Shown here: positions 1 through 64,000 of the stretch, piece after piece
Numbering within the stretch: position 1 is the stretch's first letter
Layout of the letters: each line of letters starts with the position of its first letter
Source: Limimaricola cinnabarinus
Lineage (GTDB): Bacteria; Pseudomonadota; Alphaproteobacteria; Rhodobacterales; Rhodobacteraceae
Reading direction: 5' to 3'
DNA: 64,000 nt
Assembly: GCF_002723615.1 (NCBI RefSeq)
Contig: NZ_KZ304951.1
Coordinates: 331,344-395,343, forward strand
Made by a program: the position numbers and the translations under genes
Notes under the pieces: model-generated
What the model was told of the DNA's origin: nothing
Seen by the model: only the letters and a program-made list of their open reading frames with translations
Database searches by the model: none

Positions 1-717
1 CCAGTTCAATGCCGCCTCCACCGTTTCGACCATGCGCGCGCCTTCGGGCAGCGGCGGCCGGTCGAGCAGCACGACCTTCAGCCCCAGCGCGCGCGCCGCG
101 TCGAGCTTGGCGCGCCCGTCCTCACCACCCGAATCCTTGGTCGCCAGCACGTCGACGCCCAGAAGCGAGAACAGCGCCGTTTCGTCATCCACCGAAAAGG
201 GCGGGCGCGAGACGACCCAATCGCCGTTCTCATGGGGAAACGGCCCCGGCGCCGGATCGATCCGGCGGCACAGCACGCGGCGGCCCTCCAGCCCGGTGAA
301 GGCCTCGAGCCGCTGCGGTCCCGTGGCCAGGAACACGGTAGCGCCGCGCGGCACGTGATCCGCGAGATCGGCCTCGCGCGCGATCCGCGTCCAATCATCC
401 CCCGGGCCGGGCTGCCAGCCGCGGCGGCGGAGGATCACATGCGGCAGGCCGTCCTCGGCGCAGATCCGGGCGGTGCGCTCCGTGATGGCCTCCGCAAAGG
501 GATGCGTGGCGTCGATCACCGCCTCGATGCCCTGCGCCGCCACTGTCTCGCGGAACCCTTGCGCGCCGCCGAAGCCGCCCGTGTGCAGCGGCACGCCTGC
601 CTCCAGCGGCCGCCGCGTGCGCCCGGCGAGCGAGGCCAGCACCGGGATGGCGCGCGCCGCCAGACCGGCGGCGATCTCGCGCCCCTCGCGCGTGCCGGCG
701 AGCACCAGCACCGTCAC
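1..717 (-). CDS. cobK: Precorrin-6A / cobalt-precorrin-6A reductase, 3' end cut by the window edge
   Basis: Reduces the macrocycle of (cobalt-)precorrin-6A with NAD(P)H in corrin-ring synthesis; cytosolic. The frame opens with a Rossmann-like stretch VLVLAGTREGREIA and later has DATHPFA and the RVLCRRIDPAPGPFP segment, typical of the CobK/CbiJ family. The start is GTG at 717, whose GTGA overlaps the cbiD stop by 4 nt, indicating translational coupling. The frame is open to base 1 (239 codons), close to full family length, so only a few C-terminal residues are missing. It forms a minus-strand unit with cbiD. What is seen: the motifs, the overlap and the open end. Whether the substrate carries cobalt is not decided by the sequence. 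Confidence 0.88.
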   Translation of the reverse strand, partial: MTVLVLAGTREGREIAAGLAARAIPVLASLAGRTRRPLEAGVPLHTGGFGGAQGFRETVAAQGIEAVIDATHPFAEAITERTARICAEDGLPHVILRRRGWQPGPGDDWTRIAREADLADHVPRGATVFLATGPQRLEAFTGLEGRRVLCRRIDPAPGPFPHENGDWVVSRPPFSVDDETALFSLLGVDVLATKDSGGEDGRAKLDAARALGLKVVLLDRPPLPEGARMVETVEAALNW

Positions 718-1763
718 GAGGCGCGCCCCAGTATCGCGCCCGCCCGGTCAATCACCACCACGTCGAAAGCGATGGGGCTGCCATCCTGCGCCGTGCCGAA
801 GCGTTCAGCCAGCCGCGCCAGCGCCGCTCGGGCCACGCGCTGCCCCAGATCGGGGGCCATGCGGGACGCTTCCAGCGCCGTGTTGGCCCCTGCGATGCCG
901 GGCAGGCCCGCGAGATCGGCCAATGCCTCGAAATCGATCTGTGAGCGCGCCGAATGCAGATCCACCGCGCCCTGCGCCAGCTTGGTGATCTTGCCGATGC
1001 CGCCGCCGATGGTGACGCGCGGCACCGGGTGCTTGGCGAGGTATTTCAGCATCCCGCCCGCGAAATCGCCCATGTCGAGCATCGCGTGATCGGGCAGGCC
1101 GTAGAGCCCCTGCACAACCCTCTCCGACGTCGCCCCGGTGCAGCCCGCGACATGGCCCAGCCCCGCTGCGCGCGCCACGTCGACGCCGCGATGGATCGAG
1201 GCGATCCAGGCGGCGCAGGAAAAGGGGCGCACGATGCCGGTGGTGCCGAGGATGGAGATGCCTCCCGTTATCCCCAGCCGGGGGTTCCATGTCTTTCCCG
1301 CCAGCGCCGCGCCGCCTGGCACGGAGATGGTGATCTCCACATCCGGCGCGCGGGCGAGATCGGCGGCGATCTCGGCCACCACCTCCTCCATCATGGCGCG
1401 CGGCACCGGGTTGATCGCGGGCTCGCCCGCCGGGATCGGCAGGCCGGGTTTGGTCACCATGCCCACGCCCTCGCCCGCGCGAAAGGTCACGCCGCCCGCG
1501 CCCGCCCGCACTCGCGCCACGATCAGCGCGCCATGCGTCACGTCCGGGTCGTCGCCCGCATCCTTGACGATCCCCGCCTCGGCCCAGCCCGGTCCTTCGT
1601 CGCGATGGGTTACCGCGAAGACCGGCGTCTCACCGCGCGGCAGGGTGATCGAGACCTCGCTTGGCCAGTCGCCCCCCCACAGCCGCAGAAGCGCCGCCCG
1701 CGTCGCGGCGGCGGCGCAGGCGCCGGTGGTCCAGCCGCGGCGAAGGGGGGCGGAATTGCTCAT
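714..1763 (-). CDS. cbiD: Cobalt-precorrin-5B C1-methyltransferase CbiD
   Basis: CbiD makes cobalt-precorrin-6A by SAM-dependent C1 methylation with loss of the extruded C2 unit. The 349-residue product begins with the diagnostic LRRGWTTGACAAAA box (residues about 7-20) and has the glycine-rich GITGGISILGTTGIV and TIGGGIGKITKLAQG segments of the family. Length is normal. The start ATG at 1763 lies 82 bp from the divergent cobA start. The downstream cobK start overlaps its stop. CbiD is classically the anaerobic-route enzyme but also occurs in genomes that lack CobF, so its presence suggests this organism uses CbiD at that step. That last point is inference, since the remaining cob genes lie outside the window. 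Confidence 0.95.
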   Translation of the reverse strand: MSNSAPLRRGWTTGACAAAATRAALLRLWGGDWPSEVSITLPRGETPVFAVTHRDEGPGWAEAGIVKDAGDDPDVTHGALIVARVRAGAGGVTFRAGEGVGMVTKPGLPIPAGEPAINPVPRAMMEEVVAEIAADLARAPDVEITISVPGGAALAGKTWNPRLGITGGISILGTTGIVRPFSCAAWIASIHRGVDVARAAGLGHVAGCTGATSERVVQGLYGLPDHAMLDMGDFAGGMLKYLAKHPVPRVTIGGGIGKITKLAQGAVDLHSARSQIDFEALADLAGLPGIAGANTALEASRMAPDLGQRVARAALARLAERFGTAQDGSPIAFDVVVIDRAGAILGRAS

Positions 1764-1845
1764 GGGGCGACATTAGGCGCGCTGTGCGCGGGTGGAAAGC
1801 GCATCCGGGGTTTCCTCGCGCCCGGCGCGCGGCAATAACGAGGCC

Positions 1846-2697
1846 ATGACCGACTCGATCTCCCTTCCCGCCCATCATTGGCCCGCTCTCGAACCCGGCT
1901 GGGTCTGGCTGTGCGGCGCGGGGCCCGGCGATCCGGGCCTGCTCACGCTGCACGCGCTCAACGCGCTCAGGCAGGCCGACGTGATCGTCTATGACGCGCT
2001 GGTCGACGAGCGCATACTCGACTGGGCGCCCGAGGCCGAGAAGATCTATGCCGGCAAGCGCGGCGGCAAGCCTTCGGCCAAGCAGCGCGACATCTCGCTC
2101 AGGCTCGTGGATCTCGCCCGCGCCGGGCGGCGCGTGCTGCGGCTCAAGGGCGGCGATCCCTTCGTCTTCGGGCGCGGCGGCGAGGAGGCGCAGACGCTGG
2201 TGCAGCATGGGGTGCGGGTGCGGATCATCCCCGGCATCAGCGCCGGGATCGGCGGGCTGGCCTATGCGGGCATCCCCGTGACGCATCGCGACGTGAACCA
2301 GTCGGTGACCTTCGTCACCGGCCACGACCAGTCGGGCGAGACGCCCGCCTCGCTCGATTGGGCCGCGATCTCGCGCGGCAGCCAGGTGATCGTGATCTAC
2401 ATGGGGATGAAGCACGCCGCCGCCATCGCCAAGGCGCTGCTGGCCGCGGGTCGGCCCGGGGCGGAGCCGGTGGCCGTGGTGGCGGGCGCGACGACGCCCA
2501 CGCAGCAGGTGCTGGAAACCCGGCTCGACCGGATGGCCGAGGACATCGCCGCGAGCCGGCTCGAGCCGCCCGCGATCATCTGCATCGGCCGCGCGGCCTT
2601 GATGCGGCAGGTGCTCGACTGGCAGGGGCAACTCGCGGGCGAGCCCCCGCGCGATCTCGACCCGCTGGGACGCGGACGGCCCGCCGAGCAGGGCTGA
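1846..2697 (+). CDS. cobA: Uroporphyrinogen-III C-methyltransferase (SUMT)
   Basis: Transfers two methyl groups from SAM to uroporphyrinogen III to give precorrin-2, the branch point to cobalamin and sirohaem. The 283-residue protein has the SAM-binding start CGAGPGDPGLLT, the VYDALVD segment, the RLKGGDPFVFGRG motif and the VTFVTGH block, all hallmarks of the family. It is a single-domain enzyme without CysG dehydrogenase/ferrochelatase domains. ATG 1846 is preferred because the protein then starts just before the conserved core; upstream in-frame codons give unconserved residues. The last base of its stop overlaps the cobB ATG (TGATG), so the pair is coupled. It is divergent from cbiD. Confidence 0.95.
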   Translation: MTDSISLPAHHWPALEPGWVWLCGAGPGDPGLLTLHALNALRQADVIVYDALVDERILDWAPEAEKIYAGKRGGKPSAKQRDISLRLVDLARAGRRVLRLKGGDPFVFGRGGEEAQTLVQHGVRVRIIPGISAGIGGLAYAGIPVTHRDVNQSVTFVTGHDQSGETPASLDWAAISRGSQVIVIYMGMKHAAAIAKALLAAGRPGAEPVAVVAGATTPTQQVLETRLDRMAEDIAASRLEPPAIICIGRAALMRQVLDWQGQLAGEPPRDLDPLGRGRPAEQG

Positions 2698-3968
2698 TGC
2701 CCGGCCTGCTGATCGCCGCCCCCTCCTCGGGCTCGGGCAAGACGACGGTGACGCTCGGGCTCTTGCGCGCATGGGCGCGGCGCGGGGTGGCGGTCAGGGG
2801 CGCGAAATCGGGCCCCGACTACATCGATCCGCGCTTTCACGAGGCCGCCTGCGGCGCGCCCTGCTTCAACCTCGACGCCTGGGCCATGGGCCCTGACCGG
2901 ATCGTCGCGCTGGCGGGTGGCTCTGACACATTGGTGGTCGAGGGGGCCATGGGCCTGTTCGACGGCGCGCCGCCCGAGGGGCGCGGCGCAAGCGCCGATC
3001 TGGCGCGGATGCTCGGCCTGCCGGTGGTGCTCGTGATCGATGCGGCGCGCATGGCGCAGTCCGTGGCGCCGCTGGTCGCGGGTTTTGCCGGGTTCGATCC
3101 GGCGGTGAGCATCGGTGGCGTGATCCTCAACCGCGTCGGCTCGCCCCGGCACGAGGCGATGCTGCGGCGCGCCCTGTCGGGCATCGGCGTGAAGGTGCTT
3201 GGCGCCGTGCCGCGCGATGCGCAGCTGGCGCATCCTTCGCGGCATCTGGGGCTGGTGCAGGCGCATGAGCGCCCCGATCTCGATGCCTTTCTCGACTGTG
3301 CCGCCGATCTCGTGGAGGGGCATCTCGACCTCGACGGGCTGGCGGCGCTGGCCTCGACCGCTGCGGCCATGCCCTCTTGCGAGGGGCCGCGTCTGTCCCC
3401 CCCGGCGCAGCGGATCGCCCTGGCGCAGGACCGCGCCTTCGCCTTCGCCTATCCGCATCTCCTGGCCGATTGGCGCAGCCGCGGCGCCGAGATCCTGCCA
3501 TTTTCGCCATTGGCCGACGAGGCCGTCCCGAAGGCCGATCTCGTGCTGCTGCCGGGCGGATACCCTGAGCTTCATGCAGGGCGGCTGGCGGCAGCCGATA
3601 CCTTCATGCAAAGCCTGCGAAACGCACCTGAAGCAAATGATATATATGGAGAATGCGGCGGCTACATGGTCTTGGGCGAATGCCTGACCGATGCCGAAGG
3701 CAGGCCGCATCGCATGGCCGGGCTGCTGCGCCTCTCCACCTCCTTTGCAACGCGGAAACTGCACTTGGGCTATCGGCAGGTAAAGACGGCGCAGGGGCCT
3801 TTCGCGGGCGCGTGGGCGGCGCATGAGTTTCACTACGCCACAACGGTATCGGCCGAAGGCGATGCGCTGTTCGAAGCGCGCGATGCCGAGGGCATGGAAC
3901 TGCCGCCGATGGGGCTTCGCGAAGGCCGAGTCTTCGGCTCCTTCGCGCATCTGATCGATCGGGCGTGA
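2697..3968 (+). CDS. cobB: Cobyrinate / hydrogenobyrinate a,c-diamide synthase
   Basis: ATP- and glutamine-dependent amidation of the a and c side chains of the corrin ring. The 423-residue protein has an N-terminal dethiobiotin-synthetase-like P-loop (APSSGSGKTT, residues about 7-16), the KSGPDYIDPRFH substrate box and VEGAMGLFDG. The C-terminal class-I-like glutaminase domain carries LLPGGYPELHAG and GECGGYMVLG (the nucleophilic Cys). ATG 2697 overlaps the cobA stop. A short A+T-rich patch (about 3630-3650, in the stretch encoding EANDIYGECGG) interrupts otherwise uniform composition but does not break the frame. CobB and CbiA are hard to separate by eye, so the exact substrate is inferred. 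Confidence 0.93.
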   Translation: MPGLLIAAPSSGSGKTTVTLGLLRAWARRGVAVRGAKSGPDYIDPRFHEAACGAPCFNLDAWAMGPDRIVALAGGSDTLVVEGAMGLFDGAPPEGRGASADLARMLGLPVVLVIDAARMAQSVAPLVAGFAGFDPAVSIGGVILNRVGSPRHEAMLRRALSGIGVKVLGAVPRDAQLAHPSRHLGLVQAHERPDLDAFLDCAADLVEGHLDLDGLAALASTAAAMPSCEGPRLSPPAQRIALAQDRAFAFAYPHLLADWRSRGAEILPFSPLADEAVPKADLVLLPGGYPELHAGRLAAADTFMQSLRNAPEANDIYGECGGYMVLGECLTDAEGRPHRMAGLLRLSTSFATRKLHLGYRQVKTAQGPFAGAWAAHEFHYATTVSAEGDALFEARDAEGMELPPMGLREGRVFGSFAHLIDRA

Positions 3969-3999
3969 CAGGCGCGCCAATGGGCGCTACCGGTAAAGC

Positions 4000-5232
4000 A
4001 TGACATCAGCACTTATCTCCGACGATCACCGCGCGAAGCGCAACACCGCCTTTCTGGTCGCGGCTCAAGCGATCCTGGGTGCGCAGATGCCGATCCTCTT
4101 CGTGATCGGCGGTCTGGTCGGGGCGGAGTTGTCGCCCAATGCCTGCCTTGCGACGCTGCCGATCTCGCTCATCGTGTTCGGCTCCATGACCACCGCGCCA
4201 TGGCTGTCGCCGCTGATGCAGCGGCGCGGACGGCGCTTTGGCTTCGTGATCGGCGGCCTGGCGGGGGCGCTCGGGGCGGCGCTGGCGGCGCTGGGCCTTG
4301 TCATGGGGTCTTTCGCGCTGGTGCTGGCGGGCTCCTACGTGACCGGCATCTACATGTCGGCGCAGGGCTTCTATCGCTTCGCCGCTGCCGACAGCGCTTC
4401 GGACAGCTTCCGCCCCAAGGCGATTTCCTGGGTGATGGCGGGCGGTCTTGGCGCGGCGATCATCGGGCCGCAGCTCAACAAGGCGGTGCTCGATGCCTTT
4501 GCCGTGCCGTTTCTCGGCAGCTACCTCGCGGTTATGGCGCTCAATCTCGGGGGGCTGTTCCTGTTTCTCGGGCTCGACCTGCCCGCGGGCACGCGGGCCG
4601 ATCCGCAGGTCGCGCCGCGGCCCGCGCGGTCGCGCCGCGCGCTGCTGCGCGAGCCGGGCATCCTGGTGGCGATCCTGTGCGCCATGGTGGCCTACGGGCT
4701 GATGAACCTCGTGATGACCTCGACCCCGCTGGCGGTGGTCGGCATGGGGCATGGGCGCGATCACGCCAATGACATCGTCTCGGCCCATGTGCTGGCGATG
4801 TTCGTGCCGTCCTTCTTCACCGGCCACCTGATCGCGCGGTTCGGCGCGCCGAAGGTGGTCGGCGCGGGGCTGGCCTGCCTTGGCCTTGCGGGTCTGACCG
4901 GTCTCATGGGCACGGCGCTGCCGCTGTTTTATGGCGACCTGATCCTGCTGGGCCTTGGCTGGAATTTCGGCTTCATCGGCGCCACCGCGATGCTGACGGC
5001 AGAGCATCGCCCCGACGAGCGCGGCGTGGTTCAGGGGCTCAACGACACGGTGGTGTTCGGCTTCGTGACGCTGGCCTCGCTCGCCTCGGGCGGGTTGATG
5101 AACTGCTCGGGCGGTTTGCCCGCGCAGGGCTGGTTCTCGGTCAACGCGGCGATGTTCCCGGCGCTGGCGCTGGCGGGCGGCGCGCTGGTCTGGCTTCGGC
5201 TGCGCCGGGCGCGGGTTACCAGCGCCCCGTGA
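4000..5232 (+). CDS. MFS transporter, substrate unknown
   Basis: A 410-residue inner-membrane protein with about twelve hydrophobic segments and the central cytoplasmic linker of the major facilitator superfamily (after LPAGTRADPQV, about residues 195-210). A basic loop MQRRGRRFGFVIGG stands at the MFS signature position between TM2 and TM3. The gene starts 31 bp after cobB on the same strand and could be co-transcribed, but nothing in the sequence ties it to corrinoid transport. Its last 17 bp overlap the convergent gene at 5216-5986. Family is confident, substrate is not. Confidence 0.8.
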   Translation: MTSALISDDHRAKRNTAFLVAAQAILGAQMPILFVIGGLVGAELSPNACLATLPISLIVFGSMTTAPWLSPLMQRRGRRFGFVIGGLAGALGAALAALGLVMGSFALVLAGSYVTGIYMSAQGFYRFAAADSASDSFRPKAISWVMAGGLGAAIIGPQLNKAVLDAFAVPFLGSYLAVMALNLGGLFLFLGLDLPAGTRADPQVAPRPARSRRALLREPGILVAILCAMVAYGLMNLVMTSTPLAVVGMGHGRDHANDIVSAHVLAMFVPSFFTGHLIARFGAPKVVGAGLACLGLAGLTGLMGTALPLFYGDLILLGLGWNFGFIGATAMLTAEHRPDERGVVQGLNDTVVFGFVTLASLASGGLMNCSGGLPAQGWFSVNAAMFPALALAGGALVWLRLRRARVTSAP

Positions 5233-5986
5233 GCGCCTTGAGCGCGAGGCTGCCGCTCGCGCCCGCGGGACCGGCGCCAAGCGCCCCTTCGGCCACGCGG
5301 CGCGGATCGGCGATCGCGCGCTTCAGCACCCCTTCGGCCTGCCAGCCCGCGCGCAGGGCGGGCACGGCCTGCTTCGAGATCCGGGCCTTTCGCGCCTCGC
5401 GCAGCGCCGCGAGGCCGCGCCGGGCCAGTTCGCGCACCGCCTCGGGCCGCCCGTCGACCAAGGGCCGCTTGCCCCGCTCCTCGAAGCCGGGGATCGCCAT
5501 GAGCCACAGCGCCACGCCATGCCCGAACCCGGCCCGCCGGATCGCGGCCTCCTCGTCGTCACTCGCGCCCAGCGCCTTGGCCGAAAGCCACATCAGCCCG
5601 CCCGCCGTCGCGTCGAGATGCGCGTCGAGCGCGGCCTGATCCGCGAAGGGATCGGCATAGATGTCCCAACGCCGCGCGGCGACCAGCGCGTCGAGCGCGG
5701 CCTCGGGCAGCTCCGCTTCGCGCACGACCCGGCTCAGCGGTGCCGCCACCTCATGCGCGCGCGCGGGCGCACCTGAGACGATCTCCTCGATCACGTCGCG
5801 CCACCATTGCAGGCGCATCTCCGCGATCATGGCCTCCTTGGTCACGAAGGGCGCGCGCGCCACTTCGAGATTGAAGGCATAGAGCGGAAACAGCTTTTCG
5901 CGCGCAGCCACGGGGGCCGCCATCGCCGCGCGAAAGCGGTCGGGATCGCCGCGCTCGACCAGCCCGGCACAGGCTTCGATGCTCAT
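5216..5986 (-). CDS. Squalene/phytoene-synthase-fold protein, NDUFAF6-like
   Basis: A 256-residue soluble protein of the trans-isoprenyl diphosphate synthase (squalene/phytoene synthase) superfamily. The conserved helix LYAFNLEVAR...MRLQWWRDVI is the block shared with NDUFAF6, the mitochondrial complex I assembly factor. The Asp-rich DXXXD prenyl-diphosphate motifs of true phytoene synthases are not evident, and no crt genes are nearby, so a carotenoid role is unlikely. ATG 5986 follows the intercistronic motif described at 5998-6022. Upstream is cimA (stop at 6030) on the same strand, so it is probably the last gene of a cysS-cimA unit. Complex I assembly is an inference from the eukaryotic relative. 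Confidence 0.75.
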   Translation of the reverse strand: MSIEACAGLVERGDPDRFRAAMAAPVAAREKLFPLYAFNLEVARAPFVTKEAMIAEMRLQWWRDVIEEIVSGAPARAHEVAAPLSRVVREAELPEAALDALVAARRWDIYADPFADQAALDAHLDATAGGLMWLSAKALGASDDEEAAIRRAGFGHGVALWLMAIPGFEERGKRPLVDGRPEAVRELARRGLAALREARKARISKQAVPALRAGWQAEGVLKRAIADPRRVAEGALGAGPAGASGSLALKALTGRW

Positions 5987-5997
5987 GCGCGCCCCCC

Positions 5998-6022
5998 GTT
6001 CATCTTTCCGAAAATACGCAAA
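5998..6022 (-). repeat. Intercistronic motif, copy 1
   Basis: Read on the minus strand this is TTTGCGTATTTTCGGAAAG followed by ATGAAC and a G-run, lying between the cimA stop and the start of the NDUFAF6-like gene. A near-identical copy lies at 43138-43162, also directly before a minus-strand start codon. The GGAAAGATGAAC-GGGG part may act in ribosome binding. No other intergenic copy was found in the window. Confidence 0.7.
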
Positions 6023-6029
6023 CCCGGCC

Positions 6030-7658
6030 TCAGACCCGCGCGACCGGCTCGGCATTGTCGCGCACCAGCTTCCAGCGGATGGCGTCGACCAATGCGTCGA
6101 AGCTCGCATCGACGATGTTGGCCGAAACGCCGACGGTGGACCAGCGGTTGCCCTGCCCGTCCTCGCTGTCGATGATGACTCGGGTGACGGCGTCGGTGCC
6201 GCCATCGGTGATGCGCACCTTGAAGTCCACGAGATGCACGTCGTCGATGATCGACTGGTAGGGGCCGAGATCCTTGCCCAGCGCGCGGCTGAGCGCGTTG
6301 ACCGGGCCGCGGTCCGAGCCGTCGGGTCCCGCGCTTTCGGAGACGCTCATCACCTTTTCGCCGCCGATCTTCACCACGACGACCGCTTCGGAGAGCGACA
6401 CCATGCGCCCGCGCTTGTTGCGGCGGCGCTCGACGGTGACACGGTAGCGCTTCACTTCGAAGAAGTCCGGCAGGCGGCCCAGCTCGTCGAGCGCGAGAAG
6501 CTCGAAGCTCGCCTGCGCCGTGTCGTAGGAATAGCCGCGCGATTCCTGGTCCTTGATCCGGTCGAGGATGCGCGCCAGCGCCGGGTCGCCCTTTTCGACC
6601 TTGATGCCCGCGCGCAGCAATCGCTCGCGCAGGTTCGATTGCCCGGCCTGGTTCGACATCGGCACGATGCGGCTGTTGCCGACCAGCGAAGGCTCGATGT
6701 GTTCGTAGGTCGAGGGGTCCTTGGCGATGGCGCTGGCATGCAGCCCGGCCTTGTGCGCGAAGGCCGAGGCGCCGACATAGGGGGCCTGTTTCGAAGGCAC
6801 GCGGTTGAGGATGTCGTCCAGAAGCCGCGACGCATGACGCAACCCGCGGAGCGCCTCGAAGGTCACGCCGGTGTGCAGCGTCGACACATAGGGCTCTTTC
6901 AGCAGCAGCGTCGGGATCAGCGTGGTGAGGTTGGCGTTGCCGCAGCGCTCGCCCAGCCCGTTCAGCGTGCCCTGGATCTGCCGCGCGCCCGCCTCCACGG
7001 CGGCGAGCGAGCAGGCCACGGCCTGGCCCGTGTCGTCATGGCAGTGGATGCCGAGCCGGTCACCCGGGATGCCCGCCTCGACCACCGCGCGGGTGATGGC
7101 CGCGACCTCGTCGGGCATGGTGCCGCCATTGGTGTCGCACAGCACGATCCAGCGCGCGCCGGCGTCATAGGCGGCGCGGATGGCCGAGAGGGTGTAATCG
7201 GGGTTGGCCTTCCAGCCGTCGAAGAAATGCTCGGCATCGAACAGCGCCTCGCGCCCCTGCGCCACGATATGGGCGATGGAGTCGCGGATATTGGCGAGGT
7301 TTTCCTCGAGCGTGATGCCCAGCGCCGTGGTGACGTGGAAATCATGCGTCTTGCCGACGATGCAGACCGAGCGGGTGTCGGCGTTGAGCACCGCGGCCAG
7401 CACGTCGTCGTTCTCCGCCGAGCGCCCGGCCCGCTTGGTCATGCCGAAGGCGGTGATGGTGGCGCGCGTCTCGGGGCGGCTCTCGAAGAACTCGCTGTCG
7501 GTCGGGTTGGCGCCGGGCCAGCCGCCCTCGATGTGATCGACGCCGAGCGCGTCGAGCGCCTCGGCGATCTGGATCTTCTCGCGGGTGGAGAACTGGACCC
7601 CTTGGGTCTGCTGCCCGTCGCGCAGCGTGGTGTCGTAGAGATAGAGCCTGTCGGTCAT
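6030..7658 (-). CDS. cimA: (R)-citramalate synthase
   Basis: Condenses acetyl-CoA with pyruvate to citramalate, the first step of the threonine-independent route to 2-oxobutyrate and isoleucine. The 542-residue protein begins with [17 protein letters not shown], the HMGL-like TIM-barrel signature. It has the metal-binding HCHDDTG motif and NGLGERCGN, followed by a C-terminal LeuA-type allosteric dimerisation domain (about residues 395-530). Length and motifs match CimA of the TIGR00977 type rather than 2-isopropylmalate synthase. The start ATG overlaps the cysS stop by 4 nt, so the two are co-translated. Feedback inhibition by isoleucine is likely from the regulatory domain but not shown. Confidence 0.92.
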
Positions 7659-9043
7659 GCCTGCCCCTCCAGCTTGGCCGCGTCGAAGCCGGGGCCGGGC
7701 ACAAGCTCTACACCCGCCTTCGACATTCGAACCTCGACGCCAGCTTCCTTGAGCACAGCTTTCAGCCGATCTACTTCGGCGAAATCCTTATTTTCCATGG
7801 CTTTCGAACGCGCAGTCGTAACCTTGGACACCCAACTGGACAAATCGACCTCCGGTGTCGTGGCCCAAGCGGGTATGCGGTCTTCCATGAAGCCCATGAA
7901 TTGCAAACTGGCCCGGAGGGTGGATGCATCTTCAGCCAATGCCAGTTGATGAATTTCTGCGATAGCGCCTGCGGAGTTTAAATCGTCACCGAGAGCGTTC
8001 AGAACGCCTACGTACACATTTCCACCATTCTGTGCCGTAGCAGCAATCCTATACCAACGACGCAATGTCGCCTCGGCCTCGGCCCGCTTCTCCTCGGTCC
8101 AGTCCATCGGCTTGCGGTAATGCGTGCCGAGCATGACGAGGCGGATCACTTCGCCAGGCACGCCGCGCTCCAGCAGGTCGCGCACGGTGAAGAAGTTGCC
8201 CAGCGACTTGGACATCTTCCGGCCCTCGACCTGCAGCATCTCGTTGTGCATCCAGATATTGGCGAAATCGCCCTCCGGGTGGGCGCAGGCGCTTTGCGCG
8301 ATCTCGTTCTCGTGGTGCGGGAATTGCAGATCGATGCCGCCGCCATGGATGTCGAAGCTCGCCCCGAAGAGCTGATAGGACATGGCAGAGCATTCGATGT
8401 GCCAGCCGGGGCGGCCATGGCCCACGCTCTCGCCCTCGATCACCGGGCCGTCCCAGCCGGGCTCGCCCTCGCCCGAGGGCTTCCACAGCACGAAATCCAT
8501 CGGGTCGCGCTTGTAGGGCGCGACCTCGACCCGGGCGCCGGCGATCATGTCCTCGACATCGCGGCCCGAGAGCGCGCCGTATTGCTCGTAGCTCGCGACA
8601 GAGAACATCACGTGGCCTTCGGCGGCATAGGCATGGCCCGCCAGCGCCAGCCGCTCGATCATCGCGACCATCTGGCCCACGTAATCGGTGGCGCGCGGCT
8701 CGTGATCGGGGCGCAGCGCGCCAAGCGCGTCCATGTCCTGATGGTACCACAGGATCGTCTCGTCGGTGATCTCGCGGATCGGGCGGCCGGTCTGGGCCGC
8801 GCGGGCGTTGATCTTGTCATCGACGTCGGTGAAGTTGCGCGCATAGGTGACGTGATCGGGCCCGTAAACCTCGCGCAGCAGCCGGTAGAGCAGGTCGAAG
8901 ACCAGCACGGGGCGGGCATTGCCCAGATGCGCCCGGTCATAGACCGTCGGCCCGCAGACATAGAGCCGGACGTCCTTGGGGTCGATCGGCGCGAACTCCA
9001 CCTTGCGGCGGGTCTTGGTGTCGTGCAGGCGGATCGTCGTCAT
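7655..9043 (-). CDS. cysS: Cysteinyl-tRNA synthetase
   Basis: Charges tRNA-Cys. The 462-residue class I synthetase has the HIGH-equivalent in [13 protein letters not shown], the zinc-site CGPTVYD near the N-terminus (Cys about 29) and the KMSKS loop [13 protein letters not shown]. The frame is intact. The DNA encoding roughly the last 110 residues (about 7735-8060) is near 53% G+C and rich in A/T-ending codons (about 48-52% in the lowest blocks), unlike the rest of the gene and its neighbours at about 67%. This suggests the anticodon-binding/C-terminal part came by recombination. The gene is followed by a 4-nt overlap into cimA. Confidence 0.95.
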
Positions 9044-9134
9044 GTGGGCCTCGCAGGCGGTGACGCCGGCGGGCTGATCCTGTGTTCCATCTGGAAAACG
9101 TGAGAGCGGCCCGCGTGACGCAAGTCAGCAGGAA

Positions 9135-9221
9135 ATGATGCAGCCGATAATGATGCTCGTGCTCGTCATGGGATGCGATCTAGCAGCCGCATCCCCCCGC
9201 GTCCAGCGTCTCGGGCGTTGA
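9135..9221 (+). CDS. Possible 28-residue Met-rich leader peptide
   Basis: A short open frame starting ATGATG behind AGCAGGAA encodes MMQPIMMLVLVMGCDL and twelve more residues. It ends 32 bp before the aminotransferase ATG. Between the two lies a GC-rich segment with complementary GGGCG (9213-9217) and CGCCC (9238-9242) followed by TTTT (9243-9246), resembling a weak terminator. This is the layout of a leader-peptide attenuator. The ORF is short enough to occur by chance, and no conserved peptide is recognised. Confidence 0.2.
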   Translation: MMQPIMMLVLVMGCDLAAASPRVQRLGR

Positions 9222-9253
9222 CAGCCGCGCGCGGGCGCGCCCTTTTGCATGCC

Positions 9254-10450
9254 ATGGAACTTTCGCATCGCATCACGCGCATCAATGACGGCGGCTCGGA
9301 CGGGTGGGACCTGTTTCGCAAGGCGCGCCGGATGATCGCCTCCGGCGTGCCCGTGGTCGAGCTGACCATCGGCGAGCACGACATCCGCACCGACCCGCGC
9401 ATTCTCGACGCGATGGACCGCGCCGCGCGCGGCGGCCATACCGGATACGCCGCCGTGGCCGGGACCGATGCGCTGCGGGCCGAGATCGCCCACCGCGTGG
9501 CCGCGCAAAGCGGTGTCGCCACCACGCCCGAGAACGTGCTGGTGGTGCCCGGCGGTCAGGCCGGGCTGTTCATGGCCCATATGGCGGCCTGCGAGCCGGG
9601 CGACGCCGCGCTCTATGTCGATCCCTATTACGCGACCTATCCCGGCACGCTGCGCGCGGCCGGCGCAAGGGCGATCGCGGTGGCGGCGCGGCCCGAGCAC
9701 GGCTTCGTGCCGCAAGCCGGGGATATCGAGGCGGCGATCGACGCGGCGGGCGGCCCGGTGCGCTCCTTGCTGATCAACAGCCCCAACAACCCCACGGGCG
9801 CGGTCTATGACCGCGCGGCGCTGGAGCGGATCGGCGCGGTCTGCGAGCGGCGCGACCTGTGGCTGATTTCCGACGAGGTCTATGAGGGGCAGGTCTGGGA
9901 AGGCGCGCATCTGAGCCCGCGCGCCCTGCCCGGCCTCGCCCAACGCAGCTTGGTCGTGGGCTCGATGTCCAAGGGCCATGCCATGACCGGCAGCCGCGTC
10001 GGCTGGATCATCGGCCCGGCGGAGGCGATCGTGGCGCTCGAGGATCTCGCCACCAACATGACCTATGGCCTTCCGGGTTTCATACAGGATGCGGCGCTGC
10101 ACGCGTTGCGGCTCGGGCCTGTCTTCGAGGCCGAGATCGCCGCCCCCTTCCGGCGCAGGCGCGAGATCGCGCGGCGGCTTGTCGCGGCGCAGGAGGTGGT
10201 GCGCGCCGTGCCGATGCAGGGCGCGATGTATGCGCTGCTCGACATCCGCGCGACGGGGCTGTCGGGCGAAGCCTTTGCCGAGGCGCTGCTGGAGCGCGAG
10301 CGGATCGCCGTCATGCCCGGCGAAAGCTTCGGCCAGGCGGCGCGGGGGCATGTGAGGGTGGCGCTGACGGTCGAGGACGCGCGGCTCGAGGCGGCGCTGG
10401 CCCGGCTGCTCGCGCTGGCGGGCGAGCTGGCGGAAAAAAGGGGGCCGTGA
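9254..10450 (+). CDS. PLP-dependent class I/II aminotransferase
   Basis: Fold-type I aminotransferase of 398 residues, transferring amino groups between an amino acid and a 2-oxo acid. Visible motifs are NSPNNPTGAVYD (PLP/substrate Asn), the Asp-Tyr pair in WLISDEVYEGQVW, and the Schiff-base lysine with phosphate-binding residues in GSMSKGHAMTGSRVGWIIG. ATG 9254 is the only start that keeps the MELSHRITRI N-terminus without an unconserved extension. The substrate (aspartate, aromatic, alanine or methionine type) cannot be told from sequence. It stands alone on plus, divergent from cysS, with its stop codon inside the loop of the following terminator. Confidence 0.88.
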   Translation: MELSHRITRINDGGSDGWDLFRKARRMIASGVPVVELTIGEHDIRTDPRILDAMDRAARGGHTGYAAVAGTDALRAEIAHRVAAQSGVATTPENVLVVPGGQAGLFMAHMAACEPGDAALYVDPYYATYPGTLRAAGARAIAVAARPEHGFVPQAGDIEAAIDAAGGPVRSLLINSPNNPTGAVYDRAALERIGAVCERRDLWLISDEVYEGQVWEGAHLSPRALPGLAQRSLVVGSMSKGHAMTGSRVGWIIGPAEAIVALEDLATNMTYGLPGFIQDAALHALRLGPVFEAEIAAPFRRRREIARRLVAAQEVVRAVPMQGAMYALLDIRATGLSGEAFAEALLERERIAVMPGESFGQAARGHVRVALTVEDARLEAALARLLALAGELAEKRGP

Positions 10451-10466
10451 CCGGCCCCCTTTTTCC
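10434..10466. terminator. Bidirectional intrinsic terminator
   Basis: Inverted repeat GGGGGCC / GGCCCCC flanked by an A-run upstream and a T-run downstream, so it can terminate both the plus-strand aminotransferase and the convergent minus-strand outer-membrane gene. The aminotransferase TGA (10448-10450) forms part of the loop. Confidence 0.85.
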
Positions 10467-10511
10467 TCGTGCGGTTCTTCGAGCGGCCCGGCGGTTGGCC
10501 GGGCCGTTCGA

Positions 10512-11120
10512 TCAGAAGCGGTAGGAGATGCGCGCGGCGGCGGTGGTCGCGTCGAGATCGGTGTCACCGAGGTCTTCGAACTCGTGCTTGAGCACTTCGG
10601 CACCGACGGTGACGTTCTCGGTGACCTTGTAGTCGACACCGGCACCGTAGACATAGCCGTCGAACTGGTCCTCACCGTCGATCTCGTCGGCGGTGTAGGC
10701 GCTGGCGTAGCCCGCGGTCACGTAGGGCAGGAAGGCGCCCGCGTCATAGCCCGCGCGCAGCTTGGCGGCGGCGATGCCGTCGATCTCGTTGCCGGTGGCC
10801 TCGTCTTCGATCTCGGCGCCGGCATAGGAGATTTCGCCACCGAGGACGAGCTTGCCGAAGTCGTAGTCGTAGCCGAGCTGGGCACCATAGACCGAGCCGT
10901 CATCGTCGAAGCTGTCGTCATCGGCTTCGGTCTCGCCATAGCCGAGCTGACCACCGGCATAGAAACCGGTCCAATCGCTCACGGCGACCGGAGCGGGGGC
11001 GACGGCGACGGGCGCGGTCGGGGCCACCGGGTCGGCGACGGGCATGGCCAGGCCACCGGCAAAGGCGGGGGCGGAGAGCAGGCCGAGGGCCAGCGCGGAG
11101 GTGAGGGTCTTGGTCATCAT
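10512..11120 (-). CDS. Outer-membrane beta-barrel protein (OmpA-like barrel / porin-type)
   Basis: A 202-residue exported protein. Its signal peptide MMTKTLTSALALGLLSAPAFAGG has an AFA cleavage site near residue 22, followed by a short Pro/Ala-rich stretch. The barrel then starts with DWTGFYAGGQLGYG and shows alternating aromatic/glycine strands ending in a C-terminal Phe (RISYRF), the Omp85 recognition signal. This fits the eight-stranded OMP_b-brl family. ATG 11120 has AGGAG six bases upstream; ATG 11117 is the alternative. The loops are very acidic (ADDDSFDDDGS), which is common in marine or halotolerant bacteria. Role unknown: structural protein or small porin. Confidence 0.85.
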   Translation of the reverse strand: MMTKTLTSALALGLLSAPAFAGGLAMPVADPVAPTAPVAVAPAPVAVSDWTGFYAGGQLGYGETEADDDSFDDDGSVYGAQLGYDYDFGKLVLGGEISYAGAEIEDEATGNEIDGIAAAKLRAGYDAGAFLPYVTAGYASAYTADEIDGEDQFDGYVYGAGVDYKVTENVTVGAEVLKHEFEDLGDTDLDATTAAARISYRF

Positions 11121-11316
11121 CTGTAGCTCCTGTTCGTACATTGCCCGGCCGCCCAAGTTCGGGGAGGAAGCGACCGCGGCAGACGCCCGGCTTTACCGGT
11201 GCGCCCATGACGAACACATGGCGCAGTTAAGTGTTCAATACGATTGCACAAAAATGCGCAGCCCCGACGCCGTGCACGCGCAGAATCCTGCCCGCCTTTC
11301 GGCGGCACTCTGCCGA

Positions 11317-12438
11317 TTACCCGGCGGCACTCGCGCGCAGAACCTCGATCACGGCCTCGCGCGGCACATCGGAGGTCACGAATGCGTGACCGATGCCGCG
11401 CGCCAGCACGAAACGCAGCACGCCTTCCTTCACCTTCTTGTCCTGCCCCATCAGTTCGAGCAGCGACTCGGGCCCCGGCAGATCGCCCGGAATGTCGCGC
11501 AGCTCGGCGCGCATGCCCATTTCGGCGAGATGCGCGCGCAGGCGGCTCGGCTCTTCTTGCGAACACAGGCCCAGCCGGGCCGAAAGATCGAAGGCAAGCG
11601 CGCAGCCGATCGCCACCCCCTCGCCATGCCTGAGCCGGTCCGAATAGCCCGTCGCCGCCTCCAGCGCGTGGCAGAAGGTATGGCCGAGATTGAGCAGCGC
11701 CCGGTCGCCCTGCTCGGTCTCGTCGCGCATCACGATCTCGGCCTTCATCTCGCAGGAGCGGCGCACCGCTTCGAGCCGCGCCGCTGCGTCGCCGTCGCGC
11801 AGGCGCGGGCCATGGGTCTCCAGCCATGCAAAGAATTCGGCATCACCCAGCAGCCCGTATTTCACCACCTCGCCATAGCCCGACAGGAATTCGCGCTCGG
11901 GCAGCGTGTCGAGAAGCGCGATATCGGCGAGCACGAGCGCGGGCTGGTGGAACGCCCCGGCGAGGTTCTTGCCCTGCGCGGTGTTGATGCCGGTCTTGCC
12001 GCCGACCGAGCTGTCGACCTGCGCGAGCAGCGTGGTCGGGATCTGCACGAAGCGGACGCCGCGCCGCATGATCGCGGCGGCAAAGCCCGCGAGATCGCCG
12101 ATCACGCCACCGCCGAAAGCGACCACGAGATCGCCGCGCTCGACCCGGTTCTCGATCATCCATTCGGTGGCGCGCGCCAGCCCGTCCCAAGACTTGGTCG
12201 CCTCGCCTTCGGGCAGGGCAAGGCTCACCGCCTCGATGCCATCGGCGGCCAGCCCCTCGATCAGCGTGGCCAGATGCGCCCGCGCCACCGTCTCATCGGT
12301 CACGATGGCGACGCGGCTGCGCCGCAGCAGCGGCGCGATGTGCCGCCCGGCCTGCGCCGTAAGCCCGGCGCCGACATGAATGTCATAGGCGCGCCCCGGC
12401 AGGTCGACCCGGACGGTGGCGGTCTGTGGTGCGGTCAT
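11317..12438 (-). CDS. aroB: 3-dehydroquinate synthase
   Basis: Converts DAHP to 3-dehydroquinate, step 2 of the shikimate pathway, using NAD+ and a divalent metal. The 373-residue protein has the NAD-binding GGGVIGDLAGFAAAIMRRG block, PTTLLAQVDSSVGGKTGIN, and metal ligands in LNLGHTFCHALE and HGEGVAIG. Its start overlaps the aroK stop by 4 nt (ATGA-type), giving an aroK-aroB operon on minus. Length is normal. Confidence 0.97.
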   Translation of the reverse strand: MTAPQTATVRVDLPGRAYDIHVGAGLTAQAGRHIAPLLRRSRVAIVTDETVARAHLATLIEGLAADGIEAVSLALPEGEATKSWDGLARATEWMIENRVERGDLVVAFGGGVIGDLAGFAAAIMRRGVRFVQIPTTLLAQVDSSVGGKTGINTAQGKNLAGAFHQPALVLADIALLDTLPEREFLSGYGEVVKYGLLGDAEFFAWLETHGPRLRDGDAAARLEAVRRSCEMKAEIVMRDETEQGDRALLNLGHTFCHALEAATGYSDRLRHGEGVAIGCALAFDLSARLGLCSQEEPSRLRAHLAEMGMRAELRDIPGDLPGPESLLELMGQDKKVKEGVLRFVLARGIGHAFVTSDVPREAVIEVLRASAAG

Positions 12439-13013
12439 CGGCGGGTCTCCAGTATATCGGGGCGGGTGGCGAGAAGCTCGATCACGCGGTCGGTGGTGCG
12501 GTCGATCGAATCCCCGGCCTGCGCGGTGAGCCGCAGCTCGGCCTGCGCGTAGATGTCGCGCCGCTCATCGAGCAGCCGCGCCAGCGTTGCGCGCGGATCG
12601 GCGGTGCGCAGCAAAGGCCGGGTCGATTTGTGGCGGACGCGCTCCCACAGAAGATCGAGATCCGCATCGAGCCAGAGCGCCGCGCCGCGCTCCGCGATGA
12701 GCGCGCGGTTCTGCGGCGCGAGATAGGCGCCGCCGCCGGTCGAGATGACGCGCGGCCCGGCCGCGAGCAGCCGCGACAGCACCTCGCTTTCGCGCGCGCG
12801 AAAGAAGGCCTCGCCGTCGCGCGCGAAGATCTCGGCGATGGTGCGGCCCGCGGCCTCCTCGATCGCGGCGTCGCTGTCCACGAAACCGCATCCCAGGCGG
12901 GTCGACAGGGCGCGGCCGATCGCGGTCTTGCCCGAGCCCATCATGCCCACCAGCACCACGGGTCGGAGCAGCCCGCCGCCGCCCATGGCCTTCGCGCCGT
13001 CCTTCGCCGTCAT
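12435..13013 (-). CDS. aroK: Shikimate kinase
   Basis: Phosphorylates shikimate with ATP. The 192-residue P-loop kinase has GMMGSGKTAIGRALS (Walker A), FVDSDAAIEE (shikimate-binding Asp) and ISTGGGAY (the GGG motif). ATG 13013 is chosen because AAGG lies five bases upstream. A further upstream ATG would add an unconserved Pro/Ala-rich head, and a later ATG at about 12987 would still keep the P-loop. First gene of aroK-aroB. Divergent from the small membrane protein gene at 13175. Confidence 0.95.
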   Translation of the reverse strand: MTAKDGAKAMGGGGLLRPVVLVGMMGSGKTAIGRALSTRLGCGFVDSDAAIEEAAGRTIAEIFARDGEAFFRARESEVLSRLLAAGPRVISTGGGAYLAPQNRALIAERGAALWLDADLDLLWERVRHKSTRPLLRTADPRATLARLLDERRDIYAQAELRLTAQAGDSIDRTTDRVIELLATRPDILETRR

Positions 13014-13174
13014 CCGCGCCTTTTCGCCTCCGTCGAGCTTCCGTCGCGCCCCGCCGGGCGGGGCTGGCAATTTCTCGCCCTGAATGACGTGATATCCGCC
13101 GAAAGACCAGTTATGAATCGCTCGAAAGAGGCGGCGCAGGTCCGCCCGCGGACCGGGGCAAGGGAACGAGTAAG

Positions 13175-13345
13175 ATGCTGAGACGACTGATCTGGGCGCT
13201 GGTGAAGGCGGCGCTGATCCTTGTGGTGCTGGCGGCGCTGGGCGTGCTGGCCTATGCCTATGTGGGGCCCATGCTGTTCCCCGCCGATTTCGCCGCCCCC
13301 GCGACGGAGGTGGTCAAACCCGTCACCCTCGAGATCGGCCAGTGA
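13175..13345 (+). CDS. Small single-pass membrane protein (56 residues)
   Basis: Encodes a 56-residue protein with a basic start (MLRRLIWALVKAA), one transmembrane helix of Leu/Val/Ala (residues about 8-31) and a Pro/Ala tail. Support for a real gene is the GGGAACGAG ribosome-binding region and the 4-nt overlap with the next gene, whose GTG lies inside its stop. No family is recognised. It begins a coupled series: this gene, the unknown secreted protein, then xerD. Confidence 0.65.
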   Translation: MLRRLIWALVKAALILVVLAALGVLAYAYVGPMLFPADFAAPATEVVKPVTLEIGQ

Positions 13346-14907
13346 TCAAGACGTCGCGTCTTCTGCTCGCGGCGGGCGCGATGGCGGCCTTGGCCTCCGG
13401 CGGCGCGGCCCAGACCGAGGCGAGCGGCGGAGAACCGCTCTCGGCGATCGACTGGCTGTCACGGTCGGTGACGCCGCCCCCCGTGGCCGATATCGGCCCG
13501 CCCGAAGCGCCGGTGGCCGACAGCGCCGCCGCGCCGCGGATCTCGGTGCAGCCGCTCGATTCCGCCTCGCCCGACTCGGTGGGCCTTGTCGCGCCGCGGC
13601 TGTCGGGCCTGCCGCGCGGGCTGTGGTCGGCCAGCGCGCAGGACAAGCTGATCGCGCTGATCGAGGCGCAGCCGATCGAAACGCTGCCCGCGGTCGAGGG
13701 GCTGTTGCGCCTGCTCATGCTGGCCGCGGCCGATCCGCCGGCCGGCGCCGACGCGCGCGGCAAGCTGTTTCTGGCCCGGATCGACCGGCTGCTCGAAACC
13801 GCGGCGCTGGAGCCCGCGGCGGAGCTTCTGCAGGAGGCCGGACCCGACGATCCCGAGCGGTTTCGCCGCTGGTTCGACATCGCCCTGCTGACGGGAACGG
13901 AGAACACCGCCTGCCGGGCCATGCGCGACAAGCCCGCCATCGCGCCGACCTGGCCGGCGCGCATCTTCTGCCTCGCGCGCGAGGGCGATTGGCAGGCGGC
14001 GGCGCTGACGCTCAATTCGGCCCGCGCGCTGGGCGAGGTGACGGATGCCGAGGACGCGATGCTGTCGCGTTTCCTCGACCCCGATTACTACGAGGGCGAA
14101 CCGCCGCTGGAGGCGCCCGAACGGGTGACGCCGCTGGTCTACCGGCTGCGCGAGGCGGTGGGCGAGACCATGCCCGCCGCCGGCCTGCCCCGCGCCTTCA
14201 GCCATGCCGATCTGCGCCCGACCAAGGCCTGGCGCGCGCAGCTCGAAGCGGCCGAACGCCTCGCGCGTCACGGCGCGATCGAGCCCGCGCGCCTGTTCGG
14301 CATCTATACCGCGCGCACCCCCGCCGCCTCGGGCGGCATCTGGGACCGGGCCGCCGCGGTCCAGGCCTTCGACACCGCGCTGCGGGCCGAGGACCGGCGG
14401 GCCGTGGCCGAGACCCTGCCCGCGGCGTGGACGGCGATGCGCGCGGCCCGGCTGCGCGCCGCCTTCGCGCAGCACTACGCCACCGATCTCGCCGCGCTGG
14501 AGCTGCCCGACACGGTCGCCGGCATCGCGCTGGAGGTGGCGCTGCTCGGCCCCGATTACGAGGCCGCCGCCTTGGCGCCGGACGCGCCGATCGACAATGC
14601 GGGCCTTGCGGCGGCGCTGGCGCGCGGGCTGAGCGCGCCGCCCTTCGGCCCGCCGCCCGAAGAGCCGATGGCGCTGGCGCTGCTCGACGGCTTTTCGGAC
14701 CGCGCGCCGCCCGAGGCGCTTGCGCGGATGATCGAGGAGGATCGGCTGGGCGAGGCCATCCTGCGGGCGACGCTGCTCATCGATCAGGGCCGCGCCGGCG
14801 ACACGGGCGCGCTGTCCGACGGGCTGGCCACGCTGCGCGCGGTCGGGATGGAGGAGGTGGCGCGCCGCATCGCGTTGCAGGTGCTCTTGCTGGACAGACC
14901 CGCATGA
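13342..14907 (+). CDS. Unknown exported, helix-rich protein of 521 residues
   Basis: Starts at GTG 13342, overlapping the preceding stop, with a signal peptide (MIKTSRLLLAAGAMAALASGGAAQ). The mature protein is rich in Ala, Leu, Arg and Glu, predicted helical with repeat-like spacing, and has a proline-rich N-terminal linker (about residues 45-75). No catalytic motif is seen. Two Cys pairs are possible (CRAMRDK, FCLARE). Its stop overlaps the xerD ATG, so it is translationally coupled to a site-specific recombinase although it is itself periplasmic. Function is unknown; tetratricopeptide-like solenoid structure is a guess. Confidence 0.7.
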   Translation: MIKTSRLLLAAGAMAALASGGAAQTEASGGEPLSAIDWLSRSVTPPPVADIGPPEAPVADSAAAPRISVQPLDSASPDSVGLVAPRLSGLPRGLWSASAQDKLIALIEAQPIETLPAVEGLLRLLMLAAADPPAGADARGKLFLARIDRLLETAALEPAAELLQEAGPDDPERFRRWFDIALLTGTENTACRAMRDKPAIAPTWPARIFCLAREGDWQAAALTLNSARALGEVTDAEDAMLSRFLDPDYYEGEPPLEAPERVTPLVYRLREAVGETMPAAGLPRAFSHADLRPTKAWRAQLEAAERLARHGAIEPARLFGIYTARTPAASGGIWDRAAAVQAFDTALRAEDRRAVAETLPAAWTAMRAARLRAAFAQHYATDLAALELPDTVAGIALEVALLGPDYEAAALAPDAPIDNAGLAAALARGLSAPPFGPPPEEPMALALLDGFSDRAPPEALARMIEEDRLGEAILRATLLIDQGRAGDTGALSDGLATLRAVGMEEVARRIALQVLLLDRPA

Positions 14908-15866
14908 GCCGGTCGCAGGCCGCGACGATGCCGATGCCGCACTGGATCTCGGCCTTTCTAGAGGCGCAGGCCGCCGAGCTCGACGCGGCCCGCAACACCC
15001 TGCTCGCCTATGGGCGCGACCTGAACGCCTTTGCGGGGTGGCTGGCCTATCGAAACCGCCATTTCGCCGATGCGACGCAGAACGATGTCGAGAGTTACCT
15101 CGTCTCCTGCGAGGCCGAGGGGCTCTCCAGCGCCACCCGCGCGCGGCGGCTCTCCTCGATCCGGCAGCTCTACCGCTTCGCCTTCGAGGAGGGCTGGCGC
15201 GAGGACAACCCGGCGATCCGGCTCAAGGGCCCGGGCCGCGCGCGCCGCCTGCCCGGCACGCTTTCGCGCGAGGAGGTCGAGGCGCTGCTTGCGGCGGCGC
15301 GCGAGCATCCGCGCGACCCGTTGCGCGCCACCTGCCTGATGGAGCTGCTCTACGCCACGGGGCTGCGCGTCTCGGAGCTGGTCAGCCTGCCGGTCGCGGC
15401 GCTGCGCGGCGACCCCGAGATGCTGCTGGTGCGCGGCAAGGGCGGGCGCGAGCGCATGGTGCCCTTGTCGCGCCCGGCCCGCGTCGCGGCCGCCGCATGG
15501 CTGGCCCGGCGCGATGCCATGCAGGCGGCGCAGACCGCCGCCGGCAAGCCCGAATCGCGCTTTCTCTTTCCCGCGCGCGGGCGGGACGGCCACCTGACCC
15601 GCCAGAGCTTCTTCGTCATGGTCAAGGAGCTGGCCGCGCGCGCCGGCATCGCGCCCGACCAGGTGACGCCGCATGTGCTGCGCCACGCCTTCGCGAGCCA
15701 CCTTCTCGCCGGCGGCGCGGATCTCAGGGCGATCCAGGCGCTGCTCGGCCATGCCGATCTTTCGACCACCGAGATCTATACCCACGTGCAAGGCGAGCGC
15801 CTCAGCGCGCTCGTGCATGCGCACCACCCCCTTGCCCGCGCCGGGACGCGCGACGACAAGGCTTGA
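14904..15866 (+). CDS. xerD: Site-specific tyrosine recombinase XerD
   Basis: With XerC it resolves chromosome dimers at dif under FtsK control. The 320-residue protein has the N-terminal SAM-like core-binding domain (residues about 12-100) and a C-terminal catalytic domain. The catalytic residues are visible: Arg155 in ATGLRVSEL, Lys in GKGGRER, HVLRHAFASHLL (His-x-x-Arg), LLGHADLSTT and Tyr in TEIYTHV. Start ATG 14904 overlaps the upstream stop. It is chromosomal housekeeping rather than a phage integrase: there is no excisionase, att repeat or cargo nearby. XerC cannot be strictly excluded without comparison. Confidence 0.92.
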   Translation: MSRSQAATMPMPHWISAFLEAQAAELDAARNTLLAYGRDLNAFAGWLAYRNRHFADATQNDVESYLVSCEAEGLSSATRARRLSSIRQLYRFAFEEGWREDNPAIRLKGPGRARRLPGTLSREEVEALLAAAREHPRDPLRATCLMELLYATGLRVSELVSLPVAALRGDPEMLLVRGKGGRERMVPLSRPARVAAAAWLARRDAMQAAQTAAGKPESRFLFPARGRDGHLTRQSFFVMVKELAARAGIAPDQVTPHVLRHAFASHLLAGGADLRAIQALLGHADLSTTEIYTHVQGERLSALVHAHHPLARAGTRDDKA

Positions 15867-15918
15867 TCGACACCGCCCCGCCCCATACCTCGGCAGGGCC
15901 AAACTTGCGAAGGACCCC

Positions 15919-17229
15919 ATGGAAACCGCCCTCGACGCCGCCTTCTGGATCACCAGCATCGCGATCCTCCTTCTTCTGGTGGCTTCGGCCTTCTTCTCGG
16001 GCTCCGAGACGGCGCTGACCGCCGCCTCGCGCGGCAAGCTGCGCGCCGCGGCCGATCGCGGCTCCAAGGGAGCCGAGCAGGCGTTGCATGTCACCGAAGA
16101 CAACGAGCGGCTGATCGGCTCGGTGCTGCTGGGCAACAACGTCGTCAACATCCTCGCTACCTCGCTCGCCACCGCGCTTCTGACCCGCGTCTTCGGCGAC
16201 AGCGGCGTTGCCGCGGCGACTCTGGTGATGACGCTCCTGGTGCTGATCTTCGCCGAGGTGCTGCCCAAGACCTATGCCATCACCAATGCCGAGACCTTCG
16301 CCAGCGCCGTCGCGCGGCCCATCGGCTGGGTGATCCTGATCTTCGCGCCGGTCGTCTCGGCGGTGCAGGTGCTGGTGCGGGCGCTCTTGCGGATGGTCGG
16401 CGTGCGCACCGACCCCGACACCAACGTGCTGGCGGTGCGCGAGGAGATCGCCGGCGCGCTCAGCCTCGGCCACGAGGAGGGCGTGGTCGACCGCGAGGAC
16501 CGCAACCGCATCCTCGGCGCGCTCGATCTGGGCGACCGCACGGTCGAGGAGGTGATGCTGCACCGCTCCAACATCGCGATGATCGACGCCGGCCGCCCGG
16601 CGACCGAAATCCTGACGCTCTGCCTCGAAAGCCCGCATACCCGGCTGCCGCTCTACCGCGACGAGCCCGAGAACATCGTCGGCATCCTCCATGCCAAGGA
16701 CCTGCTGCGCGCCATGCACAGGATGATGATGGGCGACGGCGCCGTCGACACGGCGGAGCTGGAAAGCTTCGACATCATGGATGTCGCGATGACGCCCTAT
16801 TTCATCCCCGAGACCACGACGCTCGACGACCAGATGCGGCAGTTTCTCAAGCGGCACACGCATTTCGCGCTGGTGGTCGATGAATACGGCGCGCTGCGCG
16901 GGCTGATCACGCTCGAGGACATCCTCGAAGAGATCGTCGGCGAGATCTCGGACGAGTTCGACGCCGAGCGCGAGGAGCCGATCGCGATGACCGAGGATGG
17001 CGCCTATGTGATCGACGGCTCGATGACGATCCGCGATCTCAACCGGCGGCAGGACTGGAACCTGCCCGACGAGGAGGCCAACACCATCGCGGGCCTCGTC
17101 ATCCACGAAGCGCAGATGATCCCGACCGAGGGGCAGGTGTTCAGCTTCCACGGCTTCCGCTTCGAGGTCATCGCCAAGGAAGAGAACCGGATCGCGACGC
17201 TGAAGATCCGCCCGCTCGACGCGGCCTGA
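15919..17229 (+). CDS. CNNM/CorC-HlyC family membrane protein (DUF21, CBS pair, CorC domain)
   Basis: A 436-residue inner-membrane protein. The N-terminal DUF21/CNNM domain has three to four transmembrane segments and the conserved FFSGSETALTAASR and GNNVVNILATSLA motifs. A CBS-domain pair follows (about residues 205-330, including HTRLPLYRDEPENIVGILH), then a C-terminal FAD-binding-like CorC/HlyC transporter-associated domain. Relatives take part in Mg2+/Co2+ efflux or homeostasis; 'haemolysin' in old annotations is misleading. ATG 15919 begins a typical METALDAAFW N-terminus. It follows xerD by 52 bp and is followed by a strong terminator. Confidence 0.9.
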   Translation: METALDAAFWITSIAILLLLVASAFFSGSETALTAASRGKLRAAADRGSKGAEQALHVTEDNERLIGSVLLGNNVVNILATSLATALLTRVFGDSGVAAATLVMTLLVLIFAEVLPKTYAITNAETFASAVARPIGWVILIFAPVVSAVQVLVRALLRMVGVRTDPDTNVLAVREEIAGALSLGHEEGVVDREDRNRILGALDLGDRTVEEVMLHRSNIAMIDAGRPATEILTLCLESPHTRLPLYRDEPENIVGILHAKDLLRAMHRMMMGDGAVDTAELESFDIMDVAMTPYFIPETTTLDDQMRQFLKRHTHFALVVDEYGALRGLITLEDILEEIVGEISDEFDAEREEPIAMTEDGAYVIDGSMTIRDLNRRQDWNLPDEEANTIAGLVIHEAQMIPTEGQVFSFHGFRFEVIAKEENRIATLKIRPLDAA

Positions 17230-17265
17230 TCGCAAGCCCTGTCACCGGCCTTGCCCTGCAAGGCC

Positions 17266-17305
17266 AAGGGGCCGGCCTTTCTCGCGAAAGGCCGGCCCCT
17301 TTTTC
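17266..17305 (+). terminator. Intrinsic terminator after the CNNM/CorC gene
   Basis: Fifteen-base inverted repeat AAGGGGCCGGCCTTT / AAAGGCCGGCCCCTT with a 6-nt loop (CTCGCG) and a T-run on the plus strand. The minus-strand reading also has a short T-run, so it may also serve the convergent gene ending at 17323. Confidence 0.9.
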
Positions 17306-17322
17306 CCCTTGAACTTGCGGCT

Positions 17323-17748
17323 TCAGGCGGCGCCGAGCTGCGAGGCCGGGCGCGGCTTGCGCCGCAGCATCCTGACCTGTTCCCCGGCCTCGTCGCCATC
17401 GCGCACGTCGCGTTCATGCGACAGACGGTACCACGTGCCGTCATCCGACAGGTAGGTCGAGGCGCAGCGGGCGCGCAGCGGTGTCGAGCAGCAATCGCGC
17501 CATGCCACGATGGAGTAGCTCAGAAGGACGGTGTCGTCCTCCTGCTGCAGGGTCTGGTCGGTCATCTCGACCGCCTCCCATTGCCGCGCCGGGCGCAACC
17601 CGCGCAAGGCGGCGTCGCGATCCTGAATGTCGGCCGGATACGGAATCACCAACTCACCTCCTGAATCGAGGCGGCGCTGATAGAATTCCCCGCCATCGAA
17701 CCAATGTCTTTTCTCGAGCGTCCAGAGCGTTTCGGCCAGCGGCGCCAT
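17323..17748 (-). CDS. Small NTF2/SnoaL-like (DUF4440-type) protein
   Basis: A 141-residue cytosolic protein. The core LWTLEKRHWFDGGEFYQRRL, then DTVLLSYSIVAWR and TWYRLSHERD, has the pattern of the cystatin-like alpha+beta cone of the NTF2/SnoaL/DUF4440 superfamily. These domains bind small ligands or act as simple hydrolases/isomerases; no substrate can be given. ATG 17748 has a very good GGGAGG six bases upstream. ATG 17769, also with a GGGAG, would add seven residues. Upstream lies an EcfG-like GGAAC-N16-CGTT promoter, so it is probably a stress-induced gene. Confidence 0.75.
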   Translation of the reverse strand: MAPLAETLWTLEKRHWFDGGEFYQRRLDSGGELVIPYPADIQDRDAALRGLRPARQWEAVEMTDQTLQQEDDTVLLSYSIVAWRDCCSTPLRARCASTYLSDDGTWYRLSHERDVRDGDEAGEQVRMLRRKPRPASQLGAA

Positions 17749-17790
17749 TCGGTTCCTCCCATGCGTCATTATCTGTTCTCCCGTGGCACA

Positions 17791-17815
17791 AACGTTACAG
17801 GATTGTTTCCGTTCC
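17791..17815 (-). promoter_or_regulatory. EcfG-type (general stress ECF sigma) promoter candidate 1
   Basis: On the minus strand: GGAAC (17815-17811), a 16-nt spacer, CGTT (17794-17791). This is an exact match to the alphaproteobacterial EcfG consensus GGAAC-N16/17-CGTT. The predicted transcript would begin about 35 nt before the ATG at 17748. A second exact match with the same spacing stands before the stress-like operon at 61798. Confidence 0.65.
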
Positions 17816-17892
17816 GTCAGCAGATCAGTCCTCATGGTTTTGTATCGAATCGTACGTATTACTTGGGCGTGAATCGTCCAGCCCGGCGGGGC

Positions 17893-18039
17893 GGTCTGGC
17901 GACAAAGCGGGCGAAATCTTGCTGCGCGCTGCGAAACGGCAGGGATCCATAAAGGGTTTGATGGCATGATGGGGCTGTCGGGCGATGGGCCCGGCGACCT
18001 CCCTGTCAGACTTGCCGCGCCTTCGGGCGCGGTTTTTTT
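17893..18039 (+). ncRNA. Candidate small RNA ending in an orphan terminator
   Basis: The terminator at 18015-18039 has no protein gene in front of it on the plus strand. Upstream sequence can pair with sequence just before the terminator (GGTCTG near 17892-17898 with CAGAC at 18006-18010), and there is an internal GGGC...GCCC hairpin around 17985. Size (about 150 nt) would fit a 6S-like or other structured RNA, but I do not recognise a family. The 5' end is a guess and no clear promoter was found. Confidence 0.25.
18015..18039 (+). terminator. Orphan intrinsic terminator
   Basis: CCGCGCC-TTC-GGGCGCGG followed by seven T, a textbook rho-independent terminator on plus. The nearest plus-strand gene upstream ends at 17229 and already has its own terminator, so this one implies a non-coding transcript. 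Confidence 0.8.
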
Positions 18040-18072
18040 GCGGGTTATCCTTGCAGTTTCGGGGGTTACCGG

Positions 18073-18101
18073 TTGACGTCGGGGCCGCCCTCGCCTAGCT
18101 T
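18073..18101 (+). promoter_or_regulatory. Sigma70-type promoter
   Basis: TTGACG (18073-18078), 17-nt spacer, TAGCTT (18096-18101). The predicted start is near 18108. It drives either a short hairpin RNA ending near 18176 or the IalB-family gene at 18256 through a structured leader. Confidence 0.6.
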
Positions 18102-18107
18102 CCGGTC

Positions 18108-18176
18108 AATTAGTCGGCCAAGTCCGACAGGGAGACACGGGAAAGGGGGCCGCCACGCGGCCCCCTTTCTCCGTCT
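18108..18176 (+). ncRNA. Candidate short hairpin RNA or structured leader of the IalB-family gene
   Basis: Downstream of the promoter lie a small stem (GTCGG...CCGAC, 18112-18127) and then a long imperfect stem of about 20 bp (GAGAC..GAAAGGGGGCCG pairing with CGGCCCCCTTTC..GTCTC, 18132-18176). The T-run after the stem is poor, so complete termination is uncertain. It may be an sRNA or an attenuator-like 5' UTR. No Rfam family is recognised. Confidence 0.35.
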
Positions 18177-18255
18177 CGACAGCCCGCGCTTTCGCGCCTG
18201 ACAGCTTGCGCGGGCCATGATAGATCCGCGCCGACACTGAAAAACGGGATGCCAA

Positions 18256-18921
18256 ATGCCGACACGACTGACCCTTCTGGCCAGCGCCGCCCTGCTGGCC
18301 CTCGCCACCCCTCTCGCCGCGCAGGAGACCGCCGCGCCGGACGAGCCCGCGGAAACCGCCGCTCCTGCCGAGCCCGCCGCGCCCGAGGCACCGGCCGACT
18401 CCGCGGCCGAGGCTCCGACGGATACCGCCCCCGCCCCCGCCGAGACCCCTGATGCCGCCGAGCGCCCGGGCCAGCCCTATATCGCCGAAACCCACGATGA
18501 TTGGGCGCTGCGCTGCATGCGCGCGCCCGAGGGCGAGACCGATCCCTGCCAGCTCTACCAGCTGCTCGAGGATGGCGAGGGCAACGCGGTGGCCGAGGTC
18601 AGCCTGCTGCCGCTCGGCGATGCGGCGCAGGCCGCCGCCGGCGTGACCGTGGTGGTGCCGCTCGAGACCCTGCTGACCGAGGCGCTGTCGCTGTCGATCG
18701 ACGGCGGCGAGACCGCGCGCTACCCGTTCAGCTTCTGCAACCCCGCCGGTTGCGTCGCCCGCTTCGGTCTGTCCGACCCGCAGCTGGCCGCCTTCAAGCG
18801 GGGCCGCGCGGGCGAGCTGCGCATCGTTCCGGCCGCGGCACCCGACCGCGAGGTGACGCTCGAGATGTCGCTCACCGGCTTCACCGCCGGCTTCGATGCG
18901 GTCAGCGCCGCCGTCGAATAA
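18256..18921 (+). CDS. Invasion-associated locus B (IalB) family protein, exported
   Basis: A 221-residue secreted/periplasmic protein. It has a signal peptide (MPTRLTLLASAALLALATPLAAQ), a long Pro/Ala/Glu-rich linker (about residues 24-75), then the IalB domain: DDWALRCM, a Cys in DPCQLYQLLED, and FSFCNPAGCVARFGLS. These cysteines probably form disulfides. IalB was named from Bartonella, but most free-living alphaproteobacteria carry such proteins with unknown envelope roles. The low-complexity linker is unusually long. ATG 18256 directly precedes the signal peptide. Confidence 0.88.
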   Translation: MPTRLTLLASAALLALATPLAAQETAAPDEPAETAAPAEPAAPEAPADSAAEAPTDTAPAPAETPDAAERPGQPYIAETHDDWALRCMRAPEGETDPCQLYQLLEDGEGNAVAEVSLLPLGDAAQAAAGVTVVVPLETLLTEALSLSIDGGETARYPFSFCNPAGCVARFGLSDPQLAAFKRGRAGELRIVPAAAPDREVTLEMSLTGFTAGFDAVSAAVE

Positions 18922-18940
18922 GCCCTTTGCCGCATGAAAC

Positions 18941-18974
18941 AGGGGCGCGGCCGCACATGGCCGCGCCCCTTTCC
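18941..18974. terminator. Bidirectional intrinsic terminator
   Basis: AGGGGCGCGGCC / GGCCGCGCCCCT with a 6-nt loop and a T-rich tail on plus. It lies between the convergent IalB-family and ketoacyl synthase genes. Confidence 0.8.
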
Positions 18975-18991
18975 TTTGTTCCGGCGTCGCC

Positions 18992-20212
18992 TCAGGCCGC
19001 GCGCAGCGCCAGCACCGCGTTGAGCCCGCCAAAGGCAAAGGCGTTCGACAGAACCGCCTCGACGCGGGCCTCGCGCGCCACGTTCGGCACCACGTCGAGC
19101 GCGCATTCCGGGTCGGGCAGCTCGAAGCCGATGGTCGGGGCGATCACCCCCTCGCGCAGCGCCATGATGCAGGCCAGAAGCTCCACCGCGCCGGTGCCGC
19201 CGATCAGATGGCCATGCATCGACTTGGTCGAGGAGATCATCAGGTCGTCGGCAGCCGCGCCGAAGACATGCGCCACCGCGGCGCATTCGCTCTTGTCATT
19301 GGCCGCCGTGCCGGTGCCATGGGCGTTGATGTAGCCCACCTGCTCGGGCACGAGCCCCGCATCGCGCATCGCGATGCGCATCGCCCGCTCGCCCCCCTCC
19401 CGCGAGGGCATCACGATATCGGCCGCATCCGACGTCATGCCGAAGCCCGCCACCTCCGCGAGGATCTCGGCCCCGCGCGCGCGCGCGTGCTCGTACTCCT
19501 CGAACACGAAGACCGCGGCGCCCTCGCCCTGCACCATGCCGTTGCGATTGGCCGAGAACGGGCGGCAGGCGTCCTTGGACATGACCCGCAGGCCCTCCCA
19601 CGCCTTCACCCCGCCAAAGCAGAGCATTGCCTCCGCGCCACCCGTCAGCATGGCGCGGCACATGCCAGAGCGGATCATCTGGAAGGCCAGCCCCATCGCG
19701 TGGTTCGAGCTGGAGCAGGCGGTGGCGACGGTGAAGCTCGGGCCGCGCAGGTTGTATTCCATGCTGACATGGCTGGCGGCAGCATTGTTCATCAGCTTCG
19801 GGACCACGAAGGGGTGAACGCGGTTCTTCCCCTCCTCGTAGACGTTGCGGTAATTCTCGTCCCAGGTGTTCACGCCGCCGCCCGCGGTGCCGAGCACCAC
19901 GCCCGACATCTCGCTCTCCTCATCCGAGAATGAGATGCCCGATTGCGCCATCGCCTGCCGCGCGGCGAGCAGGGTGAACTGGGTGAAGCGGTCATAGAGG
20001 GCGATCTGCTGGCGATTGAAATGCGCCTGCTCGTCATAGCCCTTCACCTGCGCGCCGATCTGCACCGACAGGCGCTCCACGTCGCGCAGCTCCAAAGGCC
20101 CGATGCCGCAGCGCCCCTCGCGCATCGCCGCAAGGGTCGAGCCGACGTCATGGCCGAGGCTGTTGATCGTGCCCGCGCCGGTGATGACGACGCGGCGAGG
20201 CCCGCCGCTCAT
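18992..20212 (-). CDS. Beta-ketoacyl-ACP synthase (FabF/NodE-like)
   Basis: A 406-residue condensing enzyme that extends an ACP-bound acyl chain with malonyl-ACP. The Cys-His-His triad is visible: TACSSSNHAMG, INAHGTGTAANDK and KSMHGHLIGGTGAVE, with the FGG loop SNAFAFGGLNAVL. It overlaps the acyl carrier protein gene by 4 nt and follows lpxD. This is therefore a dedicated copy paired with a special ACP, not the housekeeping fabF. The likely role is making an unusual acyl chain for lipid A, by analogy with rhizobial acpXL clusters; that is inference. Confidence 0.88.
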   Translation of the reverse strand: MSGGPRRVVITGAGTINSLGHDVGSTLAAMREGRCGIGPLELRDVERLSVQIGAQVKGYDEQAHFNRQQIALYDRFTQFTLLAARQAMAQSGISFSDEESEMSGVVLGTAGGGVNTWDENYRNVYEEGKNRVHPFVVPKLMNNAAASHVSMEYNLRGPSFTVATACSSSNHAMGLAFQMIRSGMCRAMLTGGAEAMLCFGGVKAWEGLRVMSKDACRPFSANRNGMVQGEGAAVFVFEEYEHARARGAEILAEVAGFGMTSDAADIVMPSREGGERAMRIAMRDAGLVPEQVGYINAHGTGTAANDKSECAAVAHVFGAAADDLMISSTKSMHGHLIGGTGAVELLACIMALREGVIAPTIGFELPDPECALDVVPNVAREARVEAVLSNAFAFGGLNAVLALRAA

Positions 20213-20475
20213 GCGCTTGCGTGCTGCTCTTGGACCAGCCGCTCAACGGCATCCGTGATGGCCGCGACCGACGAGATGTCGAAATCGCTTTCCTCGGGGG
20301 CGTTGGCATTGAACGGCACCGAGATGTCGAAGGCCTCTTCTATGGCGAAGATGCTCTCCACCAGCCCGAGGCTGTCGATGCCGAGATCGGCCGGGCTGTG
20401 CTCGGGCTTCACCTCGCCCGGCTCCAGCATCGCCTGCTCGGCGATGATGGCGGTCACCTTGTCGCGCAAATCCAT
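20209..20475 (-). CDS. Specialised acyl carrier protein (AcpXL-like)
   Basis: An 88-residue acidic protein with the phosphopantetheine attachment Ser in ADLGIDSLGLVESIFAIEE. The spacing DLGIDSL..FAIE..FDISVP resembles AcpXL more than housekeeping AcpP. The C-terminal half carries an insertion (NANAPEESDFD) before the last helix. ATG 20475 follows GGGGAAG. The gene overlaps the ketoacyl synthase and lies 82 bp after lpxD. The AcpXL comparison is from memory of the family. Confidence 0.85.
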   Translation of the reverse strand: MDLRDKVTAIIAEQAMLEPGEVKPEHSPADLGIDSLGLVESIFAIEEAFDISVPFNANAPEESDFDISSVAAITDAVERLVQEQHASA

Positions 20476-20557
20476 GTGTCCAGCTTCCCCTCGCCGATCC
20501 ATGTCCCGCGCCCGAGATAGTCGCTCGGACGCAAGTTTGAAACCGTAAAGGCGGGCC

Positions 20558-21625
20558 TCAGCCCTTCTGCTTCGCCAGGTCGCGCAGGATGCGCGGCAGG
20601 CGGCGCAGCGCCTTGTAGCTTTCGACCTGGCTGTCGATCTTGGTCGCGGGATAGCCCATCATCACCCGCCCTGCCGGCACGTTCGACAGCACGATCGAGC
20701 CGCCGGTGAGCACCACGTCGGCGCCGATGGTCAGGTTGTCCGAGACGCCGACCTTGCCGCCGAGCACCGAGCGGTCGCCGATCGTCACCGAGCCCGCGAG
20801 ACCGACATGGCCGCACAGCAGGCAGTGATCGCCGATCACGCAGTTGTGGCCGACCTGCACGAGATTATCGATCTTGGAGCCATTGCCGACCCGCGTGGGC
20901 CGGATCGTGCCCGCATCTACCGTGGCGCAGGCGCCGATCTCCACGTCGTCGCCCAGGATCACCGAACCGAGGCTGTGGATGCGGTGCCAGGTCGGGTCGC
21001 TCTCCTCGGACACCGTGCCCTGCCCCAGCTCGGCGCGCGCGGTCTCGACATGGCTCGCATCCTCGGTGACGAAGGAAAAGCCGTCGCCGCCGATCACGGC
21101 GTTGGGCTGCACGATCAGCCGCGTGCCGGCGACGACATTGCGCCCCAGCCGCGCGCCCGAATGGATCAGCGCCCCCTCGCCCAGCCGCACGCCCGGCCCG
21201 ATCGAGGCCTGCGCCATGATCCGCGCGCCCGCGCCGATCACCGCGCCCGCGCCGATCACCGCCAGCGGGCCGATGAAAGCATCCGCACCGATCTCGGCGG
21301 AAGGGTCGATGACGGCCGAGGGATGAATGCCGGGCGCGACATCGGCGGCATCGAGAAGCTGGGTGAGACGGGCCATGGCGAGCCGGCCGCGCGGCGCGAT
21401 CACCGCGCCTTCGAGCCCCATCGCCTGCCAGTCGGCCTCGGGCCAGACCAGCGCCGCGCGCGCGCGCCCCTGCCCCAGCGCCTCGGCGTAGCGCGGCGAC
21501 ATGGCGAGCGCGAGATCCATCGGCCCCGCCTGCGCCGGCTCGGCGGCGCCGGTCACGCGCACCGCGCCGTCACCGACCAGCTCGGCGCCGAGTGCCTTGG
21601 CGATATCGCTCAGTGTGTAATCCAT
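20558..21625 (-). CDS. lpxD: UDP-3-O-(3-hydroxyacyl)glucosamine N-acyltransferase
   Basis: Adds the N-linked 3-hydroxyacyl chain in lipid A synthesis. The 355-residue protein has an N-terminal uridine-binding domain and then a left-handed beta-helix of hexapeptide repeats (IHPSAVIDPSAEIG onwards). The catalytic His is in KIDNLVQVGHNCVIG and there is a C-terminal helix. ATG 21625 is taken; a GTG just upstream would add one Met. It is not in the usual bamA-lpxD-fabZ-lpxA setting but next to a special ACP and ketoacyl synthase, so it may be a second, specialised copy. Confidence 0.9.
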   Translation of the reverse strand: MDYTLSDIAKALGAELVGDGAVRVTGAAEPAQAGPMDLALAMSPRYAEALGQGRARAALVWPEADWQAMGLEGAVIAPRGRLAMARLTQLLDAADVAPGIHPSAVIDPSAEIGADAFIGPLAVIGAGAVIGAGARIMAQASIGPGVRLGEGALIHSGARLGRNVVAGTRLIVQPNAVIGGDGFSFVTEDASHVETARAELGQGTVSEESDPTWHRIHSLGSVILGDDVEIGACATVDAGTIRPTRVGNGSKIDNLVQVGHNCVIGDHCLLCGHVGLAGSVTIGDRSVLGGKVGVSDNLTIGADVVLTGGSIVLSNVPAGRVMMGYPATKIDSQVESYKALRRLPRILRDLAKQKG

Positions 21626-21652
21626 CACGCTTCCCCTTGTATCGGGGCCGAT

Positions 21653-23275
21653 CTAGCTTGCGGGGCGCGAGATCGCCACCCCTTCGCGCTCCAGCGCCGA
21701 CCAGATCGTCGCGTCGCGCCCATAGATATCGCGCCGGAACTGCAGCCCGCCCTCGGCATCGGTGAAGGCGGTGCGGTAGATCAGATGCACCGGCACTGGC
21801 GTCTCGAGATTCACCCGCGTCTCGCGCCCCGTGGCCAGACGCGACCGGAAGAAGCCCTCCGGGTCCTCCTCCTGCGCGGCCAGCAGCGCATGGGCGAAGT
21901 CGAACGGATCGCTGAGCCGCACGCAGCCATGGCTGAAGGCGCGGGTCTCGCGGCCGAACAGCGACTTGGCGGGCGTGTCGTGCAGGTAGATGTTGTAGCG
22001 GTTGGGGAACATGAATTTCACCAGCCCCAGCGCGTTGGAGTTCGAGGGCGGCTGGCGCATCGAATAGGGAAAGCTGCTTGCGTCGTAGCGGGAGAAGTCG
22101 ATCGCGCCGTGGCTCACCTCGCGCCCCGACCGGTCGGTGATCAGGATCTGGCTCGCGGCGTTGCGGTTGCGCTTGAGCTGCGGGAGGTACTCGTTCACCA
22201 CGATCGAGCGCGGCACGTACCAGCTCGGATTGATGACCATGTGTTCCATGACGTCCGAGAATTCGGGCGTCTGCCGGTCGTCCGAGGTCGCGCCGATCAC
22301 CGAGCGGGTGCGAAAGGTCTCGCGCTCGTCATCGATGATGGTGGCGCTGTAATCGGTGAGGTTGACGAGAACATGCCGTTCGCCGCGGTCCATGTTGGTC
22401 CAGCGCTCGCGCTCCATCGCGACGAGCACGGATTGCAGCCGTTCCTCGACCGAGCGGTTCAGCTCGGCCAGCGTGCCCGGTCCGACGACGCCGTCGACCG
22501 CGAGACCGTGGCGGCGCTGGAATTCGCGCACCGCCACGACCATGCCTGGATCCATGACCGCCACCGAGACCGGCTCGAGCAGCCCCATGGCGACGAGCCG
22601 GTCGCGCAGCGCCACCACCGCCGGGCCGCTGTCGCCCGCCACGATCTTGCCGCCCGGAACGCGCGGCCCCCAGCCACCGGCGTCGAGCGCGCGTTGCAGC
22701 TCGGCGCGGGCGCGCATCAGCCGGCCATATTCGGGCGCGGTCGGCGCAAGACCGCGCAGGAAGGCCACCGGTTCGGCATCAAGAAAGCCCGCGAGCGTCT
22801 CGGCCGGATCGCGCAAGGGCACCTCGCGGCGAATGAGCGGCACCACCCGGCCCGGTTCGAGCATCCCCGTCTGAAGGTCGCGCGCGTAGCGCAGAAAGAC
22901 GCGGGTCATCTCGACATCCATCGCCGCGCGTTCCTCGGCGCTGCGCGCGGCGCGCAGCCGCGCCGCCAGCCCCTCGGGGTCGTAGCGCGCGACGGGCAGG
23001 CCATGCGCATCCGCGCTCGACAGGGCCGAAAGCAGCGCGTTGCGCCGCGCCACGGCGGCGGCCTGCGTGCCGGTCCAGATCCCCGCGAAGCCACGGGCGC
23101 GGTAATTCTCCGCCAGCCCCGCCTGACCGGCGACGGTCTCCGCGACCGCCTGCCGGAACGGGGTGATCTGCGCCAGCGGCTCGGCGCCGAGGGGGGAGGA
23201 CAGCGACAGGGCGATTCCCGCGCTCAGCACGAGGGACCCGAGGGAAGGAAGGCGGCGGCGGGGGACGAGCAGCAT
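21653..23275 (-). CDS. L,D-transpeptidase (YcbB-type) with peptidoglycan-binding domain
   Basis: Forms 3-3 cross-links or anchors proteins on peptidoglycan in the periplasm. The 540-residue protein has a signal peptide (residues about 1-31), an alpha-helical scaffold, a PG_binding_1 repeat (FQRRHGLAVDGVVGPGT) and the YkuD catalytic domain with SHGCVRLSDP (nucleophilic Cys) and the partner His in NIYLHDTP. A YcbB-type layout is suggested by the VINPSWYVPRSI block. ATG 23275 lacks a strong ribosome-binding site. Divergent from a DUF882 gene, with two dyads in the shared upstream region. Confidence 0.9.
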   Translation of the reverse strand: MLLVPRRRLPSLGSLVLSAGIALSLSSPLGAEPLAQITPFRQAVAETVAGQAGLAENYRARGFAGIWTGTQAAAVARRNALLSALSSADAHGLPVARYDPEGLAARLRAARSAEERAAMDVEMTRVFLRYARDLQTGMLEPGRVVPLIRREVPLRDPAETLAGFLDAEPVAFLRGLAPTAPEYGRLMRARAELQRALDAGGWGPRVPGGKIVAGDSGPAVVALRDRLVAMGLLEPVSVAVMDPGMVVAVREFQRRHGLAVDGVVGPGTLAELNRSVEERLQSVLVAMERERWTNMDRGERHVLVNLTDYSATIIDDERETFRTRSVIGATSDDRQTPEFSDVMEHMVINPSWYVPRSIVVNEYLPQLKRNRNAASQILITDRSGREVSHGAIDFSRYDASSFPYSMRQPPSNSNALGLVKFMFPNRYNIYLHDTPAKSLFGRETRAFSHGCVRLSDPFDFAHALLAAQEEDPEGFFRSRLATGRETRVNLETPVPVHLIYRTAFTDAEGGLQFRRDIYGRDATIWSALEREGVAISRPAS

Positions 23276-23602
23276 GGGGGCACCGTGAAGGTCAGAAGGA
23301 TCCGGCGGGATCTCGTGGCGGTGATAGACGCCGGCATTCTGCACGGCCAAGAAAGGATCGACGCCCGGAGAGCGAAACCATTTGCAGCGCGGCAAATGCG
23401 CCACGAAACCCGGGGCTTGAGATACAATGCGCCGACCGTTGCGCAAGTTCCCGCCGATTTTCCCTTTCTTCACCCGGTTATCCGATAACCGGCCTTGGTC
23501 GAGTCGTCCTCCCATGCGATAGAGAGGCTGCATCTGGGGATGGATGGCAAAAATGCCCGTGAAACTGCGGGCCCACAGGTAAGCGACGGGACAGGCGCTC
23601 AC
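23276..23602. promoter_or_regulatory. 327-bp divergent regulatory region with two perfect dyads
   Basis: No gene is seen between the two divergent cell-wall genes. Two inverted repeats stand out: CATTTGC-N6-GCAAATG (23379-23398) and CCGGTTAT-CCG-ATAACCGG (23474-23492). Both are A/T-containing islands in GC-rich DNA, as expected for protein-binding operators. A TACAAT near 23426 could be a -10 element. The factor is unknown. Confidence 0.5.
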
Positions 23603-24175
23603 ATGATGAAAAATCTTCGCACGGCGGGCATGACCCGCCGCGGTCTCCTTGGCGCGTTCGCGGCCACGGCAGTCACCGCAGCTCCGACCTATTCGAATGC
23701 GGCCGGTTTCCTGAGGCGTGCGGGCGATGTCCGCAGGATCTCGATGTATTCCGAGCGGACCGGCGAAAAGATCGACACGATCTACTGGATCGAAGGCGAG
23801 TACATCGCCGAGGCGATCCGCGAGATCAACGTCTTCATGCGCGACTGGCGCAATGACGAGCTGATGGACATCGACACCCGCACCGTCGACATCATGTCCG
23901 CCTCGCATGGCCTGCTCGAAGCAAGCGAACCCTACATGCTGCTGTCGGGCTACCGCTCGCCGGCCACCAACGCGATGCTGCGCCGCCGCTCCTCGGGCGT
24001 GGCCAAGAACTCGCTGCACCTCAAGGGCCAGGCCGCCGATCTGCGGCTCGCCAGCCGCAGCGTGAACCAGATGGCGCGCGCCGCCGCGGCCTGCAAGGCC
24101 GGTGGCGTCGGCAAGTATTCGGGCTCGAACTTCGTCCACATGGATTGCGGCGCGGTCCGCAGCTGGGGCAGCTGA
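23603..24175 (+). CDS. DUF882 / M15-type D,D-peptidase-like protein with Tat signal
   Basis: A 190-residue exported protein whose N-terminus has a twin-arginine motif (MTRRGLLGAFAATAV). The catalytic fold is the YcbK/Peptidase_M15_2 type, with zinc ligands in NSLHLKGQAADLR (His and Asp) and NFVHMDCG (second His), and SGYRSPATN. It probably cleaves or binds peptidoglycan peptides. ATG 23603 (ATGATG) is preferred because it begins just before the Tat motif; an upstream start would bury it. Divergent from an L,D-transpeptidase, suggesting a shared job in wall remodelling. Confidence 0.87.
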   Translation: MMKNLRTAGMTRRGLLGAFAATAVTAAPTYSNAAGFLRRAGDVRRISMYSERTGEKIDTIYWIEGEYIAEAIREINVFMRDWRNDELMDIDTRTVDIMSASHGLLEASEPYMLLSGYRSPATNAMLRRRSSGVAKNSLHLKGQAADLRLASRSVNQMARAAAACKAGGVGKYSGSNFVHMDCGAVRSWGS

Positions 24176-24211
24176 GCCAAGAGAATTTCCGAGACCTGCT
24201 GCACAGGTTGG

Positions 24212-24242
24212 AAGGGGCGTCCCATGTAGGGGCGCCCTTTCT
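24212..24242 (+). terminator. Terminator of the DUF882 gene
   Basis: Imperfect stem AAGGGGCGTCCC / GGGGCGCCCTTT with a short loop, followed by TTTCTC, 37 bp after the stop. Confidence 0.55.
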
Positions 24243-24306
24243 CGTTGCGGCACCCCTGAACTCGCACCGGCCTTCGAAGCCTTCGCGAAGAGACTTCCGA
24301 AACGCG

Positions 24307-24332
24307 AAAGGCCGCCCCGAAGGGCGGCCCTT
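24307..24332 (-). terminator. Terminator of trigger factor gene
   Basis: GGCCGCCC-CGAA-GGGCGGCC; read on minus it ends in CTTTCG, 27 bp beyond the tig stop. Confidence 0.6.
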
Positions 24333-24358
24333 GCATCATTCGATCGGTGGCGAGAGGC

Positions 24359-25687
24359 TCAGGCCTCGTCGTCGAGCGCCTCGACGGCCTTCTGGAGATC
24401 TTCCTTGGAGACCTCCTTTTCCTCGACCTTGGCCTGCTCGAGGATGTGGTCGATGACCTTGTCCTCGAAGATCGGGGCCTGGATCTGCTGGCGCATCTGC
24501 GGGTTCTGCTGAACGAATTCAAAGAACTGCCGCTCCTGGCCGCGATACTGGCGCGCCTGATTGAGAATCGCCTGGGTCAGCTCCTGGTCGGTGACCTGGA
24601 TCTCGGCCTTCTGACCGATCTCGGCCAGGAGCAGGCCGAGCTTCACGCGGCGCTCGGCGAGCTTGTTGTGCTCGTCGGTGGGCTCGATCTCGCCGTGGTC
24701 GTGGCCGTGATCCTCGGGGTGCTCCTCGTGGTAGAGCTGGTGCGCGATCTGCTTGGCCTCGGCCTCGACGAGGCTCGGCGGCAGGTCGAACGAGACCTTC
24801 TCGTCGAGGATGTCCAGAAGCTTGCGCTTGGCGACCGCGCGCGACGCGCCCGAATACTCGGCCTCGAGACGCTCGGCGATCTGCGACTTCAGAGAAGCGA
24901 GATCCTCGGCGCCGAACTTCTTGGCGAGCTCATCGTCGATCTCGGCCTTCTGCGGGGCCTTCACCGCCTTGACCTTGCACTCGAACACCGCCGATTTGCC
25001 GGCGAGGTTCTGGGCCTGGTAGTCCTCGGGGAAGTTGACCTCGACGTTCTTTTCTTCGCCGGCCTTCACGCCCTTCAGCCCGTCTTCGAAGCCGGGGATG
25101 AAGGAGTTGGAGCCGAGCACCAGCGGGTAATCCTCGGCGGCGCCGCCTTCGAAGGCCTCGCCGTCGATCTTGCCGAGGAAGTCGATGACGACCTGGTCGC
25201 CCTCTTCGGCCGCGCCGTCCTTGTCCTCGAAGTTCTGCGCGGTCTCGGCGAGGTTGCCCAGCGCCTCGTCGATCGCGGCGTCGTCGGCCACGACCTTCAG
25301 ACGCTCGATCTCGACATCGGAGAAATCGGCCTCGGGGATCTCGGGCAGCTTCTCGTAGGAGACGGTGACCTCGACGTCGTCGCCTTCTTTCCAGTCGTCA
25401 TTGGCCATCTTCACCTCGGGCTGCATCGCCGGGCGATCGCCGCTTTCCTCGAGGTGGTTCGACAGCGCGCCGTCGATGCTTTCCTGCATGGCTTCGCCGA
25501 GCACGCGCGGGCCGAACTGCTTCTTGAGCAGCGACAGCGGCACCTTGCCCTTGCGGAAGCCCTTCATGGCGACCTCGGGCTGGGCTTCGACCAGCTTTTC
25601 CTGCACCTTGGCGTCCAGTTCGGCGGCGGGCAGCGTGATCGTGTAGCCGCGCTTGAGGCCGTCGTTGAGGGTCTCGGTGACCTGCAT
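24359..25687 (-). CDS. tig: Trigger factor chaperone
   Basis: Ribosome-bound chaperone and prolyl isomerase that meets nascent chains. The 442-residue protein has the N-terminal ribosome-binding domain with the signature region [17 protein letters not shown] (residues about 41-57). An FKBP-like PPIase domain follows (about 165-245, [14 protein letters not shown]), then the helical C-terminal arms. A His/Asp/Glu-rich loop [16 protein letters not shown] near residue 320 is notable and could bind metal, though its meaning is unknown. The gene stands alone between the tRNA-Leu gene and a terminator. Confidence 0.97.
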
Positions 25688-25715
25688 CTGTCGTCCTTTT
25701 CTCAGTCGTGTTTCC

Positions 25716-25800
25716 TGGTGCGGGTGAAGGGACTCGAACCCCCACGCCTTGCGGCGCCAGAACCTAAATCTGGTGCGTCTACCAGTTCCGCCACACCCGC
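25716..25800 (-). tRNA. tRNA-Leu (anticodon UAG)
   Basis: An 85-nt cloverleaf on minus: acceptor GCGGGTG / CACCCGC, D-arm with AACTGGTAGAC, anticodon stem CCAGA/TCTGG with loop TTTAGGT giving anticodon TAG, a long class II variable arm (GCGCCGCAAGGCGT), T-arm GGGGTTCGAGTCCC and an encoded CCA end. It reads CUA (and probably other CUN) codons. It lies 28 bp upstream of tig on the same strand. Confidence 0.97.
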
Positions 25801-25880
25801 ATGTCTCTTTGGGGAGGCTTGAACGGCCCCCCCGGAATTCTCGGCGCTGTCTAGCAAAGCCCGAAGCGGTGCGCCACGGG

Positions 25881-25908
25881 AAAAAAGCGGGCTGCCGTGG
25901 CGGCCCGC
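25881..25908 (-). terminator. Terminator of the NAD(P)H-hydrate repair gene
   Basis: On minus: GCGGGCCGCC-ACGG-CAGCCCGC followed by six T, eight bases beyond the stop at 25917. Confidence 0.85.
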
Positions 25909-25916
25909 AGAGCCCC

Positions 25917-27416
25917 TCAGAGCCCCATCTCGCGCATCAGCCCCGGCAGCTGGTCGGGAATATCCTCGGCGATCAGCCCGGGCCCGAAGCGGCGCGCGGC
26001 GGCGACATGCAGCCACGCCGCGTCGCGGCCCGCCTCGAATCCCGGCCAGCCGCGCGCCATCAGCCCCGCCGCCATCCCGGCCAGCACGTCGCCCGCCCCG
26101 GCGGTGGCAAGCCATGGCGCGGCGCGCTCGAAAACCCCGGCATTGACGCGCGCCCGCCCGTCCGGTGCGGCGATCACCGTGTCGGGCCCCTTGAGCAGCA
26201 CGGCACAGCCCGCCCTTGCCGCCGCCTCGCGCGCGGCGTCGAGGCGCGAAAAGGCCGGACCGGCATCGGGATCGCCTTCGAGCCGATCCGACAGATCGGG
26301 AAAGAGCCGCGCGAACTCCCCGTCATGCGGGGTGAGCAGGCAGTTCTCGTGCAGCGCCGCGCGCAATTCCGTGTCGCCTGCGACGAGGCTCAGCGCATCC
26401 GCATCGAGCACGGTGGCGCGGCGCGCGGCGAGAGCGCCCGCGACAAGGTCCCGCTCGCGCGCCCGCACCCCCAGCCCCGGGCCGAGCAGCAGCGCGTTGA
26501 GCCGGTCGTCTTCGAGCATTTCGTCGAGCGCCGCGCGGTCGCGCAATCGCCGCAGCATGACCGCATCGAGCCGGGCCGCGTTCTCCTGCAGCGCGGCGGG
26601 CGGGCAGGCCATCGTCGCCAGCCCCGCGCCGATCCGAAGCGCCGCGCGCGCGGCCATGCGCGCCGCGCCGCCGCGCCCCACCCCGCCCGACAGGACCAGC
26701 GCGTGGCCATACCCGTATTTGTGCCCCGACCGCTTGGCGAGGTGTTCGGGCGGCTGGGTCAGCCTGACGGGGGCTTCCGTCCCTTCGAGCCCGATGTCGC
26801 GGTTGTCGAGGGCGCCGCAGCGCGCCGGGCCCTCGGCCAGCACATGGCCGCGCTTGGGCGCGTGAAAGCTCACCGTGAGATCCGCGTCGATGCAGCGCCC
26901 GCCAAGCGCCCGGCCGCTGTCCGAGCACAGCCCCGAGGGCAGGTCGACCGCCAGCATCCGCCGCGCCCCCGCGCCGAGCACCGGCTTCAGCCGGGCATCA
27001 AGGGGCCGGGTCAGGCCGAGGCCGAACAGCGCGTCGATGACGAGATCGGCGCGCCGCACCGCCCCCGCCGCCTCGTCCCAATCCTTGATCGCGCCCATGC
27101 CGGCCCAGAGCGCCGCCTGCGCCGCCGCATCCGCTTGGCGTGCAGGCGCAAGCGCGCAAAGCTCCACCGTCCAGCCGCGCGCCGCGAGCAGGCGAGCCAC
27201 GGCGTAGCCATCGCCGCCATTGCCCCCCGGCCCGCAGAGCACGCAGGCGCGCGCCCCCGCGCCGAGCATGGGCCATTGCGCCTGCAAGGCGGCAAGCACC
27301 GCCTCCGCCGCCCGCTCCATCAGCACGAGACCGGGCGTGCCGCGTTCGATCGCGCGGGCTTCGGCCGCGCGCATTTCGGCGGCGCTCAGCAGCGGCGCTC
27401 CGTCGAAAATGCCCAT
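25917..27416 (-). CDS. nnr: Bifunctional NAD(P)H-hydrate epimerase / ADP-dependent dehydratase
   Basis: Repairs damaged NAD(P)HX. The N-terminal YjeF_N (NnrE) domain has [17 protein letters not shown] and DALFGLGL. The C-terminal ribokinase-like NnrD domain has [22 protein letters not shown] and [11 protein letters not shown]. About 499 residues from ATG 27416 ([15 protein letters not shown]), which matches where the family core begins. ATG 27470 is an alternative adding 18 unconserved residues. Divergent from glnB. Both domains look intact. Confidence 0.92.
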
Positions 27417-27551
27417 GGATGCGGCGGTCTCCTGCGGCGATCGGGGGCTTTCATTCTCGGATTGCATCATTCGGAGCCATCCTGCACAAATTTTAATCAC
27501 GCTCGTGGATTTTCGAGGCCTTGGCCGGGCTCGGTCCGGGCGGATGATTGA

Positions 27552-27947
<396 letters not shown>

Positions 27948-27960
27948 TCCGCGCGTCGCG

Positions 27961-27980
27961 AGGGGGCGCCGCCCCCTTTT
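27961..27980 (+). terminator. Terminator-like hairpin between glnB and glnA
   Basis: AGGGGGC-GCC-GCCCCC followed by TTTT, 13 bp after the glnB stop. With only a 65-bp gap to glnA it would act as partial terminator or mRNA-processing/stability element, letting glnB and glnA levels differ. Confidence 0.55.
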
Positions 27981-28012
27981 CACGAACACGAGACAACAAG
28001 GAAGGCAGTCAG

Positions 28013-29419
28013 ATGGACAGCGCCACGATTCTGAAGATGATCAAGGACGAGGAAGTCGAATATGTCGACATCCGCTTCACCGATCCCAAGGGCAAGCTGC
28101 AGCACGTCACCGTGGTCAACGATCTCGTCGACGAGGACTTCCTCGAGGAAGGCTTCATGTTCGACGGCTCCTCGATCGCCGGGTGGAAGTCGATCGAGCA
28201 GTCCGACATGAAGCTGATGCCGGCCTTCGACAGCGCCTATATCGATCCGTTCTACGCCGAGAAGACGCTGTGCATCCATTGCACCGTGGTCGAGCCCGAC
28301 ACCGGCGAGCCCTATGACCGCGACCCGCGCGGCACCGCGCTGAAGGCCGAGGCCTACCTCAAGTCCTCGGGCATCGGCGACACCGCCTTCATGGGCCCCG
28401 AGGCCGAGTTCTTCATCTTCGACGACGTGCGCTTCGCCGTCACCTCGAACAAGGTCTCCTTCCATGTCGACGCCGTCGACGGCGCCTGGAACACCGACAC
28501 CGAATACGAGGTCGGCAACACCGGCCACCGTCCGGGCGTCAAGGGCGGCTACTTCCCCGCCAACCCGATCGACGATGCGCAGGACATGCGCGGCGAGATG
28601 CTCTCGACCATGAAGCGCATGGGCATGAAGGTCGACAAGCACCACCATGAGGTCGCCTCGTGCCAGCACGAGCTGGGCCTGATCTTCGGCACGCTGACCC
28701 ACCAGGCCGACGAGATCCAGAAGTACAAATACGTGATCCACAACGTGGCCCAGGCCTACGGCAAGTCGGCGACCTTCATGCCCAAGCCGATCTCGGGCGA
28801 CAACGGCTCTGGCATGCATGTGAACATGTCGATCTGGAAGGACGGCAAGCCGCTGTTCGCCGGCGACAAATATGCCGATCTCAGCCAGGAGGCGCTCTAC
28901 TTCATCGGCGGCATCCTCAAGCACGCCAAGGCGCTCAACGCGATCACCAACCCGACCACCAACAGCTACAAGCGGCTGATCCCGGGCTTCGAGGCGCCGG
29001 TGCTGCGCGCCTATTCGGCCCGCAACCGCTCGGGCTGCGTGCGCATCCCGTGGTCCGAAAGCCCGAAGGCCAAGCGCGTCGAGGCCCGCTTCCCCGATCC
29101 GGCCGCCAACCCCTATCTGTGCTTTTCGGCGCTGCTGATGGCCGGCCTCGACGGCATCCGCAACAAGATCGACCCGGGCCCGGCCTCGGACAAGGATCTC
29201 TACGACCTGCCGCCCGAGGAGCTGGCCGAGATCCCGACCGTCTGCGGCAGCTTGCGCGAGGCGCTCGAGGCGCTCGAGGCCGATCACGAGTTCCTGCTCG
29301 CGGGCGACGTGTTCACCAAGAGCCAGCTCGAAGGCTACATGGCGCTCAGGTGGGAAGAGGTCTACGCCTACGAGCACACGCCGCACCCGGTCGAGTACAA
29401 GCTGTACTATTCCTGCTGA
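28013..29419 (+). CDS. glnA: Glutamine synthetase type I
   Basis: Makes glutamine from glutamate, ammonia and ATP; cytosolic dodecamer. The 468-residue protein has the beta-grasp [11 protein letters not shown] motif, metal-binding [12 protein letters not shown], the ATP site [14 protein letters not shown], and adenylylation-site Tyr in [10 protein letters not shown], so it is GSI-beta regulated by GlnE and PII. It follows glnB, the typical proteobacterial pair. ATG 28013 is preceded by AAGGAAGG. A strong terminator follows. Confidence 0.98.
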
Positions 29420-29443
29420 TCGCGGCAGCGACGACGGATCACG

Positions 29444-29468
29444 CGGGGCGCCTTCGGGCGCCCCGTTT
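29444..29468 (+). terminator. Terminator after glnA
   Basis: CGGGGCGCC-TTC-GGGCGCCCCG followed by TTTG and a pyrimidine-rich tail, 24 bp after the glnA stop. Confidence 0.8.
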
Positions 29469-29690
29469 GCCTTTCGCCATGGCGATGCGCGCGCCATGCC
29501 ATGGGGGCATCGGGGGCGGCCGCCGGGGCGACCGGGGTGGCAGGATGGCCGAAATGCGGCAGCAGGGAGGCCCATCTCGCCAAACGACCATGCTAATTCC
29601 CCGGTTCGCGCTCAAGGCGAACACAATCATTAACCTAATTGAAAGGACCACTCACCGGCCAACGAGCCGACTCATCTTGGAGACCGGTCC

Positions 29691-30536
29691 ATGTCCGACC
29701 CGATCACCAGTACCATTGCCCAGTTGCTGTTTCGCGGCGTCCCCTCGCTCGATTTTCCCAATCTCGTCGACGATCTGCGCACCTCGCTCATGGAAGGTCC
29801 CACCGGGACCTGCCGACTGGACTGGGATCATGAAGACGTCGCCATCTTCGATCTCGACAATGCCCGGATCATCCTCGGCTGGTCCCAGCCCCTGCCCGGC
29901 CGCTACGCCGCCTGCCTGACGATCGGCGTCGGCGCCGATGAGAGCGGTGATTGCCAGATCGGCATCGCCAGCCACCAAGGCACGATCACCCGCCTGCTCG
30001 CCGACCGGATCAACGCCCGCTACATGTCCGACCGGATGCTGTGGAAGACCAGCACCCAAAGCCCGACCGCCGCGATGATCGACGGCATGGTCGACGAACT
30101 GCCGGGCTTCGATCCGGCCTGGCCCGGCGGCCACCCCGACTCCTGCGAATTCGACCGCATGCTCGCCCGCTACGACGCGGAGACCGCCGAGCAGGTCTCC
30201 GAGCTGGCCCCCGAGGTGCCGAAGCGCCGGCCGCGCCCCAAGCGGCCGCAGCCGCCGACCTACCGCACCGAGCGGCCCAAGCCGCGGCCCCGGCCGGATA
30301 CCGCGACCCCGGCCAATGACATCTCCGCCGCCCTCCACCCCTCGGCCCTGGAGATGCAGCGGATCCGCGCCGCGCTTGCCGAGACCGAGCAGGAGGCGGA
30401 GGCCGCCCGCGCGCCGCGCCGGGTGTTCGGTCTGCCCCTGTGGCGCGGGCGCGGCTCGGCCTTCGTCGCCGCCGGTTTCGCGATGACGCTGGGATCGCAG
30501 CTGCTGCAGCCGGCGCTCGGCGCCGCGGGCTATTGA
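29691..30536 (+). CDS. Unknown protein with proline/arginine-rich linker and C-terminal hydrophobic segment
   Basis: A 281-residue protein I do not recognise. Residues about 1-150 look like a compact alpha/beta domain (VDDLRTSLMEG, HEDVAIFDLDNARIILGW, CLTIGVGADESGD). Residues about 165-210 are a Pro/Arg/Lys-rich linker (PKRRPRPKRPQPP). The end has an amphipathic helix and one hydrophobic stretch (SAFVAAGFAMTLGSQLLQP) that may anchor it in the membrane. GGAGA precedes ATG 29691. The 270-bp leader contains GTTCGC-N7-GCGAAC and an A/T-rich block TTAACCTAATT, a likely promoter area. Confidence 0.65.
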   Translation: MSDPITSTIAQLLFRGVPSLDFPNLVDDLRTSLMEGPTGTCRLDWDHEDVAIFDLDNARIILGWSQPLPGRYAACLTIGVGADESGDCQIGIASHQGTITRLLADRINARYMSDRMLWKTSTQSPTAAMIDGMVDELPGFDPAWPGGHPDSCEFDRMLARYDAETAEQVSELAPEVPKRRPRPKRPQPPTYRTERPKPRPRPDTATPANDISAALHPSALEMQRIRAALAETEQEAEAARAPRRVFGLPLWRGRGSAFVAAGFAMTLGSQLLQPALGAAGY

Positions 30537-30656
30537 GGCCCCGCCGGGCCGCGACCGGCCCGGCACCCCCGTTCCGCGGCGTCATCCCGCGACCTTGTGC
30601 GGGCGACGCCCAGCCCCTATGACCCCGGCGAACCCTCCCCATACGAGAGAGCGCCG

Positions 30657-31958
30657 ATGATCCCCCGCTATTCCCGCCCCGAGATGACCGCCATCTGGGA
30701 GCCCGCCACCAAGTTCCGCATCTGGTACGAGATCGAGGCCCATGCGGGCGACGCGATGGCCGATCTGGGCGTCATCCCGCGCGAGAACGCCGATGCCGTG
30801 TGGAAGGCGAAGGATGTCGAGTTCGACGTCGCGCGCATCGACGAGATCGAGGCCGTCACCAAGCATGACGTCATCGCCTTCCTCACCCATCTGGCCGAGC
30901 ATGTCGGTTCGGACCAGGCGCGTTTCGTGCATCAGGGCATGACCTCCTCTGACGTGCTCGACACCACCTTCAACGTGCAGCTCACCCGCGCCGCCGATCT
31001 GCTGATCGCCGACATGGAGCGGGTTCTCGCCGCCCTGAAGGCACGCGCGATCGAGCACAAGGACACGGTGCGGATCGGTCGCAGCCACGGCATTCATGCC
31101 GAGCCGACCACCATGGGGCTGACCTTCGCGCGCTTCTACGCCGAGATGGATCGCGGCCTCGCCCGCCTGCGCAACGCGCGCGAAGAGATCGCCACGGGCG
31201 CGATCTCGGGCGCGGTCGGCACCTTCGCCAATGTCGATCCCCGCGTGGAAGAGCATGTCTGCGCCAGGATGGGGCTCAGCCCCGAGCCGATCTCGACCCA
31301 GGTGATCCCGCGCGACCGGCATGCGATGTTCTTCGCCACGCTGGGCGTGATCGCCTCCTCGATGGAGAACATCGCCACCGAGATCCGCCACATGCAGCGC
31401 ACCGAGGTGCTGGAGGCCGAAGAATTCTTCTCCAAGGGGCAGAAGGGCTCCTCGGCGATGCCGCACAAGCGCAACCCGGTGCTGACCGAGAACCTCACCG
31501 GCCTCGCGCGTCTGGTGCGCATGTCGGTGGTCCCGGCGATGGAGAACGTCACGCTCTGGCACGAGCGCGACATCTCGCATTCCTCGGTCGAGCGGGCGAT
31601 CGGCCCCGACACCACGGTGACGCTCGACTTCGCGCTCAACCGGCTCGCCGGCGTGATCGAGAAGCTGGTGATCTACCCGCAGCACATGCTCGACAACATG
31701 AACAAGTTCCGCGGGCTGGTGATGAGCCAGCGCGTGCTGCTGGCGCTGACGCAGGCCGGCGTGAGCCGCGAGGACGCCTACCGCCTCGTGCAGCGCAACG
31801 CGATGCGGGTCTGGGAGCAGGGCGCGGATTTCAAGACCGAGCTTCTGGCCGACGAGGAAGTGACGGCGGCGCTCAGCCCCGAAGAGATCGAGGAGAAGTT
31901 CGATCTGGGCTACCACACCAAGCATGTCGAGACGATCTTCGCGCGCGTCTTCGGCTGA
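30657..31958 (+). CDS. purB: Adenylosuccinate lyase
   Basis: Catalyses two beta-eliminations in purine synthesis: SAICAR to AICAR, and adenylosuccinate to AMP. The 433-residue fumarase/aspartase-fold enzyme has the HQGMTSSDVLDTTF motif, the catalytic His region RIGRSHGIHAEPT and the signature loop KGSSAMPHKRNP. ATG 30657 gives the typical MIPRYSRPEM start. It stands alone, flanked by the unknown gene and a hairpin. Confidence 0.97.
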   Translation: MIPRYSRPEMTAIWEPATKFRIWYEIEAHAGDAMADLGVIPRENADAVWKAKDVEFDVARIDEIEAVTKHDVIAFLTHLAEHVGSDQARFVHQGMTSSDVLDTTFNVQLTRAADLLIADMERVLAALKARAIEHKDTVRIGRSHGIHAEPTTMGLTFARFYAEMDRGLARLRNAREEIATGAISGAVGTFANVDPRVEEHVCARMGLSPEPISTQVIPRDRHAMFFATLGVIASSMENIATEIRHMQRTEVLEAEEFFSKGQKGSSAMPHKRNPVLTENLTGLARLVRMSVVPAMENVTLWHERDISHSSVERAIGPDTTVTLDFALNRLAGVIEKLVIYPQHMLDNMNKFRGLVMSQRVLLALTQAGVSREDAYRLVQRNAMRVWEQGADFKTELLADEEVTAALSPEEIEEKFDLGYHTKHVETIFARVFG

Positions 31959-31967
31959 GCCGACCGC

Positions 31968-31988
31968 GGCGGGCCTTCGGGCCCGCCC
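31968..31988 (+). terminator. Hairpin after purB
   Basis: GGCGGGCC-TTC-GGGCCCGCC followed by C-rich then TTCT sequence. The T-run is weak. It lies between the convergent purB and luxR-type genes. Confidence 0.45.
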
Positions 31989-31997
31989 CCCCTTCTC

Positions 31998-32594
31998 TCA
32001 GATGAGCCCGAACCCTGCCGCCAGCGTCGCCGCCTGCGTCGCGGTATTGGCGCCGAGCTTGGTGCGGGCGTTCTTCAGCCGCTGCTTGATCGCGCCCTCG
32101 GTCACGCCCAGCGCATGGGCGATCTGCTTGAGCCTGTAGCCGTTCTTGACCATCCGCAGCACCTCGATCTCGGCTTGCGTCAGGTTGCTCGGCGGCGCGG
32201 CGGCGGCGTGCAGCCGGCCGATCATCTGCTCGAGCGTGACCAGCTCGCGGTCGCTGAATTCGCGGTCCTCGCGGACATATACCCCGTAGGAGCGCGCCCC
32301 GTCCGCATCCGCGACCGACGTCACCGCGCCATGGCGCAGGCCCATCCGGCGCGCCCGGACGAAGAGGCCGAAGGGGTCCTCGATCGCGCTCCAGCGCGCC
32401 GCGCCCTCGTTCGAATAGGCCCAGCGGATCGCCGGATCATCGAGGATAAGTCGCTCTGTAGTATAAATTTTGACCCATGATGCAGGCAAGAGGTTGTATT
32501 CCTCGAGCGGGGATGCAAATCCCACTCGCAGTGCGATGTAGTACCCGACCGGGGCGAGCCGGTTCAGCAGTTCGGTCTCGTCATCGATCGTCAC
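31998..32594 (-). CDS. LuxR-family autoinducer-binding transcriptional regulator (solo)
   Basis: A 198-residue regulator with an N-terminal acyl-homoserine-lactone-binding domain and C-terminal LuxR helix-turn-helix. The five pocket residues invariant in LuxR/TraR are all present with exact spacing: Trp40, Tyr44, Asp53, Pro54 and Trp68 (LuxR W57/Y61/D70/P71/W85). The HTH is LTQAEIEVLRMVKNG...GVTEGAIKQRLKNARTKL, somewhat atypical in the recognition helix. No LuxI synthase lies in the window. The start is taken as GTG 32594 because upstream ATGs run into the divergent gene; no strong ribosome-binding site is seen. Local G+C falls to about 45% near 32460-32520. Confidence 0.85.
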   Translation of the reverse strand: MTIDDETELLNRLAPVGYYIALRVGFASPLEEYNLLPASWVKIYTTERLILDDPAIRWAYSNEGAARWSAIEDPFGLFVRARRMGLRHGAVTSVADADGARSYGVYVREDREFSDRELVTLEQMIGRLHAAAAPPSNLTQAEIEVLRMVKNGYRLKQIAHALGVTEGAIKQRLKNARTKLGANTATQAATLAAGFGLI

Positions 32595-32715
32595 GTGCTG
32601 GATCCGGATCGGAGGGGTTGGATATGCGAAGAGATGATCATTGCGCCAACGCTGATTTCCGCCCCCTCGTGACGCTGTGCTCGTGGAGGCCGCGAACACC
32701 GAGGTGACCCCCGAG

Positions 32716-33207
32716 ATGACCCCGCCCAATGCAGACAGTATCGGCGATAGCCTGTCGCATCTCAAGCAGATTGCGCCCGGCGGCTTCGCCATCGGTCTGC
32801 ATGTCCGCTTCGCGGCCCCCAAGCTGATGTTCAACTGCTACCCGGCCGAGTGGATCACCAGCTATGCCAGGCAGGGCCTGTTGATGAGCGATCCGACCGT
32901 GCGCTGGGCGATGTCCAGCGAGGGCGTCCTGCGCTGGAGCGATGTCGATCCCGGCGACGATCCGCGCCGCGTCATGCCGCAGGCCGCCGAATACGGCCTG
33001 CGATACGGCGTCACGCTCTCGATGGCATCGGGGGCGCGCAGCTTCGGCGGGCTGGCCCATACCGAGCGGCCCTTCGAGGATGCGGAGATCGAGACGATGC
33101 GCGCCGAGCTGGCGCGATTGCACGCGCTGACCCGCGACATCGACGAGCTGGACCCGGCCACGCGCGCGCGGCTCGCCAAGCTGTCGATCGCCGTCGTCAC
33201 CCTCTGA
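32716..33207 (+). CDS. Autoinducer-binding-domain protein without a DNA-binding domain
   Basis: A 163-residue protein homologous to the N-terminal domain of the divergent LuxR regulator. It also keeps the full ligand pocket with exact spacing (Trp46, Tyr50, Asp59, Pro60, Trp74), but ends about 20 residues after the domain (ATRARLAKLSIAVVTL) with no helix-turn-helix. Only 71 bp separate its stop from the next gene, so no HTH is hidden downstream by frameshift. ATG 32716 is preferred; GTG starts at 32677, 32683 or 32704 are possible. It could bind the same signal and sequester it, or form inactive heterodimers with the regulator; both are inference. Confidence 0.8.
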   Translation: MTPPNADSIGDSLSHLKQIAPGGFAIGLHVRFAAPKLMFNCYPAEWITSYARQGLLMSDPTVRWAMSSEGVLRWSDVDPGDDPRRVMPQAAEYGLRYGVTLSMASGARSFGGLAHTERPFEDAEIETMRAELARLHALTRDIDELDPATRARLAKLSIAVVTL

Positions 33208-33278
33208 GCGGGGCGCATCATCGCGCTCTTGCGAACAGCTTGTTTACCTTGATCCCCTAATCCTCGGACTGAGAGAGC

Positions 33279-34364
33279 ATGCCGAGGAGCGCGGGATCCG
33301 TGTCAGCACCACAATCCATCGACCATGCCGCCGGTAAGCCCGTCGGCGCAGACCATGTGAGCCCGCGCCGCAAGGCGGCCATGGTGGTGCAGCTGATGAT
33401 CGCCGAAGGGCGCAAGCTCGACCTCGCCTCCCTGCCGGAGGCGGTGCAGATCAGCCTGACGCGCGAGTTGGGCGCGCTTCGGCTGGTGGACCGCGCCACG
33501 CTGGCCGCAGTGGCCGCGGAATGCGCCGACCGGATCGAGGGGCTGGGCCTTGCCGCGCCGGGCGGCATGGACCAGGCGCTGCAGGCGCTCGACGGGCGGA
33601 TCAGCCCGGCCACGGCGGCGCGGCTGCGCGCCGAGGCCGGCCCGCCGCGCGGCGATGACCCCTGGGCCCGGCTGACCGCGCTGCCCTGCCCCGCGCTGGT
33701 GCCGCTGATGACCACCGAATGCGCCGAGATCGCGGCCGTGACCCTGTCGAAGCTGCCGGTGGCCAAGGCGGCGGAGCTTCTGGGGCTGTTGTCGGGGGAA
33801 CGGGCGCGCCGGATCACCCATGCGATGTCGCAGACCCGCGCCATCGCGCCCGACGCGGTGGAGCGGATCGGCGCGGCGCTCGCGGCGGAGCATTGCCAGG
33901 AGGTGCCCAAGGCCTTCGCCCACCCGGCCCCCGACCGGCTCGGCGAGATCCTCAATTCCAGCGGCAGCGCCACGCGCGACGCGGTGCTCGACGGGCTCGA
34001 GGCCGAAGACCCCGATTTCGCCGCCGATGTGCGCCGCGCGATCTTCACCTTCGCCGACATCCCGCAGCGCCTTGCCCCGGGCGATGCGCCTGCCGTGCTG
34101 CGCCGGATCGAACAGCCGGTGCTGATCACCGCGCTCGCGGCGGCGCAGGCCACGGGCGGCGGCGATGCCGCGGCGGCGAACCATCTGCTCGACAACATCT
34201 CGCAGCGCATGGCGCAGGGCCTGCGCGAGGAGATCGCCGAGCGGGGCGCGGTGCGCCGGGTGGAGGGCGAAACCGCCATGAGCGAGGTGGTCGGCGCGAT
34301 CCGCGCCGCCGCCGATGAGGGCGACATCGCCCTCGTCTCGCCGCAGGAGGAGGATGAGAGCTAG
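33279..34364 (+). CDS. FliG-like flagellar motor switch protein, orphan
   Basis: A 361-residue protein with all three FliG regions: N-domain (RKAAMVVQLMIAEG on), middle domain (about residues 125-210, with AAELLGLLSGERARRI) and C-domain. The charged residues that face the stator in E. coli FliG (R281, D288, D289, R297) appear here with identical spacing as Arg310, Glu317, Glu318, Arg326. The EHPQ motif of the middle domain is changed to ECAE. No other flagellar gene lies within 30 kb on either side. It follows the autoinducer-binding gene by 71 bp on the same strand. Start ATG 33279; GTG 33300 is possible. Confidence 0.85.
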   Translation: MPRSAGSVSAPQSIDHAAGKPVGADHVSPRRKAAMVVQLMIAEGRKLDLASLPEAVQISLTRELGALRLVDRATLAAVAAECADRIEGLGLAAPGGMDQALQALDGRISPATAARLRAEAGPPRGDDPWARLTALPCPALVPLMTTECAEIAAVTLSKLPVAKAAELLGLLSGERARRITHAMSQTRAIAPDAVERIGAALAAEHCQEVPKAFAHPAPDRLGEILNSSGSATRDAVLDGLEAEDPDFAADVRRAIFTFADIPQRLAPGDAPAVLRRIEQPVLITALAAAQATGGGDAAAANHLLDNISQRMAQGLREEIAERGAVRRVEGETAMSEVVGAIRAAADEGDIALVSPQEEDES

Positions 34365-34440
34365 GCCGGCTCCGCCCGGCTTGGCTTGGCTTTCGGTGCC
34401 GCGCGACTTATGGCCGGGCCGGAACGGACGGGAACAGACC

Positions 34441-35343
34441 ATGGCAGATGACCACGTCGCCGCCGGGCGCGGCACGACGGACCGGATGGTGGACCTCGCC
34501 CTGCGCGGCGCGATCGGTGCCGCGCGGCGGCTGCCCTATGAGCGGCGGGTCGCGGCGATGGGCAGGCTGACCACCCATGCGCTCGGCCCGGCTGCCGGCT
34601 ATCGCCGCCGGGCCGAGCGCAATCTCGGCCTGATCTGGCCCGAGATGGCGGCGCAGCGCCGCGCCGCCCTGTCCCGCGCGGTGTGCGACAATCTCGGGCG
34701 CACCCTGATCGAGAATTATTCGGGCGAGGAGTTCGCCCGCATCCTGCCCGACGCGCCCGTGGAGGATGCGGGGCTCGACACCATCGCCCGCGCCCGCGCG
34801 GACCGCCGGCCGGTCCTCTTCGTGACGGGCCATTTCGGCAATCACGAGGCGCCGCGCCGGGTTCTGTCGCGCATGGGCTACGAGATCGGCGGGCTTTACC
34901 GTCCGATGTCCAACGGCTTCGTCAATGATCACTACGCCGCCACGATGCAGGGCGTCTCGGGTCCGGTCTTCGCCAAGGGGCGGCGCGGCCTGACCGGCTT
35001 CCTGCGGCACCTGAAATCGGGCGGCATGGCGACGATCCTGTTCGACCTGCACGACCAGGGCGGCAGCATGATCGACTTTCTGGGGCGTCCGGCGCGCACC
35101 GCGCTCACCGCCGCCGAGCTGGCCTTGCGCTTCGACGCGCCGCTCGTGCCCTATTTCGGCATCCGTCGCCCCGACGGCATCGGCTTCGACATCGCGGTCG
35201 AGGCACCGATCCCACATGACGAGCCGCTCGCGATGATGCGCGAGGCGACGCGGCGGCTGGAGGCGCGCATCCTGCGCGATCCGGGGCAATGGTTCTGGGT
35301 ACACAACCGCTGGAAGGCCGACCGGCCCCGGCCCGCGGCCTAG
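34441..35343 (+). CDS. Lipid A late acyltransferase (LpxL/HtrB family)
   Basis: A 300-residue inner-membrane-associated acyltransferase. It has the catalytic HX4E-type motif in VTGHFGNHEAPRR, the FAKGRRGLTGFLRHL and ATILFDLHDQGG blocks and the terminal WFWVHNRWK motif of the LpxL/LpxM family. It adds a secondary acyl chain to lipid A. ATG 34441 follows GGGAAC. Together with the lpxD/ACP/ketoacyl synthase group at 19-21.6 kb it suggests locally encoded specialised lipid A, but the two are 13 kb apart. Its stop overlaps the convergent DUF1223 gene by 4 nt. Confidence 0.88.
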   Translation: MADDHVAAGRGTTDRMVDLALRGAIGAARRLPYERRVAAMGRLTTHALGPAAGYRRRAERNLGLIWPEMAAQRRAALSRAVCDNLGRTLIENYSGEEFARILPDAPVEDAGLDTIARARADRRPVLFVTGHFGNHEAPRRVLSRMGYEIGGLYRPMSNGFVNDHYAATMQGVSGPVFAKGRRGLTGFLRHLKSGGMATILFDLHDQGGSMIDFLGRPARTALTAAELALRFDAPLVPYFGIRRPDGIGFDIAVEAPIPHDEPLAMMREATRRLEARILRDPGQWFWVHNRWKADRPRPAA

Positions 35344-36035
35344 GGCATCCGCGCCGCCGCGAGAATCGCGCCCGGACCTTCCTCCTGCACGATCACCGCC
35401 CCCGGCAGCGCGCCCTCGACCGGCGCGGTCACCTCCAGCTCCTCGGACCCGTTCCAGCGCAGGAGCAGGTTCCACGAGGTGACGATATTGGCGTAGTGCA
35501 GCTCGTGGCCGGCGTTTTCGCCATGCTCGATCGCCACGCTGGCCTCGGGCCTGTAGCGCACGAGCTGCACCAGCAGCGGCTCGGGCCGCCCGTCGAGCCG
35601 CCGCGCGGCGATTCGCAGCACCTCGCCCTCGCGCGCGACCGAAAGCTCGACCCGCGCGGGCGCCTCGGCCCGGTCGAGCACGGCATCCATCACCTTCATC
35701 GGCTTGGCGCCGACGATGCGCTCGACCCCGCCCACGACGAATTGCGGCGTGTAGACCATGCGCTCGCCCGCCGCGGCGGCATAGCTCTTCTGCCGCCTGG
35801 TGAATTCGGGCCGCGCGAAGATGTCGGCCCAGCCGATGTAATCCCAGTAATCGACATGCAACCCCAGCGCGATCACCTCCTCGCGCGTGGCCAGATCGCG
35901 CACCATCTCGTCGGCGGGCGGGCAGCTGGAACAGCCCTGCGAGGTGAAGAGTTCGACCACCACCGGAGAGTCGGCCAGCGCCGGGCCGGAGGCGAGCCAG
36001 CCCGCCATGCTCAGTGCCGCCATCAATTTGCGCAT
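35340..36035 (-). CDS. DUF1223 family thioredoxin-fold protein, exported
   Basis: A 231-residue protein with a signal peptide (MRKLMAALSMAGWLASGPALA) and the DUF1223 core VVVELFTSQGCSSCPPADE, whose CxxC sits in a thioredoxin-like position. Later blocks include LGLHVDYWDYIGW and VYTPQFVVGG. Function is unproven; a periplasmic thiol or redox role is inferred from the CxxC. ATG 36035 begins directly before the signal peptide. Divergent from acnA. Confidence 0.88.
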   Translation of the reverse strand: MRKLMAALSMAGWLASGPALADSPVVVELFTSQGCSSCPPADEMVRDLATREEVIALGLHVDYWDYIGWADIFARPEFTRRQKSYAAAAGERMVYTPQFVVGGVERIVGAKPMKVMDAVLDRAEAPARVELSVAREGEVLRIAARRLDGRPEPLLVQLVRYRPEASVAIEHGENAGHELHYANIVTSWNLLLRWNGSEELEVTAPVEGALPGAVIVQEEGPGAILAAARMP

Positions 36036-36131
36036 TCGATCTCTCCGCCGGACATATCCCACCGGTCTAAGCTGATCGGTGCCGCAACGCCAATCAACCC
36101 GCCGCGAGAGCGCCGTGCGCAACCGGGGGGC

Positions 36132-36181
36132 CAACGGCATCTGGACATTTGTGTGCCGTTGTATACATAGCAGGCAACGGC
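36132..36181. repeat. Three copies of CAACGGC/GCCGTTG in the acnA upstream region
   Basis: CAACGGC at 36132-36138 and 36175-36181 flank GCCGTTG at 36155-36161, with a TATACAT between. The last two can form a stem with a 13-nt loop. The site lies 70-120 bp before the acnA ATG and may be an operator or a structured promoter/leader element. Confidence 0.4.
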
Positions 36182-36251
36182 CTTGATCGCCTGCTGCCCT
36201 TGCGGCAGAACCGGGGCCAGACCCACAGCTCGCAGCCAGAAGGGACACTTC

Positions 36252-39032
<2,781 letters not shown>

Positions 39033-39057
39033 TCCACGGATCGGCCTGTCGAAACGG

Positions 39058-39094
39058 AAACCGCCCCGGAGGATCTCCGGGGCGGTTTTTCTTT
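39058..39094 (+). terminator. Terminator after acnA
   Basis: AACCGCCCCGGAG-ATC-type hairpin closing with CTCCGGGGCGGTT and a TTTTTCTTT tail, 25 bp after the stop. Confidence 0.9.
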
Positions 39095-39140
39095 GGCCAC
39101 CCGCCCGAACGGAACGAACAGGCCGCTTTCCTTCCGTCGG

Positions 39141-39989
39141 TCAGTCCGCCCCGGCCCAGTCGGGCAATGGCGGCAGCTCGCGCATATAGGCAATGACCGC
39201 GTCGAGATCCTCGGCCGTCATCCTCGCGAAGTTCGCATAGGGCATGGGCGGCGACATGGCCTCCCCGTCGGGGCGCTGCCCCCTGGTGATCATCGCCTTC
39301 AGCTCCTCGTCGGAATAGCCCGCGATCCCGTCCTCGCCCGAGGTGATGTTGGGCGAGATCACCGTGCCCCAGGGCCCGTGGAACTCGAAGCCCCCGGCCC
39401 CGGCATGGGTGTCGCTCATCGGGCCTTGCGGGCCCATCGGCGAGTGACACTCTATGCAATGCGCCACCGGACCGGCGAGATAGGCGCCGTATTCCGCCGT
39501 CGACCCGCGCTCGGGCGCGTCGACGCTTTCGACCGGCGGGCCGTAAGCGGGCGGCAGGGGGATGTTGTAGACGCTTTCGCCGGGATCGTTCTCCACAGCG
39601 GGGATCTGGCGCAGGTAGATCACCATGCTCATGACATCGTCATCCGACAGCCCGCGATAGAGCGGGATCGGCATGGGCGGCCCGATCAGGCTGCCATCGG
39701 GCCGCAGCCCCTCGCGGATCGAGCGCGCAAGCTCCGCATCGGACCAGTCGGCGATGCGGGCGGCGGGGGTGATGTTGGGGGCTATGGCCGTGAAGGCCTG
39801 CGATTTCTCGACCAGCCGGCCCGCGAGATGCATGTCGGGCAGCGGCCCCTCCGGGCCCATGGGGCTGTGGCAATTGCCGCAGGCGGCAGGCCCCTCGACC
39901 AGATAGGTACCGCGTTCGAGCGAAGGTTCGCTCTGGACCGCGGTGGCCCCCAGGACGAAGACGGACCCGATCAGAACCAGATACTTCAT
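39141..39989 (-). CDS. Periplasmic dihaem cytochrome c
   Basis: A 282-residue exported protein (signal MKYLVLIGSVFVLGATAVQS) with two CxxCH haem sites, CGNCH (about residue 35) and CIECH (about residue 175). Each is followed by SPMGP and a distal Met region, so it is two fused cytochrome c domains. It resembles the cytochrome subunits of alcohol/aldehyde or sorbitol dehydrogenase-type complexes, but no dehydrogenase gene is adjacent. ATG 39989 has GGGAG six bases upstream. It lies 48 bp downstream of ccmG, at the end of the cytochrome c maturation genes, and may be co-transcribed with them. Confidence 0.85.
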   Translation of the reverse strand: MKYLVLIGSVFVLGATAVQSEPSLERGTYLVEGPAACGNCHSPMGPEGPLPDMHLAGRLVEKSQAFTAIAPNITPAARIADWSDAELARSIREGLRPDGSLIGPPMPIPLYRGLSDDDVMSMVIYLRQIPAVENDPGESVYNIPLPPAYGPPVESVDAPERGSTAEYGAYLAGPVAHCIECHSPMGPQGPMSDTHAGAGGFEFHGPWGTVISPNITSGEDGIAGYSDEELKAMITRGQRPDGEAMSPPMPYANFARMTAEDLDAVIAYMRELPPLPDWAGAD

Positions 39990-40037
39990 GACACTCTCCC
40001 GCATCAATGGCGAAGAGACTATCACGCTGGCGTTACT

Positions 40038-40574
40038 TTACCTAGAGGAAGCTTCCTTGAGGGCCGGACGCAACCGTGCCGCAATGGAGCGCTGGGTCAC
40101 CGGGCCGGCCATGCGCTCGACGATGCGCCCCTCGCCATCCACCACGAAGGTCTCGGGCACGCCGTAGACCCCCCAGTCGCGCGCGACGCGCCCGTCATCG
40201 GTGCCGATGGCGGTATAGGGATCGCCCAGTTCGACGAGGAAATCCTCGGCGTTGTCCGGGTTGTCCTTGTAGTTGATGCCATAGATCGTCAGCCCCTCCT
40301 CGGCGAGGGCCTCGAAGTTCGGATGCTCGACCCGGCAGGGCGCGCACCAGCTGGCCCAGAAATTGACGAGCTTCACCTCGCCATCGGCGAGCATGGCGGG
40401 ATCGAAGGGCGCGCGCCCCGGCAGGGTGCCGGTTTCGGTCAGCGGCGCTTTGCGCCCGATCAGCGCCGAGGGCAGCTCGTCGGGGTTTTCGCGCAGCATG
40501 CCGGCGGCGAAGAGCCCGGCCAGCGCCGCGAAGATCGCGGGCGGCAGGATGATGAGAGGCGAGATCCTAGCCAT
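40038..40574 (-). CDS. ccmG: Cytochrome c biogenesis thioredoxin CcmG/DsbE
   Basis: Membrane-anchored periplasmic thioredoxin that reduces the apocytochrome c thiols. The 178-residue protein has an N-terminal anchor (ISPLIILPPAIFAALAGLF), the active site NFWASWCAPCRVEHP, the GINYKDN segment special to CcmG and cis-Pro in YGVPETFVVD. It overlaps ccmD by 8 nt. Last ccm gene of the minus-strand series. Confidence 0.95.
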   Translation of the reverse strand: MARISPLIILPPAIFAALAGLFAAGMLRENPDELPSALIGRKAPLTETGTLPGRAPFDPAMLADGEVKLVNFWASWCAPCRVEHPNFEALAEEGLTIYGINYKDNPDNAEDFLVELGDPYTAIGTDDGRVARDWGVYGVPETFVVDGEGRIVERMAGPVTQRSIAARLRPALKEASSR

Positions 40575-40713
40575 GATCGCGTTCGGTCCTTTCCAGCTCG
40601 GCCCTGACGCGGCGATCGCGCCGGACGCTCCACCACACCAGCGCCGCCAGCAGCGCCAGGCTCACCCCCCAGGCCGAGATCACCTCGGCCGCGTATCTGC
40701 CCAGATCCATCAT
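40567..40713 (-). CDS. ccmD: Haem exporter subunit CcmD
   Basis: A 48-residue single-pass membrane protein: MMDLGRYAAEVISAWG, a hydrophobic helix SLALLAALVWW and a basic/acidic tail RRDRRVRAELERTERDHG. Small size, topology and position between ccmC and ccmG identify it; CcmD holds haem-loaded CcmE with CcmABC. The start ATG 40713 overlaps the ccmC stop by 4 nt, and its end overlaps the ccmG start. Confidence 0.9.
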   Translation of the reverse strand: MMDLGRYAAEVISAWGVSLALLAALVWWSVRRDRRVRAELERTERDHG

Positions 40714-41453
40714 GCCCGCACCGGCTCCGAGCGCCGCGCACGGGCGCGCAGCGCGCCGATGCGGCGGGCCCGGATTTCGGTCCCGGTGCGCAGCAGCACG
40801 AGGGCGAGAAACAGCAGCACGAAGCCCGCCATGCAGACCAAAAGCGGCACCCAGAACACGTCGGCCACGTTCTCCTGCTTGTCGAGCGAGAGCGACGCGC
40901 CCTGATGCAGCCCCTGGTTCCAGAAGTTCACGGCATAGCGCGACAGGACGGCGAAGACCGAGCCCACGAGGCAGAGCACCGAGGTCAGGTCGGCGGCGCT
41001 GTCGGGATCGGGGATCGCGGCCCAGAGGGCGATATAGCCCAGATAAAACAGGAACAGGATCAGGAAGGAGGTCAGCCGCGGGTCCCAGGCCCACCAGGTG
41101 CCCCACATCGGCTGGCCCCAGATCGCCCCGGTGACGAGCGCGATCAGCGTCATCACCAGTCCCACCGGCGCGGCGGCGCGGGCCGCGAGCGCGCTGACAT
41201 GGTGGCGGCGGATCAGCCAGATCAGCGAGGCGACGAGCATCATCAGCCAGGCATTGATCGCCATCAGCGCCGAGGGGACATGCAGGTAGATGATCTTCAC
41301 GCTCGATCCGAAACGCTCGGCTTCGGGCGTGAAGAAGAACCCCCAGACGAGCCCGACCGCCAGCACGGCGGCGGACAGCCACATGAGCCACGGCACCCAT
41401 GGCTCGGTCGTGTCGAGGAATTTCCTCGGATTGGCGTAGGACCAGATCGACAT
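40710..41453 (-). CDS. ccmC: Haem handling protein CcmC
   Basis: Six-helix inner-membrane protein that loads haem on CcmE. The 247-residue protein has the tryptophan-rich MWGTWWAWDPRLTS motif and the two haem-ligand histidines in IIYLHVPSA and FWNQGLHQGAS. It lies 46 bp after ccmB and overlaps ccmD. Confidence 0.96.
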   Translation of the reverse strand: MSIWSYANPRKFLDTTEPWVPWLMWLSAAVLAVGLVWGFFFTPEAERFGSSVKIIYLHVPSALMAINAWLMMLVASLIWLIRRHHVSALAARAAAPVGLVMTLIALVTGAIWGQPMWGTWWAWDPRLTSFLILFLFYLGYIALWAAIPDPDSAADLTSVLCLVGSVFAVLSRYAVNFWNQGLHQGASLSLDKQENVADVFWVPLLVCMAGFVLLFLALVLLRTGTEIRARRIGALRARARRSEPVRA

Positions 41454-41499
41454 GGCTTTTCCTATCCCGTGCCGCGCGGCGGCTCAATGCCCGGCGGCG

Positions 41500-42156
41500 T
41501 CACCGCAGCGTGACCCGAAGCGCCGCGGCCGTGGCAAATGGCAGCAGCGCGGCGCAGCCCAGCCCGATCCCGGCGAGCAGCAGCAGCGGCGTCTGCGCGG
41601 GCAGCCCCTCGGCCCCGCGCCTTGCGGCCTCCGCCCCGAAGATCAGCACCGGCACGTAGAGCGGCAGCACGATGAGCGACAAAAGCAGCCCGCCGCGCCG
41701 CAGCCCGACGGTGAGCGCGGCGCCGAAGGTCCCGATCAGCGACAGCGCCGGCGTGCCGAGCGCGAGCGAGACGAGCAGCCAGGGCATCGCCTGCCCCGGC
41801 AGGTGCAAGAGCACTCCGAGGAGTGGCGCCGCAACGACGAGCGGCAGGCCGGTGGTGACCCAATGCGCCGCCGCCTTGGCCAGCGCCAGCATCTCCAAGG
41901 GCAGCGGCGCGGTGGCCAGAAGCGGCAGAGAGCCGTCCTCGTGATCGAGTGCGAAGATGCGGTCGAGCGAGAGAAGCGCCGCCAACAGCGCCGCCACCCA
42001 CAGGATGCCCGGCGCGATCCGCGCGAGGATGTCGGCCTCCGGCCCCACGCCGAAGGGCACCAGCACGACGACGATGAGAAAGAAGGCCAGACCCAGCCCG
42101 AAGCCGCCGCCCGCGCGCACGGCGAGGCGCAGGTCGCGCGTCAGCAGGGCTCTCAC
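41500..42156 (-). CDS. ccmB: Haem exporter permease CcmB
   Basis: Membrane component of the CcmAB ABC complex, 218 residues with six hydrophobic helices (LRLAVRAGGGFGLGLAFFLI onwards) and the conserved LDRIFALDHEDGSL loop. ATG 42156 overlaps the ccmA stop by 4 nt, as usual in ccm operons. Confidence 0.95.
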   Translation of the reverse strand: MRALLTRDLRLAVRAGGGFGLGLAFFLIVVVLVPFGVGPEADILARIAPGILWVAALLAALLSLDRIFALDHEDGSLPLLATAPLPLEMLALAKAAAHWVTTGLPLVVAAPLLGVLLHLPGQAMPWLLVSLALGTPALSLIGTFGAALTVGLRRGGLLLSLIVLPLYVPVLIFGAEAARRGAEGLPAQTPLLLLAGIGLGCAALLPFATAAALRVTLR

Positions 42157-42773
42157 AAAAACGCCTCGTCCGATCCGCCCGCCGCGTCATGCGCGGCCCG
42201 GTAGGGGGTGAGATCGAGCGTGGGCAGATCGAGCCCGAGATCGATATGCGTGGCGATCACCGCGATGCCGCCGCGCGCGAGGTGACGCTCGCGCAGAAAG
42301 CTCGCGAAGCGCTTCACCGAAAAGGCATCGAGCGAAACGGTCGGCTCGTCGAGCAGCAGCACCTCGCGCCCGATCACCGCGAGCCGGGCGAGGCCGAGCC
42401 TGCGCCCCTGCCCGGCCGAAAGCGTGCCGGCGGAGCGATCGCGCAGATCGGCAAGATCGAACAGCTCGAACACATCCTCGGGCAGCTCGGCCCGATAGAG
42501 ATCGGCCCAGAATTGCAGGGTTTCGGCGACGGTCAGCGCGGGCTTGATGCCATCGGCATGGGAGGCATAGCCCGCCCGTTCGCCCGCGCCCTCGATCGTG
42601 CCCGACAGCGGCGGCTGCAGCCCCGCCACGGTGCGCAAAAGCGTCGTCTTGCCGATGCCGTTGGCCCCGCGCAGCACCAGCCCCTCTCCCGGCGCGAGGC
42701 GAAACGACACGCCGGTCAACACCGGCATGCCGCCGCGTTCGACGCCGAGATCGCTGACGACGAGGTCGGTCAG
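42153..42773 (-). CDS. ccmA: Haem exporter ATPase CcmA, probable CTG start
   Basis: ATP-binding subunit of CcmAB, which drives release of holo-CcmE. Walker A is RGANGIGKTTLLR, the signature LSAGQGRRLGLARL and Walker B VLLLDEPT. The first ATG in frame (42728) would remove the first beta-strand. The frame is open upstream without ATG, GTG or TTG, through LTDLVVSDLGVERGG, which matches the usual CcmA N-terminus. A CTG at 42773 overlaps the preceding TGA as CTGA, the same geometry as the ATGA overlaps elsewhere in this series, and gives a normal 206-residue length. The start assignment is inference. Confidence 0.85.
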   Translation of the reverse strand: MTDLVVSDLGVERGGMPVLTGVSFRLAPGEGLVLRGANGIGKTTLLRTVAGLQPPLSGTIEGAGERAGYASHADGIKPALTVAETLQFWADLYRAELPEDVFELFDLADLRDRSAGTLSAGQGRRLGLARLAVIGREVLLLDEPTVSLDAFSVKRFASFLRERHLARGGIAVIATHIDLGLDLPTLDLTPYRAAHDAAGGSDEAFL

Positions 42774-43123
42774 ACCGGCAACAGCGCGACCGCGACGCGC
42801 CGCCCTTCCGACAGGAGCACATTATAGGTGCGGCAGGCGGCGGGGGTCGCCATGGCCTCCACGCCGATGCCTTCGGCCTCCAGCCGCTCGCGGAAGGCGC
42901 GCGGGGCGTGGGCGATCTCGGCCCCGGTGCCGACGAAGAGCACGTCGATCCGCCCTGCGAGCGCGAGGACGGCGTCGAGATCCTCGAAGCCGCCCCAGCT
43001 TCTGAGCCCGGTGGGCGCGAGCGTCACCGCCCCCTCGATCACCTCGCCGCCGATCCGGAAGAAACCCGGGCCGTAGCCATCGATCGGCTTGGAGTCGTCA
43101 TAGTCGATCTCGGTCAGCCGCAT
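42770..43123 (-). CDS. Mth938-domain protein, NDUFAF3-like
   Basis: A 117-residue cytosolic protein of the Mth938/DUF498 family, with FRIGGEVIEGAVTLAP, VLFVGTGAEIAH and GVEAMATPAACRTYNVLL. The family includes NDUFAF3, a mitochondrial complex I assembly factor, and its alphaproteobacterial genes are known to sit beside secDF/yajC, as here. ATG 43123 follows AGGGGGGC; a longer start at 43153 would include the intercistronic motif and is less likely. It overlaps the ccmA start. Confidence 0.85.
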   Translation of the reverse strand: MRLTEIDYDDSKPIDGYGPGFFRIGGEVIEGAVTLAPTGLRSWGGFEDLDAVLALAGRIDVLFVGTGAEIAHAPRAFRERLEAEGIGVEAMATPAACRTYNVLLSEGRRVAVALLPV

Positions 43124-43137
43124 GGGTGCGCCCCCCT

Positions 43138-43162
43138 GTTCATCTTTCCTCAAATACGCAAA
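43138..43162 (-). repeat. Intercistronic motif, copy 2
   Basis: On minus: TTTGCGTATTTGAGGAAAG followed by ATGAAC and GGGGGG, between the secF stop and the start of the Mth938-like gene. It matches copy 1 at 5998-6022 except for two central bases and one spacer base near the end of the motif. Confidence 0.7.
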
Positions 43163-43180
43163 TCCGACGCCGCCGCCGGG

Positions 43181-44152
43181 TCAGGCGTCGATATTGGCGA
43201 ACTGCGTCCCCGCCTTGGGGTCGTCCTTCTTGTCCCAGTCGCGCTTCACGCCGAGCATCAGCACGATGTTCTTGGCGACGTAGATCGAGGAATAGGTGCC
43301 GACGATCACACCCCAGAAGATCGCGAAGACGAAGCCGCGGATCACGTCGCCGCCCAGAACCAGGAGCGCCAGCAGCGCCAGCAGCGTCGTGCCCGAGGTC
43401 ATCACGGTCCGGCTCAGCGTTTCGTTGGCCGAGAGGTTCAGAAGATCGCGCAGCGGCATGGTCTTGTACTTGCGCAGGTTCTCGCGCGCCCGGTCGAAGA
43501 CGACGACGGTGTCGTTGATCGAGTAGCCGACGATGGTCAGCAGCGCGGCGATGATCGCGAGATCGAACTTGATCTGGAAGGCGGCGAAGATGCCGATGGT
43601 CAGCGTCACGTCATGCACCAGCGCCGCGATGGCGCCGACGGCGAATTGCCATTCGAAGCGCAGCCAGATGTAGAACAGGATCGCGACGAGCGAGCCCAGC
43701 ACCGCGAAGAGGGCCGACTGGATCAGCTCCCCCGAGACCTTGGGCCCGACGCTCTCCACGCTCGGAAAGGTCAGCGTCGGATCGACGGTCTGCAGCGCGG
43801 CCTCGACCTCGGCGATGGTCTCGGCGGTGACGCTCTCGACCCCCTCCTGCGCCTGGATGCGCACCGAGGCCACGTTGCGGTCGTCTCCGAAGGAGGGATC
43901 GAAGACCTCGGTGATCACCACGTCACCAAGCTCCAGCGGCGCGATCGCATCGCGGTAGGCGGCGACGTCGATGGCGTTTTCGCTTTCGGTGCGGATCGTG
44001 GTGCCGCCCTTGAAGTCGATGCCGAAGTTCAGCCCCATGGCGAAGAACAGCACAATGCTGACCAGCATGGCGATGATCGAGGCGCCGAAGGTGATCTTCG
44101 CGGCGCGGAAGAAATCGAAATTGGTGTTTTCGGGAACGATGCGCAGCCGCAT
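43181..44152 (-). CDS. secF: Protein translocase subunit SecF
   Basis: Membrane partner of SecD that uses the proton gradient to help export. The 323-residue protein has six transmembrane segments, the periplasmic P1 head, and the TM4-5 signature IVGYSINDTVVVFDR with RENLRK. It starts one base after the secD stop, so the two are co-translated. Confidence 0.96.
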   Translation of the reverse strand: MRLRIVPENTNFDFFRAAKITFGASIIAMLVSIVLFFAMGLNFGIDFKGGTTIRTESENAIDVAAYRDAIAPLELGDVVITEVFDPSFGDDRNVASVRIQAQEGVESVTAETIAEVEAALQTVDPTLTFPSVESVGPKVSGELIQSALFAVLGSLVAILFYIWLRFEWQFAVGAIAALVHDVTLTIGIFAAFQIKFDLAIIAALLTIVGYSINDTVVVFDRARENLRKYKTMPLRDLLNLSANETLSRTVMTSGTTLLALLALLVLGGDVIRGFVFAIFWGVIVGTYSSIYVAKNIVLMLGVKRDWDKKDDPKAGTQFANIDA

Positions 44153-44153
44153 G

Positions 44154-45818
44154 TCAGACCTCGATGGTTTTGGGGCGGCGGCGCTCGAACCACATCACGA
44201 TCAACAGGCGCGTCACGAAGATCGCGGTGAAGACCGAGGTGAGGATGCCGAGGCCGAGGGTGATGGCGAAGCCACGCACCGGACCGGAGCCCACGAGAAA
44301 CAGGATGAGCGCGGTGATCAGCGTTGTCACGTTGCCGTCGAGGATGGCCGAAAGCGCCTTTTCATAGCCCAGATCGATGGCGCGGGCCGGGCCGCGTGCG
44401 GTCTTGAGCTCTTCGCGGATGCGCTCATAGACCAGCACGTTGGCGTCCACCGCCATGCCGACGGTGAGCACGATGCCCGCGATGCCCGGCAGCGTCAGCG
44501 TGGCGCCGAGGATCGACAGCACCGCGAAGATCAGCACCATGTTGAAGGTCAGCGCCACGGTGGCGAAGACGCCGAACAGCCCGTAGGACATGATCATGAA
44601 GACCACCACGGCAAGCGCGCCGACGGTGGCGGCGAGCTTGCCCGCCTCGATGCTGTCGGCCCCCAGCTCCGGCCCGATGGTCCGCTCTTCGAGAAAGGTC
44701 AGCCCGGCGGGCAGCGCGCCCGCGCGCAAGAGCACGGCAAGCTGGGTCGATTCCTCGACCGTGAAGTTGCCGGTGATGATGCCCGAGCCGCCGGGAATGT
44801 GGCTCTGGATCACGGGGGCGGAGATCACCTCCTCGTCGAGCACGATGGCGAAGGGCGAGCCGATGTTCTCGGCGGTGTAGTCGCCGAAGGCGCGCGCGCC
44901 GGTCGGGTTGAAGCGGAAGTTCACCGCCGGGCGGCCGTTCTGGTCGAAGGCGGGCTGCGCGTCGACCAGCTCCTCGCCAGTGACGACGGGGTTGCGCTCG
45001 AGGATGTAGAACACCCCCTGCTCGTCGAGCGAGGGCAGGATCTCGTTGTTGGGACCGGCGCTCTCATTGGCATCGGAGGTGCGCGACACGACCGGCTGGA
45101 AGGTCAGCTGCGCGGTGGTGCCGATGATCTCCTTGACCTCCTCGGCCGAGCCGACGCCCGGCACCTCGATCAGGATGCGATCCTCGCCCTGGCGCTGGAT
45201 GGTCGGCTCTCGCGTGCCGACCTCGTCGATCCGGCGGCGCACGATCTCGAGCGCCTGTCGGATGGTGCGGTCGTCGGTGGCCGCGCGCTCGGCCTCGCTC
45301 AGCGTGACGACGATCTCGGCCCCTTCGGCGCGCACGTCGATGTCGTTGGCGCCGCCGCCGGTGAGGCTCGTCACCGGGGTGGCGAGGCCGCGCACGATTT
45401 CGAGCGCGGTCGCGGCCTGCGCCGCCTCGGAGATGCGCACCCGCAGCTCGGAGGGGTCGCCCCCCTCCTCGCGGGTGACGAAGCCGACCGTGTCGCGCTG
45501 CGCGGCGAGCGCGTCGCGCACCTCGGGCCAGAAGGCCTCCATGCGCGCGGCATAGACCTCCTCGACCTGCACCTCGGCCAGCAGATGCGCGCCGCCGCGC
45601 AGGTCGAGCCCGAGATTGACGAGGCCCGAGGGCATCCATTCGGGCCAGAGCCCGGCATCGGCCTGCAATTCGGCATTGGTCTGGCCGGTCTCGATCACGG
45701 CGCGGGCGTCGTTCGCGGTCTCGACCCTGTCATAGAACAGGTTCGGCAATGCGAAGACCAGCCCGCCCAGGCAGATGAGCCAGATCAGGACCCGGCGCCA
45801 GGTGGGGATGTGCATCAT
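44154..45818 (-). CDS. secD: Protein translocase subunit SecD
   Basis: RND-fold export motor component. The 554-residue protein has NLGLDLRGGAHLL (P1 start), the large periplasmic domain, and the signature TVGMAVDANVLVYERIREE in the membrane part. ATGATG at 45818/45815; AGAGGA supports 45818. It lies 37 bp after yajC. Confidence 0.96.
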   Translation of the reverse strand: MMHIPTWRRVLIWLICLGGLVFALPNLFYDRVETANDARAVIETGQTNAELQADAGLWPEWMPSGLVNLGLDLRGGAHLLAEVQVEEVYAARMEAFWPEVRDALAAQRDTVGFVTREEGGDPSELRVRISEAAQAATALEIVRGLATPVTSLTGGGANDIDVRAEGAEIVVTLSEAERAATDDRTIRQALEIVRRRIDEVGTREPTIQRQGEDRILIEVPGVGSAEEVKEIIGTTAQLTFQPVVSRTSDANESAGPNNEILPSLDEQGVFYILERNPVVTGEELVDAQPAFDQNGRPAVNFRFNPTGARAFGDYTAENIGSPFAIVLDEEVISAPVIQSHIPGGSGIITGNFTVEESTQLAVLLRAGALPAGLTFLEERTIGPELGADSIEAGKLAATVGALAVVVFMIMSYGLFGVFATVALTFNMVLIFAVLSILGATLTLPGIAGIVLTVGMAVDANVLVYERIREELKTARGPARAIDLGYEKALSAILDGNVTTLITALILFLVGSGPVRGFAITLGLGILTSVFTAIFVTRLLIVMWFERRRPKTIEV

Positions 45819-45855
45819 GTCGTTCGTCCTCTGGCGCGGGGCCTCGATCGGGGGA

Positions 45856-46140
45856 TCAGGCCTTGGCCGGTTCGGTCTTGGTGGTCACGGTGGCGATGGT
45901 CGAACGGACCACGCGCACGTTAACGCCCTGCGCGATCTCGACCTCGATCTCGTTGCTGTCGTCGCGGACCTTGACGACCTTGCCGATCACGCCGCCCTGG
46001 GTGATCACCTGATCGCCGCGGCGCAGCGCCGCCACCATCTTCTGGTGTTCCTTCAGCTTCTTCTGCTGCGGGCGGATCAGGAAGAACCACATGATCGCGA
46101 AGATCAGGATCAGCGGAATGAGGGATTCGATGCCTTGCAT
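45856..46140 (-). CDS. yajC: Preprotein translocase accessory subunit YajC
   Basis: A 94-residue protein with one N-terminal transmembrane helix ([23 protein letters not shown]) and a cytoplasmic beta domain with [20 protein letters not shown]. First gene of yajC-secD-secF; divergent from serS. Confidence 0.96.
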
Positions 46141-46337
46141 GGCGGTCCTTTATGTCGGCCGGGGGCGCGGATTTCGCGCCTTTGAAAAAGTCGCGGCACC
46201 CTACTGCCGGGTCCGGTGATTGGCAACCGCGCCGCCGGGGGCTGCGACGCGCCGGTTTGGCGGTTCACAAGCGGGCGCGTTTCGGTCCATATGGGCGCGG
46301 CCCCCGGGCCGTGAAACCCCCTATGACGGACGAGACA

Positions 46338-47636
46338 ATGCACGACATCCGCGCCATCCGCGACAACCCCGACGCCTTCGACGCCGCCCTGGCCCGCCGC
46401 GGGATGTCTGGCGTGTCGTCGCGTATCCTGGCGCTCGATGACGCGCGCCGGGCCAAGATCCACGCCGCCGAGACCGCCAAGGCCGAGCAGAACCGCGCCT
46501 CGAAAGAGGTCGGCGCGGCGAAGGGCCGCGGCGACGAGGCCGAATTCGAGCGGCTGCGCGCGCTGGTGGCCGAGAAGAAGGCCGAGATTGCCCGGCTGAA
46601 CGAGGAGGCGCAGGCCGAGGACGAGGCGCTGCGCCAGCTGCTGCTGACCATCCCCAACCTGCCTTACGACGACGTGCCCGCGGGCGCCGACGAGGACGAC
46701 AATGTCGAACTGAAGCGCCACGGCACGCCGCGCCAGTTCAACTATGCCCCCAAGGAGCATTACGAGCTTCCGGCGGTGAAAGACGGCATGGATTTCGAGG
46801 TCGCGGCCAAGCTCTCGGGCTCGCGGTTCGTGGTGCTGTCGGGCGGCGTTGCCCGCCTGCACAGAGCGCTGGCGCAGTTCATGCTCGACACCCATGTCGA
46901 GGAGCACGGGCTGACCGAAACCATGACCCCGGTGCTGGTGCGCGAGGACGCGATGATCGGCACCGGCCAGCTGCCCAAGTTCGGCGAGGACAGCTACCAG
47001 ACCACGACCGGCTGGTGGCTCATCCCCACGGCGGAGGTGACGCTGACCAACCTCGTGGCCGACAGCATGGTCGAAGAAAGCTACCTGCCGCGCCGCTACG
47101 TGGCCGACACGCAGTGCTTCCGCTCCGAGGCGGGCAGCGCCGGGCGCGACACATCGGGCATGCTGCGCCAGCACCAGTTCGAGAAGGTCGAGATGGTGTC
47201 GGTGGTGCATCCCGACCAGTCCGAGGCCGAGCACGAGCGCATGCTGGGCTGCGCCGAAGCGATCCTCGAAAAGCTGGGCCTGCCCTATCGCACCATGCTT
47301 TTGTGCGCGGGCGACATGGGCGCGGGCGCGCGGCGGACCTATGATATCGAGGTCTGGCTGCCCGGGCAGGACCGCTACCGGGAGATCAGCTCGATCTCGA
47401 CCTGCGGCGATTATCAGGCGCGGCGCATGAACGCCCGCTTCCGCCCCGAGGGCGGCGGCAAGCCCGAATTCCTGCACACGCTCAACGGCTCCGGCCTCGC
47501 CGTGGGCCGAACGCTGATCGCCGTGCTGGAGAACGGGCAGGAAGAGGACGGCTCGGTGACGCTGCCCGAGGTGCTGCACCCCTATCTGGGCGGCCGGACG
47601 AAGCTTTCGGCGTCGGGCGAACTGGTCCGCGACTGA
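46338..47636 (+). CDS. serS: Seryl-tRNA synthetase
   Basis: Charges tRNA-Ser (and tRNA-Sec if present). The 432-residue class II synthetase has the N-terminal coiled-coil tRNA-binding arm (about residues 30-100). Motif 2 is [25 protein letters not shown] and motif 3 [19 protein letters not shown] 46338 ([11 protein letters not shown]) is the common N-terminus; ATG 46323 would add five residues. Confidence 0.96.
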
Positions 47637-47703
47637 ACGCCGCGCCTTATCGATTTTGCGCCGTCCGGTTGAACCACCGGGCGGCGCAATGCGTAATGGA
47701 GGC

Positions 47704-48408
47704 ATGAGAACCTTCATCGCATGGGCCATCCTCGCCCTTTCCATCAGCTTCGCGGTCGCGCCGCTGCTGTCCTCGCCCTTTTCCGGCTTCACCGCCGACC
47801 AGCTGCCCAACCCGCAGATCGACCCGCCGGTGCAGCCCGCGGGCTGGGCCTTTTCGATCTGGGGGCTGATCTACCTGTGGCTGATCGTCTCCGCCGCCCA
47901 TGGCGTCTGGAAGCGCTCGGATGCCGAGGATTGGCACCGCGCCCGGCTGCCGCTGCTCGTGGCGCTCGGCGTCGGCACGCCGTGGCTTGCCATCGCCAAT
48001 GCCAGCGCGATCTGGGCGACGATCACGATATTCGTGATGGCGGCGGGGGCGATCGGCGCGTTTCTCGCGGCGCCCGCGCGCGATATCTGGTGGTTCCGCG
48101 TGCCGGTGGGCATCTTTGCGGGCTGGCTCTCGGCGGCGAGCTTCGTGAGCCTCGGCTCGACGGCGGCGGGCTACGGCCTCGTCATGGGGCAGACCGGCTG
48201 GGCGATCCTGTGCGTGTTTCTGGCCACCCTGCTGGCGCTGGCGGTGCAGTCGCGCCGCCCGCGCGCGGCGTCCTACGGGCTGGCGGTGGCCTGGGCACTC
48301 ATCGCCATCGTGGTGGCCAACGGGCTGACCCTGCCGGGCCTCGTCGCGCTGGCGAGCCTCGTGGCCATTCTCGGCGCGCTGGCGCTGGCGCGCCGGGTCT
48401 CTTCCTGA
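47704..48408 (+). CDS. TspO-like polytopic membrane protein
   Basis: A 234-residue membrane protein with about seven hydrophobic segments. The sequence PPVQPAGWAFSIWGLIYLWLI resembles the PxW.F..VW..LY motif of the TspO/MBR (tryptophan-rich sensory) family, but the protein is longer than classic TspO (about 160). Ligand unknown (porphyrin-like in TspO). ATG 47704 begins a signal-anchor-like segment; an ATG at 47689 is possible. It lies 67 bp after serS. Confidence 0.7.
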   Translation: MRTFIAWAILALSISFAVAPLLSSPFSGFTADQLPNPQIDPPVQPAGWAFSIWGLIYLWLIVSAAHGVWKRSDAEDWHRARLPLLVALGVGTPWLAIANASAIWATITIFVMAAGAIGAFLAAPARDIWWFRVPVGIFAGWLSAASFVSLGSTAAGYGLVMGQTGWAILCVFLATLLALAVQSRRPRAASYGLAVAWALIAIVVANGLTLPGLVALASLVAILGALALARRVSS

Positions 48409-48418
48409 TCCATGAATG

Positions 48419-48443
48419 AAAAGAGCGCCTTGCGGCGCTCTCT
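48419..48443. terminator. Bidirectional terminator
   Basis: AAGAGCGCC-TTGC-GGCGCTCTCTT between the convergent TspO-like and der genes, with A/T-rich ends on both sides. Confidence 0.65.
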
Positions 48444-48448
48444 TCAGT

Positions 48449-49900
48449 TCAGTCCTTGAGATGCTTGCGAAGCCGCGAGGGCTGCGCCTTCTTGCGGTCC
48501 TTGTAGGGGTTCTTCTTGCCCTGATCGCGCAGGAACAGCCGGATCGGCGTGCCCGGCATGTCAAAGTCGTTGCGCAAGCCATTGACGAGATAGCGCGAAT
48601 AGCTTTCGGGCACCGCATCGGGATAGGAGGTCATCACCACGAAGGCGGGAGGCCGCGTCTTCACCTGCGTGGCGTAACGCATCTTGATCCGGCGGCCGCC
48701 GGGCGCGGGCGGCGGGTGCTGCTCCAGCATGCCGACGAGCCAGCGGTTGAGCTGCGCGGTCGAGATGCGGGTGTTCCAGACGGCGTGGGCGCGCAGGATC
48801 GCGTCATGCAGCCGGTCGAGGCCGCGCCCGGTCTTGGCCGAGACGGTGACCAGCGGCGCGCCGCGCAGCTGCGGCAGGAGCCGCTCGAAGCTCTCCTTCA
48901 GGGATTTCAGCTTCTCCTGCTTCTCATCCTCGAGATCCCACTTGTTGACCGCGATGACCACCGCCCGGCCCTCGCGCTCGGCCAAATCGGCGATGCGCAG
49001 ATCCTGCTGCTCGAAGGGAATGTCCACGTCGAGCAGGACGACCACGACCTCGGCGAACTTCACTGCGCGCAGCCCGTCGGAGACCGACATCTTCTCCAGC
49101 TTTTCCTGCACTTTGGCGCGCTTGCGCATGCCGGCGGTGTCGAAGATGCGGAACGGCGTGCCGTTCCAGTCGATGGCGAGCGAGATGGCGTCGCGGGTGA
49201 TCCCGGCCTCGGGGCCGGTCAATAGCCGCTCCTCGCCGAGGATCTTGTTGATCAGCGTCGATTTCCCGGCATTGGGCCGCCCGACCACGGCGACCTGAAG
49301 GGGCCGCTCTTTCGTCGGGGCAAAGGGCGCGTCCTCGTCGGTCTCGCCTTCTTCGTCGACATCGACATCCATCACCGGCGCGTCTTCCTCGGCGCGGGCC
49401 TCGAATTCGCCCGCGAGCGGCTCCAGCATCGCCAGAAGCTCGCTCATCCCCTCGCCATGCTCGGCCGAAAGCCCCAGCGGCTCTCCGAGACCCAGCGCAT
49501 AGGCCTCGATCAACCCGCCCGCGCCCGCGCGGCCCTCGGCCTTGTTGGCGGCGAGGATCACGTGCTTGGCGCGCTTGCGCAGGATGTCGGCAAAGATCTC
49601 GTCGGCGGGCAGCACGCCCGCGCGCGCGTCGATCATGAACAGGCAGACATCGGCCATGTCGACCGCCCGCTCGGTCAGCCGCCGCATCCGGCCCTGAAGG
49701 CTTTCATCGGTGGCGACTTCGAGACCGGCGGTGTCGATCACGGTGAATCGCAACGGACCCAGCTTGGCCGGGCCCTCGCGCAGGTCGCGGGTGACGCCGG
49801 GCTGGTCGTCCACCAACGCCAGCTTGCGCCCGACAAGGCGGTTGAACAGCGTGGACTTGCCCACATTGGGCCGTCCGACGATGGCAAGGGTGAAACTCAT
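48449..49900 (-). CDS. der: Ribosome assembly GTPase Der (EngA)
   Basis: Essential GTPase for 50S maturation. The 483-residue protein has two tandem G domains (GRPNVGKS at about residue 8 and GRPNAGKS at about 208), separated by an acidic linker ([16 protein letters not shown]), and a C-terminal KH-like domain ending in [19 protein letters not shown]. Neighbours yfgM and bamB upstream are the conserved arrangement. Confidence 0.97.
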
Positions 49901-49948
49901 CTCAGGGTCTTTCGCGTGCGGAAGCAGGCCCCATACACCGATTGCGCG

Positions 49949-51253
49949 TCAACGGAAAGCGGCAAGCGCACCATCGGCGGTCACGACGTAAAGGACACCG
50001 CCCGCGACGATCGGCGCGCTCGCGGCACCGCCTTCGAGCGGCAACTCGGCCAAGAGCCCGCCGCTGCGCGGATCATATTGCCGGATCACGCCGTCGGAGG
50101 AGGCCACGATCAGCCGGCCACCGGCGAGGACGGGGCCGTAATGCGCGGTCGGACGCGCCCGGCGCAGGAAGCCGCCGGCCTCGCCTTGGGGCAGGTCGCG
50201 CCGCCAGACGGTCGCGCCCGTGGCGGCCTCGATGCGCTGCAGCTGGCCGATATCATTGAGCAGGAACAGCGCATCCCCCGCGGGCACCACGGACCCGAGC
50301 GGGCCGTCGGCCACGCTCCACAAGGGTTCGCCGGTGAAATCATCGAGCGCGGAAAGACGCCCGGAGGCGTTGCCGACATAGACCCGGCCATCCTCGATCA
50401 CCGGATCGGCGGTGATGCCGGTCGCGGTCAGCGCCGCGGCCTCGCCGGGCCGCCGCCCGGCGACCACCGAGGACCAGCGCGGCCGGCCGCCCTGCGCGAA
50501 GACGCCCGTCACCTCGCCGGAGGCGAAGGCGAACACCGCGAGATCGCCGCTGACCGCCGGGCCCGCGCCGCCATCGAAGCGCGAGACGTCCTCGACGCCC
50601 GAGACGCGCCAGCGCACGCGGCCGGTGCGCGCATCCACGGCAAGGCCGCTTCCGTCGCGCGCGGTGACATAGACCAGATCCCCGACCACCGCCGGCGCAC
50701 CGGCCCTCGGCGCGCCGAGATCTTGGGTCCACAGCCGCGCGCCGCTTGCGGCGTCGAAGGCGACAAGCTCGCCGAAGCCGGTCACCGCGAAGAGCCGGGC
50801 GCCATCGGTCGCGAGCCCGCCGCCCGAGGCATCGCCGGCCGGCTCACCGGCGGGAACGAGGCTCTGGCGCCACAGCGGCGCGCCGCCGGTGGTGAAGGCC
50901 GACACGCCCGACAGGGCGTTCATGGCAAAGATGCGTCCGGCGGCGACCACCGGCTCGGCGGTGATGCGCAGCTTGCGGGTTTCGCCCGCGCCCAGATCGG
51001 CGCGAAACAGCGGCGCCAGATCCGCGCCCAGCGCCGGGTGGGCGATGTCGCGGTCTGCGCCGCCGCCGCGCTGCGGCCAATCGGCATTGGTGACGGGCGC
51101 CACGAGTGCGAGCGGCCGCGCCGCCCCGCCTTGCGCGGCCGCGCTGCCGGGCAGCGCCACGCCGATGCGGCTGCCCGGCAGCCGCTCCTCGGGCTCGCTG
51201 CAGGCCGCGAGAAGGGCCAGGGCCCCCGCTCCGATCACTCCGATGCGCCGCAT
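49949..51253 (-). CDS. bamB: Outer-membrane assembly lipoprotein BamB-like (PQQ beta-propeller)
   Basis: A 434-residue lipoprotein: signal MRRIGVIGAGALALLAAC with the lipobox Cys at 18, then about eight WD/PQQ-like propeller blades (LWRQSLVPAG, ARLWTQDLGAP, VRWRVSGVED, PLWSVADGP, TVWRRDLPQ). BamB links BamA with substrate barrels. The order yfgM-bamB-der supports the name. Confidence 0.9.
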   Translation of the reverse strand: MRRIGVIGAGALALLAACSEPEERLPGSRIGVALPGSAAAQGGAARPLALVAPVTNADWPQRGGGADRDIAHPALGADLAPLFRADLGAGETRKLRITAEPVVAAGRIFAMNALSGVSAFTTGGAPLWRQSLVPAGEPAGDASGGGLATDGARLFAVTGFGELVAFDAASGARLWTQDLGAPRAGAPAVVGDLVYVTARDGSGLAVDARTGRVRWRVSGVEDVSRFDGGAGPAVSGDLAVFAFASGEVTGVFAQGGRPRWSSVVAGRRPGEAAALTATGITADPVIEDGRVYVGNASGRLSALDDFTGEPLWSVADGPLGSVVPAGDALFLLNDIGQLQRIEAATGATVWRRDLPQGEAGGFLRRARPTAHYGPVLAGGRLIVASSDGVIRQYDPRSGGLLAELPLEGGAASAPIVAGGVLYVVTADGALAAFR

Positions 51254-51308
51254 GACTGCCCCTCGCCTCTGTTGTCTTGTCGCGCGCCCTTTATCGGCCG
51301 CTTGTCCG

Positions 51309-51980
51309 TCATTGCGTGGCCGGTGCCCCGGCCACGGTTTCGGGCGTCTCGCCCAGAGCGACCATCAGGCTTGCCGCCCGGTCGCGCAAGTCCGCGGAGG
51401 ATTCGGCGTCTTCGAGGATCGCGCGCAATTGTTCGAGCGCGGGCTCGCGGTCGCCCATGGAAAGCCGGATCAGGGCGATCTGTTCGAGCGCCAGCATGCG
51501 GAAGGGCGCGCCGGGCACCGACAGCGCCTCAAGCGCGAGAAGCCGGTCCTGCGGCGTCCGATCCGCCTCGATCAGCACGGATTTCAGTGCTGCGAGATCG
51601 CGGTAGATCTCGGGCACGTCGCCATTCGCGGCCAGCGCGTCGAGCGTGGCCACCGCCGCCGTCCCCTCGCCCAAAGCCGCCTGCTCGGCGGCGAGGAAGA
51701 GCGCAGGCACGACCGCGCCGGGCTGCGCCTGCACCAGCTCGCGCAGTTCGGCGATGCGCGTCTCCGCCTCGGGTTCGGCCTGTGCCGCGAGAAGCGCGTC
51801 GCCGCGCGCCTGGGCCGCGGCGGTGATCCGCGACTGGCGCCATTCATAGGCCGCCGCGCCGCCGACGATCAGCAGCACGAGGACGATCCCGATCCAGCCA
51901 TAGCGCCGCAAAAGGACATAAAGCCGCTCGCGGCGGACCTCTTCGCTCACTTCGTCGATGAAGCTGTCGGGATTGCTCAC
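51309..51980 (-). CDS. YfgM-like membrane-anchored TPR protein
   Basis: A 223-residue protein with a cytoplasmic head (FIDEVSEEVRRERLYVLLRRYG), one transmembrane helix (WIGIVLVLLIVGGAAAYEW, about residues 30-48) and periplasmic tetratricopeptide-like repeats. YfgM associates with SecYEG and periplasmic chaperones. GTG 51980 is chosen: GGGGGA lies eight bases upstream and it fits the family N-terminus, whereas the upstream ATG frame gives unconserved sequence. Confidence 0.82.
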   Translation of the reverse strand: MSNPDSFIDEVSEEVRRERLYVLLRRYGWIGIVLVLLIVGGAAAYEWRQSRITAAAQARGDALLAAQAEPEAETRIAELRELVQAQPGAVVPALFLAAEQAALGEGTAAVATLDALAANGDVPEIYRDLAALKSVLIEADRTPQDRLLALEALSVPGAPFRMLALEQIALIRLSMGDREPALEQLRAILEDAESSADLRDRAASLMVALGETPETVAGAPATQ

Positions 51981-52146
51981 GCCCTGGTCCCCCTTGGGTT
52001 GCGCCTTGGTGCCGTGTTCGGCCGCGCCGGTCCGGGCGCCGTCTCGGATCGCGCCCGTCTTATCGTGAAGCCGGGCGCGGGAACAAGACCCGCTCGACAC
52101 ACGCGCCGCCGCGGCGCAGCGCCCTGTCGAGCAATGTTCGGAACGC

Positions 52147-52191
52147 TTGAGGCGTGGCGGCCTGCGGCGTAGTCTGAACCGAACGGTTCAG
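52147..52191 (+). promoter_or_regulatory. Promoter with overlapping palindromic operator of the RND efflux operon
   Basis: TTGAGG (52147-52152), 17-nt spacer, TAGTCT (52170-52175). A perfect 18-bp palindrome CTGAACCGAACGGTTCAG (52174-52191) starts inside the -10 and covers the expected start site, the position of a repressor site. A 15/18 match lies on the MFS pump promoter at 58506-58523. The size and shape suggest a TetR-family repressor, not encoded in this window. Confidence 0.65.
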
Positions 52192-52295
52192 GCCAGCCGC
52201 GCGAAAGGGTCGCCCCCGGCACAGGCCCGCGTTCATCCAAGGAGCGCCCGGCCGCCCTGTCGGTGGCGGGGCCCGTTGCCCGGAGAGGACGCGCC

Positions 52296-53522
52296 ATGAA
52301 ACCGATCCCCGTCGTCACCGCGATACTGGTGGCCGCCTTTCTTTACCTGCTGGTGATCGACCGCGACAGGCTCAGGGCGATCGCGCAGATCGGCCCCGAT
52401 GACGAAAGCGCGGCGTTGCAGGACGCGGACGCGCCCGCCCCCGGCATCGGCGTGGTGGCGCTGCGCAGCACGGCGCGCGAGGTCGACGACGCGGTGGTGC
52501 TGCGCGGGCGCACCGAGGCCGCGCGCGAGGTCGAGGTGCGCGCCGAGACGGCGGGCCGGGTGATCTCCGAGCCGCTGCGCCGGGGGGCCTTCGTCGAGAC
52601 CGGCGATCTGCTCTGCGTGCTCGACCCCGGCACCCGCGAGGTCGAGCTGGCCGAAGCCGAGGCCCGGCTCGGCGAGGCCGAAAGCCGCCTGCCCACCGCG
52701 CAGGCCGCGCAGGCCGAGGCGCAGGCCCGGCTGCGCGAGGCGGAGATCAATCTCAGCAATGCCAAGCGGCTCAGTGAAGGCGGCTACCAGAGCGAAACCT
52801 CGGTGATCAGCGCCGAGGCCGCGATGGAGGCGGCGGCGGCGCAGGTCCAGAGCGCGGCTTCCGGCCTCGTCTCGGCCCGCGCGGGCATCGACGCCGCCCG
52901 CGCCGCCGTCGCCGCCGCCGAGCGCGAGATCGACAAGCTGTCGATCCGCGCACCCTTTCACGGGGTGCTCGAAACCGACACCGCCGAGCTGGGCCTCTTG
53001 ATGCAGACCGGCGCGCCCTGCGCCACCATCCTCCAGCTCGATCCGATCCGGCTCGTGGGCTTCGTGCCCGAGGTCGATGTCGACAAGATCCGCGTCGGCG
53101 CGCCGGCGCGCGGTCGACTCGCCAGCGGCCGGGCGCTCGCGGGCGAGGTGCGCTTCGTGTCGCGCTCGGCCGACGAGACCACGCGGACCTTCCGCATCGA
53201 GGCGGTGGTGCCCAACCCCGACCTTGCGATCCGCGACGGCCAGACCGCCGAGATCCTGATCGACACCAATGGCACGCAGGCCCATCTGCTGCCGCAATCG
53301 GCGCTGACGCTCGACGATGCGGGCCGGCTCGGCGTGCGGCTGGTCGAGGAGACGGCGCAGGCGGCGGTGGCGCGTTTCGCCCCCGTGGCGCTGCTGCGCG
53401 ACACCGCCGAGGGCGTGCTGGTGGCCGGGCTGGAGCCGCGGGCGGACGTCATCGTGGTCGGGCAGGAATACGTGACCGACGGGGTGCGCGTTTCGCCGAG
53501 CTTCCGGGACGCGGCGCCATGA
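52296..53522 (+). CDS. RND efflux periplasmic adaptor (membrane fusion protein)
   Basis: A 408-residue adaptor joining an RND pump to an outer-membrane channel. It has an N-terminal membrane anchor (PIPVVTAILVAAFLYLLVI), a lipoyl half-motif (VEVRAETAGRVISEPLRRGAFVETGD), a long alpha-helical hairpin (about residues 105-215), the second lipoyl half (LSIRAPFHGVLETD) and a beta-barrel domain. GGAGAGGA precedes ATG 52296. Its stop overlaps the pump gene start by 4 nt. Transcription is probably repressor-controlled (see the operator at 52174-52191). Confidence 0.92.
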   Translation: MKPIPVVTAILVAAFLYLLVIDRDRLRAIAQIGPDDESAALQDADAPAPGIGVVALRSTAREVDDAVVLRGRTEAAREVEVRAETAGRVISEPLRRGAFVETGDLLCVLDPGTREVELAEAEARLGEAESRLPTAQAAQAEAQARLREAEINLSNAKRLSEGGYQSETSVISAEAAMEAAAAQVQSAASGLVSARAGIDAARAAVAAAEREIDKLSIRAPFHGVLETDTAELGLLMQTGAPCATILQLDPIRLVGFVPEVDVDKIRVGAPARGRLASGRALAGEVRFVSRSADETTRTFRIEAVVPNPDLAIRDGQTAEILIDTNGTQAHLLPQSALTLDDAGRLGVRLVEETAQAAVARFAPVALLRDTAEGVLVAGLEPRADVIVVGQEYVTDGVRVSPSFRDAAP

Positions 53523-56500
53523 CCGGCATCGTCGACTGGGCCGCCGCGCGGGCGCGGATGATTGTCGCCTTCATCGTGCTGAGCCTCGTGGCGGGGGGCG
53601 CGGCCTATATCGGCCTGCCCAAGGAGGGCGAGCCCGATATCGAGATCCCGGCGCTCTTCGTCTCCGTCCCCTTCCCCGGCATCTCGGCCGAGGACAGCGA
53701 ACAGCTGCTGGTCAAGCCGATGGAGACCCGCCTGTCGGATCTCGACGGGCTCAAGACCATGACCTCCACCGCCTCCGAAGGCTATGGCGGTGTCGCGCTG
53801 GAGTTCGAGTTCGGCTGGGACAAGACCAAGATCATGGCCGATGTGCGCGACGCGATGAACGCCGCCGAGGCCGAGTTTCCCGATGGGGCCGACGCCTGGT
53901 CGGTCAACGAGATCAACTTTTCCGAATTCCCGATCATCATCGTCAACCTGACTGGTGCCCTGCCCGAGCGCACGCTGATCCGCGTCGCCAAGGATCTGCA
54001 GGACCGGCTGGAGGGGCTCGACGCGGTGCTCTCGGCCGGTCTGGTGGGCCAGCGCGACGAAATGCTCGAGGTCGAGATCGACCCGCTCAGGCTCGAGGCC
54101 TACAACGTCACCGCCGCCGAGCTTCTGCAGATCGTCACCAACAACAACCTGCTGATCGCCGCCGGAGAGGTCGAGACGGCGCAGGGGGCCTTCGCGGTCA
54201 AGATCCCGTCGAGCTTCGACGAGCCGCGCGACATCTACGAGCTGCCGATCAAGACCAATGGCGACCGGGTGGTGACGCTGGGCGATCTCTCGACCATCCG
54301 GCTCACCTTCGAGGACCGCACCTCCACCGCGCGCTACAATGGCGAGACGACCGTGGCGCTGCAGGTGGTCAAGCGGCGCGGCTTCAACCTGATCGACACC
54401 GCGGCGCTGGTGCGCGAGACGGTCGCGGCCGAGCAGGAGAACTGGCCCGAGGAGCTCTCCATGGCGATCGAGGTCGGCACCTCGAACGACCAGAGCCGAC
54501 AGGTCGGCTCGATGGTGAGCCAGCTCGAAGGCTCGGTGCTGACCGCGATCGCGCTGGTGATGATCGTGGTGCTGGCGGCCCTCGGGCCGCGGCCCGCGCT
54601 GCTGGTGGGCTTCGCGATCCCGACCTCGTTCCTGTTGTGCTTCGCGCTCCTCGCGGTGATGGACATCACCATTTCCAACATCGTGATGTTCGGGCTGATC
54701 CTCGCGGTGGGGATGCTGGTGGACGGCGCCATCGTGGTGGTGGAATACGCCGACAAGCGCATCTCCGACGGCGTCGGCCCGATGCATGCCTATGTGGAGG
54801 CGGCCAAGCGGATGTTCTGGCCGGTGGTCTCCTCGACCGCGACGACGCTCTGCGCCTTTCTGCCGATGCTGTTCTGGCCCGGCGTGGCGGGGCAGTTCAT
54901 GGGCATGCTGCCGGTGACGCTGATCTTCGTGCTGTCGGCCTCTCTGGTCGTGGCGCTGATCTACCTGCCGGTGATGGGCGGCGTACTGGGCCGGGTGAGC
55001 CGCAGCTTCGGCCATGCCTCCGACGCGCTGCGCCGCCGCCTGCCCTGGGCGCTGCGCGCGGCGCTGGTGCCGCCCGCCGCCGCGCTGATCTTCGTCGGGC
55101 TGATGCTGGCGCTCAACCCGGGCTATCTCTCGGGCGAGGCGCGCCCCGCGACCGGGCTGGCCGAGGCAGCGCCCGGTCTGGCGCTGGCGTTTCTGGGCGC
55201 GGTCGCCACCACCGTGACCGGCGGCGCGGCCAAGATCCGCCGTGCGCCCAAGCGGGTGCGCGCGGGCTATCGCCGCTCGATCTTCGGGCGCGTCATCGCG
55301 CTGATCGCGGGCAACCCGGTGATGCCGCTGGTCACCATCGCCGCCGTCGGCGGCTTCGTCTTCTGGACCTTCACCTATTTCGGCACCCACAACAACGGCG
55401 TGGAGTTCTTCGTCGAGACCGAGCCCGAACAGGCGATCATCTACGTGCAGGCGCGCGGCAATCTGAGCCTTGCCGAAAAGGACGCGCTGGTGGCCGAGGC
55501 CGAGGCGCGCGTCGTGGGCTTTCCCGGCATCGGCTCGGTCTTCGCCTTTGCCGGCGAGGGCGGGCTCAATTCCAACACCGCGGGCGCCGGCGGCCCCGCC
55601 GATGCGGTGGGGCAGCTTCAGATCGAGCTCGTGCCATGGGAGGAGCGCGCCGCCTATGCCCGCGCGACCGGCTTCGATCCGGCCCTTCTCGACGGCAAGG
55701 TGGTGTTCGAGCGGCTGCAGGCGGAGCTGGAGGACATTCCCGGCATAAGAATCGAGATCCTCGACCTCGCGCAGGGGCCCGGCGCCTCGAAGCCCGTGAA
55801 CCTGCGGCTCACGGGCGATGATTTCGAGGCGCTGCGCGATGCCACCGCGCAGGCGCGCGCGCGGTTCGAGCAGACGACCGGGCTGACGCTGATCGAGGAC
55901 ACGCTGCCGCTGCCGGGCATCGACTGGCAGATCGACGTCGATGTCGAGAAGGCCGGGCGCTTCGGGGCCGACGTGGCGACGGTGGGCGCGATGGTGCAGC
56001 TCGTCACCCGCGGCATCGTGCTCGACACCATGCGGGTCGACAGCTCGGACGAGGAGATCGATATCCGGCTGCGCCTGCCCGAGGAGGACCGCGTGCTCTC
56101 GACGCTCGACAGCCTGCGGGTGCGCACGCCCACCGGGCTGGTGCCGCTGTCGAACTTCGTGACCCGCACCCCCGTGGCCAAGCTCGCCGAGATCACCCGC
56201 GTCGACCAGCAGCGCTATTTCGAGATCAAGGCCGATGTCGCGCCGGGGCTGGTCAGGCTCACCGAGGATGGCGAAAGCCGGATCGTGGCGCAGGAGGAGA
56301 TCGGGCCCGCGCTGCAGACGCGCATCGACGCGGGCGAGGTGAGCCGTGCGACGGTCAACGCCAATGAGCGGATCGAGGCGCTGACCGGCTGGCTGGAGAC
56401 CGATCCGCTGCCGGGCGGCATCGCATGGGAATGGACCGGCGACCAGCAGGACCAGGCCGAGAGCCAGGCCTTCCTGCAATCGGCCTTCGCGGGGGCGCTG

Positions 56501-57169
56501 GGGCTGATGTTCATCATCCTGCTGGCGCAGTTCAACAGCTTCTACAACGCCATGCTGGTGCTTCTGGCGGTGGTGATGTCCACCGCCGGGGTGCTGATCG
56601 GCATGCTGGTCATGGATCAGACCTTCTCGATCATCATGACCGGCACCGGCATCGTGGCGCTGGCCGGGATCGTGGTGAACAACAACATCGTGCTGATCGA
56701 CACCTACCAGGATTACGAACGTTACATGCCGCGCACCGAGGCGGTGATCCGCACCGCCGAGGACCGCATCCGCCCGGTCTTTCTCACCACCGTGACCACC
56801 ATGGCGGGTCTCGCGCCGATGATGTTCGGCCTCAGCCTCGATTTCTTCGGCGGCGGCTACACGATCGACAGCCCCACCGCGCTGTGGTGGAAGCAGCTCG
56901 CCACGGCGGTGGTCTTCGGGCTCGGCATCGCCACGGTGCTGACGCTGGTCTTCACGCCCGCGATGCTGGCGCTCAGGATCTGGGCCGCGCGCTATGCGCA
57001 TTGGATGGCGCGTCTGATGGCGCGGCTTTCGATGGGCCGCGGCAGCCGGGCGGCGCGCGACTGGGCGCTGCGTCGCGAGGCGCGGCGGATCAAGGCGCCC
57101 GAGATCATCTGGGAGGACGAGGACGGCCCCCTGACCCCCGCCGCGCCGACGCTGCGCGCGGCCGAATAG
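53519..57169 (+). CDS. RND efflux pump permease with enlarged central region
   Basis: A 1216-residue inner-membrane pump, longer than the usual 1020-1050. It begins with VDWAAARARMIVAFIVLSLV and has the TM4 motif GMLVDGAIVVVEYADK and TM10 motif GIVVNNNIVLIDTYQD. The paired Asp and the Lys of AcrB are thus VDG and VNN, as in some non-AcrB clades. Between the two repeats (about residues 486-604) is an added segment with two extra hydrophobic stretches (ALVPPAAALIFVGLMLAL and GLALAFLGAVATTV) joined by basic sequence. No outer-membrane factor is encoded next to it. Substrates unknown. Confidence 0.93.
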   Translation: MTGIVDWAAARARMIVAFIVLSLVAGGAAYIGLPKEGEPDIEIPALFVSVPFPGISAEDSEQLLVKPMETRLSDLDGLKTMTSTASEGYGGVALEFEFGWDKTKIMADVRDAMNAAEAEFPDGADAWSVNEINFSEFPIIIVNLTGALPERTLIRVAKDLQDRLEGLDAVLSAGLVGQRDEMLEVEIDPLRLEAYNVTAAELLQIVTNNNLLIAAGEVETAQGAFAVKIPSSFDEPRDIYELPIKTNGDRVVTLGDLSTIRLTFEDRTSTARYNGETTVALQVVKRRGFNLIDTAALVRETVAAEQENWPEELSMAIEVGTSNDQSRQVGSMVSQLEGSVLTAIALVMIVVLAALGPRPALLVGFAIPTSFLLCFALLAVMDITISNIVMFGLILAVGMLVDGAIVVVEYADKRISDGVGPMHAYVEAAKRMFWPVVSSTATTLCAFLPMLFWPGVAGQFMGMLPVTLIFVLSASLVVALIYLPVMGGVLGRVSRSFGHASDALRRRLPWALRAALVPPAAALIFVGLMLALNPGYLSGEARPATGLAEAAPGLALAFLGAVATTVTGGAAKIRRAPKRVRAGYRRSIFGRVIALIAGNPVMPLVTIAAVGGFVFWTFTYFGTHNNGVEFFVETEPEQAIIYVQARGNLSLAEKDALVAEAEARVVGFPGIGSVFAFAGEGGLNSNTAGAGGPADAVGQLQIELVPWEERAAYARATGFDPALLDGKVVFERLQAELEDIPGIRIEILDLAQGPGASKPVNLRLTGDDFEALRDATAQARARFEQTTGLTLIEDTLPLPGIDWQIDVDVEKAGRFGADVATVGAMVQLVTRGIVLDTMRVDSSDEEIDIRLRLPEEDRVLSTLDSLRVRTPTGLVPLSNFVTRTPVAKLAEITRVDQQRYFEIKADVAPGLVRLTEDGESRIVAQEEIGPALQTRIDAGEVSRATVNANERIEALTGWLETDPLPGGIAWEWTGDQQDQAESQAFLQSAFAGALGLMFIILLAQFNSFYNAMLVLLAVVMSTAGVLIGMLVMDQTFSIIMTGTGIVALAGIVVNNNIVLIDTYQDYERYMPRTEAVIRTAEDRIRPVFLTTVTTMAGLAPMMFGLSLDFFGGGYTIDSPTALWWKQLATAVVFGLGIATVLTLVFTPAMLALRIWAARYAHWMARLMARLSMGRGSRAARDWALRREARRIKAPEIIWEDEDGPLTPAAPTLRAAE

Positions 57170-57170
57170 C

Positions 57171-57203
57171 AAAGAAAAAGGCCGCCCCGCGTGGGGCGGC
57201 CTT
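57171..57203 (-). terminator. Terminator of the Bcr/CflA-type MFS gene
   Basis: AAGGCCGCCCC-GCGT-GGGGCGGCCTT; on minus it ends in TTTTTCTTT, 25 bp beyond the MFS stop. It may also stop plus-strand RND transcripts less strongly. Confidence 0.85.
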
Positions 57204-57227
57204 CGAAAGCCTCGCGACAGCCGGGCC

Positions 57228-58427
57228 TCAGGCCGCCTGCACCGCCCGCTCGCCCCGGCCCAGCGCCAGCAGCGCGAGGCTCAGCGCCATCACCGCGCAG
57301 CCCGCGATCACCGCGACCATCGGCAGCGCCGTGCCGTTGAAGAACGGCCCCGTCACCGCGACCATCACGCCGCCGGTCATCATCTGCAGCGTGCCGCCCA
57401 TCGAGGAGGCAAGCCCCGCGATCTCGCCATGCGGATCGAGCGCCATGACCTGGCTCGTCGGAATGACGAGGCCGAGGCAGGCATTGCCGCACAGCAAAAG
57501 CCCCATCAGCACCGGCAGCGTGGCGTAGCCCGCCGCCGTGATCGCCAGCAGCGTCAGGCTGAACGCCGCGAAGCCCGACAGCGCCAGCCGCAGCATCCGC
57601 AGCAGCCCGATACGGCGGCCCAGCGTCGCGGCGAACTGGCTCGCGCCGAAGAAGCCCACGGCGTTGGTCGCGAAGGCGAGCGAGAACTGCAGCGGCGTCA
57701 GCCCGTATTGCTGGGTGTAGACGAAGCTGGCGCTCGCGATGAAGACGAAGAAGCTCGCCATGCCGAAACCCGACACGAAGGTCAGCGCCATGAAGGTCGG
57801 ATCGCGGAACAGCCGCTTGGCCGAGAGCGCGAGGATGCGCGGGCGCACCGGGCGGCGGCGATCCTCGGGCAGGGTTTCCTTGAGCGCGAAGACGGTGAGC
57901 AGCAAGGCCAGCGCCGCCACCACCGCGAGCGCCCAGAAGATGCCGCGCCAGCCGGTGAACTGCATCATGATCGCGCCCGAAAGCGGCGCCAGCATCGGCG
58001 AGACCGAAATGACCAGCATGATCATCGCCACCAGCCGCGTCGCCTCGTGGCCGGTATACATGTCGCGCACCATGGCGCGCGGCACCACCATCAGGGCCGC
58101 GCAGCCAAAGCCCTGCAGCGCCCGGAACGCCACCAGCCAGGGCAGCGAGGGTGCCAGCGCGCAGCCGATCGTGGCCCCGAGGAAGATCGTCACACCGAGA
58201 TAGACCGGGCGCTTGCGGCCCAGCGCATCGGCCATCGGGCCGTAGAGCAGCTGCGCAAGGCCGAAGGCGAGGAAATAGGCGCTGATCGTCGCCTGCGCCG
58301 CGGCCTCGTCCACGTTCAGATCGGCGGCAAGGCCGGGAAGGCCGGGGAGATACATGTCGATGGTGAAGGGGCCCACAGCGGAGAGCAGGCCCAGCACCAC
58401 GGCGGTGCGGAACATCGGGGATAACAT
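57228..58427 (-). CDS. Bcr/CflA-type multidrug MFS transporter
   Basis: A 399-residue, 12-helix drug:H+ antiporter. The N-terminus GLLSAVGPFTIDMYLPGLPGLA is the Bcr/CflA signature (with the membrane Asp). The loop LYGPMADALGRKRPVYLG is MFS motif A, and motif C appears in LVISVSPMLAPLSGAIMM. It exports small toxic molecules; the exact substrate is not given. A promoter with an operator nearly identical to that of the RND operon lies upstream. Confidence 0.92.
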   Translation of the reverse strand: MLSPMFRTAVVLGLLSAVGPFTIDMYLPGLPGLAADLNVDEAAAQATISAYFLAFGLAQLLYGPMADALGRKRPVYLGVTIFLGATIGCALAPSLPWLVAFRALQGFGCAALMVVPRAMVRDMYTGHEATRLVAMIMLVISVSPMLAPLSGAIMMQFTGWRGIFWALAVVAALALLLTVFALKETLPEDRRRPVRPRILALSAKRLFRDPTFMALTFVSGFGMASFFVFIASASFVYTQQYGLTPLQFSLAFATNAVGFFGASQFAATLGRRIGLLRMLRLALSGFAAFSLTLLAITAAGYATLPVLMGLLLCGNACLGLVIPTSQVMALDPHGEIAGLASSMGGTLQMMTGGVMVAVTGPFFNGTALPMVAVIAGCAVMALSLALLALGRGERAVQAA

Positions 58428-58502
58428 GGTGCTGTCCTTGAACTCCGGACACGATCGGCCCGGAACGTCGATTGGCCCACACGCGGCAGGCGACTCGCGC
58501 GC

Positions 58503-58531
58503 AGACTAGACCGATCGGTTCAGTGGCGCAA
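58503..58531 (-). promoter_or_regulatory. Promoter with intervening operator for the MFS pump
   Basis: On minus: TTGCGC (58531-58526), 17-nt spacer, TAGTCT (58508-58503). The spacer holds CTGAACCGATCGGTCTAG (58523-58506), which matches the RND-operon operator at 15 of 18 positions; the half CTGAACCG is identical. The promoter begins right after the stop codon of the upstream ABC gene. Confidence 0.6.
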
Positions 58532-60358
58532 TCAGGCGGCCTCCGCCTCCTCGGCCTGCTGGCGCGACCAGAGCTGCGCATAGCGGCCCTCCTGCGCCAG
58601 AAGGTGCTCGTGAGAGCCGGATTCGACCACTTTTCCCGCTTCCAGCACGATAATGCGGCTGGCATCTGCAATTGTGCTCAGCCGATGTGCGATGGTGATC
58701 ACCGAGCGCCCCTGCCCCATGGCGCGCAGCTGGCCCTGGATCTCGCGTTCGGTATCGGTGTCGAGCGCGCTTGTCGCCTCGTCGAGAAGCAGGATCGGCG
58801 GGTCCTTGAGCAGCGTGCGGGCGATGCCGACGCGCTGCTTCTCGCCGCCCGAAAGCTTCAGGCCCCGTTCGCCCACGGTGGTGTCGTAGCCCTCGGGAAG
58901 GGACATGATGAAATCATGGATCTGGGCCGCGCGCGCCACCGCCTCGATCTCCTCGCGGCTGGCGCCCTCGCGGCCATAGGCGATGTTGTAGAGGATGGTG
59001 TCGTTGAACAGCACCGTGTCCTGCGGCACCACGCCGATATGGGCGTGCAGGCTGTCCTGGGTCACATCGCGCAGATCCTGCCCGTCGATGCGGATCGCGC
59101 CGCCGGTCACGTCGTAGAACCGAAACAGCAGCCGCCCGATGGTCGATTTGCCCGCGCCCGAGGAGCCGACGATGGCGACCGTCTCGCCCGGTGCCACGGT
59201 AAAGGAGACCCCCTTCAGGATGCCGCGCGCCGCCTCGTAGCCGAAGGTGACCTCGTCGAAGACGATCTCGCCGCGCGTCACTTCGAGCGGCCTTGCTCCG
59301 GGCCTGTCCGTGACCTCGGGCGGCTGGTTGAGAAGCTCGAACATCTCGCCCATGTCGATCAGCGCCTGCCGGATCTCGCGGTAGACCGTGCCGAGGAAGT
59401 TGAGCGGCATGGTGATCTGGATCATGTAGGCGTTGACCATGACGAAATCGCCCACGGTCAGCGCGCCGTTCTGCACGCCGATGGCGGCCATCACCATGAC
59501 GATGACGAGGCCGCCGGTGATGATCAGCGACTGGCCGAAGTTCAGGAAGGCGAGCGAGTGGTTGGTGCGCACGGCGGCGGCGGCGTATTTCTCCATCGCG
59601 CCGTCATAGCGCGCGGCCTCGCGCTCGGCGGCGCCGAAATACTTGACCGTCTCGAAGTTGAGCAGGCTGTCGATCGCCTTTTGGTTGGCGTCGGTGTCCT
59701 GATCGTTCATCTGCTTGCGGATCTTCACCCGCCATTCCGTCACCTTGAAGGTGAAGGCGACGTAGAGGACGATCGTGCCCAGCACCACGACGAGATACCA
59801 CACGTCGAACATGAAGAAGAGCACCACCGCGACGAGCAAAAGCTCGAGGATCAGGGGCCCGATCGAGAACAGCAGGAAGCGCAGCAGGAACTCGACGCCT
59901 TTCACCCCGCGCTCGATGATCCGGCTGAGACCCCCGGTCTTGCGCCCGATATGGTAGCGCAGGCTCATCGCGTGGATGTGCCGGAAGGTGCGCAGCGCCA
60001 GCTTTCTCAGCGCCCTTTGCCCGACCGGCGTGAACACCACGTCGCGCAGCTGCTGAAAGCCGACATTGGCGAGCCGGGCCAGACCGTAGATCAGTGTCAG
60101 CCCCGCCGCGCCGATTGCGAGCAACATCGCGGCGCTTTCCCCTTCGCCCGCCAGCGCATCGACCGCGGCCTTGTAGAACAGCGGCGTGGCGACCGCGATC
60201 AGCTTGGCCAGCACCAGCAGCGCCACCGCGAGCACGACGCGCCGCTTCACCCAGCCCTGCCCTTCGGGCCAGAGATAGGGGATCACCTGCCGGATCGTGT
60301 CCCAGCCCTTCACCGGCTGGCCCGAGAGGTTGGCATCGGTCTTGGGCAGGCGTCGCAT
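58532..60358 (-). CDS. Atm1-type ABC exporter (half transporter, fused TMD-NBD)
   Basis: A 608-residue homodimeric exporter with six transmembrane helices followed by an ATPase domain: VGSSGAGKSTIGRLL (Walker A), LSGGEKQRVGIARTL (signature), ILLLDEATSALD (Walker B). The loop DSLLNFETVKYFGAAERE is characteristic of the Atm1/ABCB7/HMT1 group, which exports glutathione-linked sulfur or metal compounds for Fe-S assembly and metal tolerance. ATG 60358 has CGGAG seven bases upstream. Divergent from the LOG-family gene. Confidence 0.9.
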   Translation of the reverse strand: MRRLPKTDANLSGQPVKGWDTIRQVIPYLWPEGQGWVKRRVVLAVALLVLAKLIAVATPLFYKAAVDALAGEGESAAMLLAIGAAGLTLIYGLARLANVGFQQLRDVVFTPVGQRALRKLALRTFRHIHAMSLRYHIGRKTGGLSRIIERGVKGVEFLLRFLLFSIGPLILELLLVAVVLFFMFDVWYLVVVLGTIVLYVAFTFKVTEWRVKIRKQMNDQDTDANQKAIDSLLNFETVKYFGAAEREAARYDGAMEKYAAAAVRTNHSLAFLNFGQSLIITGGLVIVMVMAAIGVQNGALTVGDFVMVNAYMIQITMPLNFLGTVYREIRQALIDMGEMFELLNQPPEVTDRPGARPLEVTRGEIVFDEVTFGYEAARGILKGVSFTVAPGETVAIVGSSGAGKSTIGRLLFRFYDVTGGAIRIDGQDLRDVTQDSLHAHIGVVPQDTVLFNDTILYNIAYGREGASREEIEAVARAAQIHDFIMSLPEGYDTTVGERGLKLSGGEKQRVGIARTLLKDPPILLLDEATSALDTDTEREIQGQLRAMGQGRSVITIAHRLSTIADASRIIVLEAGKVVESGSHEHLLAQEGRYAQLWSRQQAEEAEAA

Positions 60359-60494
60359 CGGCTGGCTCCGGGGCTGGCGGCAGAGCGCGCAGGGTAGGAT
60401 GCGGGGCCGAGGATGGCCAGAGCGCGGCTGGCGCTTGAGCGCGCGCGACTTGCGCCTTACGAGGTGGGCGTCACATCGAACCGGAGTTTTCAAC

Positions 60495-61061
60495 ATGCCC
60501 CTTCCCGCCTTTACCGCTTCCGTCTGCGTCTTTTGCGGATCGCGTCCGGGGCTGCGCCCCGCCTATGAAACCGCGGCGCAGGAGACGGGCGAGATGCTGG
60601 CCCGGCGCGGCTGGCGGCTGGTGTACGGCGCTGGCGATGTCGGGCTGATGGGCACGGTCGCGCGGTCGGCGCAGCAGACGGGCGGATCGAGCTTCGGGGT
60701 GATCCCGCGCCATCTCGTCGATGTCGAGGTCGGCAAGACCGATCTCGACACCTATGTCGTCACCGAGACGATGCATGAGCGCAAGAAGGTAATGTTCATG
60801 AACGCCGATGCGATCGTGGTGCTGCCCGGCGGCGCGGGCTCGCTCGACGAGTTCTTCGAGGTGCTGACATGGCGCCAGCTCGGCCTGCATGGCAAGCCGA
60901 TCCTGCTGCTCGACACCGAAGGCTACTGGCAGCCGCTGCGCCAGCTGATCAACCACGTGATCGACGAGGGCTTCGCCGATGACAGCCTCAAGGGCTTCGT
61001 CAGCTACGTGTCGAGCGTGAAAGCCCTCGAAAAGACGCTGGACGAGACGCTCACGGCATAA
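60495..61061 (+). CDS. LOG-family protein (TIGR00730), putative nucleoside-5'-monophosphate phosphoribohydrolase
   Basis: A 188-residue Rossmann-fold protein with VCVFCGSRPG, VYGAGDVGLMG, the RKKVMFMNADAIVVLPGG stretch and GGAGSLDEFFEVLTW, the PGGxGxxxE motif of LOG enzymes that release free base from cytokinin or purine nucleotides. Old 'lysine decarboxylase' labels are wrong for this family. ATG 60495 has GGAG eight bases upstream. Confidence 0.9.
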   Translation: MPLPAFTASVCVFCGSRPGLRPAYETAAQETGEMLARRGWRLVYGAGDVGLMGTVARSAQQTGGSSFGVIPRHLVDVEVGKTDLDTYVVTETMHERKKVMFMNADAIVVLPGGAGSLDEFFEVLTWRQLGLHGKPILLLDTEGYWQPLRQLINHVIDEGFADDSLKGFVSYVSSVKALEKTLDETLTA

Positions 61062-61085
61062 AGGACCGCCCGGAGGCGGCCCTTT
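61060..61085 (+). terminator. Terminator after the LOG-family gene
   Basis: AAAGGaCCGCC-CGGA-GGCGGcCCTTT, one mismatch, starting at the TAA stop codon. Confidence 0.55.
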
Positions 61086-61103
61086 GCGCCGTCGATCGGC
61101 CAA

Positions 61104-61140
61104 TCGTCAAACGGCCTGTCGTCAAACGGCCTGTCGTCAG
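61104..61140 (-). repeat. 15-bp tandem repeat at the end of the host-attachment gene
   Basis: Two exact copies of TCGTCAAACGGCCTG and a partial third. The unit is five codons and contains TGA on the minus strand, so the gene's stop is followed in frame by two more stops. It probably arose by slippage. Confidence 0.8.
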
Positions 61141-61589
61141 CCTGCGATCTCGGCGGCGACGGCCTGCTCGATCTCGGCGATGGGGTGGTTGGTCAGGGTC
61201 TTGGGCACCTCGACCACCACCGTATCGGCCACTTCCTTGTGCAGCTCGGGGCGCAGCGCCCCCAGAACCTGCGGGCTGGCGACGATCACCAGCTTTTCGA
61301 AGCGGCCCTTGTGGACCTGCCGGTAGAGGATGTCCGCCAGATCGGCGGCGAAGCGGTCCTTGGCGAGCTGATGAAAATCGGTCTCGGCGAGCGCGGTGCG
61401 CTGGCCGGGGCCGTCATCGGCCTGGCGGCCCGCCTTGTCGGTGGCCTGCTCGCGGTCGGGCGGGTTGTCCTGCTCCTCCTTGCGCACGACGCGCAGGTTC
61501 GGGTGCTGATCGTCGGTGACGTTCTCGAGGATCAGCGCCTTTTCCCCATCGGCGACGAGAACCCAGGTGCCGTTGTCGATCTTGGCCAT
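61137..61589 (-). CDS. Host-attachment-type protein (baeRF/AtsE-like family)
   Basis: A 150-residue protein that begins AKIDNGTWVLVADGEKALIL and contains FHQLAKDRFAADLADILYR, GRFEKLVIVASPQVLGALRP and a C-terminal helix with NHPIAEIEQAV. This is the pattern of the 'protein required for attachment to host cells' family, a reduced eRF1-like fold common in alphaproteobacteria and often stress-linked. The name comes from an Agrobacterium phenotype and does not imply a host here. ATG 61589 shares one base with the upstream stop (TGATG). Confidence 0.82.
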   Translation of the reverse strand: MAKIDNGTWVLVADGEKALILENVTDDQHPNLRVVRKEEQDNPPDREQATDKAGRQADDGPGQRTALAETDFHQLAKDRFAADLADILYRQVHKGRFEKLVIVASPQVLGALRPELHKEVADTVVVEVPKTLTNHPIAEIEQAVAAEIAG

Positions 61590-61798
61590 CACTCGGGATC
61601 CTTCTCGTCGCTCTTGCGGACGCGGGTCGCGCCCGCCTCGTCCTGCTCGGCGCGCTTGAGGTCGTCGCGCGTGCCGACCTTGCGTGTCAGGTCGCCGCCC
61701 TCGCGGCCCGGCTGGTTGCCGGCACCCGCCTTGTCCTCTTCGGTCACATAGGCGTCGGTTTCCTTCACACCGTCCTTGGATCGTGCCCTGTCGGCCAT
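61589..61798 (-). CDS. Small, very hydrophilic protein (69 residues)
   Basis: A charged, disorder-like protein (MADRARSKDGVKETDAYVTE...) without hydrophobic core, Trp, Cys or Phe, resembling stress-induced hydrophilins. It has a near-perfect AGGAGG ribosome-binding site six bases before ATG 61798 and is coupled to the host-attachment-type gene. Its promoter matches the EcfG consensus. No family is recognised. Confidence 0.75.
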   Translation of the reverse strand: MADRARSKDGVKETDAYVTEEDKAGAGNQPGREGGDLTRKVGTRDDLKRAEQDEAGATRVRKSDEKDPE

Positions 61799-61828
61799 GG
61801 GAGCCTCCTATCTTGCGTTCGCAGGACC

Positions 61829-61853
61829 AACGATTCATGCCCCTCGGGGTTCC
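61829..61853 (-). promoter_or_regulatory. EcfG-type promoter candidate 2
   Basis: On minus: GGAAC (61853-61849), 16-nt spacer, CGTT (61832-61829), about 24 nt plus start-site offset before ATG 61798. Same elements and spacing as the site at 17791-17815. Confidence 0.7.
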
Positions 61854-61878
61854 GGGGGCCGCTCGGGCGAGCGGGCAC

Positions 61879-61911
61879 GAAAAAGGCCCCCGCGCCGCAG
61901 CGCGAGGGCCT
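61879..61911 (-). terminator. Terminator after sodB
   Basis: On minus: AGGCCCTCGCGC-TGCG-GCGCGGGGGCCT with one mismatch, followed by TTTTTC, 33 bp beyond the sodB stop. Confidence 0.8.
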
Positions 61912-61943
61912 CATGAGGCGTCCCCGGAGGGCCGCCGCCACGC

Positions 61944-62543
61944 TTACATGCGCGAGGCGACGTTCTCCCAGTTCACGAGGTTGTCGAGGAAGTTCGAGAT
62001 GTAGGCCGGGCGCTTGTTGCGGAAGTCGATGTAGTAGGAGTGCTCCCACACATCGAGGCCCAGAAGCGCGGTCTGGCCGAAGCAGAGCGGGTTCACGCCG
62101 TTCTCGGTCTTGGTGACCTTGAGGCCGCCATCGCTGTCCTTGACGAGCCAGGCCCAGCCCGAGCCGAACTGGCCCGCGCCCGCGGCGGCGAACTCTTCCT
62201 TGAACTTGTCGACCGAGCCGAAGCTGTCGGTGATCGCCTTTTCCAGCTCGCCCGGCATCTTGCTGTCGTTCGGGGTCATCATTTCCCAGAACTGGTTGTG
62301 GTTCCACAGCTGGGAGATGTTGTTGAAGATGCCGTTCTGGGCAACGGCGTTCTTGTCATAGGTGCCGCGGATGATCTCTTCCATCGGCTTGCCGTCCCAC
62401 TCGGTGCCGGCGATCAGCTTGTTGCCGTTGTCGACATAGGCCTTGTGGTGCAGGTCGTGGTGATATTCGAGCGTCTCCTTCGACATGCCCTTGGAGGCGA
62501 GCGCGTCGTGGGCGTAGGGAAGGTCGGGAAGTTCGAAAGCCAT
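61944..62543 (-). CDS. sodB: Superoxide dismutase, Fe/Mn type
   Basis: Dismutates superoxide; cytosolic (no signal peptide). The 199-residue protein has the four metal ligands in ETLEYHHDLHHKAYV (His), SQLWNHNQFW (His), and LGLDVWEHSYYIDF (Asp and His). The QFGSGWAWL motif with Gln favours the iron type. ATG 62543 gives the usual MAFELPDLPYAHDAL start. A promoter lies upstream. Confidence 0.95.
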   Translation of the reverse strand: MAFELPDLPYAHDALASKGMSKETLEYHHDLHHKAYVDNGNKLIAGTEWDGKPMEEIIRGTYDKNAVAQNGIFNNISQLWNHNQFWEMMTPNDSKMPGELEKAITDSFGSVDKFKEEFAAAGAGQFGSGWAWLVKDSDGGLKVTKTENGVNPLCFGQTALLGLDVWEHSYYIDFRNKRPAYISNFLDNLVNWENVASRM

Positions 62544-62582
62544 GTCGGTCTCGCTTTGCTGCCAGTGGTGGATTTGCGCCAC

Positions 62583-62612
62583 ATAACAGAACCCCTGCGC
62601 TGCAAAGGTCAA
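62583..62612 (-). promoter_or_regulatory. sodB promoter candidate
   Basis: On minus: TTGACC (62612-62607), 18-nt spacer, TGTTAT (62588-62583), about 40 nt before the ATG. Confidence 0.5.
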
Positions 62613-62649
62613 TGGGAGAGGCCGGAAAATCCGGCGCCCCCGCGCCCGA

Positions 62650-63993
62650 TCAGAGCCAGTCGAGCCGCTCGCGGAAAGCTTCGCGCTCGGGGAAGTCGCG
62701 CGCGTGGCGATCGCACAGGGCGCGCGCCTCCTCGTGCCTCTTGAGCGGGCGGCACAGGGTGATCAGCCGCTCGACCGGATCGGGGCGGGTGGGTGCCAGC
62801 TCGGCCGCGCGCAGCAGCACCTCATGCGCGCCGTCGAGATCGCCCAGCCGCCGCGCCGCCGTCGCCTCGAGCATCAGCGCGTCGATGCTGGCCTCGACGA
62901 GGTCGCGCTGCTGCCGGGCCAGGTCGCGCAGCGCCGCGTGGTCGTCGAGCCGGGCCAGCATCCGCATCGAGGACAAGAGCGCATCGAGGCTCATTACGGC
63001 CGGAGCCTCCGCCCCCCGCGGCCCGGCGACATAGCGGTCGAGCACGTTCGACATGATCCGGTTCACCAGATCGGGCGAGACGTGACGATAATCGTTCCGC
63101 GACCAGGCGACGGCGGGGTTCGACAATGTGACGAACTCGAAGGAGGGGAAGTAGTCCACGCCCTCGCGCGTGGCGACGAACTCCTCGATTGCGGCGCGCT
63201 GCACGGATTTGGAATAGGCGTTGGCCACCAGCACGTCCATCTCCCGAAAGGTCGCCAGAAGCGGCACGGGCGAGACGGTCACCAGCATCTTCAGCGGCTT
63301 GGCGCGGTGGCGCAGCAGCAAGGCGTGCAGCCGCTCCAGCCCGTCGAGCACGTCGGCATAGCTCAGCACCCGGAACTCGAATCGCTCGGGCTCGGCCTTC
63401 ACCGCCGCCTGCGGCGGCGCGACGTTGAGATAGAGCCGCAGCTTGCGGTCATACCATGTCTCGACATAGCCGAGCGTCACGATCACCACGTCGGCCTCGG
63501 CCACGCGGGCCATCGCGTCGAGATAGCGATGCCGGAAATCGAGAATCGTCTCGACCGGAAAATCGAGCCGCGCCATGCCGAGCTGCGCATCGCTGAACCG
63601 GCCGCCGCCGGTATCGTAGAGGATGTCCGCACCGGGAAAGCTGTCGCGATCGAGCGCCCAGCCCAGCTCGTTCAGGACCGAGTGGATCGAGTACTTGTTG
63701 AAGAAGTTGGCCGCCTCGCCCAGGCTCTCGCCGATCTCGCCCAGCTCGAACTCGCGGCTGACGACCCGCCGCCCGGCGGCATCGAGCGCGCGCTCGACAT
63801 TGCGCGCAAAGCACGAGCCGATGGCGAAGATCGTGTCGCCATCCTCGATCGCGAAGCTCGGGCTCGCCGTGGGTGCGGCCAGCGGATAGAGGCGGTCTCC
63901 GTCGCGCTCGGGCGAGGGGTAGCGACGAAGCCGGTTGCCGCGCGCCCGTCCGAAGGCTTCGATGGCCGGGACGGCTTCTATGTTGCGATCCAT
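62650..63993 (-). CDS. GSCFA-domain protein with C-terminal TPR-like region
   Basis: A 447-residue protein whose core FAIGSCFARNVERALD contains the name-giving GSCFA motif, an SGNH-hydrolase-like active site; later blocks include VTLGYVETWYD and LVTVSPVPLLATF. The family is often found near glycan or capsule genes and may act as an esterase or acyltransferase. The last 120 residues form helical repeats (ARRLGDLDGAHEVLLRAAEL). No signal peptide is seen. It is complete in the window, with its start 8 bases from the right edge. Confidence 0.85.
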   Translation of the reverse strand: MDRNIEAVPAIEAFGRARGNRLRRYPSPERDGDRLYPLAAPTASPSFAIEDGDTIFAIGSCFARNVERALDAAGRRVVSREFELGEIGESLGEAANFFNKYSIHSVLNELGWALDRDSFPGADILYDTGGGRFSDAQLGMARLDFPVETILDFRHRYLDAMARVAEADVVIVTLGYVETWYDRKLRLYLNVAPPQAAVKAEPERFEFRVLSYADVLDGLERLHALLLRHRAKPLKMLVTVSPVPLLATFREMDVLVANAYSKSVQRAAIEEFVATREGVDYFPSFEFVTLSNPAVAWSRNDYRHVSPDLVNRIMSNVLDRYVAGPRGAEAPAVMSLDALLSSMRMLARLDDHAALRDLARQQRDLVEASIDALMLEATAARRLGDLDGAHEVLLRAAELAPTRPDPVERLITLCRPLKRHEEARALCDRHARDFPEREAFRERLDWL

Positions 63994-64000
63994 GGCGCGG

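Follow-up and report, generated by a model that had tools for sequence, protein, structure and literature searches.

A full-length LuxR gene and a gene for a shorter LuxR-like protein lie back to back near the middle of the window, by which we mean the whole stretch of 64,000 nucleotides that was analysed. The shorter protein carries the domain that binds acyl-homoserine lactones (AHL) alone, and we refer to it as the half-LuxR, or simply the half. The features of the locus are as follows.

30657..31958, plus strand: purB (adenylosuccinate lyase), one flank of the topology D locus discussed below; from the ORF list and synteny, with the start picked by eye within an ORF from 30597

31959..31997, no strand: gap of 39 bp between purB and luxR, the site of luxI in related genera, luxI being absent here; from synteny

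31998..32594, minus strand: full-length LuxR (CerM-type), 198 aa, GTG start; from the ORF list and Pfam

32019..32186, minus strand: GerE helix-turn-helix (HTH) domain of the LuxR (P0002 residues 138-193); from Pfam

32235..32489, minus strand: Autoind_bind domain of the LuxR (P0002 residues 37-121); from Pfam

32595..32715, no strand: intergenic region of 121 bp between the two divergent starts, shared by luxR and the half

32716..33207, plus strand: half-LuxR (CerN-type), AHL-binding domain alone, 163 aa, ATG start; from the ORF list, Pfam and relatives

32821..33135, plus strand: Autoind_bind domain of the half-LuxR (residues 36-140) with an intact WYDPWG pocket; from Pfam and alignment

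33154..33201, plus strand: C-terminal tail of the half-LuxR, with a predicted helix (147-155) and then a short predicted strand (159-162); from hhalign and AlphaFold2

33279..34364, plus strand: FliG-like gene 3' of the half-LuxR, the other topology D flank; from Pfam (FliG_N, FliG_M, FliG_C) and synteny

The preliminary description of this DNA had proposed a divergent pair of a LuxR and a half-LuxR without an HTH, and in a Pfam scan both open reading frames indeed have the domain content that it claimed. Autoind_bind is the sole match of the half (P0001; 65.6 bits, cut-off 23), while the LuxR (P0002) matches Autoind_bind at 42.1 bits and GerE at 38.9 bits. Two relatives of the LuxR have ATG at the position of its GTG start. 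Over 132 aa the binding domains of the two proteins are 39% identical. The identical pocket spacing that had been claimed for them is present as well (W-x3-Y-x8-D-P-x13-W in both), and by alignment the conserved set comprises six residues, G113 included: W57, Y61, D70, P71, W85 and G113 in TraR numbering are all kept in both proteins.

From the stop of the half to the next ATG there are 71 bp (33208-33278). The FliG-like gene that follows is a second, divergent FliG, with 80 bits for FliG_C as against 105 bits for the other copy on contig C6; among 20 loci of other genera, 10 have it beside the pair, and in L. cinnabarinus the space from the half to the lpxL-like gene contains no FliG-like copy. 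The names glnA, purB, lpxL-like and acnA are what we take these genes to be from our own reading of their sequences. Those of purB and fliG are consistent with a published description of roseobacter loci (PMC3824088). The 121-bp intergenic region diverges fast beyond L. litoreus and footprinting gave nothing; compared with the published CerM site, its best match has three mismatches, for a motif that derives from few sites and may not fit the HTH of P0002. That HTH (32019-32186) is almost invariant among the Limimaricola copies at the window locus, the whole LuxR being 65-91% identical to that of the window.

The distribution of the short gene bears on whether it arose by local truncation or by a sequencing error. 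Half-LuxRs were searched with the window half as query and then with a profile, in eight Limimaricola genomes (that of the window and those of litoreus, cinnabarinus, variabilis, pyoseonensis, hongkongensis, soesokkakensis and sp. G21655-S1) and in 199 genomes drawn from the family Rhodobacteraceae. At least 46 distinct half-LuxRs were found. The eight Limimaricola genomes, each with at least one, account for 12 of them, and 33 further members of the family for the other 34; a recognisable half is present in at least 35 of the 199 family genomes, with the window genome and L. pyoseonensis counted in. The figure of 46 is a lower bound because only short-looking or paired frames among the matches listed were classified, and most frames near 205 aa were counted, unseen, as full LuxRs. 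Every one of the 46 adjoins a full LuxR, so the co-occurrence across the family that the preliminary description had suggested looking for is there; 44 pairs are divergent and two tandem (L070 and L073). In these two loci (genomes G168 and G094) luxR, luxI and the half are all on one strand, and the half has W at pocket position G113. Among 387 genomes drawn from the class, the only two matches at E <= 1e-20 were the window's own genome and one of the same family, that is, none outside the family. P0001 also has matches on plasmids, the four best of which bear the annotation 'autoinducer binding domain-containing protein' and are thus candidate halves. They come from L. variabilis, Loktanella, Qingshengfaniella and Yoonia, the Qingshengfaniella match coinciding with L073 in length and place. 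A second type of half/LuxR pair sits on plasmid pLokhon01 (L098).

A Pfam scan of 26 relatives of the half gave Autoind_bind in all and nothing else, and a search for an HTH remnant downstream of the 46 halves (three forward frames, 360 nt) gave none, the best E being 0.54; in the control for that search, 71 of 71 full LuxRs scored E <= 1.6e-9. The preliminary description had itself named homologues that routinely carry a C-terminal HTH as evidence against it, and had argued that the 71 bp after the half leave no room for a lost HTH; with no HTH in 26 relatives and no remnant after 46 halves, the window gene included, both points fall in its favour. A local truncation or sequencing error was rejected on the same counts. 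In addition, the 46 half-LuxRs each stand beside a LuxR of one clade, and for this reason too we do not regard the window half as a local truncation.

That clade comes from our first binding-domain tree (117 rows), where the neighbouring full LuxRs group together with SH-aLRT 100. It has 47 rows: 42 labelled partners, four assigned by position and the LuxR of L. hongkongensis, whose own half has decayed. With all 117 rows, three changes are needed for the state 'half', and five LuxRs of other types are placed among the Limimaricola halves. In a second tree of 106 rows, for which 11 of the 117 were dropped (two CerR-type, the five other-type LuxRs and four near-copies, a choice that favours a clean result), the halves form one side of a branch (44 rows) with support 88/95, which is present in 85% of 200 bootstrap trees. 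The distances among halves and among their partners correlate (r 0.61 over 46 pairs and 0.65 over the 34 outside Limimaricola, reached in none of 2000 permutations each); this fits co-inheritance of the two genes, and as plain vertical descent gives such a correlation too, it is not proof of contact between the proteins.

The C-terminal end of the half deserves separate mention. A gapless profile alignment places it on the partner's linker and HTH helix 1 (hhalign; the global mode used makes the ends match up by force, and confidence drops at the last residues). For the half, the best AlphaFold2 model predicts a helix (147-155) followed by a short strand (159-162), and HTH helix 1 lies at 140-150 in the LuxR model. 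One of the five models of the half is good (pLDDT 92.6) and four are poorer (75-79); Foldseek matches of the half model to LuxR proteins are modest, with TMq 0.49-0.66 among the 50 listed. Many half-LuxRs have a recognisable tail, and some (L076, L077) have none. The alignment suggests that the tail may derive from helix 1 of an HTH that was otherwise lost, put to a new use.

The preliminary description had noticed no LuxI in the window, and this holds for the whole genome (3.8 Mb, 99.99% complete): it has four Autoind_bind genes, and a whole-genome profile search found no LuxI above the Autoind_synth cut-off. A single weak LuxI-like match of 19.9 bits (L005, G000:C1:255422-255733) adjoins a plsC-like gene and is presumably an OlsB-like acyltransferase; on these grounds we rejected the existence of a LuxI elsewhere in the genome. 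The LuxR of the window, with an AHL-binding domain and an HTH in a genome without LuxI, thus is a LuxR solo, as had been suggested. It resembles other solos in both respects and differs from them in keeping an adjacent, dedicated partner with an AHL domain. The window genome also has a GtaR-type LuxR without LuxI (L003, G000:C13:54364-54663), the copy of which in L. pyoseonensis (L030, G004:C7) has LuxI beside it. This is the only LuxI in the seven other Limimaricola genomes (33.9 bits), and the LuxR that it adjoins is this different, GtaR-like one and not a half. The GtaR-type locus of the window genome may be another luxRI locus from which the synthase has disappeared.

Outside Limimaricola the situation is different. 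Halves have luxI within 2 kb in 32 of 34 cases (30 with the half on the opposite strand, two in tandem), and none of the 12 Limimaricola halves adjoins one. In 10-kb stretches around 20 of the 34 halves, 10 loci have the order purB, luxI, luxR, half, fliG with luxR and the half divergent; Pseudoroseicyclus aestuarii has this order too, with lpxL-like and acnA genes beyond. In all eight Limimaricola genomes the end of LuxR directly adjoins purB and the gap has no luxI, so luxI is absent from a locus that carries it in other genera. The flanks are those of topology D, which Cude and Buchan (2013, PMC3824088) described for six roseobacters as fliG, luxRI and purB, their appendix giving two luxR genes per locus. 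The window locus likewise has fliG on one side, purB on the other and two luxR genes between them; the difference is that topology D has luxI, which Limimaricola lacks. The portions of PMC3824088 available to us contain no remark on a D-locus luxR without an HTH (the words 'truncated' and 'HTH' have no matches there), and we infer that the second luxR of the six strains is a half-LuxR. The simplest reading of this gene distribution is that the Limimaricola locus would be a D locus with the synthase lost, and the window LuxR a secondary solo left when luxI disappeared from an older locus with luxI, luxR and the half. A gain of luxI elsewhere at the very same spot, instead of a loss in Limimaricola, is not the simplest reading.

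What such a pair may do is best judged from the one member with a known mechanism, CerM/CerN of Cereibacter sphaeroides, as reported in the parts of a 2024 study available to us (PMC11655674). CerM binds DNA without AHL. The interaction of CerN with CerM occurs in the presence of AHL, and CerN with AHL weakens the binding of CerM to DNA, as AHL alone does in vitro to a lesser extent. Mutants in cerN or cerI swim again once cerM is lost as well. In our collection, locus L069/L085 (genome G053) was matched to the published cer locus by gene order, by F at W57 of CerM and by Pfam bits (65.5, 45.3+39.4, 128.7 and 282.7 for LuxI, compared with 66.1, 47.5+42.9, 128.1 and 281.5 in PMC11655674). There cerN and cerM are divergent like the window pair, with which they share ancestry and layout: an HTH-less LuxR with a WYDPWG pocket is divergent from a full LuxR, CerM and the window LuxR fall in one clade, and the identity of half and partner is 31% as published (PMC11655674) and 39% over the binding domain here. 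There are differences as well. The cer pair lies beside cerR and cerI and responds to the bacterium's own AHL, whereas the window genome has no luxI; the window pair occupies another locus, between purB and fliG; and W57, which is F in CerM, is intact in the full LuxR of the window. Since W57 is kept in P0002 and lost in CerM, P0002 may bind AHL itself.

We think it probable that the window pair is a two-receptor switch of the CerM/CerN type, left behind after loss of the AHL synthase gene and now serving AHL-gated eavesdropping. The full LuxR would bind DNA when signal is absent; the half would take up AHL in its own pocket and, once loaded, pair with the LuxR through the dimer face of the binding domains; the heterodimer, having one HTH, would leave DNA, and transcription would respond to the presence of AHL. 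Since the genome has no LuxI, neighbours would have to supply this AHL. For the window pair, heterodimerisation, AHL dependence, release from DNA and the regulated targets are what we infer by analogy with the cer system. Because CerN with AHL takes apo-CerM off DNA, the half is likely to be an AHL-gated antagonist, one that switches off a LuxR active in the absence of AHL. The preliminary description had spoken of a built-in brake or a signal sink; the antagonist part would, by analogy, remain the best reading, and the sink does not agree with the CerN model of an AHL-gated off-switch.

The preliminary description had taken TrlR of Agrobacterium as its parallel. TrlR is a truncated LuxR that antagonises full TraR and is 88% identical to it (as reported in PMC11655674). 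The parallel stands as far as a truncated antagonist is concerned, the antagonism of the window pair being presumed from analogy; CerN, of the same family and in the same divergent layout, is the closer one. A mechanism of the TrlR kind, where an AHL-loaded LuxR that requires AHL to bind DNA is trapped in inactive heterodimers by the AHL-loaded half, so that the half acts as a brake raising the signal threshold, seems to us unlikely, although it is not without arguments. P0002 has all six pocket residues, including W57, and may itself depend on AHL; the classical precedent is TrlR; and between the window genes the best match to the published CerM motif has three mismatches. Against these, the sole tested member of the family behaves in the opposite way, in that CerM binds DNA without AHL where TraR needs AHL to bind it, and the half, at 39% identity to its partner over the binding domain, is an old, separate protein of its own lineage and not a recent near-identical copy of its target as TrlR is.

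Given the missing LuxI, the module might also sense a ligand other than AHL by now, for instance an algal compound. The absence of LuxI above the cut-off in the window genome and beside the 12 Limimaricola pairs would agree with this, and so would the state of the pocket in the genus, since 6 of 24 Limimaricola rows (12 halves and 12 partners) are without one pocket residue: P71T in the half of L. pyoseonensis, P71S in the LuxR of L. cinnabarinus, W57F in two halves and W85L in two LuxRs. The preliminary description had named loss of pocket residues in close relatives as evidence against itself, and in this minority it does occur. Nevertheless both window proteins keep all six residues that contact AHL, and the locus carries luxI in other genera; in our opinion a change of ligand is improbable. 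The pocket is kept in most members: of the 46 halves 41 have all six residues, as do 39 of the 46 partners and all 23 other LuxRs (two CerR-type rows left out, and the L. hongkongensis LuxR counted among the 23). That the half merely titrates or protects AHL, as a sink or store with no contact to the LuxR, we hold to be highly improbable: the complete pocket of those 41 halves and the predicted folding of the half on its own (in the best of five AlphaFold2 models) speak for it, and the position of all 46 halves beside a LuxR of one clade, 44 of them divergent, together with the AHL dependence of the CerN-CerM interaction (PMC11655674), speaks against it.

The preliminary description had further suggested a test for purifying selection on the pocket. 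For the genes as a whole, selection among the window genome, L. litoreus and L. cinnabarinus is purifying (Nei-Gojobori omega 0.26-0.28 for the half, 0.16-0.22 for LuxR and 0.06-0.08 for purB). With L. variabilis or L. pyoseonensis as one of the two genomes compared (seven comparisons), the agreement is less good, the half having an omega of 0.43-0.84 at dS 0.67-1.13, which reflects either weaker constraint or an estimate that is unreliable at that distance.

CerN, a single published case, seems to stand for a family-wide arrangement, which outside Limimaricola is nearly always beside luxI (32 of 34 halves). If its mechanism is general, the picture of roseobacter loci with one receptor is incomplete, and work on luxR only would mislead. 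As a tentative proposal, to which we give somewhat less than even chances, half-LuxR antagonists would be a standard, overlooked third part of one whole class of quorum-sensing loci in Rhodobacteraceae, with the half divergent from luxR and luxI, one receptor binding DNA and the other deciding its release. Limimaricola would have lost the synthase, kept the switch and multiplied it on other replicons for eavesdropping; the tail, as a reused HTH helix 1, might help to hold the partner off DNA. The mechanism is already known for one member, CerM/CerN (PMC11655674). What seems to be new is a topology D locus that has no luxI. The spread of half-LuxRs through the family, their association with luxRI loci and the disappearance of luxI from Limimaricola were not found stated in the open-access literature, most subscription papers lying outside that search.

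Limimaricola provides natural variants for such questions: pairs without luxI, and a locus with a decayed half where LuxR is retained. In three of the eight genomes (L. hongkongensis, L. soesokkakensis and sp. G21655-S1) the half is gone and LuxR still stands between purB and fliG; short stretches at these sites resemble the start of the half weakly (E 0.028, 0.049 and 0.51). As the half has decayed there while LuxR stays, the half is not essential to LuxR in these three genomes, which tells against the switch proposed above. Each of them carries one to three further half/LuxR pairs elsewhere, one of these pairs on plasmid pLokhon01. Where the half at the window site is intact (five genomes), a further pair is present in one, L. 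pyoseonensis. The numbers are small, and a half from another locus may stand in for the decayed one. L. soesokkakensis has, besides, two full-length LuxR genes of another type in tandem (L023/L032, G005:C30).
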